A stretch of 64,000 nucleotides of DNA, taken from assembly GCF_020179605.1 (NCBI RefSeq), contig NZ_JAINZO010000004.1:1-64000 (forward strand), given 5' to 3'. Shown here one piece after another: positions 1-64,000 of this stretch (the first letter of the stretch is position 1; each line of letters begins with the position of its first letter). The position numbers were made by a program, and so were the translations under genes. The notes under the pieces are model-generated. The model saw only the letters and a list, made by a program, of their open reading frames with translations, made no database searches and was not told the DNA's origin. The DNA comes from Geomonas agri (lineage in GTDB: Bacteria; Desulfobacterota; Desulfuromonadia; Geobacterales; Geobacteraceae).

Positions 1-202
1 TGCCAGGAAATTCAGCGCTCTAAAGCCGGCGTATGACGGAGGGGATTGTGGACTTGGCGGAAACAATCAGACTGTAACATTACAAAATAATTACATTTTC
101 GTAATGCTAAATCTCGCTGCGGATGGGGGGAGGTGAAAACGGGAATGTCAGGGTGGATTTATTTTTCTGATGAGCCTGTCTGCCGCCAGAGCGAAGCGCT
201 GC

Positions 203-300
203 TTCCCTCTCCCTGTGGGAGTGGGTCAGGGTGAACGGGGGATGGTTGACTGCGCCCCTCACCGGCCAACGGCCACATGTCCCCCGCGGGGAGAGGGGTA
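203..300. repeat. REP-like palindromic intergenic element
   Basis: A GC-rich stretch just after the NHL gene has outer arms CCCTCTCCC (205-213) and GGGAGAGGGG (289-298), and inner arms GGGTGA and CTCACC. This nested palindrome is like the dispersed CCCTCTCCC/GGGAGAGGG intergenic repeats seen in many proteobacteria. It could act as a transcription stop or mRNA stabiliser for the leftward gene. Only one copy is in this window, so the repeat nature is inferred from pattern. Confidence 0.5.
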
Positions 301-318
301 CGCGGCGGGAGAAATGGA

Positions 319-1323
319 TTATTCCCTTGAAAGCTGGTAGACAACCACCCCACGCTTGCGGAGGTTGCTGATGTAGGCCCGGTTGCCGCTGTCCACAATT
401 AGGTCGTCGGGTGCGATCAAGTCGCCCGGGCCGAAACCGTGCTTGGCAAACTCGGTAATAAGGGCGAAGTTGCGGTCAAAAACCATCACCACGCAGCGCA
501 GCTTGTCCACCACCAGGTAGTTGCCGTTCCGGTCCACGGCGACACCGGTCGGTACACCGAAGAGACCCGGCCGGCTGCCTCGGCGGCCATAGGTTCTGCC
601 GTTCGTGCCTTCACTGCTCACTGTGTGCAGCTTTGCCGTGGCCGGGACCGTGAAAGCAAAGCCACCGTCCCGGTCCAAGGTGAAGCCGCCCAAGCCGGTG
701 TCGTTGCGCTCCTGATCGGAGTAGCCGGCCGCCAGGGCCAAGTCGACGGCACGGATAAAGGTACCCTGCTCATCGGTCACCACAAGCCGCATGCCGCTCA
801 TGCTGACCAGATACAAGTGCTTGTCGCGATCATAGATCCGGTTGGGAGTGAATCCAGTGAGTTCAGGAGGAAGTCCCTTTAATGGGATTTCACCCAGTTG
901 TTCGCCCCGGTAGTTGCAGAGCATGAGTTGAAACCTGTTGTTTTTGCTCGTCAGCAGCATCAGTTTCTGCTCACTGGTGACCGCGATGTCAACAATCGAG
1001 CCGATAGACGCATCGGAATCAATGCGGAAGATTTCCATGCCGCTGGGGTTGAAGACGGAGACCGAGTCGCCATTAATGACATAGACCTCGCCCTTGGCAG
1101 GATCAGCCTTGAGCCGAGAGGAGTTGAACGGTTTTGCACCGGAAAAGTCCGACAGTTTGTGGAGAAAGGTGGCCTTGTATTCCTCTGCCTTTACCGCGGC
1201 AGGCTGCTCAGGTTTGAGGGCTGTTGCGCCCGGCTGCTCCCCAGCGGCGTGAGCCGGGAGGAGGACCATCGCCAGATGAAGGAAGGAAAGCAGGGGCAGG
1301 ATGTATAAAAAACGTAATGCCAC
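319..1323 (-). CDS. exported NHL-repeat (six-bladed beta-propeller) protein
   Basis: This is a 334-residue protein with a GTG start preceded by GAGG. Residues 1-27 form a signal peptide ending AHA. The rest has NHL-type blades such as GVPTGVAVDRNGNYLVVD and GDLIAPDDLIVDSGNRAYISN, so a periplasmic or surface propeller is expected. NHL proteins of this kind often sit beside exported multiheme cytochromes in Geobacter, where their role is not settled; they usually act as binding scaffolds and not enzymes. It is a single gene, divergent from the Sel1 protein at 1628. No catalytic residues can be named. Confidence 0.8.
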   Translation of the reverse strand: MALRFLYILPLLSFLHLAMVLLPAHAAGEQPGATALKPEQPAAVKAEEYKATFLHKLSDFSGAKPFNSSRLKADPAKGEVYVINGDSVSVFNPSGMEIFRIDSDASIGSIVDIAVTSEQKLMLLTSKNNRFQLMLCNYRGEQLGEIPLKGLPPELTGFTPNRIYDRDKHLYLVSMSGMRLVVTDEQGTFIRAVDLALAAGYSDQERNDTGLGGFTLDRDGGFAFTVPATAKLHTVSSEGTNGRTYGRRGSRPGLFGVPTGVAVDRNGNYLVVDKLRCVVMVFDRNFALITEFAKHGFGPGDLIAPDDLIVDSGNRAYISNLRKRGVVVYQLSRE

Positions 1324-1627
1324 GGAAGAACCTCACTGTTCAGTGTAAGGGTGTGGGTGAACTGCAAAACCCTGTTAATCATAACCTGCTGATACCCTTC
1401 AAGTAAAGAGCAAAACTGGAGCTGGGTTTCGCCCTGCGTTGCAGAACCGGCTTGTTTTAGGTGCAGGAGGGTGCATAAGAGCAAAGCCCAATACCGGCCG
1501 TGCTGTCGTGCCTGCATTTTGGCGCGTTGCATCGGGCGCTATGTACGGCTGTTCATATTTTGAATTGATTTCAAGCCGCAGTCGTAGTTTAATGTGTCGT
1601 CGTCAAACCCAGCGCGGAGGAAAACTT
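1324..1627. other. divergent intergenic region
   Basis: This 304-base gap lies between the leftward NHL gene and the rightward Sel1 gene and must hold both promoters. No clear -35/-10 pair, RNA gene or open reading frame with a ribosome site was found. The Sel1 ribosome site GGAGG lies at its right end, about 1617-1621. Confidence 0.4.
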
Positions 1628-2248
1628 ATGAAAAAATGTTCCATACTTGCGACAGTTGTGACAGCCGTCATCCTGGTGGCCGTTCCGGCTCTTGCGGATT
1701 ACCGAATTGGCATGGGGGCATACAGGGTGAAAGACTACAAATGGGCTATGAAGGAATTCAAGGCCGATCAGAAGAACCCCAATTCCCTCTACAACTTGGG
1801 AATCATGTATTATAAGGGGGAAGGCGTCAAGGCCGATCATAACCAAGGGATTGAGTGGATTCGCAAAGCCGCCGAAAAGGGGCATGTACAGGCGCAGTTC
1901 CTGCTCGGCACCTTTTACGACTCAGGTAAGGACCTTGCCCAGGACCGTGCAACCGCAGCCCAGTGGTATCGCAAGGCTGCTAAGAAGGGCCACACCCAGG
2001 CCCAGTTCAATCTGGGGCTGATGTACGTCAATGGCGAGGGAGTCGAAAAGGACCACGGCAACGCGGTGGTCTGGCTGAAAAAAGCAGCCCGCGGCGGGCA
2101 TCAGGATGCTGGCAGACTCCTCAAGACCATGGGTGAGGATGTGCCTGCTCAGGCCCTGCCCAAGAAGGGCAAGGCCGCGGAAGGAGCAAATGCTCCCGCT
2201 GCCGGCACGCCGTCAGCATTGCCACCAGGTCACCCTCCAATGCAGTAG
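1628..2248 (+). CDS. exported Sel1-repeat protein
   Basis: The 206-residue protein starts at the ATG after GCGGAGGAAAACTT; a longer in-frame reading upstream has no ribosome site. Residues 1-23 are a signal peptide ending in ALA. A degenerate N-terminal unit (ADYRIGMGAYRVKDYKWA) is followed by about three Sel1-like repeats with the YNLGIMYYKGEGV and RKAAEKGH signatures. The last 40 residues are Ala/Pro/Lys-rich and probably disordered. Sel1 repeats form alpha-solenoids for protein binding in the periplasm. Its N-terminal pattern is shared with the proteins at 19257 and 29626, so these look like paralogs. Partners are unknown. Confidence 0.85.
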   Translation: MKKCSILATVVTAVILVAVPALADYRIGMGAYRVKDYKWAMKEFKADQKNPNSLYNLGIMYYKGEGVKADHNQGIEWIRKAAEKGHVQAQFLLGTFYDSGKDLAQDRATAAQWYRKAAKKGHTQAQFNLGLMYVNGEGVEKDHGNAVVWLKKAARGGHQDAGRLLKTMGEDVPAQALPKKGKAAEGANAPAAGTPSALPPGHPPMQ

Positions 2249-2286
2249 ATTTGCAGATGCACCATTCCGTTCGTCCGGTTCCGCAG

Positions 2287-2325
2287 GGGCGAAGCAAAAG
2301 CTTGACTTGCTTCGCCCTTTATATT
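2287..2325 (+). terminator. hairpin terminator after the Sel1 gene
   Basis: An 11-base perfect stem, GGGCGAAGCAA with TTGCTTCGCCC, has a 9-base loop and is followed by TTTATATT. It lies 38 bases after the Sel1 stop codon. A close relative of the same hairpin occurs at 6283-6311. Confidence 0.65.
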
Positions 2326-2433
2326 GTGCCTTTCTACCACTGAGATCAAAGCTGGGCGAAGCTGATAAGCCTTGCTCCGCCCCTAAGGGCAATGTTTTTG
2401 ATCGGGAATCAAGGACGATGTTTCTTGCCATAT

Positions 2434-4335
2434 TCATTCCAACTGCCTCAACCGTCTCAGCCAGTCCCGGGCCATGGCGGAATCCGGTTTGATCCGTAAC
2501 ACCTGCCTGAAGTATCCGGCCGCCTCGTTATTCCTGTTCTGTTTGGTCAGAAAAACCCCGTAATTGAAATTCGCCTCCACCGAATCAGGGTCTATCCCCA
2601 GCGCCTGTCTGAAATAGTCGGCCGCTTCGTCGAATCGCCCCTGCTGGGCAAGCTCGACGCCAATGTTGACCGGGGCCCTGGCCGAGTGGGGCTCAAGCCG
2701 CAGCACCGCCTCGTAATGCTGCCGGGCCTCATCGCGGCGTCCGCTCTTCAGGAGCAGGATGGCCAGCTGAAGATGCCCGTCGCTATTTGACGGATCCAGC
2801 TTCAGGGCCCGTTCATAACAGGTCAGGGCCTCGTCGACCTTCCCCAGGCCGGCCAGTGATTTGCCCATGTTGACCACGGCCATCACGTAATCCGGCTTGA
2901 GCCGCAACGCCTCCCGATAGTGTTCGATCGCCTCGGCGTACCTCCCTTTACGCTCCAGCACGGTCCCGATGTTGTTGTGGGCAGTTACTGAGCGGGGCCA
3001 GATCCGCAGCGCATCCTGGTAGAGTTGCAGGGCGGATTCGTAATCGCCGGCTTGGTCCATGGCAATGCCGTAGTTGTTCAGGATCAGGTAGTTGTTGCGG
3101 GTGACCGCCAGGGTGTGGCGGTAGAGTGTGATGTTGTTGCGCCAGTAGCCGATCTGGACCCAGGTCGTTGCCGTTATGGCGCAGACGGCCAGTCCGGCTG
3201 AAATCATCAGGGCTTCCCGGCGGCAGCGCCACTTCTCCAGCAGCTGCGGGACTCCCCACGCGAGCATGATGAACAGGCCGGTCAAGGGGATGTAGGTATA
3301 GCGGTCGGCATGGGACTGGCCGCCGACCTGGACCAGGCCGATTACCGGCAGCAGGGTTATCAGGAACCAGAGCCAGCCAACCGCCAGCCAAGGGAAGCGG
3401 CGTCCCACGTAGAGCACCCCTGCCGAGATTAGTGCCAGCAGCAGGGCGGCGCCCACCAGCTGCCCCAGCAGGATGAATGTGGGAAAGGGGTAGAGCATGG
3501 CCAGATCATGGGGCCAGAAGGCGTCCACTATGTAGGTGGCATAAGCGATCACGGCATTGCCGAAGCGCAGCCCGAGTGGGGCTTTGTCCAGAGTCGCCAT
3601 CGCCCCGCCGTGGTGCTGGGCGTAGATGGTAAATGCCGAGGAGAGCACCGAGAGCAGCAGAAAGGGGATTTTCTCCATCGCCAGTTTAAAGACTGCCGGT
3701 TTTGCTGCGGCAGTTCCCCCGCCCTCTGCCGGGCAGAAACGGTTCAACGGCCACCAGTCCAGCAGCAGCATCACCAGCGGCAAGGTCACCAGCATCGGCT
3801 TGGTCATCAGTCCGACAGCGAAGCAGGCCAGGGTCGCACCGTAGCGGCCGGCACCAGGATTTTTGACATAGCGGGCGTACAGGAGCAGGGTCAAGGTCCA
3901 GAAAAGCCCGCTGAGGACATCCTTACGCTCGGCAACCCAGGCCACCGATTCCACGTGCAGCGGGTGCAGTGCAAACAGGGTCGCCACAAAGAGGCTCTGC
4001 CAAGGTGCGGCAGTGATCTGCGCGAGCAACAGGAATAGCAAGAGGGCCGAGAGGGTGTGGATGATCACGCTGGTCAGATGGTGGCCGTAGGGGTTGAGGC
4101 CGAACAGTTGGACATCGGTCATATGGGAGAGCCAGGTGACCGGGTGCCAGTTAGAGGCGGTGGTGGCAGTAAAAGCCCAGGCGATGGTCCAGGCTTTGAG
4201 GCCGTCCTTGACCACCGGGTTAGTCGTGACATAGAGCGTGTCGTCAAAGTTGATGAAATCATGGTTGGCGGTCTGGGCATAGACCGCCAAAGTGACCAGA
4301 AGCATCAAAATGCAGAGCAGATGGGCTGGGCGCAT
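2434..4335 (-). CDS. TMTC-like GT-C membrane protein with C-terminal TPRs
   Basis: The 633-residue protein starts at the ATG after AAAGGAATCCC; a longer reading begins 15 residues upstream without a ribosome site. About ten membrane segments fill residues 1-420. The first loop after membrane segment 1 carries an acidic pair (NFDDTLYV), the place where GT-C glycosyltransferases keep their catalytic acidic motif. Further marks shared with its neighbours are HPLHVESVAW, ERKDVL and ADRYTYIPLTG. Residues 425-633 hold six TPR units (for example AEAIEHYREALRLKPDY). In eukaryotes this layout (TMTC proteins) transfers mannose from dolichyl phosphate to proteins. Here a polyprenyl-phosphate sugar donor and a periplasmic acceptor are inferred. 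It is the last gene of a leftward run that also includes two GT2 genes. Confidence 0.75.
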   Translation of the reverse strand: MRPAHLLCILMLLVTLAVYAQTANHDFINFDDTLYVTTNPVVKDGLKAWTIAWAFTATTASNWHPVTWLSHMTDVQLFGLNPYGHHLTSVIIHTLSALLLFLLLAQITAAPWQSLFVATLFALHPLHVESVAWVAERKDVLSGLFWTLTLLLYARYVKNPGAGRYGATLACFAVGLMTKPMLVTLPLVMLLLDWWPLNRFCPAEGGGTAAAKPAVFKLAMEKIPFLLLSVLSSAFTIYAQHHGGAMATLDKAPLGLRFGNAVIAYATYIVDAFWPHDLAMLYPFPTFILLGQLVGAALLLALISAGVLYVGRRFPWLAVGWLWFLITLLPVIGLVQVGGQSHADRYTYIPLTGLFIMLAWGVPQLLEKWRCRREALMISAGLAVCAITATTWVQIGYWRNNITLYRHTLAVTRNNYLILNNYGIAMDQAGDYESALQLYQDALRIWPRSVTAHNNIGTVLERKGRYAEAIEHYREALRLKPDYVMAVVNMGKSLAGLGKVDEALTCYERALKLDPSNSDGHLQLAILLLKSGRRDEARQHYEAVLRLEPHSARAPVNIGVELAQQGRFDEAADYFRQALGIDPDSVEANFNYGVFLTKQNRNNEAAGYFRQVLRIKPDSAMARDWLRRLRQLE

Positions 4336-4410
4336 GGGATTCCTTTCATTGTTCGATGAGCACTGACCGTATTCCGGCAAGACCGGGGCGGCGGGTCGCC
4401 TGTACGGTTT

Positions 4411-6219
4411 TTACCGTTTCCCCGTCAGCCGGAGCAGGTTGTTCCTGGCGTTGGCGTTCTGGGGATTGAGGTTGACCGCCCGTTGTAATTCGATGATCGC
4501 CTCGGCGCTCCGCCCGCTCCTGTCAAGGGCGATGCCCAGGTTGTGATGGACCTCGTCGTAGTCGGGGATGATGGCGGCGCAGGCTTGGTATTCCCGGATC
4601 GCCCCGGCGAGGTTGCCCTGGGCCAGGTAGATATTTCCCAGGTTATAGCGGGCCATGGCGTCCCCCGGTTCCAGCTTCAGCACGGTCTGGTACTGCTTGA
4701 TGGCGTTGTTAAAATCCCCCATCTGCTTGTAAACAATCCCCAGGTTGTTGTGCAGCTCAAAGTTGCCCGGCTCGATAACCAAAGCCTGCTGCAGTTCCCG
4801 GCGTGCTTGGTCGAGGAGCCCCTGCATGCCGTAATAGAGAGCCAGGTTCTGATGGGGCCTGACTTTGGCCGGGCTCTTTGCAGCAGCGTCCTGCCAGAGG
4901 GTAATCTCGCTCTGCCAGACCCGATTGCGCACCACTGTCGCCGCGCAGAGCGCGACGATCAGAATTGCCGCGATGATGCAGAATGGTTTTTCATCTCGGG
5001 CATATCGACGCGACCACGCGGCGCCGAGGGTGGTGACGGCCATGATGACGCCGATGGAGGGGAGGTAGAGCCGGTATTCGGCCTGCAATTCCCCCAAGGG
5101 GATGATGCTGGACTCCACCGAGAGGGCCACGAAGAACCAGATGATCCCGAAGGGGATGATCCGGGATTGCGGCGTTTCGTTGTTCCGCAACGAGCGAAAC
5201 AGTCTACAAGCTGCCCATGCAAAAAGTGACAGGAGCAAAAGGAGCGAGGCCAGCACCGGTAGGGAGGCCAGGCTGTGCTGCACGGGGATGTCGTGGTCGA
5301 TGTTCTGCCCCGCAGGGAAGATGAGCATCCGCAGGTACAGGACGATCACCCGGAACTGGGTCAGCAGGTAATCGATTCGTGAGATCTGGGATGAGTCGGC
5401 GGCGGTTATGGTGCGCATGGTGCTGTCGAGAGCGGTGACGCTCCCCTTCTGGAGAAAGACCAGCAGCGGAATGATCGGGAAGGTCAAGGCCAGCGGCGCC
5501 AGGGAGCGGAACCGCTCGCGCAGGCCGGCGCGGAAAAAGGAAACCTCGTAGAGGGCGATCAGGAACGGCAGGGTAAAGGTGAACTCCTTGCACAGCATTC
5601 CCAGGGCGGCCGAGAGGACGGCCAGCGTCTGGAAGAAGCGGCCGCGTGCCGCCGGAGCTGTGCGGAACCTAATATATGAAGCGAGCGAGAGCAGGGAGAA
5701 GAAGGAAGCCAGCAGCACGAAACGGGAGGTGATGTAGGTCACGGCATGGGTCTGGATCGGGTGGCAGAGAAAGAGCAACGCCGCGGCCAGGGGCAGCAAA
5801 ACGGAGGCAGGTTCTCCCTCCCTCTCAGTGCGGGCGCACGTCATCCCCCTGAAAGCGTGGTCCAGTATGGCGTAGAGCAGCCAGGCATTGAGGATGTGCA
5901 GCAGCAGGTTGAGCACATGGTAGCCGACCACGCTCAGCCCGCCCAGTCGGTAATTGACCGCCAGGGACAGATACCCCAAGATGCGGGTCATGAAGGCAGA
6001 ACGGAGGGCGGGGGGGATGCTGGTGGGGGAGAGGGAACTGCCCCCGGCTATATCACCCGGGGAGAGAAAGGTGCTGAAATCCCTGATGGCCGGGTTGTTG
6101 ACGACATAGGCGTCATCGTCGAACTGGAAGGGCACCGAAAAGGTACCGGCGTACGCCAGCAGGCCAACCAGAGTGATCAGCAGCGGGATGATGTATGGTT
6201 TGCGGAACAGGTTTGTCAT
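4411..6219 (-). CDS. TMTC-like GT-C membrane protein with C-terminal TPRs
   Basis: The start was placed at the ATG after CGGAATACCTAT, giving 602 residues; upstream codons read through intergenic hairpins and are unlikely. Membrane segments fill residues 1-420, and the acidic first-loop motif is FQFDDDAYVVNNP. Other family marks are HPIQTHAVTYITSR and the EYRLYLPSIG loop. Four TPRs follow (FELHNNLGIVYKQMG, AMARYNLGNIYLAQG and others). It has the same architecture as the genes at 2434, 8024, 9887, 16955 and 25100 but is only moderately similar to them, which points to divergent acceptors or sugars and not to recent duplication. Function is inferred from fold and context only. Confidence 0.73.
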   Translation of the reverse strand: MTNLFRKPYIIPLLITLVGLLAYAGTFSVPFQFDDDAYVVNNPAIRDFSTFLSPGDIAGGSSLSPTSIPPALRSAFMTRILGYLSLAVNYRLGGLSVVGYHVLNLLLHILNAWLLYAILDHAFRGMTCARTEREGEPASVLLPLAAALLFLCHPIQTHAVTYITSRFVLLASFFSLLSLASYIRFRTAPAARGRFFQTLAVLSAALGMLCKEFTFTLPFLIALYEVSFFRAGLRERFRSLAPLALTFPIIPLLVFLQKGSVTALDSTMRTITAADSSQISRIDYLLTQFRVIVLYLRMLIFPAGQNIDHDIPVQHSLASLPVLASLLLLLSLFAWAACRLFRSLRNNETPQSRIIPFGIIWFFVALSVESSIIPLGELQAEYRLYLPSIGVIMAVTTLGAAWSRRYARDEKPFCIIAAILIVALCAATVVRNRVWQSEITLWQDAAAKSPAKVRPHQNLALYYGMQGLLDQARRELQQALVIEPGNFELHNNLGIVYKQMGDFNNAIKQYQTVLKLEPGDAMARYNLGNIYLAQGNLAGAIREYQACAAIIPDYDEVHHNLGIALDRSGRSAEAIIELQRAVNLNPQNANARNNLLRLTGKR

Positions 6220-6282
6220 ATAGGTATTCCGTGTGGTGACCGTCAGGCCGCCCTGCTGCAATTGTTCATCAGATTTGTAGTG

Positions 6283-6354
6283 GGCAAAGCAAATGTTTCT
6301 CTTGCTTTGCCTTGTCGGCCAGGGGGCAAAGGCGGGCAAAGTTTGCTTGCCCCC
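6283..6354. repeat. two tandem intergenic hairpins
   Basis: The first hairpin (6283-6311) pairs GGCAAAGCAA with TTGCTTTGCC and resembles the terminator hairpin at 2287. The second (6322-6354) pairs GGGGGCAA with TTGCCCCC and holds GCAAA-G-TTTGC inside. They lie after the stop of the GT2 gene at 6371 and before the start of the next leftward gene. They lack a clear U-run and may be attenuating or mRNA-stabilising structures. Confidence 0.45.
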
Positions 6355-6370
6355 TTCAAAATCCCAAACT

Positions 6371-7054
6371 TTAGCGCAGCAGGTTGTACTTGAGAATGCA
6401 GCGCAGGGCGGACAGGCCATCCTTCCAGCCGATCTTTTTCCCCTCCTGATAGGTTCGCCCCGCGTAGGAAATGCCCACTTCGTAAATCCTAATGTTAAGC
6501 TTCGCAAGCTTGGCGGTGATTTCCGGCTCGAAACCGAAGCGGTTTTCCTCGATGGTTATCTTTTCCAGCACCTCTCGCCTGAAGACCTTGTAGCAGGTCT
6601 CCATGTCGGTCAGGTTCAGGTTGGTCAGCATGTTAGAGAGGAGCGTCAGGAACGAGTTGCCCAGCATATGCCAGAAATAGAGCACACGCCGGTATTCACC
6701 GGTTACGAAACGGGAGCCGTAGACCACATCCGCCTTGCCTTCCAGGATGGGCTGAATCAGTTTGGGATACTGGCCAGGGTCGTACTCAAGGTCGGCGTCC
6801 TGAATGATGACGATATCGCCGGTTGCACTATTGAAGCCGGTCCGAAGCGCAGCACCCTTGCCCATGTTGCGCTCGTGCCGTACAACCCGTGTGTCCGCGC
6901 TTTCGAGTCCGCTGAGGATCTCGCGTGTGCCGTCGGTGGAACAGTCGTCTACCAGGATGATCTCTTTTTCCAGGGGCACGGCCCGTACGCTCTCGTAGAG
7001 TTCAACGATGGTAGCCTTTTCGTTGTAGACCGGTATGACGACAGATAGTTTCAT
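6371..7054 (-). CDS. family 2 glycosyltransferase, polyprenyl-phosphate sugar synthase type
   Basis: The 227-residue protein starts at the ATG after GAAAGGAAAAAC. It is a compact GT-A enzyme of the dolichyl-phosphate-mannose synthase type: [16 protein letters not shown] at the N-terminus, [20 protein letters not shown], the metal-binding DADLEYDP, then YGSRF and the acceptor-loop [18 protein letters not shown]. No membrane segments are seen, so it should work at the inner face of the membrane, loading a nucleotide sugar onto polyprenyl phosphate. That product is the donor expected for the GT-C proteins next to it. Sugar identity cannot be read from sequence. Confidence 0.88.
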
Positions 7055-7237
7055 GTTTTTCCTTTCGTTCATTTCTAGCCCTTGCTACTACAATTAAATC
7101 AAGTTATGCAAGGTCAAAACTAACGTCTCACCTGCTTTGGCCTTGCTGCCATGTCAATCCAAGGTGAATGCCTGCTTTGTCCAACCCTGCTTTGCTCTAT
7201 CCTGTCCGGAACCGTGCGAGCGAAAGAGCCTTGACGA

Positions 7238-7978
7238 TCATCTTTCAAAAATTTTTGACAAGCAGACCCCCCACTTGCTGAGGCGGAACTGCAGCGATGT
7301 TTTCAGAACACCCAGGCCATACGTGACGCTGCGGCGAAAGTTGATCGACGAGGCATCTTCAAAATATTTCGTGGGGCAGGTGAGTTCTCCGATGCGGTAG
7401 CCGAACCAGATAATCTGGGCAAGCATCTGGTTGTCGAAGACAAAATCGTCAGAGTTTTTCTCAAGAGGCAGCTTTTCGAGGATTTCCCGGCTGAAGGCAC
7501 GGTAGCCGGTGTGATATTCCGAAAGTTTGTGGTGCAGCAAGATGTTCTCGAAAAGAGTCAGGAAACGGTTGGAAATGTATTTGTAAGCCGGCATGCCCCC
7601 TTCCAGTGTGCCAGGCCCTAAGATGCGCGAGGCCAGCACCGCATCGAATTCGCCGTAGGCAATCATGGAGGCCATGGCCGGGATCAGTCTGGGAGTGTAC
7701 TGGTAATCGGGATGAACCATGATGACAATATCCGCCCCCAGTTCCAGAGCGGCCTTGTAGCAGCTCTTCTGGTTGCCGCCATAGCCCTTGTTCCTTGTAT
7801 GCACGATAGTATGGATGCCGATGCTACGGGCAATCTCCGAGGTGCGGTCGCGGCTGGCGTCATCCACCAGGATCACGTCGTCGACGATCTCTAAAGGGAT
7901 TTCGTGGTAGGTTTTTTCCAGAGTCTTTTCGGCATTATAGGCGGGCATGACAACGATGATCTTTTTCCCGTTCAGCAT
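7238..7978 (-). CDS. family 2 glycosyltransferase
   Basis: This 246-residue GT-A enzyme opens with [16 protein letters not shown] and carries [10 protein letters not shown] and [12 protein letters not shown]. The position of the usual DxD motif reads [10 protein letters not shown], so the first acidic residue is replaced by His. Downstream [15 protein letters not shown] and [11 protein letters not shown] match a group of bacterial GT2 enzymes thought to act on lipid-linked sugars. It lies 183 bases upstream of the other GT2, in the same direction, and both probably feed the same pathway. It may prefer a different nucleotide sugar. There are no membrane helices. Confidence 0.85.
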
Positions 7979-8023
7979 GGTTGATTCCTTTGTCGTGATG
8001 TGATGTTCTCTGCAACTAAAACT

Positions 8024-9868
8024 CTACTTTACGAGCAATCTTTGTGCGGCTTCCAGGCCCTTGCGGGCTTCCGCAAAGGAGGGGTTGATCCGCACTGCGG
8101 CACTGAAGTGCTCCACCGCATCAGACATGTTCCCCGCTCGGATCAGCGCGATCCCGAGGTTGTAATGGGCCTCGGGAAAATCGGATTTCAGGGTGACTGC
8201 CTTGGTCAGATAACGGACTCCGCCGGCGATATCGCCTTGCATTGCCAATGCCAGCCCCAGCGAATAGCATATCTCGGCCTCGGCGGGCTTGAGCCGCAGC
8301 GCCTCTTTGTAGTGAACTATCGCCTCGGCCGGCTTTCCCGTCTCGATCAATACATTGCCCATCTGGAAGTGGGTATCGACGGAGTCAGGGTAGGTGCGGA
8401 GTGCGGCAGAGAAGTGCTCAACCGCCTCATTGTACCTTCGCTCTTTTGCCAGGACTACACCCAATTCGGTATGGCTTCGGTCGTCGTCGGGGCTGATCCG
8501 CAGCGAGGCCTGAAAAGCGCGTTCTGCCCCGGCCATATCACCCTGTTGGGCCAAGGCGCTACCCAGGAAACGGTAGGCAATGAAATTACCCGGGACTACC
8601 CTGCCGGCGTGTTCAAAGAGGGTGACATTGTCCTTCCAGAACCCGAGCTGGTGCCAGGTGCACACCGCGAGTAAAGAAAGAACCGCACCGGCCGAAATGA
8701 CAAGCGCGTTCTGCCGGAGGTTCCAGCGTTCGGCGCAAGCCGGCACCCCCCAAGCAATCATAATGAAGATCCCCATCAGGGGAATGTAGGTATAACGGTC
8801 GGCCATAGCCTGCTGCCCGACCTGCACCAGCCCGATGACCGGCACCAAGGTGCCGAGATACCAGCACCAGCCCGACAGCAGGTAGGGATGGCGGCTGCGC
8901 AGGTGCCAGACCACAACAGAAAGGGCAAGGAGGGCCAGACCGGTCAGCAGGCCGCTGGCGATCGTCAGGGTTGCTGGCAGCGGGTAGATGATCGCCAGGT
9001 TCTCCGGCCAGATCATATTGCCCAGGTACCTGACATAGCTGAGCAGGGCGTTGATCAAGCGGAACGGGAACGGCATCGTATGGATCGAGGCCACCGCGCC
9101 TGCCTGAAACTGAGCATAATAGGTGACGCCGCACGACAGCAGCGAAAGGACAAAGAAGGGGAGTTTTTCCATCACCAACCGAACGACCGGGACAGTTCTC
9201 TGTTCATCATCCCCCCTTCCCCATGGCCTGAACCTCTGCAATGGCCAGATATCCCACAGCAGCAGCACAAAGGGAAGGGTGACCAGCATCGGTTTGGCCA
9301 TCAGCCCGGCAGCATACGCCATGAGGGCGGAGAGGTAGAGAACGGCGCGAGGTTTCTCGCGGTCAAGGCTGTACAGCAGGATGGTCGCCAGCATGAAAAA
9401 GGCGCTCAGCATATCCTTGCGTTCGGCGATCCAGGCGACTGATTCGACATGCAGCGGATGGAGCGCAAAGAGAGCTGCAACGAAAAAGCTCTTAAGATAC
9501 TCGCCTGTTGTACGGTAGAGCAGGCACAGCAGCAGGAGCGTGTTCAGGATGTGCAGGAATACACTGGTCAGGTGATGCCCGGAAGGGTTGACGCCGAAGA
9601 GCTGCACATCCAGCATGTGGGACAGCCAGGTCAGGGGATGCCAGTTCGCTGCCGAAGTCGTTGTGAACGCCCAAAGAACGCCGGTCCGGGTCAGCCCGGC
9701 TTTGACGGTGGCATTGTCGGTGACATACAGGTGGTCGTCATAATTCAGAAAACCATGATGGTACACCTGACCGTACACAAGCGACACGGTAAGGACGAGC
9801 AGCGCAGCAAGCACTGTTTTGCCCCATAGTGATACCCCTTCGTGATGATGGCTGGTTTGAACGGGCAC
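8024..9868 (-). CDS. TMTC-like GT-C membrane protein with C-terminal TPRs
   Basis: The 614-residue protein uses a GTG start after GGGAGGAAGTGCA. It is the closest relative of the protein at 2434: LNYDDHLYVTDN in the first external loop, HPLHVESVAWIAERKDML and MADRYTYIPLMG. About ten membrane segments are followed by five TPR units (residues about 430-605). The TPR part probably lies in the periplasm and selects or holds acceptors, as proposed for eukaryotic TMTCs. It begins 18 bases after the stop of the gene at 9887, so the two are likely cotranscribed. Confidence 0.75.
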   Translation of the reverse strand: MPVQTSHHHEGVSLWGKTVLAALLVLTVSLVYGQVYHHGFLNYDDHLYVTDNATVKAGLTRTGVLWAFTTTSAANWHPLTWLSHMLDVQLFGVNPSGHHLTSVFLHILNTLLLLCLLYRTTGEYLKSFFVAALFALHPLHVESVAWIAERKDMLSAFFMLATILLYSLDREKPRAVLYLSALMAYAAGLMAKPMLVTLPFVLLLWDIWPLQRFRPWGRGDDEQRTVPVVRLVMEKLPFFVLSLLSCGVTYYAQFQAGAVASIHTMPFPFRLINALLSYVRYLGNMIWPENLAIIYPLPATLTIASGLLTGLALLALSVVVWHLRSRHPYLLSGWCWYLGTLVPVIGLVQVGQQAMADRYTYIPLMGIFIMIAWGVPACAERWNLRQNALVISAGAVLSLLAVCTWHQLGFWKDNVTLFEHAGRVVPGNFIAYRFLGSALAQQGDMAGAERAFQASLRISPDDDRSHTELGVVLAKERRYNEAVEHFSAALRTYPDSVDTHFQMGNVLIETGKPAEAIVHYKEALRLKPAEAEICYSLGLALAMQGDIAGGVRYLTKAVTLKSDFPEAHYNLGIALIRAGNMSDAVEHFSAAVRINPSFAEARKGLEAAQRLLVK

Positions 9869-9886
9869 TGCACTTCCTCCCTGCGG

Positions 9887-11524
9887 TTATCTGGTCGGGG
9901 CTCCGGACAACGCCCGGCGCAGCCGTGCGATCCGCTGCTCGCCATCCGTTTTGTATTCGAGATAGGTCATGGGCACAACCTGCATGAACTGTTCGTACTG
10001 CTGCAGTGCCTTCTGCGGTAGGCCCCATATTTCATAGATCTTGCCAAGGTTGAAATGCGCCATCGCTTTGTAGGGGTCAGCTTTGCCGTTCGGCGACAGC
10101 AGTGCGATGGCGTAATACCGCTCTGCGCTCCGCAGGTCCCCCTTCATGGCGGCCAGCGTTCCCATCTGGGTCAGGGAGTCCGAGTTGGCCGGATCGATGC
10201 GAAGGGCCGATTCCCATTCCCTACGGGCTGCCTCAAGATCGCCCTTGTCTTTCAGGGCGGTGCCGAGATGGTAGTGCGCCTCGGCTGAACCGGGATTGTT
10301 TTTTACCCCGCTAGCTGCAAGAGAATAATAATCCTTCCACTCCCGGTTACGCTGGACCGTCACCGCGGAAGAGGCGGCAACAAGGGTCGCAACCACCACT
10401 GACAAAATCAGGCGGGCCTTATCCGTTGAACGGACCCATGCGGCCAGGGCACCGACTACCATGAAGAAGCCGATGGCAGGCAGATAGAGGAAACGCTCGT
10501 TTACCGGGTCGCTTGGGATCGGGACGATATTTGAGATCGGCACATAGTTTATCAGGACCCAGGCAAGACCGAAAAGCGCGACCCTGTTGCGGCTGCGCAC
10601 CATCAGGCAGATGGCAGTGAGCAGTGCCGCCCAGGCTGGGAGGAACCAGGGAGAGGCAAACAGTCCCCCTTTCGGCACCGTGTGAAAGATGGTCAGATCT
10701 GAGGGGAACAGCAACAGGGTGAGGTACTGGGGTACTATGTAATAATTTATCGCCAGTCGGCTGAGAAGGCCCTCGGCCGGAACAGTTGTGCCCACCATAC
10801 CGTGCAGGGAGTAGGAGCGCAGGGCAAAGTACGCGAGTGTGGCGAACAGAAAGGGGACAAGGGTGAGCAGACGTTCCCGCCACGGCCGCCGATCATCCTC
10901 CTGTCCAGGCAGCGCAACCAGGCAGTAGATCGCAATCACTGCGATCAGCATGAGGCCGGTCTCCTTGCTGAGCAGGGTACAGAAGAAGAGCAACGCCGAC
11001 AAAAGCGGCAAGCGCAGCCCCCTTTCCCGGGCTTTCACGAAAGCGAGCAGTGACGCCAGGCTGAAAAAGAGTGCCAGCAGGGTGTTACGGGCCGAAATGA
11101 AATTGACAGCTTCCGTGTTGACCGGGTGCACGGCAAAGAGCAGTGCGGCGATCAGCGCCGCTTTCGGGTCCGCTAGAAAGCGGCGGCAGACCAAGTAGAG
11201 CAGGATCACGTTGCCCAGGTGAATGATGATGTTGACGCCGTGGTACCACGCGGGGTTCATGCCGGCCAGTTGATAGTCCAGCAGATAGGTGGCCCGGTTG
11301 AGGGGACGGTAATACGGTTTGACCACATCCGGAGAAAGCAGTACGTCCGGAATGCTCCGCAGAGTCAGCGTCTGGGGGTTATTGACGATAATCACCTCGT
11401 CGTCCAGGACAAAGCCGTTGTTTATGCTGACCGCATACACGAGCAGCGTGGCGGCTAGAAGGATCAGGAGCGGCTGCCAGAGCTGGGAATTGCTGTTGTG
11501 GGGAATGTTGTCAGATGCTGTCAT
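9887..11524 (-). CDS. GT-C-like membrane protein with three C-terminal TPRs
   Basis: The 545-residue protein has an ATG start after GAAAGGTGAC. The first loop motif is FVLDDEVIIVNNPQT; HPVNTEAVNFISARNTLL replaces the ERK motif of its relatives, and NERFLYLPAIG stands for the DRYTYIPL motif. Three TPR-like units follow (AEAHYHLGTALKDKGDL and others). It lies 25 bases after the methyltransferase stop and 18 bases before the next gene, forming a likely operon from 12491 to 8024. The missing ERK motif suggests a different subclass within the family. Confidence 0.72.
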   Translation of the reverse strand: MTASDNIPHNSNSQLWQPLLILLAATLLVYAVSINNGFVLDDEVIIVNNPQTLTLRSIPDVLLSPDVVKPYYRPLNRATYLLDYQLAGMNPAWYHGVNIIIHLGNVILLYLVCRRFLADPKAALIAALLFAVHPVNTEAVNFISARNTLLALFFSLASLLAFVKARERGLRLPLLSALLFFCTLLSKETGLMLIAVIAIYCLVALPGQEDDRRPWRERLLTLVPFLFATLAYFALRSYSLHGMVGTTVPAEGLLSRLAINYYIVPQYLTLLLFPSDLTIFHTVPKGGLFASPWFLPAWAALLTAICLMVRSRNRVALFGLAWVLINYVPISNIVPIPSDPVNERFLYLPAIGFFMVVGALAAWVRSTDKARLILSVVVATLVAASSAVTVQRNREWKDYYSLAASGVKNNPGSAEAHYHLGTALKDKGDLEAARREWESALRIDPANSDSLTQMGTLAAMKGDLRSAERYYAIALLSPNGKADPYKAMAHFNLGKIYEIWGLPQKALQQYEQFMQVVPMTYLEYKTDGEQRIARLRRALSGAPTR

Positions 11525-11549
11525 GTCACCTTTCTATCTGGAACAGATT

Positions 11550-12491
11550 TTATAGTTCCTCTGTTTTTTTATCGTTCATCCGTGGCGTAGGGGCGGCCAC
11601 CACAATCAGGGTCCCGCCCTTGCCCAGCAACGTACTTAGGGTCAGCACCGGCAGCGACAGCAGAGTAAGCAGAGAACCGAGCAGGCAGGCGTAGACCCGC
11701 CCCCCCCCGCCGGTTTCCCCCTGTTTGCCGGTCAGGGTCTCGAAGAAAACGTTCGGCTCCGGCATCAGGTAGTTGAGGGCGCTCTGGGACCATCCCAGCA
11801 GATCGTATTCAATTTCCTGGTGCCAGGTCCGTTGGACGGTGAAGCCGGCCCCGGCCAGCGCGTGCCGCAGCGCTCCGATGGTGAAATGGTAGAGATGGCG
11901 CGGCACGTCGACATGGAGCCATTTCGGTCCGTATAACCGCGCCTGCCAGCCGCCGAAGTCGGGCACGGCGATGATCACCCGCCCTTCCGGTTTGAGCAGC
12001 CTGGCAACATTATTCAGCATGTGCGGTATGTCACGCATGTGTTCCAGGGTGTGCCACATGGTGATGCAGTCATAGGTGGCATCCTCGCGGAACTCGGCAA
12101 TGTCTTCCTTGACATCCAGCCCCTCTTGGCGGGCCGCCCGGGGATCAAGTTCGGTTCCGACCACGTCCCAGCCCCTATGCCGTGCCGCCAGTAGGAAGGA
12201 GCCGTCGGCGCAGCCGATGTCGAGCAGCCGCCGTCCTGGTTTGCCGGGCAGCGCGGCAGCGATGAAGCCGAGGCGCCGGCTGATGCAATGCCGCAAAGTC
12301 AGGCCATGCCGGTTGCCGTAATAACGATGGCCATAGTAGCGGCCCAAGTCGTCAGGCTGCGGTGAGGTGTGCCCCAGACCACACCAGGTGCAATCTGCGA
12401 CCGCGAACGCCTCCCCGGTCAGGGGATCATGCGCTTCCGGGTACCGGGTTACCAGGGCCCCTCCGCACACGGTGCATTTTTCTGGTTTCAT
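11550..12491 (-). CDS. SAM-dependent methyltransferase with N-terminal zinc ribbon
   Basis: The 313-residue protein starts at MKPEKC after CGAGGAAGAATATT. Residues 5-35 contain CTVCGG and CTWCGLGH, a four-cysteine zinc ribbon. A class I methyltransferase fold follows: motif I LLDIGCADGSFL, GTELDPRAA, and MWHTLEHM. The C-terminus has one hydrophobic segment that may anchor it to the membrane. Methyltransferases of this arrangement are common in surface polysaccharide and O-antigen loci, where they act on sugars. It heads the leftward run that continues into the GT-C genes. The substrate is unknown. Confidence 0.82.
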   Translation of the reverse strand: MKPEKCTVCGGALVTRYPEAHDPLTGEAFAVADCTWCGLGHTSPQPDDLGRYYGHRYYGNRHGLTLRHCISRRLGFIAAALPGKPGRRLLDIGCADGSFLLAARHRGWDVVGTELDPRAARQEGLDVKEDIAEFREDATYDCITMWHTLEHMRDIPHMLNNVARLLKPEGRVIIAVPDFGGWQARLYGPKWLHVDVPRHLYHFTIGALRHALAGAGFTVQRTWHQEIEYDLLGWSQSALNYLMPEPNVFFETLTGKQGETGGGGRVYACLLGSLLTLLSLPVLTLSTLLGKGGTLIVVAAPTPRMNDKKTEEL

Positions 12492-12690
12492 AATATTCTT
12501 CCTCGAGATCGGAAGCATCTTATACTTTTCCCCGGGAAAAAACCCGGTGCGACCGTCATCCTGTTTGATTACGTTTTTGCCGAGGACGGGCGGGTTGTAT
12601 CCGCTGCATCCCCCTTTGCCTCTCTCTGACAGCCGGCCCTGTAGCTAGAACCAGGGCGAAAGCAGCCTGCAGATGCCGCGCCCTCGCCTG

Positions 12691-13698
12691 TCAGAAGGTG
12701 TGACACGTCCGGCAGTACTCGGTTTTGTAGTCCGGCCCCCTGTAGTTGGAAAGGAAAAATAGGGAGTCACCGGCATGCGGATTATGGCAGGATACACAGG
12801 AAAACTCGGAGCCTGGCTTGAGGGGGTTGCGAGGCAGCAGCAGGGGATGTCCTCCCCCTGAAAAACTTTCAATGACGTGCGGGGTTTTAGGGACGAGATC
12901 ATGGCATGTGGTGCAGAGGTCATACGGGCTCTTCCTTAAAAGGGAACTGAAGGATGCGGCATGGGGGTTATGGCAGACGATGCAGTCGTCGTCAACCAGC
13001 GGGCCGTGAATGTATTTTTTTGATTTCCAGAGAGAAATCGGCTCCTCATGGCATTCCACGCAGATGCGTTTGTTTGCTGACAGGGCGCCGGGCGCGCCCT
13101 TGCCGGATAATTGGGTATGGCACGTGAGGCAGGACCATACCGCTGCCGGCCCATGAACAACCGGATTGTCGCTCAGCAGTTTCTTGTGGCAGATGTAGCA
13201 AGGTGATTTTTCGCCGGTTCCCGCTGCATCCACCTGGCCTTTGAAGTCGATTCGATGGCAGGCGTCGCAGAGTTTGCTGGTGGTGCCATGAAACTTATAG
13301 TCGGTGAAACCTTCAGGCAAGCTGACATTTGCCGGTGAGAGCGGCACGCGTAGCGCAACGGTCCGTATGTGCTCGCCGACCTTCTTTTGGTCCTTTATGG
13401 TGACGACCCTGATCCGGTTTTCGCCGGGAGACAACATGACGCCATCAATGCAGACGATTTTTCGGTCCGTCGGCACGGATACCGTCTTCTGCTTGCGGTT
13501 ATTGACGAAGATCTGCACGGTATCCAGTTCGAATCCGCTGTGTGAGAGTACAAGCGCAAGCCACTCACCCGTGACGGCACTCCTGTCAGGTGGAGTGATC
13601 ATGGACACTGTCGCCTGTACAGGCTGAGAGAATAGCGCGACCGCCAGGACGGCGTACAATGCACTTGCCATGCGACGAAATATAGGTTTCTGATTCAT
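12691..13698 (-). CDS. octaheme c-type cytochrome with N-terminal beta domain
   Basis: The start was placed at MNQKPIFRRMASALYA, which opens a signal peptide ending VQA; no strong ribosome site is present, so the start is less sure. The protein is 335 residues. Residues 28-125 form a domain with bacterial Ig-like character (FVNNRKQKTVSVPTDRK, GENRIRVVTI). Eight CXXCH sites follow: CDACH, CYICH, CLTCH, CVECH, CIVCH, CTTCH, CVSCH and CRTCH, several with the doubled-CXXCH spacing and HGP/NPHA contexts. It should be a periplasmic or surface electron carrier. It follows the TlpA/TPR gene by 97 bases and is in the same run as the 461-residue cytochrome. Confidence 0.85.
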   Translation of the reverse strand: MNQKPIFRRMASALYAVLAVALFSQPVQATVSMITPPDRSAVTGEWLALVLSHSGFELDTVQIFVNNRKQKTVSVPTDRKIVCIDGVMLSPGENRIRVVTIKDQKKVGEHIRTVALRVPLSPANVSLPEGFTDYKFHGTTSKLCDACHRIDFKGQVDAAGTGEKSPCYICHKKLLSDNPVVHGPAAVWSCLTCHTQLSGKGAPGALSANKRICVECHEEPISLWKSKKYIHGPLVDDDCIVCHNPHAASFSSLLRKSPYDLCTTCHDLVPKTPHVIESFSGGGHPLLLPRNPLKPGSEFSCVSCHNPHAGDSLFFLSNYRGPDYKTEYCRTCHTF

Positions 13699-13795
13699 CG
13701 GGTCGGTTGCCGTAAAACCGTCATGCTGGGATATCCTTCCGGGCTGCGGTATAGAGTTCGGGCAGAAACGGGAGCTATTGCGAGAATCGTGTCGT

Positions 13796-14935
13796 TCACC
13801 GGGCCTGAAGAATCTTTTCGAGGGCCTGCAGGTAGGACGAGGCAGCTTCAGGCATGCGCCCCTTCTCTTCCAGCAGTTTTCCCTTGTATTCATAAATGAC
13901 TGGATCACGCGGGTTGATCTGTGCCGCCTGTTCAAACAGCTGCATCGCTTTGTCCATATCCCCGCTGCGCCCATGGGCCAGTGCCGCATAGGTAGTGCAT
14001 TCCGGCAGGGCGTTCGATATTTTCAACGCCTTTTCAAGCAGGGTGACTGCCTCACCTGTTTTCCCCTGTTTCAGCGCAATGAGCCCAAAATCACATAAAG
14101 CCATGACGTTGGCGGGGTCACGTTGAAGCACCTGTTTCAGTTCTGTGCTGGCACGGTCATCCGCCCCGCGCTGGGAGTACACCCTAGCAAGTGAGATTCT
14201 CGCCAGCAGGAATTCGGGGTCGGCTTCGACGGCTTTTTTCAGCCACATCTCGGCATTGTCGGCGGTATATTTCGACTTCTGCAATGCCTTTGCCATGTTG
14301 AAAGCCCGGACTGCCGCAGGGGCGGGCTGGCGCGAAATCGTGCCCGTAGCGGCCGGCTTCCTTCCTTCGATCGTTTCTGCAATGAATTCAGCCAACTGCT
14401 CGGCGCCTTCCAAGGGGTAGCCGGACAGTTCGAACCTAACGAACCTGCCGCCATCCACGACTACGGTGGAGGGAAGCGCGATGACGCCAAAGTCGTTGAA
14501 TGCCGCCAGCCCCTGGTCCAGCAGCACCGGATAGCCCAGCGCGAGTTTGTCGACCATCGCCTTCACAGCGGTGATGGTCTGATCGCTCAGGTTCTGTTCG
14601 TCAGCATTCACGGCGATAACAGTAAAGCCCCGGTCGCGGTACCGGTCATAGAGCTTCTGCATCCGGGCGAGGACTTCGCCGGACTTGGAGCTCCAGGTCG
14701 ACCAGAAGACCACGGCGGTAAGTTTCTCCCCCTTCAGTTCGGCGAATCTCCTGTTCTCGCCCCGGATTCCCTTGAGAGTGATATCAGGCGCCTGCATGCC
14801 GACCTGCAGCCGCTGCAGTGCGGCAGCGGCCGGGGTGTTGGCCAGCCCGCACACCAGCAGCACCCCGATGAACAGGATTGTCGGCATGAAAGTCGTTTTC
14901 GCCATGGATTTTTTTCTGCACGGAAGCTCTGCCAT
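13796..14935 (-). CDS. TlpA-like thioredoxin-fold/TPR protein lacking the active-site cysteines
   Basis: The 379-residue protein has a start supported by GGGGAGACGGTA and by a TAATG overlap with the upstream gene. After a signal or anchor segment (residues 12-38), residues 44-190 have the redoxin/TlpA fold (GMQAPDITLKGIRGE, LPSTVVVDGG). At the place of WCxxC the sequence is WSSKS (residues 81-85), so both redox cysteines are gone. Residues 205-370 hold about four TPRs. It cannot be a normal disulfide reductase; a structural or chaperone role near the neighbouring cytochromes is an inference. Translationally coupled to the small TPR gene. Confidence 0.82.
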   Translation of the reverse strand: MAELPCRKKSMAKTTFMPTILFIGVLLVCGLANTPAAAALQRLQVGMQAPDITLKGIRGENRRFAELKGEKLTAVVFWSTWSSKSGEVLARMQKLYDRYRDRGFTVIAVNADEQNLSDQTITAVKAMVDKLALGYPVLLDQGLAAFNDFGVIALPSTVVVDGGRFVRFELSGYPLEGAEQLAEFIAETIEGRKPAATGTISRQPAPAAVRAFNMAKALQKSKYTADNAEMWLKKAVEADPEFLLARISLARVYSQRGADDRASTELKQVLQRDPANVMALCDFGLIALKQGKTGEAVTLLEKALKISNALPECTTYAALAHGRSGDMDKAMQLFEQAAQINPRDPVIYEYKGKLLEEKGRMPEAASSYLQALEKILQAR

Positions 14936-15432
14936 TACCGTCTCCCCTGCCGGAATTTACTGATCCCCTCTTTGAATTCGGCCACCGCCCGGTTGAAATC
15001 ACCCTGTTTCTGATAGATCAGGCCGAGTTCATAATGTAGCCGGACCGGGTCGGGGCTCTGGAGCAAGGCCCCCCGGAGCAGTTTCTCGGCTGCCGCGAGA
15101 TCACCCTTCCGGGCTAGAACCGTCCCCTTGCCGGCCATTGCCTCGACATTTCCGGGATTGATCCTGAGTGCCGTTTCAAAATAGCCGAGCGCCGCATCAA
15201 ATTCACCCCGTAACAACAAAGCATTCCCCAGCTTGGCATTGGCGGCAGCACTGGTGACATCGACCGCCAGCATAGCCCGTGCTGCGGCCAGGGCGTCGTC
15301 GCTCACCGCCATCCTCACCTGCGGCGTCTCGTCCGGCGCCGATTGGCCGCCGTATGCTGTCAGCCGGCAGAGGGCAAGTGCCATCGCAAGGCATACGCCG
15401 GGCAAAATTGTTATACCTGACCGCTTGGACAC
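14935..15432 (-). CDS. small exported TPR protein
   Basis: The 165-residue protein starts at a GTG seven bases after GGAG. Residues 1-28 are a signal peptide ending in AYGG. Three TPR units cover residues 58-158 (ANAKLGNALLLRGEFDAALG, LHYELGLIYQKQGDFNRA). Its stop shares one base with the next start (TAATG), so the two proteins are made together and may form one complex. The cytochrome at 15554 lies upstream in the same direction. No enzymatic part is seen; it is likely a periplasmic assembly or scaffold factor. Confidence 0.8.
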   Translation of the reverse strand: MSKRSGITILPGVCLAMALALCRLTAYGGQSAPDETPQVRMAVSDDALAAARAMLAVDVTSAAANAKLGNALLLRGEFDAALGYFETALRINPGNVEAMAGKGTVLARKGDLAAAEKLLRGALLQSPDPVRLHYELGLIYQKQGDFNRAVAEFKEGISKFRQGRR

Positions 15433-15553
15433 GGCACGCTCCAGTTTTTATATGCGTTCTGCTCGAATGTTGCACTATATCAGATCAGGCCAGCAGCTTA
15501 CAGGCCAAAATATCGCCCTGCCCGGGATGCTCCCCCGGCGTGCCGGCCGAAGA

Positions 15554-16939
15554 TCAATTCTTGATTTCATGCTCCCTGTCATAGGAGAACTTCTTGTGAC
15601 AGCCGGGCAGGCAACTCCCCCCCCCGTCCGTCTTTGTGAATCCCACCGGAAGATTCCAGTTGGCTGAGCCGAACGGCACGGAGTCCCTGATGTGGCGCGG
15701 GTTGTTGGTGGCGTGGGCATCGTGGCATGCACGACAAGTGCGTCCCTTGACCGGTTTGTTGACATGGACGAAATGAAGGTTCTTCTGGTAATTCCTGAAT
15801 CCGGTCAAAGTTGTGGTCAGTTTTACACTGGCAAGCGACTTTTCGTGGCACATGAAGCACAGCTTGTAATTGTCCGGGTCGTAGCCTGCATAGAAAAGCG
15901 GCGGGAAATTTTCTCGCAGGATCCTGAAGTAGTTTGAACCGTGGGCATTGTGGCAGCCGGAGCAGTCATTTTGTCGTATCGGGCCATGATGGTCCTTGTT
16001 TTTTTCCAGCAGTTCCTTCATGTTCTCCAGTCGCCCGCTGGCTGAGGTATAGACGCGGTCATGGCACCCAAGGCAGAGGTCGCCCGACTGTTTGACGAGC
16101 ATTTTGGGATGTTCGCTGGCGTGGGCGTCGTGGCAGGCAGTACACCCCTTGTCGGTATCCAGCCCCTTGTGCTTGACGCTTGCGGCCAAGATCTCATTGT
16201 TCTTCTGCCGGTGGCAGGAGTAGCACAGGTTGGTACTGTCGGCTTTCACCATATAGCGATAGGGAGCGCTGTGGGGGTTGTGGCAGTACAGGCACGACTG
16301 TTTGACCGGGTCATGCAGAAATTTCGCGTTTTTTAACTGATCCGCCTTGTCGGTATGGCACGAAAAGCAGAGGTCATTGCCATCGATCAGAAGCAGCTTT
16401 CTCATCTGGCTCTGATGACCGGCGTGGCAGGCGTTGCAACTGCCGACGGCCACCGGCCCATGGACGAACGTACTGCCGGCAATGGATTTTTTGTGGCACA
16501 GAAAGCAGAGATCCGCCCCCGCTGCACGCAGTTGGTACTTGTTGGCGGATTGGTGAGGATCATGGCATTTTATGCATTGCCTCTGTTTAACCGGCTGGTG
16601 GACCACGGCAAGGGGTGCGCCCTGCTCGTGGCATTCGACACACTGTTTGCCGCTGTCAGAAATAGGTTTAAAGGAGTGTTTTCCGGTCTGAACATGACAG
16701 TAGGTGCATTCTCCGCGGGCAATCGGGCCATGGACGTACGACAAGGTCCCCATCCCTTTGTGGCATTCGGAGGTGACGCAGGCGGTTTGCAACGGCGGAG
16801 ACGAAACCGCCTGATCCGGGCTCGCCGAGGCCTGTCCATACAAAAGGATGATCAGGCACGCTGCAATCATGGTAATCATTGACGTGCAGGCGAATAACGG
16901 ATTCTTTCTCGCGTGAAAAGGTTTCACGTCGGCGGGCAT
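15554..16939 (-). CDS. large multiheme c-type cytochrome (13 canonical and 2 atypical heme sites)
   Basis: The 461-residue protein starts after AGGAGGAAGG. A signal peptide covers residues 1-40. Thirteen CXXCH sites are visible (CTYCH, CVECH, CIKCH, CFLCH, CNACH, CFSCH, CLYCH, CYSCH, CTACH, CLGCH, CSGCH, CFMCH, CRACH). Two more are atypical: CVTSECH near the N-terminus (CX4CH) and CLPGCH near the C-terminus (CX3CH). Doubled-CXXCH repeats with HGP and NPHSAP/DAHA contexts dominate, as in decaheme or nonaheme electron conduits. Export and a role in extracytoplasmic electron transfer are expected. It lies 15 bases after the stop of a TMTC-like gene, so the two may be cotranscribed. Confidence 0.9.
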   Translation of the reverse strand: MPADVKPFHARKNPLFACTSMITMIAACLIILLYGQASASPDQAVSSPPLQTACVTSECHKGMGTLSYVHGPIARGECTYCHVQTGKHSFKPISDSGKQCVECHEQGAPLAVVHQPVKQRQCIKCHDPHQSANKYQLRAAGADLCFLCHKKSIAGSTFVHGPVAVGSCNACHAGHQSQMRKLLLIDGNDLCFSCHTDKADQLKNAKFLHDPVKQSCLYCHNPHSAPYRYMVKADSTNLCYSCHRQKNNEILAASVKHKGLDTDKGCTACHDAHASEHPKMLVKQSGDLCLGCHDRVYTSASGRLENMKELLEKNKDHHGPIRQNDCSGCHNAHGSNYFRILRENFPPLFYAGYDPDNYKLCFMCHEKSLASVKLTTTLTGFRNYQKNLHFVHVNKPVKGRTCRACHDAHATNNPRHIRDSVPFGSANWNLPVGFTKTDGGGSCLPGCHKKFSYDREHEIKN

Positions 16940-16954
16940 TCCTTCCTCCTGTCC

Positions 16955-18808
16955 TTATCGGGTCAGCGAACTAATTAACCCAGCATATTCCGGCAAGGTG
17001 CGTATAGCGTCAAGATCACGGTCATGGATAAGTGCGTATTTATCACTGAATCCCAGCGCAAGTGATGACTGCAGGTGTTGCAGCGCAGCACGCCTGTTGC
17101 CGCTCAACGACTCTACGCAGGCCAGGTTGTATTCGACGTCGGCATTCGTGCCAGAATGGGAAACAACCTTTTGCAAAAAAAACCTGGAATCGGCCAACCG
17201 GCGTGTCCGCAAGGTGATTATGCCCAACTTAAGGTTGGCTTCCCTTGACTCCGGCTGCAAGGTCAGCGCCTTCCGGAAGGCTGTTTCAGCATCTCCCAGG
17301 TCCCCGGACTGGTAGTAGTTCGCGCCGAGTTCGAGAAATCCTTGGGGCAGTTTCGGGTAATAGCGGGTAACGTCCAGCAGGTAGGGGCGCCCCGCCAGCG
17401 GCATGTTCTTGGCCCGGTACAGGGAGCCGAGATGGGCCAAGGTGTCAAGATGACGCGGATTTTTCTGCAGAATGCGCAGGTATACCGGAAGCGCCGCATC
17501 CAGATCGCCCGAGTTCTGAAGTGCCTGGGCCCAGCCATAGAGTGCCACATAGTGGGTAGGCGCCTTGCGTGCCGCGTCGTTCCAGAGCGTCAGGTCGTTT
17601 TTCCAGACCCCGGCCCGTGAAAATGAGAGCAGGGCCAGAGCCGTGAATACCAATCCGGTCAGCAGTAGTGCCAGTGCCCTTTGAGCGCCGGAACAGGTCT
17701 CAAACCAGTAGGCCAGGCTGCCGAAGCATACTGAAGCGCCCAGCATCGGGAAGTAGAGATAACGGTCGTTCATCAGCGTAACAATCGGGACGATCTGGGA
17801 AACCGGCAGCAGTCCGATGAAGAATAGGCTATACCAGAACAAAAGCCCGCGCTGCCTGCGATAGAGCATGATTCCAACCGCCACCAGAAGGGCCAGAATA
17901 GCTGCCCCCAGCAGCACGGCGCCATCAACTCCCGTTCGCACGGGCGGGTCGTAGATTGTGCTGAGCCCTGTCGGCCAAAACAGAAGCTTCACGTAACGGG
18001 TTAACACGGTCAGCATCGTGAAAAATGTCGCAAGCCGGCTACCACCGTGGTAGCCGGTGCGGCCGCCCCCCAACCCCGGCATTTCGCCCGGAAGCTGGCT
18101 TTGCATAGTCACCCAGGCCATGGCGGCAGCGGCACAGAAGAACGGGATGATTGCCAGATGCAATTTGTCGCGCTTTGACCTTTCCACGTAGCAGAGGTCA
18201 TACAGAAGCAGCTGGAGCGGAAAGATGACAGCGACCGATTTGGAAAGCAACGCGCATACAAAGCAAGTAAAGCTGGCCAGGTACGCTTTCCCTCCGCCAT
18301 CCCGGCCGCGCTGTCGGTAGGTGATGTACGCCGCAAAACCGCACAGACAGAAAAACATCGCCAGCAGGTTCTTGCGTTCTGATATCCAGGCCACGGATTC
18401 GACCTGCACCGGATGGATGAGAAAAATGAATCCCGAGGAAAAGGCCTGCAAGCGGCTGAAACCGAGCCTGATGAGGAGCATGTATAGGATGAGCCCATTA
18501 CAGGCATGGAGGGTGATGTTTGTCAGGAAATAACCCGCCGGCTTTATGCCCCAGGCCACATGGTCGATCATGTACGAAATCAGGTGAAGCGGGGCGTAAT
18601 TGCCGAGATAGCTACGGGCGAACACACTCTTCAGGTTCTCAAGGGTCAGTTTTTTCACCGCCTGATTGGCCAGGACGTATTTTTGATCGTCCCAAAAGAT
18701 CTGGAAATCATGTCCTAGGATGCGAATATAGACGGCTATGGTAATGACGAGTAAAACCGCTGCTGGAAGCAGATGGGGCGTTATTTTTTCAGAGTAGTAT
18801 CGCTTCAT
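16955..18808 (-). CDS. TMTC-like GT-C membrane protein with C-terminal TPRs
   Basis: The start was set at MKRYYSEKITPHLL (617 residues); an ATG seven codons upstream is an alternative, and both ribosome sites are poor. Residues 1-400 hold about ten membrane segments with FWDDQKYVLANQ in the first loop, HPVQVESVAWISERKNLL and LMNDRYLYFPMLG. Five TPR-like units follow, the last degenerate. It is most similar to the protein at 25100 (both read GNYAPLHL and VTLMNDRYLYFPMLG). It is directly followed by the 13-heme cytochrome gene, the tightest link in the window between a GT-C protein and a cytochrome. Confidence 0.75.
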   Translation of the reverse strand: MKRYYSEKITPHLLPAAVLLVITIAVYIRILGHDFQIFWDDQKYVLANQAVKKLTLENLKSVFARSYLGNYAPLHLISYMIDHVAWGIKPAGYFLTNITLHACNGLILYMLLIRLGFSRLQAFSSGFIFLIHPVQVESVAWISERKNLLAMFFCLCGFAAYITYRQRGRDGGGKAYLASFTCFVCALLSKSVAVIFPLQLLLYDLCYVERSKRDKLHLAIIPFFCAAAAMAWVTMQSQLPGEMPGLGGGRTGYHGGSRLATFFTMLTVLTRYVKLLFWPTGLSTIYDPPVRTGVDGAVLLGAAILALLVAVGIMLYRRQRGLLFWYSLFFIGLLPVSQIVPIVTLMNDRYLYFPMLGASVCFGSLAYWFETCSGAQRALALLLTGLVFTALALLSFSRAGVWKNDLTLWNDAARKAPTHYVALYGWAQALQNSGDLDAALPVYLRILQKNPRHLDTLAHLGSLYRAKNMPLAGRPYLLDVTRYYPKLPQGFLELGANYYQSGDLGDAETAFRKALTLQPESREANLKLGIITLRTRRLADSRFFLQKVVSHSGTNADVEYNLACVESLSGNRRAALQHLQSSLALGFSDKYALIHDRDLDAIRTLPEYAGLISSLTR

Positions 18809-19256
18809 TTCTCCAACATCCAAAAGCATGCCACCTGGGTGGATCGCCCTTTTGCAATGAACCGAACTTGCATGCAACCTGAAGCTGTCGGCCGTTGATG
18901 CATGACATACAAAAAAGACAATCGCAGGCCCAGGGGGATTGGCCGCACACACTGTGCCTCTACAGAATCGTATAGGGCCCAAGGAAAATTGGAACCGGCC
19001 GAAGATCATCTAACTGTGGTTTCAATTACCATGTTTTGATAGGCTAGTGCCAGCAAAATATGGATCTTGGCTATTTGTACCGCACCATACACCGTTGGAT
19101 CGTAGCGTGCGCTCAGCTGCGGTACACCAGCGCGTGAAGGTCTTGACAATTAATCGGGCTGCTATTACATTCAAGCCAAAATTATAAAAGAACAGCACCC
19201 GTTCTGAACCGTTTGGCGAAGCACGGTCAAAATCAAGCGCAACCGGAGGATTAGTG
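18809..19256. other. divergent intergenic region
   Basis: This 448-base stretch separates the leftward GT-C gene from the rightward Sel1 gene. It contains the candidate promoter at 19143-19171 and the ribosome site GGAGGA at 19245-19250. Leftward reading frames within it have no ribosome site and no family likeness, so no gene is called. Confidence 0.45.
19143..19171 (+). promoter_or_regulatory. candidate sigma-70 promoter for the small Sel1 gene
   Basis: TTGACA at 19143-19148 matches the -35 box fully. After 17 bases, TACATT at 19166-19171 is a fair -10 box. The start codon lies about 80 bases further on. Found by eye only. Confidence 0.5.
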
Positions 19257-19667
19257 ATGCAACGACTCATATGTATTATGCTGTGGTGTGCCTGCTTACT
19301 TTTGACGGGTCCAACCCTTTCAGGAGCCGCATACTTTGACGGCATGGAGGCCTACCGGCTGGGCGATTACAAAACAGCCTTGCGGGAGTTCAAGGCATCG
19401 GATGACGATGTCAAATCACTATATATGCTTGGCGTAATGTTCGAAAAGGGCCATGGGGTAAAAATCGATTTTACCGAGGCTGCCGCCTGGTATCATAAAG
19501 CTGCCGACAAGGACAGTGCGCCGGCCCAGTACCGCTTGGGGCGTCTCTATGAACGGGGCCAGGGGGTCGAACAGAACCTCAATGAAGCCATTAAGCTGTA
19601 CAAGAAATCTTCGCGGCAGGGGAACCAGGACGCCAAACTTGCTTTGAAAAGAATTGAAACACCGTGA
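19257..19667 (+). CDS. small exported Sel1-repeat protein
   Basis: The 136-residue protein starts at the ATG six bases after GGAGGA; a GTG directly upstream is too close to the site. A signal peptide ends near residue 24 (LSGAA). It opens with FDGMEAYRLGDYKTALREFK, nearly the same layout as the protein at 1628, followed by two Sel1 units (LYMLGVMFEKGHGV, YRLGRLYERGQGV). It is probably a periplasmic binding protein and a paralog of the Sel1 genes at 1628 and 29626. It stands alone on the + strand. Confidence 0.83.
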   Translation: MQRLICIMLWCACLLLTGPTLSGAAYFDGMEAYRLGDYKTALREFKASDDDVKSLYMLGVMFEKGHGVKIDFTEAAAWYHKAADKDSAPAQYRLGRLYERGQGVEQNLNEAIKLYKKSSRQGNQDAKLALKRIETP

Positions 19668-19792
19668 TTTCTAATCCTATCCCGGACCCTTGATCAGGCA
19701 AAGCGTAAGCACCTGGTGTCCACACCGTAGATAGCCCTCTTATCGAGGCTTGGACGCCGATGCCGTCATCGGGTGCGTGCAAAAATCATGAC

Positions 19793-20243
19793 GTAGATTT
19801 CAAGGGCAGGAAGCCCAGTAACGAACCCCATACCTCCGATACCGACCTCGATGCCCGCCTCTATCGCAGGGTAGGACGAAAGAGGCAAAGTTGTCCTGCC
19901 AAAGACATACGTTGATGAAAATCGTAGCGGTCTGATCGTGAAGACCACGGTAACCTAAGTGAGTGATACCGGTGAGTGCGAAGCTACTAAAAGATGCTGC
20001 AGCGACTGACAGAACGACCCAACGCATGACCTTGGGCGCTGACAAGGAGTACGAGACCAAAGGGTTCGCTCAGTGACTGCGTCGGTACATTGCGTGTCCT
20101 GCCTGCCTTCTTCATACAGCCAAAGCCTTCTTGGATTGGTATTCCCACCATCGATTCCTGTAGTTCTTAAATAGAGAAGATCGCCACGAACTTGGCCTAC
20201 TGACCGCCACTTAACAACCTATTCCGAATGAGGAACCTCGGCC
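19793..20243 (+). pseudogene. decayed IS5-type transposase remnant
   Basis: No frame is open, but pieces of an IS5-family transposase can be read on the + strand in order: VDFKGRKPSNEPHTSDTDLD then ARLYRR; YVDENRSGLIVKTTVT; TLGADKEYETKGFA; and LFRMRNL near 20220. These match the DDE part of IS5 transposases in order and spacing, broken by stops and frameshifts. The N-terminal part and the terminal repeats were not found. The rest of the gap to 20446 shows nothing. Confidence 0.7.
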
Positions 20244-20446
20244 TTGTCGCCTGAGGCTGGAAAGATGCCTCTTGGGGGGCCTCTGGTTGACCAGTAACGA
20301 GTTGTAAAAGAGCAAAAACGGCTACAGTAGCGAGTAACGCTTCAAAAAATCACTGGTGGAGCGGTCGTCGCTTCACGTAGGGATGAACCTGTCATAATAC
20401 ACTGCAGCCATGTCGGTCCTAAACCTTCAGTGTCAATCGGGTTACT

Positions 20447-22774
20447 TTACGGTGCTGTCACCCGTAATCGTCGCCATTCCACGACCGCTAATGAAATCAG
20501 GGCAATTCCTCCTGCCACGCTGATAAGCAGGCCAATACGCACCTCTCGCGGCTCATAGTTCATTTCTAGTACGTGTTTCCCAGCGGGCCAAGGCACAGCT
20601 CTGACCGCATAATCAGCCCGCCATATCGGCACATCCCTGCCGTCTATTTTTGCACGCCAGCCAGGCCAATACGAGTCATTGACGACCAGAATACCATCTT
20701 CTTTTGAGACTGCCTCGATCCGCAGATGGTTGGACAGGCGAGTACTGGCGAGAACCGAGCCTGCCCCAAGAGCTCCTGCCGGTGATGCACCTTCGAGAAC
20801 TACCGATGCCCCCCCCCGTTCGAGAATGCCGGTCAACGCCTCCAGCGCTTCTTTTTCTCCTGGCACGAGTGTGACCTGCTCCGCAAACATTGCCCACGGA
20901 CGGTGAGGGACTTGCCATCCTGCAAAGTCCCAGTCGGGATTTTCCAGCACTTTGTTGCCACCTGTGCTCGCAGCCCTTGCCACCTCGGCTTCATTGTCAG
21001 AGTGCGGGTTCTTGATGATCACATGGGTCAGTGCATAGCGCCTCAAGGCGGTTAAGGCCTGGATGCCAAACTGGCGATTAAGAGTCGCTATCAACAGATC
21101 AAAGCGCCGGGGGCGCAGCCCGGTATAGGTATTGATTTGGTCAATGTGCGATGCAACATTGTATGACGGTGCTCCCATGTGGGATTGGCCGCCTGTCTGG
21201 GCGTCGAATTCGTCTATCCCCATCTGATAATTGTAGTTTTCTTCAAATGGTGTCACAATTCTGGTCGGCTCGCCGCTGATTGCGACTTTCTGCAAGGGCA
21301 ACGGGTCAAGGACGGAGCGAGTTCCTGCGTGCAATGCATAGTGCGCGCTGAAAAGCCCCTGTGCGAAGACCAGCCCTGCGGCAGCCGCGGGGAAGAGAGA
21401 GCGCGTTGCAGCCCAGTGCCCAGCAGCGGCGATCAGGCAAGCAAGCGCAAGGAGCGGCACGCCTGCGTGAACCAGTCCTCTCGCAAGATTACGGATCGCC
21501 TGCGGTGCAGCGCCATTGGCAGCGGTTCCCGTCAATAATGTTTCGAGTCCCTGCCAGTTGGGCAGCAGCAGCGCCAGCCCTAGACATGCAAAGCCGACGC
21601 CTGCAGCAAACAGCAAACATAGTTTTGAAGGGCGCTGTGCGATCCGCTCGGCGCCGAAAGCGGCCAGCAGTGAGAGACAGAGGGTTAGGGGACCGACCAT
21701 TTTTTCAGCGTATCGAAACTTGCCCCATACCGGCATGAGATGTGTGAGCTGTTCTGCCCCGAGGCTGGTGCCAAGCGCCAACCAGAGTGCTATCAGGGTT
21801 GAAACACCGAGTATCCTAGTTATGCGTGAATGCGCTACCCCTGCGAGCGCCAGCAGAAGCATGCATGCCCCCATATGTACGCTGGGCAAGAAAGGCATCT
21901 CCAGCCCCGGCCTGGCAAGCCCGCCAAGCCACATGAATACAGGCCATTTGGTCACCCCTTGGCCGGGACTGCCGAAAAAACCCGGCGCGATAAACTCAAG
22001 AATGCGCCATGGCGGAAGAGCCCACTGCAGCCGGTCGAATAAGTCCAGATCAACCCCGCGGGTGGTTTCGCGTAAAAACAGCAGCGTCGGGACCAGTTGC
22101 AGGCCGGACAGCGCGGTTCCGACGGCTATGCCTGTCAGGGCTCTCCTGAAACCGCGCCCCGCCCCCCCCTCCAAAGCCAGCGCCGTGCCGAGCAACAGCG
22201 CAACGATTGTCCATTGGGGGTCTCCCGCGAGATGCATCGCTGCCGTTGCTGCGGCAGCGATGACAACACCAAAGCGGCGCTCGTCGCCAGCCCCCCTGAT
22301 TGCCGCAATGCACCACGGGGCCGTGGCTGCGGCGCACAGGTACTGGGTATTTGAGCTCAATCCAAGCACATACCCAGAAAGGCCGAAGCCGAGGCCGGCC
22401 AGCGCGGCTGCTCCGTATGAAACACCGAGCAGGCGGGCCAGGAGCGCGCCACCGATGGCGGCCAGCATGATGTAAATGGTTATAAAAACATCCAAACCAG
22501 CCTGGGGGAACAGGAATGCACCGATCACGGATACAGGATGGAGAACACCGTGCATCAGCTGCGCGAAGAGAGGAATGCCGAGTACTTCATACGGGTTCCA
22601 GAGCGGCAGTTGAAGATTTCGTAGTGCATCTACGACGAGCGGCCGGATCGGCTGGAACAGTTTCGAGGAGTCGCGCCAGACGAGGGTGTGACCTGTTGCA
22701 AGCACCACCAACGCAGGGGTAACCGCCCCTACCGCCACTGCGGTAATCCAGATGAGAAAATTGCGCCTTGACAT
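20447..22774 (-). CDS. YfhO-like polytopic GT-C membrane protein
   Basis: The 775-residue protein has about a dozen membrane segments in residues 1-460 and a final one near the C-terminus (GLLISVAGGIALISLAVV). The N-terminal GHTLVWRDSSKLFQPIRP, NPYEVLGIPLFAQ and YRGPLxL-type loops, and the C-terminal NDSYWPGWRAKIDG and YAVRAVPWPAGKH signatures, mark the YfhO family. YfhO proteins are implicated in adding sugars to envelope polymers. It is flanked by IS remnants on both sides and has no close operon partner. It adds a seventh GT-C-type protein to the region. Confidence 0.85.
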   Translation of the reverse strand: MSRRNFLIWITAVAVGAVTPALVVLATGHTLVWRDSSKLFQPIRPLVVDALRNLQLPLWNPYEVLGIPLFAQLMHGVLHPVSVIGAFLFPQAGLDVFITIYIMLAAIGGALLARLLGVSYGAAALAGLGFGLSGYVLGLSSNTQYLCAAATAPWCIAAIRGAGDERRFGVVIAAAATAAMHLAGDPQWTIVALLLGTALALEGGAGRGFRRALTGIAVGTALSGLQLVPTLLFLRETTRGVDLDLFDRLQWALPPWRILEFIAPGFFGSPGQGVTKWPVFMWLGGLARPGLEMPFLPSVHMGACMLLLALAGVAHSRITRILGVSTLIALWLALGTSLGAEQLTHLMPVWGKFRYAEKMVGPLTLCLSLLAAFGAERIAQRPSKLCLLFAAGVGFACLGLALLLPNWQGLETLLTGTAANGAAPQAIRNLARGLVHAGVPLLALACLIAAAGHWAATRSLFPAAAAGLVFAQGLFSAHYALHAGTRSVLDPLPLQKVAISGEPTRIVTPFEENYNYQMGIDEFDAQTGGQSHMGAPSYNVASHIDQINTYTGLRPRRFDLLIATLNRQFGIQALTALRRYALTHVIIKNPHSDNEAEVARAASTGGNKVLENPDWDFAGWQVPHRPWAMFAEQVTLVPGEKEALEALTGILERGGASVVLEGASPAGALGAGSVLASTRLSNHLRIEAVSKEDGILVVNDSYWPGWRAKIDGRDVPIWRADYAVRAVPWPAGKHVLEMNYEPREVRIGLLISVAGGIALISLAVVEWRRLRVTAP

Positions 22775-22939
22775 GAATTCTTTCTATCATCTTTCATGGA
22801 ACCATTTCCAGAGAAATCGATTGAGGAGGGTAGAGCGTTATTGCGTACTGTTGGCTTGCCAATATGTGGCAAAGGATGCTAGTATGCCCAAGATAGTTTC
22901 CGCGGCCCTTGGGCGGCATCAAAAGACAGGGAGTACACA

Positions 22940-23692
22940 ATGAAGCACTATGTAAACAGGTTATTTTTTTCTCTTATTCTCTCTATGTCGGTTGCAGGAA
23001 CCTGCGCAGCTGCAGTGCAGGAAGCAGAGCAGGCAAAACCTGATGGGAGGCCGGGGATGGGTAACGATGTGGCTACCGGCATCGGCGGTAAGATCGTCGA
23101 AACGATGACAAGCGGTGACTATACATATGTTAACCTGGAAAAAGACGGGAAGAATGGCTGGGCGGCGTTCCCTGCAATGCCTTTGGCTGTGGGACAAGAG
23201 ATTAGCGCCGTCAATTGCACACCGATGATGAATTTTCAGTCCAAAGCCCTCAACCGCACCTTCGATAAGATCATGTTCTGCAACAGAATATTGACGCCCG
23301 CCGAGGCGGAATTGCTCAATAAGAAGTCAATGGGCAGCAATGTGGCTGTGCCAATCTCTACAGAAAAGATCGTGATCGATCAGTCAAAGGGTGAGAACAT
23401 GTATACCGTAGCCCAATGCTATGAACAGAGCGTTGATCTGGACAAGAAACTGGTCACAGTAAAGGCGAAGGTAATGAAGGTTTCTAGTGGGATAATGGGC
23501 AAAAACTGGATACATCTGCAGGATGGAACGGGTGAAGCGTTCAGCAAGACCAACGACTTGGTGGTCACCTCTAAGGAACTCCCTAAGGCAGGTGATGTAA
23601 TTATCATTTCCGGCACACTCTTCAGGAATAAAGATTTCGGATCGGGTTATAAGTACAAAGTGATATTAGAAGAAGCGACAATCAAGAAATAA
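22940..23692 (+). CDS. exported OB-fold protein
   Basis: The 250-residue protein starts after GGGAGTACACA. It has a signal peptide (residues 1-25, ending in CAAA). Two similar OB-like halves follow: residues 50-115 (GGKIVETMTSGDYTYVNLEK) and residues 150-250 (LVTVKAKVMKVSSGIMGKNW, IHLQDGTGEA, PKAGDVIIISGTL). Such predicted nucleic-acid-type OB proteins are common in Geobacter exported gene sets, often near cytochromes, and their true ligand is unknown. It stands alone between the YfhO gene and the ISL3 remnant. Confidence 0.8.
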   Translation: MKHYVNRLFFSLILSMSVAGTCAAAVQEAEQAKPDGRPGMGNDVATGIGGKIVETMTSGDYTYVNLEKDGKNGWAAFPAMPLAVGQEISAVNCTPMMNFQSKALNRTFDKIMFCNRILTPAEAELLNKKSMGSNVAVPISTEKIVIDQSKGENMYTVAQCYEQSVDLDKKLVTVKAKVMKVSSGIMGKNWIHLQDGTGEAFSKTNDLVVTSKELPKAGDVIIISGTLFRNKDFGSGYKYKVILEEATIKK

Positions 23693-23790
23693 ATGTTCTT
23701 CTGAGAATTCCGCGAGGATTTATAAACGACAGCGGCAGCACTGCTGTATCTAGATGGTCCCCACCAATCTCGATACGCAGGAGGCTGCCG

Positions 23791-25002
23791 TTGTCAGTTT
23801 GTGACTACATTTCAATCGCTGGAGGCTGGGAAGGATATCGTGTAGCTGAACTCGGTCCATCGAGGGACGGCAACCAGAAACGCATTGAACTCGAGTTGGG
23901 TCCACCATTCGAGGCAATATGGTCTCAGTCCCCTGTGGTCAACACGGTTCTACGGTATATTAAAACGCAAAGAGGACCTGGCGCGACCGGCCAACCTCTG
24001 GATGCTCAGACCTTTCTGGTCGTTCTTCTACAAAACTGTTGTGTCCGCACGGTGGGCCTGCTCTTAAGAATCTTTCCTGGGGGGAAATATGCGAGGGTTA
24101 CTACTAGGCTGGCAGCAAGCGTCGCCAAGCTTTGCGATTTCGTTGCTATAAAGCGCTGCATATATGGGTTTATCGTGGAACCAGATGAAGGACGATTGAC
24201 AAGCGCTCGCCGAGAGATCGAGTTGGAACCGTCGATCCGTCTATGGTCGAGGTCATCGGATGGACGAATTCGCTCTGTACAAGGGACATCGCTACACAAC
24301 GGTAATAGTCGAGCCGAGCCGGAAGGAAGTACTCTGTATAGGTAAAGGCAGGAGTAGGGAGAGCATTCGCCCTTTCTTCAACTTGTTAGGCGAAGACGGA
24401 TGCGAACGGTTGAAAGCCGTCGTTATGGACATAATGGTCTCCATGAGGAGGAGAACAAAGAGCACTCCCCGCAAGCCAAGAGCGTCAGCGACCTCTTCCA
24501 CTCTGCCGCAAAATTTCGCAGAGAAGTAATAGACAGAGTTCGGTGGATGAAGCAAGCAGGCTAAGAAAAGACAAGAAAGTAAGAAAGGTTGTAGAAACAG
24601 CACGATGGCTATTGCTCTTCGCAACAGCTGAAAACGCCAAAGACGCAGACATGCTTCGCCTCCAAAAGCTGTTTGAGGCCAACAACAATTTCTTCACGGT
24701 TTAACTACTTAAGGAAGACTTCATGAAACTATGAAGCCCCCCATGTCTCGAAGAGGCTGAGATGTTTTGGGGTCAGTGGAGCCGAAGGGCGCTGGAGAGT
24801 GGAAAATCCGCTGGCGCTTTTTACCCGGCGGCTCGAACTACCAGAGAGGGATTCTAAACCAATGCCAGTGGCCGCTCCAAACAGGCAGCTTCGAAGGGCA
24901 CAAACAACAAGATCAAAGTAATCAAGATAATGGCTCACGGCTTCCGGGGCCACGATTACTTCTTTCTCAAGATAAGAGCAGCTTTCCCTGAAATTACCGG
25001 AT
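23791..25002 (+). pseudogene. ISL3-family transposase pseudogene
   Basis: Pieces of an ISL3 transposase run in order through different frames: GWEGYRVAEL (23823), KYARVTTRLAASVAKLCDF (about 24085), MDEFALYKGHRYTTVIVEP with GRSRESIRPFF (24260), VSDLFHSAAKFRREVIDRVR (24490), LRKDKKVRKVVETARWLLL (24560), CQWPLQTGSFEG (24860) and NNKIKVIKIMAHGFRG to a stop at 25000. The order covers the whole family length of about 400 residues, so a nearly full element was inserted and then broken by several frameshifts and stops. Terminal inverted repeats were not recognised. It lies just beyond the 3' end of the GT-C gene at 25100. Confidence 0.85.
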
Positions 25003-25099
25003 GAACCGAAATAAAGGCCCTTTGTCAGTTTATCCGGAGAAGGGATGGCCGCTACACACAAGCCGGGAACTGTTGCAAAGACCCGGCTTGTGTTTCTTT

Positions 25100-26785
25100 T
25101 CAATTTCCCTGGTCTGGCTGCTTCGTGATTTCACTGAAAGAGTTAATATCACGTGTCAGCTTCAGGTTCGCTTGGTATGCCTTATTTCGAGGATCGAGGC
25201 GTACCGCGGTTTCAAAACTCAGTAGCGCTTCATTCATCCGCCCAGTGTTTGCCTGAGCGTTACCCAAGTTGAACCAGGCTTTAGCGAGTTGAGGATTCAG
25301 CTTTATCGCCATGCGAAACTGCTCAATGGCACTGTCCGTCAAGCCTTTGGTGCCATAGGCTGCACCCAGATTGTTGTGCGTGTTGGCGACGTCATTTCGC
25401 GGCCCGGAACCCTCCCGGAGTTTTATAGCAGGAGGGTACAGTCTCAATGCAGTTCTGAACTGGTTAATGGCCTCGTCTACCAGTCCCCTCTGTAGTAGCC
25501 CTTCTCCGAAACCATCGTGGGTCAGGGCCACAGCCGGAGCCTTTTTCACCGCATCGCCCCAAAGCGTGAAACTGTCCTGCCAGACACCAATTCTGAGGGA
25601 GCTGACAACGGCGCATGCGACGATCAACCCGGCCATTAAGAGCACGCGCAGCATGGACCTTCCGGAGCCTACCCATTCCTTCCAGGTGACGCTGGGCAGC
25701 ACCGTGCCACTCAAATATGCCGCAGCGCCCAGCATCGGAAAGTAAAGATAGCGGTCGTTCATCAAGGTTACGATGGGAACGATCTGGCTTACCGGGATCA
25801 GGCCTACGAAGAAGAGCGCATACCAGAAGAAGTGTTCCCTTTTCTGCCGGTAGAGCCACCATCCAAGCCAGATCAACATAGCGCACGCCCCAGCAGCCAA
25901 CGCTACTGCTGCATCAATACCGCTCTTGATCGGCACATCATAGAAGGCACTTAGATCAGTAGGCCAAAAGACAAGACGCAGGTAACTGAGCAGTACTGGG
26001 ATCATCGTCAAAAATGTGGCAAAGGGGCTGCCGCCGTGATACGTGGTTATACCGCCATGTGTTTCCGAGTGGCTGATCAGGGCTATGAAAACGGTCCAAG
26101 CGGCAAGGGCCATGAACGGAACCACGGCGACAATGCTTTTTTTGAGACATCGCCCGCCGCCGTAGCACAGGTCGAAAAGAAGGATGACCAGCGGCATGAC
26201 CACAACCACTGATTTCGTCAACAGCGCCGCAAGGAAAGAGATCAATGATAGCAGGTACCAGCCCCGTGTGGAGCCTCCGCTACCCTCTCGGTACTCACGG
26301 TAGCAGCTCAGGCTGGCCAGAAAGAAGGACATCGCCAGCACGGTCTTCCTCTCCGCGGCCCAGACGACCGTTTCGACCTGCACCGGGTGCAGCAGGAAGA
26401 TCAGGCTAGCAAAGAATATCCATATTCTCTCCCCTGCTAACCGTCGGAGGAACGCATACAGCAGCAAGCCGTTGAGCGTGTGCAGCACTATGTTGGTGAG
26501 AATGAATCCGAAAGGCCGCATCCCCCAAATTTCGTAGTCGATCATATAGGAAACGAGGTGGAGTGGAGCGTAGTTGCCGAGGGAAAAGGTTGTGAACGCC
26601 GCTTTCAGGTGTTCAGCTGTCAGCCCCCTGATGGCGTCGTTTTCCAGAATATACTGCCGGTCATCCCAATTTATCAGGAAATCATGACCCAGCGCCGGCC
26701 AGAAGAGTGCCAGCGATAGGGCTGACAGTAGAGCCAATGAAAAGTAAAAAAACAGCTTATCGTTTGAACTGCTACTGTTAGGCAT
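25100..26785 (-). CDS. TMTC-like GT-C membrane protein with C-terminal TPRs
   Basis: The 561-residue protein has about ten membrane segments and the first-loop motif INWDDRQYILENDAI. The marks HPVQVETVVWAAERKTVL and LMNDRYLYFPMLG make it the nearest relative of the protein at 16955. About three TPRs follow (ANTHNNLGAAYGTKGLTDSA, AKAWFNLGNAQANTGRMNEA). A short Ser-rich stretch precedes the first membrane segment. Role as a lipid-phosphate-sugar-dependent transferase is inferred. It is separated from the other GT-C genes by the YfhO gene and IS debris. Confidence 0.74.
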   Translation of the reverse strand: MPNSSSSNDKLFFYFSLALLSALSLALFWPALGHDFLINWDDRQYILENDAIRGLTAEHLKAAFTTFSLGNYAPLHLVSYMIDYEIWGMRPFGFILTNIVLHTLNGLLLYAFLRRLAGERIWIFFASLIFLLHPVQVETVVWAAERKTVLAMSFFLASLSCYREYREGSGGSTRGWYLLSLISFLAALLTKSVVVVMPLVILLFDLCYGGGRCLKKSIVAVVPFMALAAWTVFIALISHSETHGGITTYHGGSPFATFLTMIPVLLSYLRLVFWPTDLSAFYDVPIKSGIDAAVALAAGACAMLIWLGWWLYRQKREHFFWYALFFVGLIPVSQIVPIVTLMNDRYLYFPMLGAAAYLSGTVLPSVTWKEWVGSGRSMLRVLLMAGLIVACAVVSSLRIGVWQDSFTLWGDAVKKAPAVALTHDGFGEGLLQRGLVDEAINQFRTALRLYPPAIKLREGSGPRNDVANTHNNLGAAYGTKGLTDSAIEQFRMAIKLNPQLAKAWFNLGNAQANTGRMNEALLSFETAVRLDPRNKAYQANLKLTRDINSFSEITKQPDQGN

Positions 26786-26948
26786 GTCTATAACGTGGGC
26801 ACCTTGGCTGGTCTAAACTCTGTGTTGAATGCATTGGGTACATGCCTTATTTCGATCACGGCGTCTGGCTCAATTCTTGCTGATAATTTTACAGTTATCT
26901 GCTTGTATTTTACTCAATGAATTAATGCGGCACCTGACCCGTTGTTTA

Positions 26949-28811
26949 TCAAGGCGTGGGTTTGTCTTGTGACAGTGTCTGAAGCATTTGTTTTGCCGAA
27001 AGGTTCCCCTGCTGCGCCGAACGATTGAACCATTCTAGTGCCTTCTGGTGGTCAATCTGAACACCCAGACCATATTCATACAGAGTTCCTAAATTGTACG
27101 ACGCCATGGAATTCTCCTGTTCAGCTGCCTTAGTGTACCACGTGAACGCTGTGGAATAGGATTGCCCGACACCGTCACCCCGGGCATATAAATTGCCGAG
27201 ATTGAACTGTGCATCACTATCGCCCTTTTCGGCGGCTCTTTGGTACCACTTGGCAGCAATGTCAAACTCTCGCTTGCCACACAATCCATTTTCAGTGAGG
27301 TATCCTAGCATAGCTTCCGCCTTAGTGTGACCCGCCTGTGCCGCCTGAGTCAGCAGGATAACAGCCTGAGCCGAATTGCGCTGCCCTCCCATACCGGAGT
27401 GATAGAGCATGCCAAGACGGTAGCTGGCGTCGACAATGCCGTTATCGGCAGCCTTTTTCAACCATACTGCCGCATTTGCTTCGTTCCTTTTTACACCAAT
27501 TCCCTCAAGGAACATCAAGCCGAGACGATACGAGGCGAGAACATTACCTTGTTCCGCGGCCTTCTGATACCACTCTACTGCTGCGGCCTCATCCTTCACA
27601 ACACCCTGTCCTAGCTCAAGCATAACCCCTAGGTGATACTGGGAATCTGCCCTACCCTGCTCCGCAGATTTTTGATACCAACGTGCCGCTTCGGTTGGGT
27701 TTCTGTCCATGCCACGACCTTCCTCAAGAAGTAAACCCAATTGGTACTGGGCATCACTTTGCCCCTGTTCCGCGGCCTTGCGGTACCATACTGCAGCCAA
27801 AGATTCGCTTTTCTCAAGCACATGACCTTCCTGAAACATCCCTGCCAAATGGTATTGCGCTATCGCTAATCCCTTGTCTGCGGCCATTTTGATCAAGTCA
27901 GCGGCCTGAGCATGATCTTTATTCAGGAGACGACCTTCCTCGAGCATCAACGCCTTGGCGTAGAGAGCTTCAACCAAGCCTTGTCTGGCAGCCATTGAAA
28001 TCAATTCTGTTGCACGGGCCTCATCTTTGTTCAGATCCCGCCCGTCCAGCAGCATCTTCCCCAGACGTAATTGAGCCTCGGCAAGCCCCAGCTCGACGGC
28101 TTTATTCAGCCACTCGACAGACTGCACCATATCTTTCTCACCGCCGCGCCCCTCCTGCAGCATCACAGACAAATGGTATTGGGCCTCAGCGTTACCCTTT
28201 TCGGCAGCTTTCCGGAACCAACCGACTGCGGCAGTTTCATCTTTCAGCACACCACTTCCCCGTTCGTACAACAGCCCGAGACGGTAGCACGCCGGGGTAA
28301 TCCCCTTATCGGCCGCTTCCCTGTACCACGTAGCAGCTCTTGCCGGGTTTAGCGCAATACCGTTCCCTTCCTCATAGAGCAGCGCCAATCGATACTGTCC
28401 CATAGCGTGCCCCTGCACTGCTGACCTAATAAACCACTGAGCTGCAGCCTTTTCATTTTTTTCAGCACCTTTACCCTCCAGATACAACAGTCCCAGTTCA
28501 TAACATGCATCAGGGTCATCCAGATCTGCCGCCTTACTGAGCCAATAAGCAGCTGTACGATCGTTACGCGGCACCCCTCGCCCTTCACGGTAAATTTTGC
28601 CAAGTGATGTCATGGCGATCGGATCTTTATCAACGGTTGCCCGTCGAACGATTTCGGCCATTCCCGACATTTTCGACAGTATGCCTAGTGCCTGATCATC
28701 AACACTGTCGGCACATGCAGGTTCCGGAATTGCTAGCCTGACGACGATCAATACAACTGCAATACATGTCGTGGCACCAACGGCTGTGTAGTATTTTGGG
28801 GACATGATCAT
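26949..28811 (-). CDS. large exported protein with 15 Sel1 repeats
   Basis: The 620-residue protein starts at MIMSPK after AAGGACGTAA. A signal peptide or membrane anchor covers residues 5-35. From about residue 65 to the end it has 15 full 36-residue Sel1 units and a partial one, each with the YxLGxLYxxGxGV and WYxKAAExG pattern, forming a long superhelix. Units 6 and 7 diverge (TELISMAARQGL, ADLIKMAADKGL). It should be a periplasmic protein-binding scaffold. It is the longest of four Sel1-type proteins in the region and lacks the N-terminal DYxxA unit of the others. Confidence 0.88.
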   Translation of the reverse strand: MIMSPKYYTAVGATTCIAVVLIVVRLAIPEPACADSVDDQALGILSKMSGMAEIVRRATVDKDPIAMTSLGKIYREGRGVPRNDRTAAYWLSKAADLDDPDACYELGLLYLEGKGAEKNEKAAAQWFIRSAVQGHAMGQYRLALLYEEGNGIALNPARAATWYREAADKGITPACYRLGLLYERGSGVLKDETAAVGWFRKAAEKGNAEAQYHLSVMLQEGRGGEKDMVQSVEWLNKAVELGLAEAQLRLGKMLLDGRDLNKDEARATELISMAARQGLVEALYAKALMLEEGRLLNKDHAQAADLIKMAADKGLAIAQYHLAGMFQEGHVLEKSESLAAVWYRKAAEQGQSDAQYQLGLLLEEGRGMDRNPTEAARWYQKSAEQGRADSQYHLGVMLELGQGVVKDEAAAVEWYQKAAEQGNVLASYRLGLMFLEGIGVKRNEANAAVWLKKAADNGIVDASYRLGMLYHSGMGGQRNSAQAVILLTQAAQAGHTKAEAMLGYLTENGLCGKREFDIAAKWYQRAAEKGDSDAQFNLGNLYARGDGVGQSYSTAFTWYTKAAEQENSMASYNLGTLYEYGLGVQIDHQKALEWFNRSAQQGNLSAKQMLQTLSQDKPTP

Positions 28812-29264
28812 TTACGTCCTTCTGCTTCATAGATGATACAAGAGGGGACATCGTGTGTTTCAGCGGTTATAACACCACTGCAGACGCGCTGGCTACTGGT
28901 GAAGATGATACATCTTCTAGTATTTATTTAATTTACTGTCAAAAAATTAATACTTCCCGGCAGAGACAGCGGCATTGCTGGCCCTTCGAGACGGCCTGCT
29001 CCCAACCGATTCGGTCAAAATAAAAACCAAAATTGCAATGGCAAAGCATGCTTTAGGAACTATCGAACTCGAGTCCCTACCAGAGATAGAAGGGTACCTC
29101 TAGAAAGGTACCTCGTTAACCCAATGGTGTCCCATGACACACATAAGAAATGGAGCTCTAATAACTGCTGATGATATATTGAGTTCGCCAAAATAGCAAT
29201 ACAAACAACGAGATCGGAGCCGTGACCCATAGTAGCATAGTGCTAAATCGGGTGATAGCACTTT
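28812..29264. other. intergenic region, no gene seen
   Basis: Apart from the promoter at 28914-28942, nothing firm was found. A paired GGTACC motif occurs near 29094 and 29108. It is AT-rich compared with its surroundings and may be further IS debris beyond recognition. Confidence 0.35.
28914..28942 (-). promoter_or_regulatory. candidate sigma-70 promoter for the 15-repeat Sel1 gene
   Basis: On the - strand TTGACA (28942-28937) is followed after 17 bases by TAGAAG (28919-28914), within a strongly AT-rich stretch. It lies about 100 bases upstream of the start codon at 28811. The -10 match is weak (4 of 6). Confidence 0.4.
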
Positions 29265-29401
29265 TCAAGAGTTGCATCGGATTTTGTAGAACGGCTAGCG
29301 GGAGTAGCCCATGATCTTGCAGGCTTTGCTGCCGTTCGACAAATCAGCAGCAAGCTCAAGCAAACTGAGCTTCCTCTGTGCTACTTTACTGCTTGTGGCA
29401 T
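29265..29401 (-). pseudogene. N-terminal remnant of an IS481-type transposase
   Basis: On the - strand a strong ribosome site AAAGGAGGAAGGGT precedes an ATG at 29401. After a one-base shift the sequence reads KLSLLELAADLSNGSKACKI followed by MGYSR, a stop, then PFYKIR. This is the helix-turn-helix start of IS481-type transposases. The catalytic part is absent. It documents a third old insertion in this gap. Confidence 0.6.
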
Positions 29402-29625
29402 ACCCTTCCTCCTTTAGGGGCAGATTGTCTGGACAACAACTTTTTACCCCGTTCAAGGACGGTATGGCCACTTCTTTTTAGTGACCGACGGTCAGATAAA
29501 TACCATCACGACACAGGCGGGTTTCGAATTTGATGCATAGGCAATTGCTGAAAGGAGGGGTTGGGTGGGGCGGCCGCCCCACTCAACACTGGAGGATGGA
29601 TGTACCTCGGGAAGTTCCCATTCAT

Positions 29626-29916
29626 TTATCTCGTGAGCGATGCTATCTGGTTCGTCTCCATCAGTTCCAGCTTTTTTGCACGGCTCAGGAAAGCTGCCGA
29701 CTCCTCTTTATTTTGCCTAACCCCCCACCCCATCCCATACATGAGACTTAAGTAAAAGTTCGCCTTGGCAGAATCGCACTTTTTGAATTCTACGGCAGCT
29801 TCAGCATACCGTTGCTGACGAAAAGCGCTCAAAGCAGAGTCGAAGTCGGCTGAGGCTGATTGAACTGTAACCAGAGAAAAAAACACCAACAATAAGAGTC
29901 TGTTCCGAATTTTCAT
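29626..29916 (-). CDS. short exported Sel1-like protein
   Basis: The 96-residue protein starts after GGAGGTCGACC, a strong site. A signal peptide ends in SASA (residues 1-23). The remainder (DSALSAFRQQRYAEAAVEFK, then FYLSLMYGMGWGVRQN) matches the N-terminal unit plus one Sel1 unit of the proteins at 1628 and 19257. It seems to be a shortened paralog; whether it is still useful is unclear, since the flanks hold decayed elements. No partner gene is near. Confidence 0.7.
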   Translation of the reverse strand: MKIRNRLLLLVFFSLVTVQSASADFDSALSAFRQQRYAEAAVEFKKCDSAKANFYLSLMYGMGWGVRQNKEESAAFLSRAKKLELMETNQIASLTR

Positions 29917-30541
29917 GGTCGACCTCCAACGTAAATTTCGTCAGTCCGGCGTTGCCATGACATGAGCAATGGATGTGCCAAACGGCGATGTGGCGTAAAC
30001 CACCATAATTAAAGGTTTTCCCCCCGTCGCATCACCCGTAGGGGACCATCAGCAATTGAACACCTACTAACCAGCCAGAAGGTAACCCGCTGCTTTAGCA
30101 GAGGAAAAATCCGAACAGGGGGATGCGCAGAGTTAGAACAGCATAGGGCACACCGTTGGTGAGGTAACAGGCAGCCTTTCGGTGCAGTCGGAGAGGGCGA
30201 GTAAAGGACCCTTAACTTACAGGGAGAAAAATGGAGAATGCCCTTTCTGCAAAACAGGGCTGCGGGGGAAAGACGAAGCCATCCTCTGTGTGCCAGTGAG
30301 GATCAGCTATCAAGCAAGAAAACAACGCCTGGAGCCACAGACCTCCTCAAGAGTACTAATGAGCACCCTCGTCCCGGGGAAAAGCCGAACTCCGCAACTA
30401 GGAAGACTAGCACAGGACACCGTTCCGCACGAACTCTTCATTGACACCCCCGACTGGACCTGAAAGCGGTTAGGATTAGGGGCATAGGGTACGAAAAGGA
30501 AATGTGTCTTCTGCCGGGGCGCGCTCACCTAAGGAAATATT
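29917..30541. other. intergenic region, no gene recognised
   Basis: This 625-base stretch has short open frames on both strands, none with a ribosome site or known family likeness. It lies between a short Sel1 gene and a truncated cytochrome leader and is probably decayed DNA. No tRNA, CRISPR or riboswitch pattern was seen. Confidence 0.4.
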
Positions 30542-30649
30542 TCACGTCCCGTCGTGGGGATCGTGGCAATCGGCGCAGGTTGCGCCAAGAGCCGGGCTGC
30601 AGCAAAAAAGGGCGAGGGCAGCTAACGCCGTTAAGGCAAAAGACAACAT
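30542..30649 (-). pseudogene. truncated leader of a c-type cytochrome
   Basis: A 35-residue reading frame runs MLSFALTALAALALFCCSPA, then LGATCADCHDPHDGT and a stop. This is a complete signal peptide followed by a single heme site, CADCH, in the usual DPH context of multiheme cytochromes, and then ends. A GTG ten codons upstream in frame may extend it. No further CXXCH follows in any frame, so a once longer cytochrome gene was probably cut off here. A real mini-cytochrome this short would be unusual. Confidence 0.6.
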
Positions 30650-30910
30650 CGCCCTGAAAACAGGGCTAACCCTGATCACAGTTGGGAATAAAGAGGGACT
30701 TTAACGACGCCTGCGTCTACGGAAAGCCTGCGCGCTCCCATGCGGTCACCTCAATTTCCGCACAAACTGCCGGCGTGCATATATCAGTAAAATACAAACA
30801 TCAGCATAAAGGTCTTAAACAGTTAAAGACCTTCCCGCCTCGTCCAGGGGGCATCACTGTGACGGAGCGGGCAGGAGTTTGACGGGAAGAGCAAGCAAAA
30901 GGAGGCGGGA

Positions 30911-31540
30911 TTACCCCTCTGGGTAGTCGGAGAGGGCGAGGAAGGTCTCCTTCAGTTCGAAGGAAAAGATGGAGAACATCCGATCGGCCAAACGGGTGGT
31001 GAGCACCGGGGGAAACAGCGGCACGGCGAGACGGTAGATCAGGTCCAGCATGCCGTCATGGGGGTTCTCCTCCAGGAACAAGGCGCCGTACTGCAGGACG
31101 GGCGCGAAAAGGAGCGCCTCCTCCATGACCGCGTCGTCCTCGCTGAAGTAGGGAAGGATCATCTCCAGCGAGAAGCAAAGCCCTGAGCCTCCGGCGTCTT
31201 CGGAGATGCTCAATAACAGTTCGTCCTGGGGAGAGCCGTATTCCAGCGCCTCGGGTGACACATTCCCCGCGGGGAGCACCATCACCTTGCCGTGTACGGG
31301 GTCAATGCCGTAGGGGGCGCCGCGGTTGGCAAGGAACCGCTCCAGCTGCTGGTACCCCTTGGTCTGCAGTCGGCCCATGCCGCGGTAGAAGGCGGGGCGG
31401 AACAGGTCCCGGTTGGCGATCAGTTCCTCGAGGGGGACGAACTCCTGCTCGGCACCCAAAGGCCTGGCGCTCCTGATTTCCGCGTTATTTACCACGAGCT
31501 TGAGGTGCGACCTCTTACGCTCGTCTTTGTCCTTGCTCAC
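30911..31540 (-). CDS. conserved protein of unknown function
   Basis: The start was moved to a GTG at 31540 (AGGGGGTATCAC before it), giving 209 residues; upstream codons cross a promoter region. It has no signal peptide or membrane segment. The N-terminus is very charged (SKDKDERKRSHLKLVV). The middle is acidic with short hydrophobic runs (VVLPAGN-like, DELLLSISEDAGGSGLCFSLE). No motif was recognised. It is the first gene of the GC-rich half and is followed, on the other side, by the DUF2318 gene's terminator. Confidence 0.65.
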   Translation of the reverse strand: MSKDKDERKRSHLKLVVNNAEIRSARPLGAEQEFVPLEELIANRDLFRPAFYRGMGRLQTKGYQQLERFLANRGAPYGIDPVHGKVMVLPAGNVSPEALEYGSPQDELLLSISEDAGGSGLCFSLEMILPYFSEDDAVMEEALLFAPVLQYGALFLEENPHDGMLDLIYRLAVPLFPPVLTTRLADRMFSIFSFELKETFLALSDYPEG

Positions 31541-31654
31541 GTGATACCCCCTGATGCTGACTGCTCCTCTGTAATACACCTCCGGCAAGACGGGTGTCAA
31601 CCAGCAAAACCGAGACGGGCCGGCGCGTTGCCGCACTACTCGGGAAAGGATCAC

Positions 31655-31693
31655 AAAAAAACGCCGGGAGCGCTTACTGTGCGCGTCCCGGCG
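31655..31693 (-). terminator. rho-independent terminator for the HMA/DUF2318 operon
   Basis: On the - strand CGCCGGGA pairs with TCCCGGCG around a GC-rich inner stem (31662-31693), followed by seven T residues. It lies 35 bases after the DUF2318 stop codon. Confidence 0.85.
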
Positions 31694-31728
31694 TCTGTAC
31701 GGCCAGGGTGAGAGCGCCCCGCCCCTGT

Positions 31729-32202
31729 CTAGAAGAAGCGGGTGCCCGCCTTGAGATCGGAGACAGAGATGGTCACCTTGCCCCCGTCAACCTTGGCGGG
31801 AAGGTGGGAGGGGTTGCAGCCGCCGGCGGAAGCAGCGCCGATCTTGTTGATGGCAAATTTCTGGTTGCAGTTCAGGCAGTTCATCTTGTCACCCGCCTGC
31901 TCGTACCCCTTCTTCTCGCGGTAGCAGACGTCACAGGCGTCGAAGGCGACGTGAAGCTGGCCGTCGCTTCCCTTGACGATGAAGAAGTTGATCTCCTTGC
32001 CGGCGTCGGCGAACTTGTAGTAGTGCGCCTTGCCGTCGCTGACCTTGTCGGCGGGGATGGTGACGCTGCCGCCGGAGGCCTTCACCTTCTCGTATTTCCC
32101 CATCCCGGGAAAGCTGAAAGCAAAAGCGACGCTCGCCATGGCCACAACGGCAACTGCGATGAGAAGGAGGGTCTGGAATCCTTTTTTGCTCGACTGAACC
32201 AT
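31729..32202 (-). CDS. DUF2318-type exported metal-binding protein
   Basis: The 157-residue protein starts at MVQSSKK after AAGGAGCAACAC. One membrane anchor or signal segment covers residues 10-30. The rest shows the DUF2318 pattern: FFIVKGSDGQLHVAFDACDV with CDVC, then NCLNCNQKF and GGCNPSHLP, a set of five cysteines that could hold a metal or Fe-S centre outside the membrane. It follows the HMA-domain gene by 71 bases and shares its terminator. A role in metal trafficking or membrane redox metabolism is inferred. Confidence 0.83.
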   Translation of the reverse strand: MVQSSKKGFQTLLLIAVAVVAMASVAFAFSFPGMGKYEKVKASGGSVTIPADKVSDGKAHYYKFADAGKEINFFIVKGSDGQLHVAFDACDVCYREKKGYEQAGDKMNCLNCNQKFAINKIGAASAGGCNPSHLPAKVDGGKVTISVSDLKAGTRFF

Positions 32203-32273
32203 GTGTTGCTCCTTTTGGGGCCTGACGGGCAGGCTCGTGCTGGATCGCGCCACGCGGGCGTGACGAAAACTCT

Positions 32274-32684
32274 TTATTGGGCGCCGCCGCAGCCGCGCTG
32301 GCCGCAGCATCCACCAGGGGCAGCCTTGCCACCGACGTCACGCCCGACCACGCTTTTGAACTGCTGCGGGGTGATCACCTGGGCCACCTGGGAGTGGAAG
32401 CCGCTCTTTTGCACCGCCTGGGCTAGCTTCTCGGGCGCGGTTTGCTTGGAATCGTAGCCGGCCACCACCAAGCCCGACTCCAGGTCCACCTCCGCCGCAG
32501 CCACCCCCTTTTGCGACTGCAGGGTCTCGGTGATCTTCTTGACGCAGCTGCCGCAGGTCATTCCGGAGGTGCGCAGCACCACCACCTGGTCGGCGGTTGC
32601 CCCCACCCGCACGTAGAAGGCGAATACGGCCAGCACGGCGACCACGGCCATTATCAGGGCGGTATTGAGGATCTTGTTTTTCAT
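32274..32684 (-). CDS. membrane-anchored HMA (heavy-metal-associated) protein
   Basis: The 136-residue protein starts after GGGAGCCGCCC. Residues 5-25 are a membrane anchor. Residues 33-100 are an HMA domain with the metal-binding GMTCGSC (Cys44 and Cys47). The C-terminus ends in a Cys/Gly-rich tail, GGCCGQRGCGGAQ, that adds three further possible ligands. It probably binds Cu(I), Zn or Hg on the outer side of the membrane, acting as a metal scavenger or a donor to the DUF2318 protein encoded next. No ATPase partner is present. Confidence 0.85.
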   Translation of the reverse strand: MKNKILNTALIMAVVAVLAVFAFYVRVGATADQVVVLRTSGMTCGSCVKKITETLQSQKGVAAAEVDLESGLVVAGYDSKQTAPEKLAQAVQKSGFHSQVAQVITPQQFKSVVGRDVGGKAAPGGCCGQRGCGGAQ

Positions 32685-32736
32685 GGGCGGCTCCCGATCG
32701 GGCGCTGCAGGCGCGGAATGCGCCCGGCTTGCCCGG

Positions 32737-32762
32737 ACGCTCCTCCTTTTTACAAGGAGCGT
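32737..32762. promoter_or_regulatory. inverted repeat upstream of the HMA gene
   Basis: Arms ACGCTCCT and AGGAGCGT are separated by 10 bases, about 53 bases upstream of the HMA start. It could be an operator for a metal-responsive repressor or part of the mRNA leader. No regulator gene is nearby. Confidence 0.35.
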
Positions 32763-32840
32763 GCCACGGCGCCCGATGGAGCTAACTACTAAAGATCACT
32801 GTGTTGGCTGCGCCGGCAGTTTCAGTACCCTGCACCACCC

Positions 32841-32877
32841 TGTGGAATATCCTGCAGGCGCAGTAGGATTTTCCACA
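32841..32877. repeat. long inverted repeat after the histidine kinase gene
   Basis: TGTGGAATATCCT and AGGATTTTCCACA form 13-base arms with one mismatch and an 11-base spacer, beginning four bases beyond the kinase stop codon. There is no U-run. It is either a terminator-like structure or a binding site. Confidence 0.5.
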
Positions 32878-32880
32878 ACC

Positions 32881-33990
32881 TCAAGCCGGGACCGGGAGCA
32901 GCACCTTGAAGGTCACCCCCCTGCCCGGCTCGCTCGCCACCTCAACGCTGCCGCCGTGCCCCTCCACGATCTTCTTGGTGATCGGGAGCCCCAACCCCGT
33001 GCCGCTCCCCTTGGTGGTGAAGAAGGGCTCGAAGATCTGGTCGATGGCGTCGGCGGCGATGCCGCCCCCCTGGTCGGTGAAGCGAATCTCGGCCATCCCT
33101 GACTCCCGGTCGAAGGCGGTGGCCACCTGGACCGTCCCCCCTTCCGGCGAAGCCTGAATGGCGTTCAGCATGATGTTCAGGAAGGCCTGGCGCAGCTTCT
33201 CCGGGTCCGCCACCAGCCGCGGCACGGTGCCGCAGGAAAGGTCGAGGCTCACCCCGCAGCCGTGCGCCTGGGCCGAGAGCAGGGTTACCATGTTGGCCAG
33301 TTCCTGGTTGATGTCGCATTCCCTTTTGTCGGCCGGCTCCGGGCGCGCCATGCGCAGGAAGTCCTCCACCACCCGGTTGAGCCGGTCCGACTCCTTGACC
33401 AGGATCTCCAGGAACTCGCCGCGCCGCTCGGCCGGGACCCCCTGTTCCATCAGTATCTCTGCGGTGCCACGGATGGAGGCGAGCGGGTTCCTGATCTCGT
33501 GGGCCAGGATGGCGGAGAGTTCACCCAGGGCGGAGAGGCGCTCGGCACGCCGCAACTGCTCCTCGATCCTGATGATCAGCTCGGATTGGCTCTTGAGCTG
33601 CCGGTAGGAATCCTCCAGGCCCAGGGCGGTCCGTTCCAGCTCCTCGCGCCGGCAGCGCTCCTGCTGCGATAAAAACCCGGTGATCCCACCCACCACATTG
33701 TAGAGGATCACCTCCAGGTACTTCTCCATTTCCATCGCGATGTGTCCGCCCCACTGGAACAGGATGTGCGGGGCGTAGGCCACGGTGACCAGGATGGCGC
33801 AGCCAATGCCGCCGCGGAACCCGAACCAGTAGGCGGCCAGGATGATGGGGATGTAGTACAGGCGCTGGAAGATGTCGTGCAGCATCCCCAGCCTGAGCGG
33901 CGTCAGGTAGTGCAACAGGCTGATCGCCACCACGCAGGCGAACAGGGCGCCCCCTTTGATGAGACCGGCGGGCCTGCTGGCGTGCGCCAC
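32881..33990 (-). CDS. membrane sensor histidine kinase (NtrB/PilS-like)
   Basis: The 369-residue protein uses a GTG start one base after the ferredoxin stop, with GGAGG inside the upstream gene. Residues 10-107 contain about four membrane segments (FACVVAISLLHYLTPL, YYIPIILAAYWFGFRGG). A coiled linker follows, then the dimerisation domain with His164 in LAHEIRNPLASIRG and an ATPase domain (NIMLNAIQASPEGG, DQGGGI, GTGLGLPITKKIVEGHGG). There is no receiver domain, and no response regulator gene lies next to it. The signal is unknown. The link with a ferredoxin suggests a redox cue, which is an inference. Confidence 0.9.
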   Translation of the reverse strand: MAHASRPAGLIKGGALFACVVAISLLHYLTPLRLGMLHDIFQRLYYIPIILAAYWFGFRGGIGCAILVTVAYAPHILFQWGGHIAMEMEKYLEVILYNVVGGITGFLSQQERCRREELERTALGLEDSYRQLKSQSELIIRIEEQLRRAERLSALGELSAILAHEIRNPLASIRGTAEILMEQGVPAERRGEFLEILVKESDRLNRVVEDFLRMARPEPADKRECDINQELANMVTLLSAQAHGCGVSLDLSCGTVPRLVADPEKLRQAFLNIMLNAIQASPEGGTVQVATAFDRESGMAEIRFTDQGGGIAADAIDQIFEPFFTTKGSGTGLGLPITKKIVEGHGGSVEVASEPGRGVTFKVLLPVPA

Positions 33991-33991
33991 G

Positions 33992-34189
33992 CTACTGGTC
34001 CTCCCAGCTGATGCACGACACCGGGCACAGTTCCACCGCCTGCGCCTGGATCACGTCCTCCGCAGCGCCGGCAGGGTCGAAACACTCCGACTTGCCGTGG
34101 CTGTCGAAGCGGAACACCTGCGGGCAGTTGGCGATGCAGATGCCGCAGCTGATGCATTGTTCCTTGTCCACCCATGGTCTTCTTGCCAC
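33992..34189 (-). CDS. single-cluster [4Fe-4S] ferredoxin
   Basis: The start was placed at a GTG after GGGGGAGTCG, giving 65 residues; a longer reading adds 26 residues without family likeness. Cys12, Cys15 and Cys18 plus Cys55 (ELCPVSC) fit the Thermotoga-type single-cluster pattern, with Cys22 and Cys36 placed like the disulfide pair of that family. It is an electron carrier of the cytoplasm. It is translationally coupled to the histidine kinase gene downstream. Confidence 0.85.
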   Translation of the reverse strand: MARRPWVDKEQCISCGICIANCPQVFRFDSHGKSECFDPAGAAEDVIQAQAVELCPVSCISWEDQ

Positions 34190-34297
34190 CGACTCCCCCT
34201 TCTCCTCTCGAGGTCGGCCCGGCCGAATGCCGGGACCACAGGCCACTATAGCGCAGATGGCTGCCAACTTCCCAATGAAAAATGGGGTGAGACAACC

Positions 34298-34330
34298 TTG
34301 ACAATCGCACCGGTCACCGGAGAATCATTA
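34298..34330 (+). promoter_or_regulatory. candidate promoter for the SDR gene
   Basis: TTGACA at 34298-34303 is a full -35 match. A -10 box is not clear: AGAATC or TCATTA lie at 17 to 20 bases. The divergent ferredoxin gene starts 109 bases to the left. Confidence 0.35.
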
Positions 34331-34362
34331 GATTACTTTAAGGCTGTAAAAAGGGGGCCGCT

Positions 34363-35259
34363 ATGGGTGTGTGGGGAGACTTGACCGGCAAGATCTGTCT
34401 GGTGACCGGAGCCAGTTCCGGGATCGGCAGAGCCACCGCCCTCGCGCTGGCCCGGGAGGGGGCAACGCTGATCGGGGTGGGACGGGACCGGGTGCGCTGC
34501 GAGAGGAGCGCCGAAGCGATCGTGCGCGACAGCGGCAACTACAAGGTGGAGTTCTGGCAGGCGGACCTCTCCAGCCAAGAGCAGGTGCGCGTCATCGCTC
34601 GCCGATTGCACGCGGTGTACCCGCGCCTGGACCTGCTGGTAAACAACGCCGGGGCGAGGTTCGACCGGCACCTCACCAGCAGCGACGGGGTGGAGATGAC
34701 CTTCGCCCTGAACCACCTGGGGTACTTTCTCCTGACCCTGCTCCTGATGGAGCGACTGCGCGCGGCGGGTCGGGCCCGGGTGGTGAACGTCGCCTCGGCC
34801 GCGCACCGCGCCTGCCCGGCCATCGACTTCGAGGACCTGAACCTGCAACGGGGTTTCGACGGCAGGAGGGCCTATGCCCAGTCCAAACTGGCCAACCTGC
34901 TCTTCACCTACGAATTGGCCCGACGCCTGGAGGGGAGCGGCATTACGGCAAACGCGGCGGCGCCGGGGAACGTGCTGACACGTTTCGCGCTGAACAACGG
35001 CCTCTCGAGTTGGCTGTCCCACGTTGCGGGCTCACTGAGAAGCGGCAGGCTGGTCGGGCCGTGCCGGGCGGCGCGTACCGTGCTCTACCTGGCCTGCGCC
35101 GGCGACCTGGCTGGCAAAAGCGGCGGCTACTACTTCGAGGAGAAAGAAGAGCATTCCTCACCCGCCTCCTACGACGAGGCTGCAGCAGGGCGCCTTTGGC
35201 GGGCGAGCCTGGAACTGACCGGGCTGGCGGACCAGTCGAAAGATGGGAGGCTGCCATGA
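34363..35259 (+). CDS. short-chain dehydrogenase/reductase
   Basis: The 298-residue protein starts after AAGGGGGCCGCT. It is a classical SDR of the retinol-dehydrogenase-like kind: TGASSGIGRATALAL for NAD(P) binding near residue 15, LLVNNAGA, and the catalytic YAQSKLANL. The C-terminal 60 residues extend past the usual fold (SGGYYFEEKEEHSSP). The substrate is unknown; such enzymes reduce or oxidise a hydroxyl or keto group. It overlaps the next gene by four bases (ATGA). Confidence 0.87.
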   Translation: MGVWGDLTGKICLVTGASSGIGRATALALAREGATLIGVGRDRVRCERSAEAIVRDSGNYKVEFWQADLSSQEQVRVIARRLHAVYPRLDLLVNNAGARFDRHLTSSDGVEMTFALNHLGYFLLTLLLMERLRAAGRARVVNVASAAHRACPAIDFEDLNLQRGFDGRRAYAQSKLANLLFTYELARRLEGSGITANAAAPGNVLTRFALNNGLSSWLSHVAGSLRSGRLVGPCRAARTVLYLACAGDLAGKSGGYYFEEKEEHSSPASYDEAAAGRLWRASLELTGLADQSKDGRLP

Positions 35260-35756
35260 AAGCAGTTGGGGTGTTGACGTTGCTGCTCGCCGTGGCCGGT
35301 AGCGCACGCGGCGACGGGACCTACTACCCGTACCAGTTCTACGACGAGTACTACCGGCAGCAAGAGGAGCAGGCGCCCCCCGCGGCGGAGTCGCGGCAAG
35401 GCGAGCGCCCGCGGGGGGCGCCGTCAACGGCGCAGCGGGCGCCGCTGTTTCTGTTCCCGGCGGAACTTGGCTTCGGGGTGGCGGCCGGGCGCGGCGAGGA
35501 TCTCTTCTACCTCGCCGACAGCTATTTCAAGGTCAGCGGCGGGGTCTGGTACCGTGCCAGATCCTGGCGCGGACCGTGGCTTCGGGTGCCGCGCGGCAAG
35601 CTCCCCCCCGAACTGGGCAAGCGCACGCTTGCTCAGATGCGCGTACTGCGCGACCGGGAGTTCCGCCTATTCTGGGAGCAAAAGGGGAGCTACCGGGGAC
35701 GGGTGTTCCGTCCCGGCACGGAGCCGGCCAAGCCGACGGTAAAGCGGCCTAACTAG
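35256..35756 (+). CDS. small exported protein of unknown function
   Basis: The 166-residue protein starts at the ATGA shared with the SDR stop, after GGGAGGCTGCC. Residues 1-20 are a signal peptide (SARG). It is followed by a Tyr/Gln-rich stretch (YYPYQFYDEYYRQQEEQ) and a Pro/Ala/Arg linker. From residue 70 a compact domain with repeated aromatic residues appears (LFYLADSYFKVSGG, WYRARSWRGPWLRVP). The last motif recalls small outer-membrane or periplasmic proteins of Geobacter with no known job. Its stop codon lies in the same CTAG as the stop of arsS on the other strand. Confidence 0.75.
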   Translation: MKAVGVLTLLLAVAGSARGDGTYYPYQFYDEYYRQQEEQAPPAAESRQGERPRGAPSTAQRAPLFLFPAELGFGVAAGRGEDLFYLADSYFKVSGGVWYRARSWRGPWLRVPRGKLPPELGKRTLAQMRVLRDREFRLFWEQKGSYRGRVFRPGTEPAKPTVKRPN

Positions 35757-35773
35757 GCCACGATGCTGCCGCC
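35740..35773 (-). promoter_or_regulatory. candidate bacterial SECIS element
   Basis: On the - strand, directly after the in-frame TGA at 35776-35774, the mRNA can fold as GGCC-UAGUUA-GGCC (about 14-27 bases past the UGA), or alternatively pair GCGGC with GCCGC. A short apical hairpin with a GU-containing loop at this distance is what selenocysteine insertion needs in bacteria. The fold was drawn by eye. Confidence 0.5.
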
Positions 35774-36730
35774 TCAGGTGAACCCCGAACCGACCGTGCA
35801 GGCGTAGCAGTGATCGGCGGCGGCGATGGGGGTGCCGGGTGCGGGGAGTTCGTCAAGATCGGCGATGAAGCGTGCTGCGCCGCCGAGAAAGAGGCCTTGG
35901 GCCAAGTGAAAATCGCAGTCGTAGAGCCGCCCGCACCAATCCACGGAAAGCTGGCTGCGGCACATGAGCCCGGCCACGGCGCAGGGGTTGAAGCCGGCAG
36001 TGAGTTTCTCCAGGTAGTCGTCCAGGTTCCCGGAGCGCTCGAGGAAACGGCGAAACCGCCCCAGCGGGACGTTGGCGAAGGTGTAGAGGTTATGGAAACT
36101 GACGCCGTGCTTGCGGGCCAGGTCGCGCTGGAACTTCTCCTGGGCCTGGAGCTGAGGCGCCGGCAGAAAGGCGCCGGAGGGGTTGCTGACCAGGTCGAGC
36201 TCGAGAGGACTGCCGGGCAGGCCGTAGCCCAATTCGTTCAACCTCTGCAGCGCCCGGATGCTTTTCTGCCAGACCCCGGCCCCGCGCTGGGCCTCGGTCT
36301 GGGCCTGGTTGCCGGCGGGAAGCGAGGCGACCAGCACCACCTTCAACTCGCGGTACAGCTGCAACAGCTCCTCGCCCCGCTCCCCCTCCAGCGAGACCAG
36401 GTTGGTACGCACGATCAGCCTCCGGGTCTCCGGCGCCAGTCCCCGTACCAGGTAAGGGAGGTCCGGGACCAGTTCAGGGGCGCCCCCGGTCAAATCGATG
36501 CTGTCGAACCGGAAGCGACGGGCGCAGCCGATCACCTCCGCCATGACCGCCCGTGACATCATCTCGCCGCGGGCCGGCCCCGCCTCGAGATGGCAGTGGC
36601 CACAGCTGAGGTCGCATGCCAGCCCCACGTTCACCTGCAGCGCCGTGGTCCGCTCCCGGGTCAGTGCAAGCCCGTGGCGGGCCAGGCGCTCCCCGAAAGG
36701 CTCCCCCCGCCGCTGTTTTGACTCGTCCAT
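35753..36730 (-). CDS. arsS: arsenosugar biosynthesis radical SAM selenoprotein ArsS
   Basis: ArsS forms the carbon-arsenic bond of arsenosugars in the cytoplasm. The start at MDESKQRRGE follows AGGAGACGGG. Residues 39-46 hold CDLSCGHC, the C-x3-C-x2-C radical SAM site; the DUF3641-type second half has FNPCAVAGLMCRSQLSVDW, CDFHLAQG and HCYACTVGSGFT. There the frame meets TGA (codon 319) and then continues GGSIVA to a TAG. ArsS proteins normally end in a Cys or Sec just at this place, so the TGA is read as selenocysteine, giving 325 residues. The next gene upstream is the usual ArsS partner. Without readthrough it would be a 318-residue protein lacking its last cluster ligand. Confidence 0.88.
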
Positions 36731-36738
36731 CCCGTCTC

Positions 36739-37071
36739 CTAAAGCGAAAGTTTCTCGGCGATCTTGCGCATCTGCACGCCGTGCACCAAGGAAGCGCCGC
36801 CGCGGATAGCCGTCACCACGTGCAGCGCTTCGGTCATCTCGCCCAGGTGCGACCCCTTTTCCAGGCAGGCCCTGGTGTAGGCGTCGATGCAGTAGGGGCA
36901 TTGCACGGTGTGAGCGACGGCAAGCGCGATGAGCGCCTTTTCCCGCTCGGTCAGCTCCCCCTCGGCGAACACCTCGTTGTAGTAGTCGAAGAACTTGCCG
37001 GCGAGTTCCGGCGCATCTTTGCCGATCTCGGCGAAGCTCCCCAGGTCACGGGGATCGTAGTAGGTCTCCAT
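36739..37071 (-). CDS. arsenosugar-associated peroxidase-like protein (carboxymuconolactone decarboxylase family)
   Basis: The start at METYYDPRDL follows AAGGAGAACACG, giving 110 residues. It is a small helical AhpD/CMD-family protein with CPYC (Cys58, Cys61). The His that follows the CxxC in AhpD is replaced by Tyr (CIDAY), as is usual for the subgroup coupled to ArsS. It lies eight bases before arsS in the same direction. A role in redox handling or product release in arsenosugar synthesis is inferred from this linkage. Confidence 0.87.
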   Translation of the reverse strand: METYYDPRDLGSFAEIGKDAPELAGKFFDYYNEVFAEGELTEREKALIALAVAHTVQCPYCIDAYTRACLEKGSHLGEMTEALHVVTAIRGGASLVHGVQMRKIAEKLSL

Positions 37072-37272
37072 CGTGTTCTCCTTTTGCTGTGTGGTACGGT
37101 CAGCGCGCGCCAGCATACCGGAAAAAGCCGCCGGGGGTAAAGAGGGAAAGGCGGCTTTCACTCATTAGATCAACGGGGAACGGGAGAACGGACGAGGCCC
37201 GTGCGGCGTCGGCGGCGCGGCGGCAACTCCAACGTGAACGCTGCCACCACCTCAGTTTCATGAAAAAGTCGC

Positions 37273-37300
37273 TTGAAATGGGGCAAGCTGTCATTATACT
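37273..37300 (+). promoter_or_regulatory. candidate sigma-70 promoter for the Rieske/cytochrome b operon
   Basis: TTGAAA (37273-37278) and TATACT (37295-37300) are separated by 16 bases. The Rieske start codon lies 36 bases after the -10 box. Confidence 0.6.
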
Positions 37301-37335
37301 TGTGCCGAATCGACAGACAACAGCAGGGAGGATGC

Positions 37336-37755
37336 ATGGAGAACGAGGGGAGGAGGAAGTTTCTCGGGGTCTGCGTGGCCGGAGCCACGGCCGCCGCTGC
37401 GGTCGCCGCGGGGTACCCGGTTTTCCGCTACCTGGCGCCCAGGTCGGGCCAGGGGGGGGCTGCCAAGCTGGTGATACCGGCGGGGGAGCTCAAGGAAGGG
37501 GATGCCAAGTTTTTCGAGTTCGCCGGTTCCTCGGCGGTACTTATCAAGACCAAGAGCGGCGAGTTGGTCGCACTCTCAGCGGTCTGCACCCACCTAGGCT
37601 GCATCGTGCAGTGGGTCAAGGAGAAGCAGCAGTTCCAGTGTCCCTGCCACGGCGGCCAGTTCTCCACCGACGGTACGGTGCTGGGGGGCCCCCCGCCGCG
37701 TCCGCTCGCCAAGATTCCGCTCACCGTCACCGAAGGCAACATCACCATCGGCTAA
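37336..37755 (+). CDS. Rieske [2Fe-2S] protein of a cytochrome bc complex
   Basis: The 139-residue protein starts after AGGGAGGATGC. RRKFLG followed by a hydrophobic run (residues 10-28) is a Tat-type signal and membrane anchor. The cluster ligands are all present: Cys84 and His86 in CTHLGC, and Cys102 and His105 in CPCHGG, with Cys89 and Cys104 forming the usual disulfide. It moves electrons from quinol to the c-type subunit on the outer side of the membrane. It heads a three-gene operon. Confidence 0.93.
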   Translation: MENEGRRKFLGVCVAGATAAAAVAAGYPVFRYLAPRSGQGGAAKLVIPAGELKEGDAKFFEFAGSSAVLIKTKSGELVALSAVCTHLGCIVQWVKEKQQFQCPCHGGQFSTDGTVLGGPPPRPLAKIPLTVTEGNITIG

Positions 37756-37777
37756 CCGTCCAGGGAGGCAAACGCCC

Positions 37778-38875
37778 ATGCTAAAGAGGCTGTACCGCTG
37801 GCTCGACCTGCGCATCGGGGTCGGCGAGATCGTGGAGAAGGAGCTGACCGGCTACCTGCTGCCGCGCAATATCAATGAGTGGTATTCACTGGGAAGCGTG
37901 CTCCTGGTCATCTTCGCACTGCAGGTGATCACCGGCATGCTGCTCATGATCTACTATGTCCCCGACGCCGACAAGGCCTTCAAGAGCGTCACCTTCATCA
38001 TGAACGAGGTACCCTTCGGCTGGCTGATCCGCCTGTGCCACGCGGTGGGCTCCAACATGATGGTGGCGGTGCTTATCCTGCACATGCTCTCTACCCTGCT
38101 CATGGGGAGCTACAAGGCGCCGCGCGAGCTGAACTGGGTGACCGGTTTCACGCTGCTCGCCCTGGTGCAGGGGATCTCGCTCACCGGCTACCTGGCCCCC
38201 TGGAGCCAGCTCTCCTTCTGGGCCACCACGGTTGCCACCAACAGCGCCAGCGCCGTCCCGGTTGTGGGGCCGTACCTGGTGGAGTTTCTGCGCGGCGGCA
38301 AGCTGGTCGGCCCGCCCACCCTGGGACGCTTCTTCGCCCTGCATGCCGCAGTGCTCCCCGTGGTGATTGCGGCCTTGATCGGGGCGCACCTGTTCCTGTT
38401 AAAGCGTACCGGCATCTCGGCGCCCCCCTTCGGCCGGGAGGGAACCGCCAACCCCTTCGAGGCCCAACAGTACCACTACCAGGGGCACCCGGGGGGGATC
38501 CCCTTCTTCCCCAACTACGCGCTCCAGGACCTGAGCTCGATCTCCATCTACTTCGCCATCTTCCTGGCCGTGGTCTTCTTCTGGCCGGGCATGCCGTTCA
38601 CCCCGGACGCTTTCGTGCCCGCCGACCCCTTCAAGACGCCGGCGCACATAAAGCCGGAATGGTACTTTCTGGCCAACTACCAGACCCTGAAGATCTTCCC
38701 GAGCGAGCTTTTGGGGCTCTCGGTGCAGGCGGCGGCAATGACCTTCCTGGCGCTGCTCCCCTTTATCGACCGTTCCCCGGAACGGCATCCACTGAAGCGG
38801 CCGGTATTCCTGACCCTGGTGATAGCGGGCATCCTGCTCTGGATCGCTCTTAGCGTATGGGGGCACCTGTCATGA
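37778..38875 (+). CDS. cytochrome b subunit of a bc-type quinol oxidoreductase
   Basis: The 365-residue protein starts after AGGGAGGCAAACGCCC. It has about eight membrane segments, joining the b6 part and the subunit-IV part in one chain. Four heme ligands are placed as expected: His88 and His102, and His189 and His204. The quinol-site motif is KPEWYFLANYQTLK. Length is near that of fused bacterial b subunits. It overlaps the pentaheme gene by four bases. Confidence 0.93.
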   Translation: MLKRLYRWLDLRIGVGEIVEKELTGYLLPRNINEWYSLGSVLLVIFALQVITGMLLMIYYVPDADKAFKSVTFIMNEVPFGWLIRLCHAVGSNMMVAVLILHMLSTLLMGSYKAPRELNWVTGFTLLALVQGISLTGYLAPWSQLSFWATTVATNSASAVPVVGPYLVEFLRGGKLVGPPTLGRFFALHAAVLPVVIAALIGAHLFLLKRTGISAPPFGREGTANPFEAQQYHYQGHPGGIPFFPNYALQDLSSISIYFAIFLAVVFFWPGMPFTPDAFVPADPFKTPAHIKPEWYFLANYQTLKIFPSELLGLSVQAAAMTFLALLPFIDRSPERHPLKRPVFLTLVIAGILLWIALSVWGHLS

Positions 38876-39672
38876 TTCGCAAAAACACCCTGGCCATCCT
38901 GCTCCTTGCCTCGCTCGCCTTGGTAAATCCGGTCCAGTCCGCCCCGGCAGATCAGCCGGAGACGGTCTGCATCCAGTGCCACGGCACCCTGCCTGACCGG
39001 CTCGGGGCGCCGGTGAACCTGTGGCGCAGCAGCATCCACGCCGAGAACGGCATCTCCTGCAACAGCTGTCACGGCGGCGACCCCAAAGACGCGGCCAACG
39101 CCATGACACCGCAACGCGGCTTCCTCGGCGCTCCCAAGGAGAAGGACATACCCGCCTTCTGCGGTCGCTGCCATCCCGGCGTCTACAAGGATTACCTCTC
39201 CAGCGCCCACGGCAGGGCGCTTGGCGCCGGCGGTCCCACCTGCGTGACCTGCCACAGCAATCACCAGGTGGTGAAGGCGTCCCTGGCCCTCATCAACGAG
39301 AAGAGCTGCACCCGCTGTCACAGCTTCGACAGAGCCCGCGCCATCCGCGACGCCATGCAGCAGACCGAAGGGTATATCGACAACATCTCGCGCCGGATTG
39401 CAGAATACCAAGTGAGCGGCGTGGACACCGAAAAGATGGGCAAGTCCCTGTTCGCGGTGCGAAACCGCTTCCACACGCTGTTCCACGACGTGGACGTGGC
39501 CCGGGTCAAGGCGGAGTCGGCGTCTATCAACCAGGAGTTGGGGAAACTGGATGCGACCCTCAAGCAGATCGAGCAGTCGCACGAGAAGAGGCGTGTTGCG
39601 GGAGGGATCGCGGTCGGCTTCATGGTCCTGCTCGCGATCCTGTTTCACCTGATGAAGAAGAGCTACGACTAG
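38872..39672 (+). CDS. membrane-anchored pentaheme c-type cytochrome
   Basis: The start ATG overlaps the cytochrome b stop (ATGA), giving 266 residues. A signal peptide (residues 1-23) is followed by five heme sites: CIQCH, CNSCH, CGRCH, CVTCH and CTRCH. A long helical stretch (residues 155-235) leads to a C-terminal membrane anchor (GIAVGFMVLLAILFHLM). It replaces the usual cytochrome c1, accepting electrons from the Rieske protein, and may pass them to other periplasmic multiheme cytochromes. Its stop shares a CTAG with the acyltransferase on the other strand. Confidence 0.9.
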   Translation: MIRKNTLAILLLASLALVNPVQSAPADQPETVCIQCHGTLPDRLGAPVNLWRSSIHAENGISCNSCHGGDPKDAANAMTPQRGFLGAPKEKDIPAFCGRCHPGVYKDYLSSAHGRALGAGGPTCVTCHSNHQVVKASLALINEKSCTRCHSFDRARAIRDAMQQTEGYIDNISRRIAEYQVSGVDTEKMGKSLFAVRNRFHTLFHDVDVARVKAESASINQELGKLDATLKQIEQSHEKRRVAGGIAVGFMVLLAILFHLMKKSYD

Positions 39673-40169
39673 AGTTTTTTGAGTCCGAAGAGGAACTTCT
39701 GGTACTGGACCTGGCCGTTGTGGGTGAGCGGCTGGGTGATCCGGGCCAGGGGTTCCGCTGCCGGGGGGCCGTAGAGGACGCCGGGGGGGACGTTTTTCGT
39801 GACGACGCTCCCCGCCACGACCACGGCCCCCTCGCCTATGGTGACCCCGTGCAGGATGGTACAGTTGGGACCTATGAAAACGTCATTACCAATGACCACC
39901 CCGGCCTTGGCATCCTCAGGGGAGCGATCCCCCAGGTAGAAGTGAGCAAAGAGGATGCAGCGCAGCCCGATGGTGACATTGTCGCCAATCACAATCTTTT
40001 CCGGGTGCTGGTCGTCCATGTAGACCAACTGGCTGATCCATACATTTTTCCCCATACACACGCCGCGCACCTTGTGCAACCAGGGACGAAATGAATAGCC
40101 GCCGGGAACGACCATCGCGAGCTTCCCCAGAACCCTTTGCAGAATCCTGCCACTCATCGTCGCGCGCAT
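39669..40169 (-). CDS. hexapeptide-repeat acyltransferase
   Basis: The start at MRATMSGRI follows GGGGAAGGGCG, ten bases after the acyl-carrier-protein stop; this gives 166 residues. A left-handed beta-helix is visible (KIVIGDNVTIGLRC, GVVIGNDVFIGPNC, GVTIGEGAVVVAGSVV, GPPAAEPLARI), as in maltose/galactoside-type O-acetyltransferases. It probably acylates a sugar. As last gene of the operon of AMP ligase, NadE-like enzyme and acyl carrier protein, it may take its acyl group from that carrier, an inference from order only. Confidence 0.85.
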   Translation of the reverse strand: MRATMSGRILQRVLGKLAMVVPGGYSFRPWLHKVRGVCMGKNVWISQLVYMDDQHPEKIVIGDNVTIGLRCILFAHFYLGDRSPEDAKAGVVIGNDVFIGPNCTILHGVTIGEGAVVVAGSVVTKNVPPGVLYGPPAAEPLARITQPLTHNGQVQYQKFLFGLKKL

Positions 40170-40179
40170 CGCCCTTCCC

Positions 40180-40452
40180 CTACCCTTCGCTGCCAGCACC
40201 GGCAGCATCACCCTGTCGCTTGCCTTCCACGAACGCCGCTACCCGCTGCACCGAGTCGAGGTTCTCCGGGATCAGTTCATCATCCGCCACCGCGACCTGA
40301 TAGCGCTCCTGGAGATAGGCTACCAGTTGCAGGATCCCGGTGGAATCAACGATCCCTTCCCTGATGAAAGAGCTGTCATCAGTGAGCCCACCGGCATCGC
40401 CGAAGAGGAAATTTTCCACCACGAAGTTTCTGATCTCATCCTTTAGGTTCAT
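40180..40452 (-). CDS. acyl carrier protein
   Basis: The 90-residue protein starts after AAAGGAGGCGACAG. It has the four-helix carrier pattern with the phosphopantetheine site at Ser37 (GIVDSTGILQLVAYL), where DST stands for the usual DSL. The last 12 residues are Ala/Gly-rich. It is not the housekeeping AcpP, which lies with fatty acid genes. It probably receives an acyl group from the ligase encoded upstream. Confidence 0.9.
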   Translation of the reverse strand: MNLKDEIRNFVVENFLFGDAGGLTDDSSFIREGIVDSTGILQLVAYLQERYQVAVADDELIPENLDSVQRVAAFVEGKRQGDAAGAGSEG

Positions 40453-40475
40453 CTGTCGCCTCCTTTTACTGTCGA

Positions 40476-41465
40476 TCATTCCCACTCCACCTCTTCCACC
40501 AAAAGCGGGGGAAGGTGCAGGTAGCGCGTGGTCTTGCGCTTGGTATCGATGTCCTGGTACACCATCCGCACCTGTTGTGGTTCGAGCTCCAGCACGGCCG
40601 CAGTGCTTTCCGCAGGGACGTTGTGATTTCTGGCGTAGAGACAGAGGTCCATCATCTGGTAGGGGAGTGAGAAGTAGAACTCGTCCTGCCCCTGAGCCAG
40701 GGAATAGGTGTCGGTGGTCGGCTTTCTGCTGCGGATCTCTTCCGGGATCCCCAGGAACTCGGCGAGCTGGTACACCTGGGACTTGTACAGGTGGGCGATA
40801 GGCTTGATGTCGGCGGCCCCGTCCCCGAGCTTCACGAAGAACCCCTGGTCGTACTCCAGGCGATTGGGAGTGCCGGCAACGGCGTAGTTTAGCCGGTCGG
40901 CATGGTAGTACTCCAGCATCTTCCTTATGCGCTGTTTGAAATTGGTCGCAGCCACGATCTCCAGGTAGGGCTGCAGCGGGAGACGCACCGTCGACTGCAC
41001 CTGCTGGGCGTTTTGCGTGACCAGATAGAAGGAGGTGAAGCGGGGCGGGTTCGCCACCCCCGAGATGACGATCTTGGACGCCCAGCCGTCGCCGTATTCC
41101 GGTACCACCATCCGCACCGCGCTGTCGTATTTCTCGTAGAACCCCACCGACTGCAGGATATTGGAGATATCCTCGACGATGGTCGCGATGCCCAGGGCGC
41201 CGGCGGCCTTGCCGCTCAGCGAAAGCGTCTCCCGCGCGGAATGCCGTTCCGGCATCTCCAGGCCGATTACCCGCTCCCTTCCCAGCGCTCGCACCGACAG
41301 CGCTGCAGTCACGCTGCTGTCGATCCCGCCGGAAAGCGCCACCACCATACCGCCCCGCTTCACCTGGTTACGCATCAACTCCCTGATCCTGGCGCAGATC
41401 CGGTCGGCCTCGAATTGCGGGTCGAGCCGGAGCACCTCCTGGGAAAATTCTTCCGTCGTCGTCAT
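40476..41465 (-). CDS. NadE-type ATP-pyrophosphatase / NAD synthase-like amide ligase
   Basis: The 329-residue protein starts at MTTTEEF after AGAAGGTGCCTT. Residues 45-51 hold the PP-loop SGGIDSS. The remainder follows the ammonia-dependent NAD synthase pattern (YAVAGTPNRLEYDQGFFVKL, GDGAADIKPIAHLYKSQVY). It is longer than typical NadE (about 275). Because it sits between an AMP ligase and an acyl carrier protein, it may make an amide in this pathway and not NAD. The genome's true NadE would be expected elsewhere. Confidence 0.8.
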   Translation of the reverse strand: MTTTEEFSQEVLRLDPQFEADRICARIRELMRNQVKRGGMVVALSGGIDSSVTAALSVRALGRERVIGLEMPERHSARETLSLSGKAAGALGIATIVEDISNILQSVGFYEKYDSAVRMVVPEYGDGWASKIVISGVANPPRFTSFYLVTQNAQQVQSTVRLPLQPYLEIVAATNFKQRIRKMLEYYHADRLNYAVAGTPNRLEYDQGFFVKLGDGAADIKPIAHLYKSQVYQLAEFLGIPEEIRSRKPTTDTYSLAQGQDEFYFSLPYQMMDLCLYARNHNVPAESTAAVLELEPQQVRMVYQDIDTKRKTTRYLHLPPLLVEEVEWE

Positions 41466-41549
41466 AAGGCACCTTCTTTCACGCCCCTGCGCCACGGGCC
41501 GTGCAGCATGAATTGAACTTCTCTTGGGCAGCCTCCAGCCTGAGCTTCC

Positions 41550-43094
41550 CTAGCCACACAGGCTCAGGCATGAGGCGCGGTCGATCTTCCCGCTTGGGTA
41601 CTTGGGTAGCGCCGCGACCAACCGAATCTCCCCCGGGACCTTGTGCCTCGGGAGCTTGCCATGGCAAAAGGAGAGTAGGGCCCGATCGCTAGGATTGGCC
41701 CCCAGAGGGACCACCAGCGCCACCAGCTTCTTGCCCAACAGCGGGTCATCAAGGCCGAGCACTACCACCTCCAGCAACGATCCGCTCGACATGAGCACCT
41801 CCTCGACCTCCTGCGGGTCGATCCGGTGCCCCCCCACCTTAAGCAGGTGGTCCTTTCTCCCAGTGACGTATAGGTAGCCTTCGGCATCACGGTAACCGAG
41901 GTCACCGGTGTGGTAGCCGTTGACATCAAGCACCCGTGCGGTCGCCTCGGGGTCATTCCAGTAGCCGATCATGATGTTGGGGCCCGACGCCACAAGTTCA
42001 CCGCACTCCCCGTCGGGAACTTCCTCACCGTACGGGTCCAATACACGGACCGACACGCCCGGGATGGCCCTGCCGATGGAGCCCAGTTTTTCCGGAAGCC
42101 GCTCCGGCTCCACGTAGGTGAGCCGCGCCGCCGCCTCGGTGGCGCCGTACATGATGAAAAGCCTGGTGTGCGGAGGGAGGACCTGCAGCAGCCGTTCCTT
42201 GATGTCGCGCGGCATGTGCCCGCCCGCCTGGGTGCAGTAGCGCAGGTTCGGGAGCCGGTCCCGGAAAGAGGCCAGCGGTGAGCGGTGCAACAGGTAGGCG
42301 TAGGTCGAGGGAACCCCGGAGAAACCGGTCACCCCCTCTTCGGCCATCTGCCTGATCACCGACGCGGTGTAGGCAAAGTTGTTGTTGATCACCACCGTCC
42401 CCCCCACGGCCACATGAGTGTTCAGCAGCGACTTGCCCATGACGTAAAAGAACGGGAGCACCACCATCTGGATGTCGTTCTCGGTGAGACTCAGGTATTC
42501 GGTGATAGAGCGGGTGTTGCTCACAATGTTACGGTGGGATAGCATCACCCCCTTGGGCTGTCCAGTGGAGCCCGAGGTGTAGATGATGCTGGCCAGCGCA
42601 TCCGGCGCAACGGTGCTTCCCCCTTCGGGAAGCTCCTCCCCCGTAAGCACCTCGTCCCATCCCCATACCACGCCCCCCCCCCCTTGCGCGAAGGAGGCGT
42701 CAGCGGCAAGCAGGAAGCGGAACGAAGCGGGTGCCAGGTGGAACTGCTGCAACAGGTACCCCGCCCCCTGCTCCAAGATAATCCCCGACGGTTGCAGCTC
42801 GTCCAGCAGGCGGTTCAGCGTTTCTTGCCCTGTTTCCACGTTCAGCGGTACGGCCACAGCTCCGGCTTTCAGCACGCCGTAATAGCTCGCTACGTACTTC
42901 ACGCCGTTAGTTAACAGGATCACGACCCTGTCGCCGGGGAGCACGCCCCGCTGAATTAGGAACCCGGCCAGCAGGTTCGCCGCCCGGTTCAGTTGCCGGT
43001 AGCTGACCCGCTCGCCGTCGTGGACCAGGGCGACCTTGTCCGGTCGTGCCGCCGCGCTCGATTCCAGGAAACTATGCACCCTCTGCAGTTCCAT
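41550..43094 (-). CDS. AMP-dependent acyl/aryl ligase
   Basis: The 514-residue protein starts after GGGAGAGACC and overlaps the upstream asparagine synthase frame by 23 bases. It is an adenylate-forming enzyme with [20 protein letters not shown] (P-loop), [32 protein letters not shown] and the C-terminal PSGKIDRAS lysine. It should activate a carboxylic acid and load it onto the acyl carrier protein two genes downstream. Enzymes of this type occur with asparagine synthases in exopolysaccharide loci. Its natural promoter, upstream of asnB, appears to be lost. Confidence 0.88.
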
Positions 43095-43998
43095 GGTCTC
43101 TCCCGTCCGCAGGGGGCGTCGCAGATTGCCAGTCCCCCCCTTTTATCTTCCGCTCGGCACCGTAACGCACCAGGTCCGGGGTCACCTTCCGCACTCCCCT
43201 GTAGGAGGCGGATGCCAGGAACTGCCGGTGCAGGATCTCGGTGGAGAGGACCCCCATCAGGGCCATGTTGGAGAATTCCCCCACCGTCCCCGGCGGGGCC
43301 TCGAGCACCCGTTGGTACAGCCGCGCCACCTTTGCGGCGTCGAAGTACCCGCTCGCCTTCAGGCTCTGCCCGGACAGCAGGTCGTCCACATAGTCGGCGG
43401 GCGCGGCCGCAGTGAACAGTGCACTTACCGGCGCCCGGTACGGATGCTTGCCCCTGCTGGCAATCCGCTGCGGCAGCAGGTCGCGGCACGCCCTGCGCAG
43501 TAAGTACTTCTCCTGCAGCCCCCTCATCTTCCACTTGGCGGGAAGCCGGAAAGCGAAGTCGATCACCCGGTAGTCCAGGAAGGGGTGGCGCATCTCCACC
43601 GAGTGCGCCATGGCCACCCGGTCTCCCTGCGAGGAGAGGAGGAAACCCGCCAGGAAGAGCTCGATTTCCAGCACCTGAGCCCGACACATAAGATCCCTGC
43701 CGGCAAAGCTCTCCGGCAGCCAGCGGGCCAGTTCCTCCCGTGGGTCGTAGCCGGCAAGGCAGCTGCGGTACTCCGGGGACAGAAAGGCGAGGTTACGGAT
43801 CCCGCCCCCCCAGCGCACAGCGTGGGAAAAGAAGGGGGCGTCGAGCTGCTCCGGCCTGGCGGCGAAGAACTCTTGCAAGAAGGAGCGTCCCCGCGAGGGA
43901 TTATTGAAGATGTAGGGGTAGAGACGCTCCAGGAGCCTGGGCCGCCGGGACGAGTCCGGACGCCGCCCCCAGTAATCCCTGACCTTTGCCTCTTTGAA
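43072..43998 (-). pseudogene. asnB: asparagine synthase, 5' part deleted
   Basis: Only the last 308 or so residues are recognisable: [33 protein letters not shown] and [16 protein letters not shown] are the C-terminal half of the synthetase domain. The glutaminase domain and the SGGxDS ATP site, which should lie upstream, are missing. The frame stays open for about 480 bases into the antisense of the cpaF remnant, but this part has no family likeness. No start codon or ribosome site belongs to it. A deletion ending at about 43998 is the simplest cause. Confidence 0.85.
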
Positions 43999-44854
43999 CG
44001 TCGACGCCAGGCTCCCCGACGGTTCCCGCGTCAATGCGATCATCCCTCCCCTGGCCCTGGACGGCCCGGTCCTCTCAATCCGCCGCTTCGGTCGCGACCC
44101 GCTCAGCATGAGGGACCTGATCCAGCTGGAGACCCTGGACGAGCGGATGGCCGAGCTGCTGGAGGGGGCGGTGCAAACGAGGCTGAACATCCTGGTCTCC
44201 GGCGGCACCGGCACCGGCAAGACCACCCTTTTGAACGTCCTCTCCGCCTTCATCCCCTCGGATGAGCGTCTGGTCACCATAGAGGACTCGGCGGAGCTGC
44301 ACCTGAAGCAGGAACACGTGGTGCGCCTGGAAACGAGACCCCCCAACCTGGAAGGAAGGGGCGAGGTGACCTCGCGCGACCTGCTGCGCAACGCGCTCAG
44401 GATGAGGCCGGACCGCATCATCATCGGCGAGGTTCGCGGCGCCGAGGCGCTCGACCTGTTGCAGGCCATGAACACTGGTCACGACGGCTCCCTCTCCACG
44501 GTCCACGCGAACACCACCCGCGACGCCCTGTCCCGGATGGAAACGATGGTGCTCATGGCGGGGGTGGATCTTCCGGAGCGGGCTGTAAAGGAACAGCTGG
44601 CATCGGCGCTCAACATCGTGCTGCAGTTGGTCAGATTCTCCGACGGCACCCGCAAGGTGGTGAAGCTCTCGGAGATCACCGGCATGGAGGGGGGCACCAT
44701 CGTCATGCACGACATCATGGTCTTCCATCAAAGAGGGATCGATCCCGAGGGGCGGGTGGTCGGGGAATTCCGCGCCACCGGCGTCAGGCCGCTCTTTGCC
44801 GAGCGCTTCAGACTCTTCGGGCACGAGCTTCCGGAGATGATGTTCCGGAATTAG
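43994..44854 (+). pseudogene. cpaF: CpaF/TadA secretion ATPase, 5' part deleted
   Basis: The recognisable part begins at [20 protein letters not shown], at the junction with the asnB remnant, and runs to the end of the family (MFRN). It has Walker [13 protein letters not shown], the Asp-box [26 protein letters not shown] and [12 protein letters not shown]. The N-terminal 150-200 residues usual in CpaF are missing. A TTG at 43994 has no ribosome site. The ATPase drives assembly of Flp/Tad pili; without its N-terminal domain and promoter it is probably not functional. Confidence 0.85.
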
Positions 44855-44863
44855 GAGCCGAGC

Positions 44864-45826
44864 ATGCTAGTTCCTATCGTGGCACTCGTCTTTCTCGCCA
44901 CCCTGTGCGCCAGCGGTGCCCTCTGTCTCTATGTCCTGCGCCGCAACGCCTCCGCCAGGACCGAACTGAGAAGGAGGCTGCAGCAGATGTCCCGCGGGGG
45001 AAGCCGCGACACCCAGCCCGAACTGCGCGAGGTGCTGACCAGGAAAGCACGCCAGGCGGGAGAGTTGATGACCCGCCTGCCGCAGACGCGCCAGATGGAG
45101 AAGAGGCTGGCACAGGCCGGCATGGACATCCCCCCGGCGCTGCTGTTCGGAGCCGTCGTTGCCACGGCCGTCCTGCTTGCCGCCGTTACCGCGCTGCAGA
45201 CTCGCTCCCTGACCGCCGCCTTGCTCACCGCCACCCTGCCGATCATGGCGACCGAGGGTGTCATCAGGGTGAAGACCGCGCGCAGGATCACGAGGTTCAC
45301 CGAACTGTTCCCGGATGCCCTGAGCATGATCGCCCGCTCCCTCAGGGCCGGCCAATCCTTGACCACGGCTATCCAGCTGGTGGGAGAAGAGGTGCCGGAT
45401 CCGACCGGGACGCTGTTCAAAATTGCCTACGAGCAGCAACAACTCGGCCTTCGGCTGGTGGACGCCCTCGCGGACATGAACCAGAGGATCGAAAGCATGG
45501 ATCTCAGGTTCTTCACCACGGTCATTACCATCAACTCGGACATCGGCGGCAACCTCTCCGAACTTTTGGACAAGCTCGCACTCACCATCAAGGAGAGGCT
45601 CAAGATCCGCCGCCAGGTGAGGGTCTACACGGCCCAAGGGAGGCTGTCCGGCTACGTGCTGGGCGCGCTGCCGCTGGTCGCCTTCGGCGCCTTCACCCTG
45701 CTCAGCCCCGAGTACGAGACGGAACTGCTCAAGGAACCTCTCGGGCTGTACATCCTCGCCCTCGCAGCGCTGCTACAGCTGGTCGGCCTGGTCATCATCA
45801 GGAAGATCATCAGAATCCAGATCTGA
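44864..45826 (+). CDS. tadB: TadB inner-membrane component of the Tad system
   Basis: The 320-residue protein starts after GGAGCCGAGC. It has an N-terminal membrane segment, a charged stretch (RKARQAGELMTRLPQTRQM), two membrane segments near residue 95-135 and a T2SSF domain with the ELFPDALSMIARSLRAGQSL signature, then two C-terminal membrane segments. It forms the inner-membrane platform of a Flp/Tad pilus with TadC. Nine bases separate it from cpaF. The proteins are intact though the operon's front end is lost. Confidence 0.88.
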   Translation: MLVPIVALVFLATLCASGALCLYVLRRNASARTELRRRLQQMSRGGSRDTQPELREVLTRKARQAGELMTRLPQTRQMEKRLAQAGMDIPPALLFGAVVATAVLLAAVTALQTRSLTAALLTATLPIMATEGVIRVKTARRITRFTELFPDALSMIARSLRAGQSLTTAIQLVGEEVPDPTGTLFKIAYEQQQLGLRLVDALADMNQRIESMDLRFFTTVITINSDIGGNLSELLDKLALTIKERLKIRRQVRVYTAQGRLSGYVLGALPLVAFGAFTLLSPEYETELLKEPLGLYILALAALLQLVGLVIIRKIIRIQI

Positions 45827-45834
45827 GGTGCGTC

Positions 45835-46746
45835 ATGCTCTACCTGATCGCTTTCACCGTATTCTGCTCGGTGCTGTTGCTGTCGGTGGCCCTCTCCCGG
45901 GTACTGCTGTCGAGAAGGAGCCCGGTGGCGCAGCGCCTGGCGGAATTTTTCCCGACCGACAAGGCAGTGCACCTCATGCCGGAAGTGGAATCCGGCACCT
46001 GGGCCTCGAAGCTGCGCCGCATCGGCGAGCAGATGAAGCTCCCGAAACAGGAACATTCGCGCTACAAGAAGGCGCTGGTGGCGGCTGGGTTCCACCGCGA
46101 CAGCGTGCACGTCTTCCTAGGGAGCAAGCTTCTCCTTGCCGTCGCGCTGCCGCTCCCCTACCTGCTCATCGCTGTCGCGCCCAAGCATGCCTATTTCGAC
46201 GTCGTCAGCATCGCGGTCATGTTGGCCCTAGCCATCGTCGGCTACCTCCTGCCGAGTTACTGGCTCTCCACCAAGGTCAAGCACCGCCAACTGGTTATCT
46301 TCCATACCCTGCCCGACGTGCTGGACCTAGTGACCCTCTGCGTCGAGGCTGGGCTCAGCATGGATGCCGCCCTGCTGCGCGCCTCCGAGGTCCCCCAGTT
46401 GGATCAGAACCCGCTGGCCCTGGAGATCCGCCAAGTCACCATGGAAACCAGGGCCGGCAAGCCGCGGGTGGATGCACTCAAGGACATGGCGGAGAGGACC
46501 ATGGTCGATGACATGAGATCCTTCAGCGCCATGCTGGCCCAGACTGAGCGCTTCGGCACCAGCCTGAGCCAGGCCCTGCGTTCCTTCTCCGACGACCTGA
46601 GGACCAAGAGGAGGCAGGCAGCCGAGGAGGCCGCCGCCAAGACCACGGTGAAGCTCATCTTCCCGCTGGTGTTCGCCATCTTCCCCGCCCTGCTGGTGGT
46701 GGTGCTGGGCCCTGCGGTGGTCCAGATCGCTAGAGTATTCAAGTAG
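45835..46746 (+). CDS. tadC: TadC inner-membrane component of the Tad system
   Basis: The 303-residue protein starts after GAGGTGCGTC, eight bases past tadB. Membrane segments lie at residues 3-25, about 95-140 and 275-298, with a T2SSF domain between (HTLPDVLDLVTLCVEAGLSM, QTERFGTSLSQALRSFSDDLR). It pairs with TadB. No pilin (Flp), prepilin peptidase or secretin gene follows in the window. Confidence 0.88.
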   Translation: MLYLIAFTVFCSVLLLSVALSRVLLSRRSPVAQRLAEFFPTDKAVHLMPEVESGTWASKLRRIGEQMKLPKQEHSRYKKALVAAGFHRDSVHVFLGSKLLLAVALPLPYLLIAVAPKHAYFDVVSIAVMLALAIVGYLLPSYWLSTKVKHRQLVIFHTLPDVLDLVTLCVEAGLSMDAALLRASEVPQLDQNPLALEIRQVTMETRAGKPRVDALKDMAERTMVDDMRSFSAMLAQTERFGTSLSQALRSFSDDLRTKRRQAAEEAAAKTTVKLIFPLVFAIFPALLVVVLGPAVVQIARVFK

Positions 46747-46798
46747 CCCCGATCCGGGCAGCACCACGAAGGAAACTAACGTCCAAGGAGGTGATCCC

Positions 46799-46882
46799 AT
46801 GAAAGTCGACTTCAACACGTTCATCCTGCTGGTAATCTCCGTACAACTGGCCCTGAGCTATGCACGACTGGCCAAGAAGTAG
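46799..46882 (+). CDS. 27-residue single-pass membrane peptide
   Basis: The frame reads MKVDFNTFILLVISVQLALS followed by YARLAKK. The ribosome site AAGGAGGTGATC is a perfect match to the 16S rRNA tail, with ideal spacing, the best in the window. A 17-residue hydrophobic helix is followed by a positive tail, so an N-out or N-in single membrane helix with a cytoplasmic basic end is likely. It lies 52 bases after tadC and ends nine bases before a perfect 14-base-pair hairpin. It does not have the Flp pilin signature. Function is unknown; the site argues for strong translation. Confidence 0.7.
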   Translation: MKVDFNTFILLVISVQLALSYARLAKK

Positions 46883-46891
46883 CCGCACCTC

Positions 46892-46922
46892 CCCTTGCCG
46901 GCACCTCGGGTGCCGGCAAGGG
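46892..46922 (+). terminator. strong 14-bp hairpin after the 27-residue gene
   Basis: CCCTTGCCGGCACC pairs perfectly with GGTGCCGGCAAGGG around a three-base loop. No U-run follows, so it may stop or protect the mRNA instead of being a standard terminator. Confidence 0.65.
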
Positions 46923-47011
46923 TATCCACCCGCCCCCTTTCCCCCGGAGCCGGTCGCCGCAAAGAGGGGCACCCTCCTGCGGTCTTCTACGCCAGTCACA
47001 CCCACGCCCGC

Positions 47012-48514
47012 ATGAGCGACAAGCGCCACCTGATACGATACCTGGTCCCCTCGATCGCCGACCAGCTCCTGGCAACGCTGCTCTGCGCGCTGTTCTTCAC
47101 CACCCCTTCCCTGTTGCTGCTCGACGGCGACACCGGCTACCACATCCGCGCCGGCGAGGAGATCCTGAGGACCCGCACCGTTCCCCTCTTCGACATGTTC
47201 TCTCAGCACACCCCGCCGCTGGCCTGGACCGCCCACGAATGGCTCGCGGAGGTGGTCATGGCCCTTTCGCACCAGGCTGCGGGGATGAGCGGCGTGGTCG
47301 CGCTGTACGCGCTGCTGTTGGTGTTGACCTTTTGGCTGCTGTTCAAGTGCCTGATCAGCTACCATACCGGCGTCCTGCCGGCGGTGGTCGCCACCATCGC
47401 CACCTTGACCTGCTCAATGCTGCACTGGCTGGCACGGCCGCACCTCTTTAGCTTCCTGTTCCTGGTCCTCTTTCACCACCTACTGGAGAACTGGCGCAGA
47501 AAGGGGGGGCGTTCGCTGTGGCTGCTGCCGCCGCTGATGCTGGTGTGGGCCAACCTCCATGGCGGCTTCGTGGCCGGATTCCTGCTGCTGGGCGCCTACC
47601 TGGCCGGCACGGCCGCAGGGATGGTCGGCACCAGCACCGAGGCCTGCCGCGCGGGCCGCGGCAAGCTAGTGCAACTGGCGGGCGTCATTGCCGCCTGCCT
47701 CGCCGCGACCATGATCAACCCATACGGGTGGCGCCTCCTGCTGTTCCCGCTCAAGCTGGTCTCGGACCGCTACCTGATGGACCACGTGGCGGAGTTCTTC
47801 CCCCCCGCCATCCACGGCTGGCCTCCATTCAACTGGCTGTTGCTGCTCCTGATCGCCCTCTTCGCCCTCTCCCCGAAAAAGGCCGAGCCGACCGAGCTGC
47901 TACTGGTGTTGGGTTTTGGCTACATGGCCCTCACCTCGGTGCGCTACATACCCCTGTTTAGCCTAGTCGCGGCGCCGGCGCTGGCTCTCCGGCTCGGCGC
48001 ATTACTGCACGGCGGCGGCAGGTGGGCCGGCGTGCTGCGCGACATCTCGGTCCGCCTCGCCCCCCTGGAGCAGTGCGCCCGCCCGCCACTGTGGGGAGCC
48101 GTGGCAGTCGCGGTGGTCACGGCAGCCGCAACCGGCGGCCTGGTGCGCCACTCGTTCGACCGGCGCCTGATGCCGGTGGATGCCTGCGAGTTCGTGTTGC
48201 GCCACCGGATCGCCGGCAAGGTGTTCAACAGCGACGAGTTCGGCGACTACCTGATCTACCGCGGCTATCCCGACTGCCGGGTTTTCATCGACGGGAGGCT
48301 GGACATGTACGGCGCGGAACGGCTGCGGGAATACAACGCGGTCATCGATTTCCGGCCGGGATGGGACCGGGTGCTGCAACGCTACGGCATCACCTGGATC
48401 ATCTTCGAGGCCGACTCCCGCTTTGCCAGGTTCCTGGAGCAACGGGGGGAATGGCAGCTGGTCTACCGGGACCAAGTCGCCAAGGTTTTCCAGAAAAAGC
48501 CCGTCACTCGTTAA
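47012..48514 (+). CDS. polytopic membrane protein of unknown function
   Basis: The start at MSDKRHLIRYLV is the first ATG in frame, though without a clear ribosome site; the protein is 500 residues. About ten membrane segments cover residues 10-385. An early external loop reads DGDTGYHIRAGEEILRTRTV with WTAHEWLAEV, a pattern seen in predicted GT-C-like membrane proteins. The C-terminal 110 residues are soluble (FVLRHRIAGKVFNSDEFGDY, CRVFIDGRLDMYG). It may be a glycosyltransferase of an unassigned family. It is separate from the tad operon by the hairpin at 46892. Confidence 0.7.
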   Translation: MSDKRHLIRYLVPSIADQLLATLLCALFFTTPSLLLLDGDTGYHIRAGEEILRTRTVPLFDMFSQHTPPLAWTAHEWLAEVVMALSHQAAGMSGVVALYALLLVLTFWLLFKCLISYHTGVLPAVVATIATLTCSMLHWLARPHLFSFLFLVLFHHLLENWRRKGGRSLWLLPPLMLVWANLHGGFVAGFLLLGAYLAGTAAGMVGTSTEACRAGRGKLVQLAGVIAACLAATMINPYGWRLLLFPLKLVSDRYLMDHVAEFFPPAIHGWPPFNWLLLLLIALFALSPKKAEPTELLLVLGFGYMALTSVRYIPLFSLVAAPALALRLGALLHGGGRWAGVLRDISVRLAPLEQCARPPLWGAVAVAVVTAAATGGLVRHSFDRRLMPVDACEFVLRHRIAGKVFNSDEFGDYLIYRGYPDCRVFIDGRLDMYGAERLREYNAVIDFRPGWDRVLQRYGITWIIFEADSRFARFLEQRGEWQLVYRDQVAKVFQKKPVTR

Positions 48515-48629
48515 GCCTTCCCCATCCGCCTCCGTCCGCCTCCGGAGAGCAGCACCGCACCCCCTTCAATTCCCCTCATTTCGGCTCATGATCACAGCGC
48601 GGAAAATGCCCTGCCAGCAACAAAACAGC

Positions 48630-48656
48630 TAAAGTAAGCGCCCCCATTGCCGATAC
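48630..48656 (+). promoter_or_regulatory. sigma-28 (FliA)-type promoter of the chemotaxis operon
   Basis: TAAAGTAA (48630-48637), 11 bases, then GCCGATAC (48649-48656). This fits the flagellar sigma-28 consensus TAAAGTTT-N11-GCCGATAA with 13 of 16 positions and the exact spacing. It lies 84 bases before the first start codon of the operon, in the 225-base gap after the membrane gene. Confidence 0.75.
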
Positions 48657-48739
48657 AGGCAATACGTGTAGAACATCGGTTGTAAATTTCCAACGAGAGG
48701 TTTGCCGCAAAAATAAACTCCCTGAAAGGGCAACAGAAA

Positions 48740-49054
48740 TTGGCCAAAAAAGTTTTTGCTAATAAAGCAAACATTATCATTGAAGGCCCCTTCACGGTAG
48801 AGCGCGCGGGGGAACTGCACCAGTTCCTCGTGGAGCGCCTCGACGGGGTGCCGGAGCAGGCGGGCCAGTCAACTATCGACCTCTCTCGGGTCGATGACAT
48901 TGATGCCTGCGGCTGCCAATTGCTCGCGCTTTTCCTGGAGAACCTGAAACGGCGGGGCACAACCCCAGTGCTCGCCGCAGCACCGGCAGCCGTGAGGGAC
49001 CGCATCAATACCCTCGGGTTCGGCGACCTGCTGGCGCTGCAACCCGGGCCGTGA
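48740..49054 (+). CDS. STAS-domain protein at the head of the chemotaxis operon
   Basis: The 104-residue protein starts at a TTG after AAAGGG; no ATG is available in frame near the fold start. A STAS fold is seen (IIIEGPFTVERAGELHQFL, STIDLSRVDDIDACGCQLLALF). The usual phosphorylatable Ser is present as the Cys/Gly position DACGC, so Ser is replaced. It may act as a docking or adaptor module for the signalling complex. It is 33 bases upstream of cheA. Confidence 0.82.
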   Translation: MAKKVFANKANIIIEGPFTVERAGELHQFLVERLDGVPEQAGQSTIDLSRVDDIDACGCQLLALFLENLKRRGTTPVLAAAPAAVRDRINTLGFGDLLALQPGP

Positions 49055-49087
49055 CCCGGGCGACGAACGCAGAACAAAGGAACTGGC

Positions 49088-51139
49088 ATGACGACTCCCA
49101 GAGGGGAAAACGATACCGTCGACCTGAACCGCTTCAACCAAGTCTTCTTCGAGGAATGCGCTGAAAACCTGGCCGAGATGGAGCAGATCCTGATCTCGCT
49201 GGGCGACCGGGAACCAGACTCGGAGCAGATGAACGCGATCTTCCGGGCGGCCCACTCCATCAAGGGGGGGGCCGGGATCTTCGGCTTCAACGACATGACC
49301 GTGGTGACCCACGTCATGGAGTCCCTGCTGGACCGGCTCAGGAACCAGGAGACCCCCTTCGTACCGGGGATGATAGACCTCTTCCTCGAGGCCGGCGACG
49401 CCATCGCCATGCAGCTCGCCTGGCATCGCGAGGGGAAGCCGGTGGACCAGGAGGCCATCGACACCGTGCGCGCCAAGCTGCAGCAGGCCATCGCAGCCGA
49501 CGCCCCCGCCACCGAACTCGCCCCGGCCCAGGGAGATGGTATCCCCTTGCCGCATGAGGAAGAACTGCTGCCGCGCCGCTGCCGGCTCTCCTTCACCCCC
49601 GACCCCGAGATCTTCGCCCGCGGCATCCGGATGGAGAGCATCGTCTCCGAACTCGCCGAACTCACCGAGCCGGGTGAGTTGCACTGCCATGCCGAACTCA
49701 TGGAACTCCCCGAACTGGCCGAAGTCGACCCCGAGCGCTGCCTCACCCGCTGGGACTTCACCCTGCTCACCCGGGCCAGCCGCGAGCAGATCCTCGACGT
49801 CTTCATGTTCGTGGCGGACGAGGAACAACTCCAGATCGAGGAGGACGAGCCCGTGGACCGCCGCGTCCCGGCCGGCGAGCCGCTGCCCGTACAGGACGTC
49901 ATCCCTGCCGCCGGCAGGCGCGCCTACGACAACAACGAAGCCGCTCCCGGCGCCTACGGCAGGCGCGGCGGCGAGGCGGAATCGTCGATCCGGGTCAACG
50001 TCACCAAGGTGGACCAGCTGGTGAACCAGATCGGCGAACTCCTGATCACCCAGGCCATGCTGAGCCAGATCGCGGTGGGGCTCGACCCGATCCTGCACGA
50101 GACGCTGCAGAGGGGGCTCATTCAGCTGGAGCGCAACACTCGCGACCTGCAAGGGAGCGTGATGTCGATCCGTCTGGTGCCCATCAGCATCGTCTTCAAC
50201 CGTTTCCCCCGCCTGGTACGCGAGATCGCCGCCAAGCTGGGCAAGCAGGTCGAGCTGAAGACCGCCGGCGACAGCACCGAGCTTGACCGCGGGCTTATCG
50301 AAAAGATCGCCGACCCACTGGGACACCTGGTGCGCAACGCGCTGGACCACGGGCTGGAAACGCCGGAGAAGCGGGCCGCCTGTGGCAAGAGCCCGATGGG
50401 GACCCTACAGCTTTCTGCGTCCCAGGTCGGCGGCAGGATCGTCATTGACGTGATCGACGACGGCGCCGGGCTGAACCGGGACAGGATCCTCGCCAAGGCG
50501 ATCGAGTGCGGCATCCCCTGCTCCGAGACCATGAGCGACGAGGAGGTCTGGCAGCTTATCTTCGCCCCCGGCTTCTCCACCGCGAGCGAGGTGACCGACC
50601 TCTCCGGCCGCGGCGTCGGCATGGACGTGGTGCTCAAGAACGTCCAGGGTATCGGCGGCCGGGTCCAGATCGCCTCGGAAGCGGGCAAAGGGGCGCGTTT
50701 CACCATCAGCCTGCCGCTCACCCTCGCCATTCTGGAGGGGCTCTCGGTCGCCATCGGGGAGGAGAAGTTCATCATCCCCCTCAACGTGGTCATAGAATCG
50801 CTGCAGCCCAAGCCGGAGCAGTTGAAGAGCGTCAACGGCCGCGAGGTGGTCCAGGTGCGCGGGGAATACCTCCCCATCCTCAAGCTGCACCAGATCTTCA
50901 ACCTGGAGGCGGAGGTGACCGAGCCGCAGCGGGGGATCCTGGTGCTGGTGGAGGCGGACGGAGAGCGGGGGGCAATCCTGGTGGACGCCCTTTTGGATGA
51001 GCAGCAGGTGGTGGTGAAGAGCATCGAAACCAACTACCGACGGGTGGAAGGGAGCGCCGGGGCCACCATCCTGGGCGACGGGCGGGTGGCGCTGATCCTC
51101 GATCTACCCGAGCTGTTCGCGATGCACAAGAGGCTATAG
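49088..51139 (+). CDS. cheA: chemotaxis histidine kinase CheA
   Basis: The 683-residue protein starts after AGGAACTGGC. Domains in order: Hpt (residues 8-110, phospho-His56 in AHSIKGGAG), a second module with [16 protein letters not shown] and [15 protein letters not shown] (residues 155-265, a response-regulator-binding type), dimerisation helix ([18 protein letters not shown]), ATPase domain ([31 protein letters not shown]) and a CheW-like domain at the end ([15 protein letters not shown]). It phosphorylates a CheY-like regulator and CheB when receptors signal. Confidence 0.95.
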
Positions 51140-51162
51140 CAGTCGAAAGGAGAAGAGACATC

Positions 51163-51687
51163 ATGCAGACGGCACACGGCAGTGCGGCAGAACAACTGAC
51201 AGCGGAGGGGGGGGCGGAATACCTCACCTTCACCCTGGGGGGCGAAAGCTACGGCATCGACATCCTCAAGGTGCAGGAGATCCGGGGGTACGACTGTGTC
51301 ACGCGCATCGCCAACACCCCGGCCTTTATCAAGGGGGTTATCAACCTGCGCGGGGTGATCGTCCCCATCGTCGACCTGCGCATCAAGTTCAACGTGGGCG
51401 AGGTCACCTACCACGAGTTCACCGTGGTGATCATCATCAACGTGCTGAACAAGGTGGTGGGGATCGTGGTGGACGGCGTTTCCGACGTGGTCGCGCTCCC
51501 CGCGCAGAGCATCAAGCCCGCTCCGGAACTCGGGGCATCACTGGACACCCGGTACATCACGGGGTTGGGAACCTTGAACGACGAGATGCTGATCCTGGTG
51601 GATATCGAAAAGCTGATCGGTAGCGACGAGCTGCAGATCGTTGACAGTACCGTGGAGAATACTCAGAAAGAGGCGGTGAACCTATGA
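51163..51687 (+). CDS. cheW: chemotaxis adaptor CheW
   Basis: The 174-residue protein begins after AAAGGAGAAGAGACATC. The CheW fold runs from residue 20 to 160: [40 protein letters not shown], and [14 protein letters not shown]. It links receptors to CheA. It overlaps the receptor gene by four bases (ATGA), so the two are made together. Confidence 0.94.
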
Positions 51688-53423
51688 AAACTGCGCGATT
51701 CAAAGACTGGAAGATTCTGACCAAGATCCTCAGCATCTCGGTAGCAACCATCATCATGATGGTGCTGGGCGTGATGCTCTACGTGCTCCCCTTCATGCAG
51801 AACAAGCTCATGGACGAAAAGATCCAGGCCACCAAGGCGGTGGTCGACGTGGCCTACGATGTCCTGATCTCGAACCAGAACGCGGTGAAGGAGGGGAAGA
51901 AAACCCTGCAGCAGGCGCAAACCGATGCGCTCAAGCAGATCTCCGAGATGAGATACCACGGTAACGAGTATTTCTGGGTCAACGACATGGACACCAAGGT
52001 GCTCATGCACCCGATCAAGCCGGAACTGGTTGGCAAAACCCAGTACGACAACAAGGATCCCAACGGTAAGCGGCTCTACGTGGAGTTCGTCAACGTCTGC
52101 AAGGAGAAAGGGGAAGGGGTCGTCGACTACATGTGGGCCAAGCCCGGCTCCACCGTCCCGGTACCGAAGATCTCCTACGTGAAGCAGATGAAGGAGTGGG
52201 GCTGGATCGTGGGGAGCGGCATCTACGTCGATACCGTCAAGGTGGAGATGGACAAGATGAAGTGGCAGATCATAGGTGGCACCGCGCTGCTCGCCGTGGT
52301 GATCTTCCTGTGCGCCTGGTTCGTGGCGCGCAAGATCAAGGAGGCGCTCGACCAGGCCATCGCGGCCTCCCGGCGTATCGCCTCGGGCGATCTCACCGCC
52401 CACATCACGGTAGACAGCGAGGATGAGACCGGCGAGCTGCTCGCCTCGCTCAAGGATATGAACGAGGGGCTGGCACACATCGTGGGCGACGTGAGAAACG
52501 GCGCCGAATCGATCGCCACGGCAACCGAGGAGATCGCAGCGGGCAACGCCGACCTCTCCCAGCGCACCGAGGAGCAGGCGAGCGCCCTGGAGGAGACCGC
52601 CTCCAGCATGGAGGAGCTCACCTCGACGGTGAAGCAGAACGCGGACAACGCCCAGGCGGCCAACCAGCTCGCCATCAACGCCAGCGGCGTGGCAGTCAAG
52701 GGTGGCGAGGTGATCACCCGGGTGGTGCACACCATGGAGAGCATCACCGACAGCTCCAAGAAGATCTCGGACATAATCGGCGTCATCGACGGTATCGCCT
52801 TCCAGACCAACATCCTGGCTTTGAATGCCGCGGTCGAGGCGGCGCGCGCCGGCGAGCAGGGCAGAGGCTTCGCGGTCGTCGCGGCCGAGGTGAGAAGCCT
52901 CGCCCAGCGTAGCGCCGCGGCGGCCAAGGAGATCAAGACCCTCATCGAGGACTCGGTGGCCAAGGTGCAGGACGGCAGCCGCCTGGTCGAGGAAGCCGGA
53001 CGCACCACCCAGGACATCGTCACCAGCATCAAGAGGGTGACCGACATCATGGCGGAGATTTCCGCCGCATCGCTGGAGCAGTCCAGCGGCATCGAGCAGG
53101 TCAACACCGCCATCACCCAGATGGACGACGTCACCCAGCAAAACGCAGCGCTGGTCGAAGAGGCGGCGGCCGCCGCCGAATCGCTCGAAGACCAGGCCCA
53201 GCAGCTGGTGGCGGTGGTGGCGCGCTTCACCTTGGAGCAGGGCCACAAGAGCGCCCCGCCGGCCCCAGCGGAGAAGCGCAAGCTGACCCACGCGGCGGCA
53301 CGCCCCAAGGTCTCCGAGAGGAAGACCAAACCCGTAGCGGTGGCGGCAGCTGCAAAAGCACAGGAACGTCTCTCCCGGTCCCCCGAGGCCGCCGAGCCGG
53401 ACGATGATTGGAAGGAGTTCTGA
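51684..53423 (+). CDS. methyl-accepting chemotaxis protein with Cache sensor
   Basis: The 579-residue protein has membrane segment 1 (residues 12-37), a single Cache_2 domain outside ([34 protein letters not shown]), membrane segment 2 (about 192-211), HAMP, and the MCP signalling hairpin ([20 protein letters not shown]). The C-terminus ends DDDWKEF, which fits the xWxxF pentapeptide that tethers CheR and CheB. Cache_2 receptors often sense organic acids. It starts at the overlapping ATGA of cheW. Confidence 0.94.
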
Positions 53424-54304
53424 GAACCGGAGCGCGCACGGAACCGGCGCGCCCCTTGACGGGAGGGGGAGGCGCCGCGGAACCGGGGTGGAACAACTTC
53501 CAGTATCCCTTCACCGCTGACGACTTCGCCCGCGTGCGCGGCTTCATCTACCGCAACGCGGGGATCTCCCTGGCGCCGGGCAAGATGGATATGGTCTACA
53601 GCCGGTTGGCGCGCCGGCTGCGGGCGACGGGGGTGGCCAGCTTCGGAGAGTATCTCGACCTCGTGGAAAGCGGCAATCTCCAGGAGGTGGAGGCGTTCAT
53701 CAACGCCCTGACCACCAACATGACCTCCTTTTTCCGGGAACCGCACCACTTCCGGTTTCTTGCCGAGCGCCTGCGCCAGTGCCGGGACCGCAAGCAGGTC
53801 ACCATTTGGAGCTGCGCTTCCTCTAGCGGCGAGGAGCCCTACTCCATCGCGATGACCGCGCTCGACGCGCTGCCGGCGGGGGCGAACCTCAGTATCCTGG
53901 CCACCGACATCGACACCAACGTGCTCGGCAGGGGAAGCGAAGGAGTGTACCCGGTGGACCAATTGCCCAAGATCCCGGAGCCGTACCGCAAGCGCTTCCT
54001 GCTCAGGGGGGAGGGGAACAACGAGGGGTTCATCAGGGTGAAGGAGGAACTGCGCCGGGTGGTGACCTTCAAGAGGCTGAACCTCTTGGACGAGCAGTGG
54101 CCCATGCGGGGCAAATTCGACTTCGTCTTCTGCCGCAACGTGATGATCTATTTTGACAGGCCGACACAGCTCGCCGTCCTGGAACGGATTTCCCGGGTAC
54201 TGCACCCGGACGGGCTTTTGTTCGTCGGTCATTCCGAAAGCCTGCACCACGCCCAGGAGCTGTTCCGGGTCTGTGGCAACACGACCTACGCCTTGAGGAG
54301 CTGA
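53408..54304 (+). CDS. cheR: chemotaxis methyltransferase CheR
   Basis: The start is uncertain: no ATG or GTG precedes the fold, and a TTG at 53408 (298 residues) or one near 53455 is used here; AAGGAG lies at 53412. The CheR N-terminal domain ([18 protein letters not shown]-like) is followed by the SAM-binding domain with [31 protein letters not shown] and [13 protein letters not shown]. It methylates receptor glutamates. It overlaps the receptor's end by 16 bases. Confidence 0.92.
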
Positions 54305-54306
54305 CG

Positions 54307-54891
54307 GTGCCGCACAAGAGTAAAACGGGAATGAAAAGCTCGGGGCATCCCGGCCATGCGAAGCTCAGCTACTTCGACCCGGAGTTCAAGATGGTCGCAG
54401 TCAAGATCGTGGCAGGGGAGTTCTTCGCCACCAACGAAGCCGTGGCCATCACCACCGTGCTCGGCTCCTGCGTCTCGGTATGTCTCTACGACCTGGAACT
54501 GGGCATCGGCGGCATGAACCACTTCATGCTGCCGGAGCTGCAGCAAGGTGGCAACTCCACCCCCTGCTCCGGAGCCTGCGACAGCAACTCACAAAGCTGC
54601 GCCCGCTATGGGGCATGCGCCATGCGCCGGCTGCTGGAACAGCTCGATCTGTTGGGGGCCAACCGCAAGCGCCTGGCCGCGAAGCTCTTCGGCGCCGGCC
54701 GGGTCATGCGGAGCAGTACCGACATCGGCGGCAACAATGTGGCCTTCGCCGTCGACTATTTGAAGAAACACGGGATACCGATCATCGCCTCGGACCTGGG
54801 GGAGTGCTGCCCCAGGAAGGTGATGTTCTTCCCCAAAACCGGCCGCGTCCTGGTGAAAAGGATACGCGTCCTGCACGCAGGAAGACATTGA
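54307..54891 (+). CDS. cheD: chemoreceptor glutamine deamidase CheD
   Basis: The 194-residue protein starts at a GTG two bases after cheR. The family core is present: ITTVLGSCVSVCLYD (nucleophile Cys) and GIGGMNHFMLP (His). A Cys-rich insert lies in the middle (NSTPCSGACDSNSQSC), unusual for CheD. C-terminal IASDLGECCPRKVMFF follows the family. It deamidates receptor Gln residues and helps adaptation. It lies directly before cheB. Confidence 0.9.
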   Translation: MPHKSKTGMKSSGHPGHAKLSYFDPEFKMVAVKIVAGEFFATNEAVAITTVLGSCVSVCLYDLELGIGGMNHFMLPELQQGGNSTPCSGACDSNSQSCARYGACAMRRLLEQLDLLGANRKRLAAKLFGAGRVMRSSTDIGGNNVAFAVDYLKKHGIPIIASDLGECCPRKVMFFPKTGRVLVKRIRVLHAGRH

Positions 54892-55977
54892 ATGCCCATA
54901 AAGGTGTTGATAATAGACGACTCCGCCCTGATCCGGTCGCTGCTGACCGAGATCATTAACAAGGCCCCGGACCTCCAGGTGGTGGGAACCGCACCGGACC
55001 CGCTGGCGGCCCGGCAACGCATCAAGGAGCTGAACCCGGACGTACTCACCCTGGACGTGGAGATGCCCAAGATGGACGGGCTCGCCTTCCTGGAAAAGCT
55101 GATGAGGCTGCGCCCGATGCCGGTGGTGATGGTTTCCTCGCTGACGGAGAAGAGTTCTGCCGTGACGCTGAAGGCGCTGGAACTGGGCGCCTTCGACTTC
55201 GTCACCAAGCCCAAGATTGACATCCGCAACGGGCTTTTGGAGTACTCCCAGGAGCTTGCCGAGAAAATCCGTTGCGCCCACAGCGCTTTCCGCAGGAGGG
55301 GGCCCCACATCCCTCCCCTGCAGGTGGAGGCGAAGCTCTCCGCGGATGCGGTGCTCCCCAACCGGCACCAGCACTTCTCCACCACGGAAAAGGTGGTGGC
55401 GGTCGGCTCCTCTACCGGCGGCACCGAGGCGCTCAAGGTCTTTTTGAGCGCGCTCCCCGCCGACTGCCCGGCCATACTGGTCACCCAGCACATGCCCGAG
55501 ACCTTCACCCGGACCTTCGCGGCGCGGCTGGACGGCCTGTGCGCCATGGCGGTCAAGGAAGCGGAGCACGGGGAGCGGGTGCTGCCCGGGCACGCCTACA
55601 TCGCGCCGGGCAACCGGCACATGATGCTCGCCCGCAGCGGTGCCAACTACACCATCGCCTTGGGCGACGGACCGCCGGTCTCGCGCCACCGCCCCTCGGT
55701 GGACGTGCTGTTCCGCTCCACCGCCAACTGCGCTGCGGACAACAGCCTGGGCATCATCATGACCGGGATGGGGGACGACGGTGCCGCCGGGATGCTGGAG
55801 ATGCACAACGCCGGCGCGAGGACCTTCGCCCAAGACGAGGAGAGCTGCGTCGTATTCGGCATGCCGCGCGAAGCGATTGCCCGCGGGGGAGTCGACGAGG
55901 TGGTCCCGCTCTCCGACATGGCGGGACGCCTGATGGGATGGCTCGCCTCCCACGGCAAGCGCAGTTTCAGGGTGTGA
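54892..55977 (+). CDS. cheB: chemotaxis methylesterase CheB
   Basis: The 361-residue protein starts right at the end of cheD. The receiver domain has Asp55 ([12 protein letters not shown]) and the effector domain has the catalytic triad: Ser174 in [10 protein letters not shown], His200 in TQHMPETF and Asp296 in [10 protein letters not shown]. It removes methyl groups from receptors when phosphorylated by CheA. Confidence 0.95.
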
Positions 55978-56011
55978 GGCGCCCCCCAAAGCCCAGCGCC
56001 GGGAGAAGAAC

Positions 56012-57807
56012 GTGAAGTTCCTTAACGCAGCACGCGAAAAGATATCCATCCCCCTCGTCATAACCGCGGTGATAGTGGCGGTGGTGATGATGGTGGGGAA
56101 CCACCTCATGCTGGACCAGATCCACGAGGAGGCGGTGCGCCAGGCCAACCGGCAGCAGGAAAACAGCATGATGGCCTTCTGGGAACTGATGAACCGTCGC
56201 GGGCGCAACTTCCACATCGAGAACGGCAGGATGATCCTGGGCGACTACTACACCCTGAACGGCGCCAACGAACTGACCGACAAGATCTTTTGCACCACCG
56301 GCAGCAGGGCCACCATCTTCATGGGCGACACCCGGGTGGCCACCAACGTACTCAAGGAGGACGGCACCAGGGCCATCGGGACCAAGCTTACCGGCCCGGC
56401 CTACGACGCCATCTTCAAGGAGGGGATCCGGTACCGCGGCGAAGCGAACATCCTGGGCGCTCCCTACTTCACCGCCTACGACCCGGTGCGCGACCTCTCC
56501 GGCAAGGTGATCGGCGCACTCTTCGTGGGAGTAAAGCAGAGCGAGTACCTGGCGCGTTACGACCGCATCAACGTGAAGATCGGTGCCATCAACGGGGCGC
56601 TGGCCGCGGTTTTCCTGCTCTGCGTCATCATCCTGGGCCTGAACCGCAAGCGCGCCGAGAACGACATCAAGAGACAGCTGAATTTCCAGCAGCAGCTCAT
56701 GGACACCATCCCAAGCCCCATCTTCTCCAAGGACGCGCAGGGGCGCTACAACATGTGCAACAAGGCATTCCAAAGCTACGTGGGGCTCAGCAGCGAACAA
56801 CTGCTGGGACGTTCGGTGTTCGATCTGTGGGAGCCTGAGCTGGCCCGGAAGTACCACGAGATGGATCAGGCGATCATAGACGCACCCGGAATCCAGATCT
56901 ACGAATCCCAGGTGACCTACGCCGACGGCAGCGTGCACGACGCTATCTTCCACAAGGCGGCGGTCCGCGACGACAACGGCGTGGCCCAGGGGCTGGTCGG
57001 AGTGATCCTGGACATCACCGAGCGCAAGGCGGTCGAGCAGGAAAGCCGCCACATAGAGGCACAGAAGCACCACTCACGCATGATCGAGTCACTGATGATC
57101 CAGTTGAACCACGACCTGAACACGCCGCTTACCCCGCTGTTCGCGCTTATCCCCATGATCCGCGCCAAGGTGAGCGATCCGGGCCTAGAAAGGATGCTGG
57201 AGATCTGCCAGCAGTGCGTAAACCAGATCCAGGGGCTGGCCGGCAAGGCGCTCGACCTGGTACGGATCTCGTCCAGTCGTCCCCGTTTGATCCCGGTCAG
57301 CCTTTGTGCCGCGGTCGAGGGTGCCCTCAGTGAGTTGGCGCCGGCCTTGGCGCAGCGCGGGGTGATCTGCTGCAACGCGATTGCCGCAGACCTCCAGGTA
57401 CTGGGATCGGCGGAACAGCTCACACTCTTGTTCAAGAACCTGCTCAGCAACGCCGCGCGCTATGCCGCCAACAACGGCAAGGTGATCATCAGCGCCGAAC
57501 TGAAGGACGAGGAGGTCGAGGTATCGGTGCAGGACGACGGCGTCGGGCTCGACCACGAACAACTGAGCCAGGTCTTTGATGAGTTCTACAAGGCCGACCC
57601 CGCCCGCCACGACCTGAACACCCAGGGGCTGGGGCTGGCCATCTGCCGCAGGATCGTGGCCAACCACGAGGGGAGGCTCTGGGCGACGAGCCCCGGAGCC
57701 GGGCGCGGTACGACCATGTTCTTCACCCTGAAACAGGTGGGGCACCAGCCGCCGGCCATCGACGAAGACGAGCTGTCTCAAGAAAATAACCCGGAGAGCG
57801 ACCAGAC

Positions 57808-57811
<4 letters not shown>
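56012..57811 (+). CDS. Cache/PAS sensor histidine kinase
   Basis: The 599-residue protein uses a GTG start after GGGAGAAGAAC. Membrane segment 1 (residues 12-32), an external Cache domain of the Cache_3/Cache_2 kind (TTGSRATIFMGDTRVATN, VIGALFVGV), membrane segment 2 (about 190-210), a PAS domain (225-345), a dimerisation domain with His367 (QLNHDLNTPL) and an ATPase domain (FKNLLSNAARYAANNG, LGLAICRRIVANHEG) follow in order. It is four-base overlapped with the next kinase. It probably feeds the lone receiver or the chemotaxis circuit. Confidence 0.9.
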
Positions 57812-59837
<2,026 letters not shown>

Positions 59838-59841
<4 letters not shown>

Positions 59842-60230
59842 ATAGACGGGTAATGATCGTAGACGACAACGAGTACGTCAGGGCATCGGTGGACATCATC
59901 TGCGAATCGGCGCAGCTGGAACTGGCCAGTGCGGCCAGCGGGCACGAGTGCATCGAGCAACTGGAGGCGGGATTCCGGGGCGTCATCCTGATGGACATCA
60001 TGATGCCCGAAATGGACGGCTGGGACACGATCAGGGAGATGGTGGACCGGGGACTGTATCCGGGCAACATCATTGTCATGCTGACCGGCATGGGCGAGCC
60101 CGATGCCAAGATGGACGGGCTCCAGGAATACGTTTCGGACTACATGACCAAGCCCTTCGGCCCGGACGAGCTGCTTGATTCCATCGAGTACTACCTCACC
60201 CTGCTCAACGCCCCGACCGGCCATGACTAA
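59838..60230 (+). CDS. stand-alone response regulator receiver
   Basis: The 130-residue single receiver domain has VMIVDDNEYV at the N-terminus, the phosphorylated Asp53 in LMDIMMPEMDG and Thr/Lys in MLTG and TKPFGPDE. There is no output domain, so it works like CheY or as a phosphate shuttle. It overlaps both the kinase before (ATGA) and the CheB-like gene after (8 bases). Confidence 0.92.
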
Positions 60231-60789
60231 GAATGTCGTGGTCATAGCCGTCTCCACGGGGGGGCCGCTGACGCTCAAGGCGCTCTTCAGGGAACTCCCG
60301 CCACTGGATGCCGCCTTCCTCATCGTGCTGCACATCACGCCCGAGATGGACTACCGCATCGCCCAGGGGCTGAACGCCGCAGCGTCGATGCCGGTCAAGC
60401 TGGCCGAAGACGGCGAGTACCTGAAAAGCGGCCACGTCTACATGGCGCCGGGGGGACTGCACCTCCAGCTGACCGGCAACAACCGGGTGGTCCTGTGCGA
60501 GGGGCCGCGCATCAACTACGTGCAACCGGCTGCGGACGTCACCATGCTCTCGCTGAGCAAGCCGCTCAAGGGGAAGCTGATCGGAATCGTGCTGACCGGC
60601 ATGGGGCGCGACGGGGCCGACGGGATCAAGCACATCCACGACCTCGGCGGCATCACCATCGCCCAGGACCAGCAGTCCTCCACCATCTACGGCATGCCAA
60701 AGGCTGCCGCCCAGACCGGTGCAGTGGACTACGTCCTCCCTCCCCAGAAGATCGCCGGCAAGCTGATGGAATTGCTTGCCCCGCTCTGA
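60223..60789 (+). CDS. CheB-type methylesterase domain without receiver
   Basis: The 188-residue protein starts inside the receiver gene (GGCCATGACTAAG). It has only the esterase domain with a complete triad: Ser11 (VSTGGPLTL), His37 (LHITPEM) and the Asp of TGMGRDGADG. Lacking the receiver lid, it may be constitutive or be regulated by the free receiver encoded just before. It is a second CheB-like enzyme in the same operon. It faces the LysR gene. Confidence 0.9.
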   Translation: MTKNVVVIAVSTGGPLTLKALFRELPPLDAAFLIVLHITPEMDYRIAQGLNAAASMPVKLAEDGEYLKSGHVYMAPGGLHLQLTGNNRVVLCEGPRINYVQPAADVTMLSLSKPLKGKLIGIVLTGMGRDGADGIKHIHDLGGITIAQDQQSSTIYGMPKAAAQTGAVDYVLPPQKIAGKLMELLAPL

Positions 60790-60796
60790 CGGCAGG

Positions 60797-61702
60797 CTAG
60801 CCTGGCTCCCTGTCCCGCTCGCCCGGGGCGTGCTCCAGCAGGAAATCGACAAAGGCGCGGTTGGCGAGGGAAAGATAGGTGTCCTTCTTCCAGGCAATGA
60901 GCAGGTCGAGGTGCAGCGGCGGATCGAAGGAAACGGCGGCCAAGTCGGTATCCTCGGCCACCACCATCTTGAGAAAGATAGAGATGCCGGTGCCGTTGCG
61001 CACCAGCGACTTGACCAGGGAGAAGAGGTTGGTCTCGAAGATAATCTTCGGTGTGCTGCCGGTCCCCTTGAGCGCCTCCAGGAAGAACTCCCGGATGTAG
61101 TACCCCTCCTTGTAGAAGACCAGTGGCTCCCCGATGAACTCCGTAAGCGTCACCGCCTGGCGGCTGGCAAAGGGATGGTCCGGCGGCACGCAGACAACGA
61201 TCTCCTCGCGCAGGAAACGGCGCACCTCCAGCGTTGGGGGGAAGGCCGCGCTCCCGCCGCCCGCCACCACCCCCATGTCCAGTTCCCCTTCCCCAATCAT
61301 CTTCTGGATCCGCCCCGAGCCCTCCCCGAGCACGGAGATGCTCAGCTGGGGGTAGCTCCTTTTGAAGTCCCGGAAGATATCGGGAAAGAAGTAGGCGCTG
61401 ATCATCGGGGTGATGCCGATCCGCACCTCGCCCCTGGTGAGCCCCTTCAGCTCGGCCATCTCCAGCTCGGCGCCGCGCAGGTCGTCCAGGATGCGCCGGG
61501 CGTGCCCCTGGAAGATCTCCCCCTCCGCGGTCAGTGACACCTTCTTGTCCTGGCGGTTGAAAAGGACCACGTCCAGTTCCTCCTCCAGTTTCTTCACCGC
61601 CATGCTGACGGCAGGCTGTGCAATGCGCAGCGACTCCGCCGCCTTGGTGAAGTTGCTGAGCCGTGCCACCTCGAGGAAATACCGCAACTGCCTGATGTCC
61701 AT
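60797..61702 (-). CDS. LysR-family transcriptional regulator
   Basis: The 301-residue protein starts after AGGGGGCGAC. The N-terminal winged helix reads MDIRQLRYFLEVARLSNFTK with RIAQPAVSMAVKKLEEEL; the rest is a periplasmic-binding-type effector domain. It is divergent from the MFS transporter gene across a 120-base region that holds two dyad sites, the usual layout for a LysR activator of its neighbour. The effector is unknown. Confidence 0.92.
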   Translation of the reverse strand: MDIRQLRYFLEVARLSNFTKAAESLRIAQPAVSMAVKKLEEELDVVLFNRQDKKVSLTAEGEIFQGHARRILDDLRGAELEMAELKGLTRGEVRIGITPMISAYFFPDIFRDFKRSYPQLSISVLGEGSGRIQKMIGEGELDMGVVAGGGSAAFPPTLEVRRFLREEIVVCVPPDHPFASRQAVTLTEFIGEPLVFYKEGYYIREFFLEALKGTGSTPKIIFETNLFSLVKSLVRNGTGISIFLKMVVAEDTDLAAVSFDPPLHLDLLIAWKKDTYLSLANRAFVDFLLEHAPGERDREPG

Positions 61703-61728
61703 GTCGCCCCCTGACGATAATCAATTAC

Positions 61729-61762
61729 TATCGAAGCGATAAGCATTATATATTTTTCTTAT
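61729..61762. promoter_or_regulatory. LysR-type operator region
   Basis: TATCG-AAG-CGATA (61729-61741) is a perfect dyad of the T-N11-A type bound by LysR regulators. ATAAG (61739) and CTTAT (61758-61762) form a second, overlapping dyad. Both lie between the divergent LysR and MFS genes. Confidence 0.65.
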
Positions 61763-61822
61763 GATTGAGCAAAGGCTATAGTTGCTTCGAAACGGGCAGG
61801 CAACAGCAGGGGAGAATCACCA

Positions 61823-63055
61823 ATGGGATCCATCAAGAGCGGCACCAAAAGATACCGGCAGATCAACTGGGCCTTTTTCTTCGCGGGCTTTGTCACCTTC
61901 ATCACGTTGTACGACGTGCAGCCGCTGTTGCCGGTGTTCACCCGTGAGTTCGGCGTCAGCGCCATGTTCGCCAGCCTGCCGCTTTCGGTCACCTCCTGCG
62001 CCCTCGCCATCTCCATGCTGTTCGCCGGCACCATCTCCGAGACGCTGGGGCGCAAGACCGTGATGGTCGCCTCCCTGGTGACCACCTCCGTCCTGGCGTA
62101 CCTCACCTCCCACACCCAGAGCCTGGAGCAACTGGTCGCCGTGAGGTTCCTGCAGGGGATCGCGCTGGCCGGGCTTCCCGCCGTCGCACTCGCCTATCTC
62201 AGCGAGGAGATCGCCCCCGCCTCGCTCACCTCCGCCATCGGCCTCTACATCAGCGGCAACGCCATCGGCGGCATGACCGGCAGGATCTTTACCGCCACCA
62301 TGGCCGAGGCCACCTCCTGGCGCACGGCCTTGGCCGTAATCGGCGTGGCCTGCTTCGTGTTGAGCCTCTATTTCGCCAGGAGCCTCCCCCCCTCCGAGAA
62401 CTTCAAGAAGCGCCCCTTCGCGGCGCGCTACCTGTTCAGCTCCTTGTACCGGCAATTGCAAGATCCCGGGCTGATCTGCCTGTACGGTATCTCCTTCCTT
62501 ATCATGGGGAGCTTCGTGACCCTGTACAACTACATCACCTTCAGGCTTCTGGGTGCGCCGTACCACCTCCCCGCCTCGCTGGTGAGCCTCATTTTCCTGG
62601 TCTACATGCTGGGCTCCTTCAGTTCCTCCATGATCGGGGTGCAGGTGGAGCGTTTCGGACGGGGCCGGATGCTTTTTCTCACCATAAGCACCATGGTCGT
62701 CGGGGCGCTCTTCACCGTGAGCCGTGACCTGGGCACTATCGTCACCGGCATCGCCATTTTCACCTGCGGTTTCTTCGGCGCCCACACCATCGCCTCCAGT
62801 TGGGTCGGCAGCCGCGCCAAAACCGCCCGGGCGCAAGCCGCGTCACTCTATCTCTTCTTCTACTATCTCGGTTCCAGCGTTTCCGGCACCGTCGGCGGTG
62901 TGTTCTGGACCTCCTTCGACTGGCAGGGCGTGGTGCTCCTGATCATGGGGCTCCTGGGAACCGGGCTGGTACTGCTGAAATTCCTCACCAGTTGTGCCGA
63001 AGGCGACTGCCCCGCCCGCAGCGCCGTTGCCACCCTCGACGTCCTGCGCAGCTAA
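61823..63055 (+). CDS. MFS transporter (YnfM-like)
   Basis: The 410-residue protein has 12 predicted membrane segments. The loop 2-3 signature is present (SETLGRKTVMVASLV), and FQG-type residues in RFLQGIALAGLPAVALAYLSE. It resembles the drug/arabinose-efflux type of MFS, as in the E. coli ynfL/ynfM pair, which also has a divergent LysR gene. The substrate cannot be told. A short Cys-bearing tail (TSCAEGDC) ends it. Confidence 0.88.
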   Translation: MGSIKSGTKRYRQINWAFFFAGFVTFITLYDVQPLLPVFTREFGVSAMFASLPLSVTSCALAISMLFAGTISETLGRKTVMVASLVTTSVLAYLTSHTQSLEQLVAVRFLQGIALAGLPAVALAYLSEEIAPASLTSAIGLYISGNAIGGMTGRIFTATMAEATSWRTALAVIGVACFVLSLYFARSLPPSENFKKRPFAARYLFSSLYRQLQDPGLICLYGISFLIMGSFVTLYNYITFRLLGAPYHLPASLVSLIFLVYMLGSFSSSMIGVQVERFGRGRMLFLTISTMVVGALFTVSRDLGTIVTGIAIFTCGFFGAHTIASSWVGSRAKTARAQAASLYLFFYYLGSSVSGTVGGVFWTSFDWQGVVLLIMGLLGTGLVLLKFLTSCAEGDCPARSAVATLDVLRS

Positions 63056-63114
63056 GTACTCAAGTTCCTGTCGTGCCTGCCGATAAAAGCCTCAGAAGTC
63101 AGGAGGAACACGGC

Positions 63115-63387
63115 ATGCAGGAACTTATTCGAGTAGCGGACGGGGTAGCCATCCCCCTGGAAATGTTAGGCACCTGGGACAAGGTCTCCGAGTTGGCGTC
63201 GAAGTACGGTCGAGTCTTCGAGGCCGACTTGGGGCGGCTCGGGTTCAACCTGCGTCCCATCTACCATCTCAACAACTACATCGGCGGCGAGCAGGCCATA
63301 GCCTTTGGCACAGCCACCTCTTCGAGGCTGCAGTTCGTGCTGCGCCCCGACATCTACAAAGCCATGGTAGGCAGCATAGTTCACTAG
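63115..63387 (+). CDS. small protein of unknown function
   Basis: The 90-residue protein starts after AGGAGGAACACGGC, a strong site. It has no signal peptide or membrane helix. Its sequence (DKVSELASKYGRVFEADLGR, LRPIYHLNNYIGGEQAIAFG) resembles no family recognised here. It follows the MFS gene by 59 bases. The ribosome site and codon use support a real gene. Confidence 0.65.
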   Translation: MQELIRVADGVAIPLEMLGTWDKVSELASKYGRVFEADLGRLGFNLRPIYHLNNYIGGEQAIAFGTATSSRLQFVLRPDIYKAMVGSIVH

Positions 63388-63651
63388 GGCGCGGCGTCGC
63401 ATGGTCCCCCACCGTACGACGCTCTGCCTCCCCCCATCCCCTCTGCTCCTATCATTCCCCTGCTTTCCCTAACTCCCATCATCGCCCACAAGACAAAAAA
63501 GATCCCCAAACCCACAAACCCGGTTTTTATGACTTAGGTCAAGGTCGCAGTCGACATTAGCCGTTACAGTCACATCATCGAAGCGGCACACAGGAGCCGA
63601 TAGCTGCCACAGCGACCGCTTCAATAGATCAAAACGAAACCAGGAGAATGG
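63388..63651. other. intergenic region with hcp promoter
   Basis: Most of this gap is a C-rich stretch followed by an AT-rich one. The one recognisable element is the CRP/FNR-like dyad at 63530-63541. Leftward reading frames here carry no ribosome site. Confidence 0.4.
63530..63541. promoter_or_regulatory. CRP/FNR-type operator (TGAC-N4-GTCA)
   Basis: TGACttagGTCA lies about 110 to 190 bases upstream of the hcp starts. Dyads with TGAC/GTCA half-sites are used by the CRP/FNR-type regulators (HcpR, NNR) that control hcp in response to nitric oxide or nitrite. No regulator gene is in view. Confidence 0.55.
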
Positions 63652-63720
63652 ATGAAGAGCTTTTTGAAAAACCTTTTCGGTATGGGAACCACAACTCAAA
63701 ACAACGCTAAGGAGGAAGTA

Positions 63721-64000
63721 ATGGACAACATGTTTTGCTACCAGTGTGAACAAGCCGCCAACGGCGGTTGCTCCAAAGTCGGTGTCTGCGGCAAGAAGCC
63801 GGAAGTAGCGGCTCTGCAGGACCTGCTCATCTACAACCTGAAAGGGATCGCCTTCTGGGCCAACCTCGCCCGCGAGAAAGGCGCCAAGGATGCAGCCATC
63901 GACCGCTTCATGCTGGACGGCCTCTTCACCACCGTGACCAACGTCGACTTCGACGCCGAAGAAATCGCCAAGCTGGTACGTGAAGCAGCCACCCTGCGCA
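63721..64000 (+). CDS. hcp: hybrid-cluster protein Hcp (hydroxylamine reductase / NO reductase), 5' part
   Basis: The gene runs off the window; only the first 93 residues are seen. MFCYQCEQAANGGCSKVGVC gives Cys6, Cys9, Cys17 and Cys23, the C-x2-C-x7-C-x5-C pattern of class I Hcp that binds a [4Fe-4S] cluster in strict anaerobes. It reduces nitric oxide or hydroxylamine in the cytoplasm. The start is after AAGGAGGAAGTA; an in-frame ATG at 63652 with its own AGGAG would add 23 residues (MKSFLKNLFGMG), so two starts are possible. Confidence 0.88.
   Translation, partial: MDNMFCYQCEQAANGGCSKVGVCGKKPEVAALQDLLIYNLKGIAFWANLAREKGAKDAAIDRFMLDGLFTTVTNVDFDAEEIAKLVREAATLR

Follow-up and report, generated by a model that had tools for sequence, protein, structure and literature searches.

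In E. coli and Salmonella, the chemotaxis genes are late flagellar genes and their operons are transcribed by RNA polymerase carrying the flagellar sigma factor FliA (sigma-28), for which the consensus is TAAAGTTT-N11-GCCGATAA. According to the accessible part of the work by Tran et al. (2008; PMC2577667), among the major che clusters of three Geobacter species only the alpha cluster of G. sulfurreducens is preceded by a sigma-28 site, and a sigma-54 site precedes cluster 1 of G. metallireducens. Martin et al. (2006), cited in the available text of PMC2577667, reported for Rhodobacter sphaeroides that both sigma-28 and sigma-54 control chemosensory operons.

The locus described here lies on a window of 64,000 nucleotides, i.e., the whole stretch of Geomonas agri DNA that was analyzed. 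A sequence-only reading had proposed that a sigma-28 promoter with 13 of 16 consensus matches and the exact FliA spacing drives a chemotaxis operon, and both letters and gap were found as stated: positions 48630-48656 of the forward strand read TAAAGTAA-N11-GCCGATAC, with the -35 element at 48630-48637, the -10 element at 48649-48656 and three mismatches to TAAAGTTT-N11-GCCGATAA. The site thereby combines TAAAG(T) and CCGAT(A) at a distance of about 11 nt, as is typical of FliA promoters. It is located in an intergenic gap of 225 bases, downstream of a gene that ends at 48514, and is separated by 83 nt from the TTG start codon of a STAS-domain gene at 48740. FliA-RNA polymerase would be expected to bind here and to initiate near 48663. 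We regard it as very probable that the site is a genuine FliA promoter, which places the operon STAS-cheA-cheW-mcp-cheR-cheD-cheB in the late flagellar regulon and which most likely took the place of a sigma-54 promoter in the ancestor of the genus.

The genes downstream of the site are closely packed and all encoded on the forward strand. The STAS-domain protein (48740-49054; Pfam STAS_2/STAS), the TTG start of which corresponds in alignments to an ATG or GTG of close relatives, is followed by CheA (49088-51139), for which orthologs were found, and CheW (51163-51687), both assigned by domain and model matches. Next is a chemoreceptor (51684-53423) with an sCache_2 sensor, a Tsr-like signalling part and the C-terminus DDWKEF, and then CheR (53408-54304), CheD (54307-54891) and CheB (54892-55977), each assigned by a domain match. 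An sCache/PAS histidine kinase (56012-57811), which follows cheB also in those genus loci that have enough flanking sequence, a GAF hybrid histidine kinase with a receiver (57808-59841), a stand-alone receiver domain that is not closest to flagellar CheY (59838-60230) and another CheB methylesterase domain, which lacks a receiver (60175-60789, true start probably after 60175), complete the operon. This terminal part, 56012-60789, recurs in relatives within the genus, and its genes might possibly provide a two-component input into adaptation. The likeness to E. coli and Salmonella thus concerns the -35/-10 consensus with its gap of 11 nt and the treatment of chemotaxis genes as late flagellar genes. 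Unlike in these species, the operon starts with a STAS gene and lacks a flagellar CheY and CheZ, and the flagellar-type cheY forms a separate FliA-marked unit. It also differs from cluster 1 of G. metallireducens, reported in the available text of PMC2577667 to be preceded by a sigma-54 site, in being marked by sigma-28.

Judged by its letters alone, the site is moderate and not outstanding. Two matches with at most three mismatches occur in the window compared with 0.09 expected from shuffled sequence; the other one, at 63060-63086 (14/16 letters, two mismatches), lies inside a same-strand ORF of 195 aa just after an MFS gene. The 13-letter core TAAAGT-N13-GCCGATA has three exact matches in the whole genome and none for the reversed control pattern, and with up to one mismatch there are 19 compared with one for the reversed pattern. 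Both strands of 427,938 bases of the own genome, in which flagellar and che regions are over-represented, were searched with an independent matrix that was derived from other genes of the genus, using 14 distinct FliA-type sites; the site obtained 16.0 bits, corresponding to rank 12 in these 427,938 bases. Four of the 19 near-matches lie upstream of unmistakable chemotaxis genes (the STAS operon, one cheW and two receptor genes), and the other 15 have no recognised chemotaxis or flagellar gene downstream, with one of these located before a receiver gene, one before a 119-aa protein without known family and the remaining 13 in or near other genes. One exact core match, G000:C1:1594784 on the minus strand, lies between NUDIX and SNF2 genes with no motility gene found there, and it is probably due to chance.

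The moderate score within the own genome would also be compatible with a chance resemblance at 48630-48656. What exceeds chance is the conservation within the genus, the named members of which include Geomonas and Citrifermentans. All 18 orthologous loci examined have the motif upstream of the STAS gene; it agrees with the consensus in 12-14 of 16 letters, compared with a mean of about 10 in shuffles, starting 108-187 nt upstream of the STAS match and with a gap of 11 nt in 17 loci and of 12 nt in L045. TAAAG in the -35 element and CCGA in the -10 element never vary among the 18, and the spacer sequence drifts. When the 400 nt upstream were shuffled, a score as high as that of the actual site arose in 0 of 40 cases at 16 loci, in 1 of 40 at L041 and in 3 of 40 at L045, and shuffles of 850 nt reached it in 0 to 2 of 40 across the 18 loci, with 1 of 40 at the locus of the window. 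Conservation above background was thus found in 18/18 loci within the genus and was absent outside of it, and a chance match, on account of the retention of the motif by all orthologs, is rejected as very improbable. As the upstream neighbour gene of the window is present in some genus loci and missing in others, the promoter element appears to move with the operon.

The genome encodes FliA (286.9 bits compared with a cut-off of 189.6), as do 37 of the 48 family genomes. A CheA match at E 1e-180 is present in 25 family genomes, 24 of which also encode FliA, a co-occurrence that is dominated by one genus and that counts G017 by its paralogs only; the exception, G015 (85% complete), possesses the operon and gave no match in the FliA search, and 13 FliA-positive family genomes are without this CheA. 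FliA-type sites were furthermore found in front of other late flagellar and chemotaxis genes. Upstream of the flagellar-type cheY such a site is present at 19 of 20 loci and in all 19 genus genomes, with a gap of 12 nt in 11 of the 19 and the single miss being a second copy in G017. In the genome of the window this cheY lies about 5 kb from fliF, and the nearest solved relatives of its product are mostly flagellar CheYs. Another cheW-cheA unit, located at C2:523 kb in this genome, carries the site at 19 of 21 loci, again in all 19 genus genomes, the two loci without it being the paralogs L244 and L245. Flagellin is represented by the divergent gene C2:307048 (39.4 bits to Flagellin_N), upstream of which TAAAGTTT-N12-GTCGATAT was found; a family search at E 1e-30, which gave a Flagellin_N match in only 3 of 19 genus genomes, missed this gene, and the three canonical flagellins of relatives have sites with 15/16 letters in two cases and 13/16 in one. 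A FliA-type site also precedes a pair of genes which we take from their sequence to be flbD and motA. Since FliA itself is encoded and cheY, cheW-cheA, flagellin and flbD-motA carry these sites, the operon would be part of a typical FliA regulon. The part of the sequence-only reading that placed the operon under flagellar control is thereby strongly favored by comparative evidence, i.e., by the 18/18 orthologs, the FliA gene and the sites in the regulon, so that dependence of its expression on FliA is to be expected.

Some FliA-type sites were found next to genes with no assigned role in motility. L065 (C1:1920512, minus strand) encodes a protein of about 119 aa that matches no Pfam or NCBIfam family, and a similar-looking protein with a FliA-type site is encoded at L093 in another genome; both may represent a candidate new motility gene. 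A protein judged by eye to be TPR-like is preceded by a FliA-type site in two genomes (G000:C2:281772 and L102).

Between the promoter and the STAS gene a second conserved block (TAACAHYGGTTG-like) is located at 48671-48682 of the forward strand, starting 14 nt past the -10 element. At least 11 of its 12 letters are retained by 15 of the 18 genus orthologs; the block is absent from the three most diverged genus loci and, in the own genome, present once in 427,938 bases. In some relatives it is palindromic, e.g., AACAACGGTTGTT in L035, and it may act as an operator in the leader. The conservation of the block, its rarity elsewhere and the fact that it starts with TATAAC in several relatives could also be read in favor of at least two promoters, with FliA boosting expression and the block or an unseen site setting a basal level, by which the operon would not be strictly tied to flagella. 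We consider this rather unlikely: a sigma-70-like pair near the operon start was rejected, as none occurs in 48450-48800, the distance between the block and the FliA -10 element varies from 10 to 20 nt across the genus loci and no -35 element at a fixed spacing was seen by eye. A known RNA family in this region was rejected as well, as no Rfam family matched within 48500-48900.

Under the FliA promoter, the operon would be co-regulated with the separate flagellar-type cheY, the other cheW-cheA unit, receptors, motA and flagellin, so that the components of the array would be made once the flagellar regulon switches on and CheY would be supplied in trans. That its output would be the flagellar motor is suggested by the receptor, the cytoplasmic part of which aligns with E. 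coli Tsr with no gap between the HAMP region and residue 525. The receptor ends in DDWKEF, which, judged by eye, may resemble the CheR-tethering pentapeptide NWETF. In the available text of Tran et al. (2008; PMC2577667), the Tsr-type (36H) class is the one expected in E. coli-like flagellar chemotaxis. With the Type 1 'E. coli-like' clusters of Geobacter described in the same text the locus has in common a Tsr-like (36H) receptor, with a C-terminus that might likewise be a CheR tether, and a location apart from flagellar genes; as the cluster is without an obvious flagellar CheY, only the receptor class is assigned to this type. Motility with peritrichous flagella was described for four species of the genus, and others were described as mostly non-motile (PMC6773877, as far as accessible).

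The alternative is that the operon is controlled by FliA and acts on a non-motor target, being produced only in flagellated cells. In its favor, the operon contains no flagellar CheY: outside CheB and the hybrid kinase its only receiver is that at 59838-60230, which resembles other response regulators and has 3cg4, not a flagellar CheY, as best solved match. The operon additionally codes for two further kinases and another CheB methylesterase, and the genome contains eight CheA genes with conserved FliA sites at only two of them. None of the six remaining CheA regions, five of which span 20 kb and one 16 kb, contains a site with 13/16 letters, the best by core (11/12) lying on the minus strand at L248 and pointing away from the che genes. 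A second STAS-cheA pair, G000:C1:2345761, has FliA sites of at most 11/16 letters in the 3.7 kb upstream. The possibility that the operon contains the sole FliA-marked CheA was rejected, as the second cheW-cheA unit carries a site. A non-motor target nevertheless appears improbable to us, in view of the Tsr-like receptor, of CheA and CheW, which fit E. coli-type models best, although below the curated cut-offs, and of the flagellar-type cheY near fliF, which has the same type of promoter. The claim that the operon serves flagellar motility and not pili or another output therefore stands in part. Its first half is favored by the receptor; its second half does not follow, since the second cheW-cheA unit is also FliA-marked, the operon has no obvious flagellar CheY of its own and the orthologs elsewhere are apparently driven by sigma-54. 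That the operon serves neither pili nor another output is no more than plausible.

Outside the genus, the region upstream of the orthologous operon was evaluated for both promoter types over the 850 nt immediately upstream of cheA, at 30 loci outside and 20 loci inside the genus. A sigma-54 site was defined by GG at -24 and GC at -12, 10 nt apart, in the context TTGGCAC-N5-TGC and close upstream of the first gene. The 30 outside loci comprise 21 orthologs, 20 of them by tree and L145, in which cheA is split over two frames and which is in no tree, by gene order, and nine members of a paralogous clade. Duplicates, loci with short DNA before cheA (such as L117, L118, L132 and L154), partial or other-phylum loci (L150 and L173) and beta- and gammaproteobacterial loci were excluded, and the counts contain dependent entries, as L123 and L147 are from one organism and L119 and L139 are near-copies. 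A predicted sigma-54 site with a score of at least 10/13 is present at 17 of the 30 loci outside the genus and at none of the 20 inside; by orthology these are 17 of 21 true orthologs (L115, L119-L122, L124-L127, L139, L142, L147, L164 and L197-L200), with L116, L123, L128 and L145 below 10, and none of the nine in the paralogous clade. When the opposite strand of these regions was scored, 10 was reached at 3 of 30 loci outside and 0 of 20 inside. Most of the sites read TTGGCAY-N5-TGCW or near it, and at 14 of the 17 loci the first listed ORF follows after 28-53 nt; the exceptions are L120 (137 nt) and L142 and L197, for which in-frame starts are listed at distances of 4 and 2 nt.

The FliA score showed the opposite distribution, reaching at least 12 at 1 of 30 loci outside compared with 18 of 20 inside the genus. 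No comparable FliA site was found in the 21 orthologous operons outside the genus, and up to 3 kb upstream of cheA none of 25 outside loci (16 true orthologs) has a site with at least 13/16 letters and a core of 11/12, by which control by FliA throughout the family is rejected. The two CheA genes of G017, L027 and L028, lack the motif and fall into the paralogous clade, and are therefore left out of the ortholog count. When 40 CheA sequences were placed in a tree rooted on the paralogous clade, the 15 FliA-bearing rows form one clade (100/100) that is nested within larger groups (95/92 and 100/98) containing sigma-54-bearing rows; a tree of 54 rows agrees. Some branches, including L026 and L200, were flagged as long by the tree program. 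Five of the 17 sigma-54-bearing loci are from genomes encoding FliA (G022, G029, G030, G031 and G033), so that absence of FliA is not the reason for the sigma-54 sites in these five.

From this distribution it is most likely that the ancestor of the genus exchanged a sigma-54 promoter for a sigma-28 promoter, and did so once. In its full form, with an ancestral sigma-54 promoter kept in Geotalea and other Geobacteraceae, a single swap to sigma-28 at the base of Geomonas/Citrifermentans and a shift from the middle to the late tier under a maintained core gene order, we consider the scenario probable. As fliA itself was predicted to be controlled by RpoN in G. sulfurreducens (PMC2725144, accessible part), the replacement would put the operon one tier later within the same cascade. 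The situation is similar to that in R. sphaeroides, for which PMC2577667, as far as available, also reports chemosensory operons split between both sigma factors; in that case two operons of one species are concerned and here orthologous operons of different genera. Neither the sigma-28 site nor its replacement is mentioned in the literature searched, which was mostly non-subscription and included the available parts of PMC2577667, PMC2725144, PMC2700814, PMC2996986, PMC6773877 and PMC3930126.

The finding extends that of Tran et al. (2008), whose accessible text places a sigma-28 site before a single major che cluster across the three Geobacter species. The sigma-54 sites in the sister genera would make the locus a clear natural example of one promoter class giving way to another while the operon itself is conserved. 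In a Geobacteraceae genome with eight CheA systems, the predicted link of this one to the flagellar regulon would help to tell which array steers swimming.
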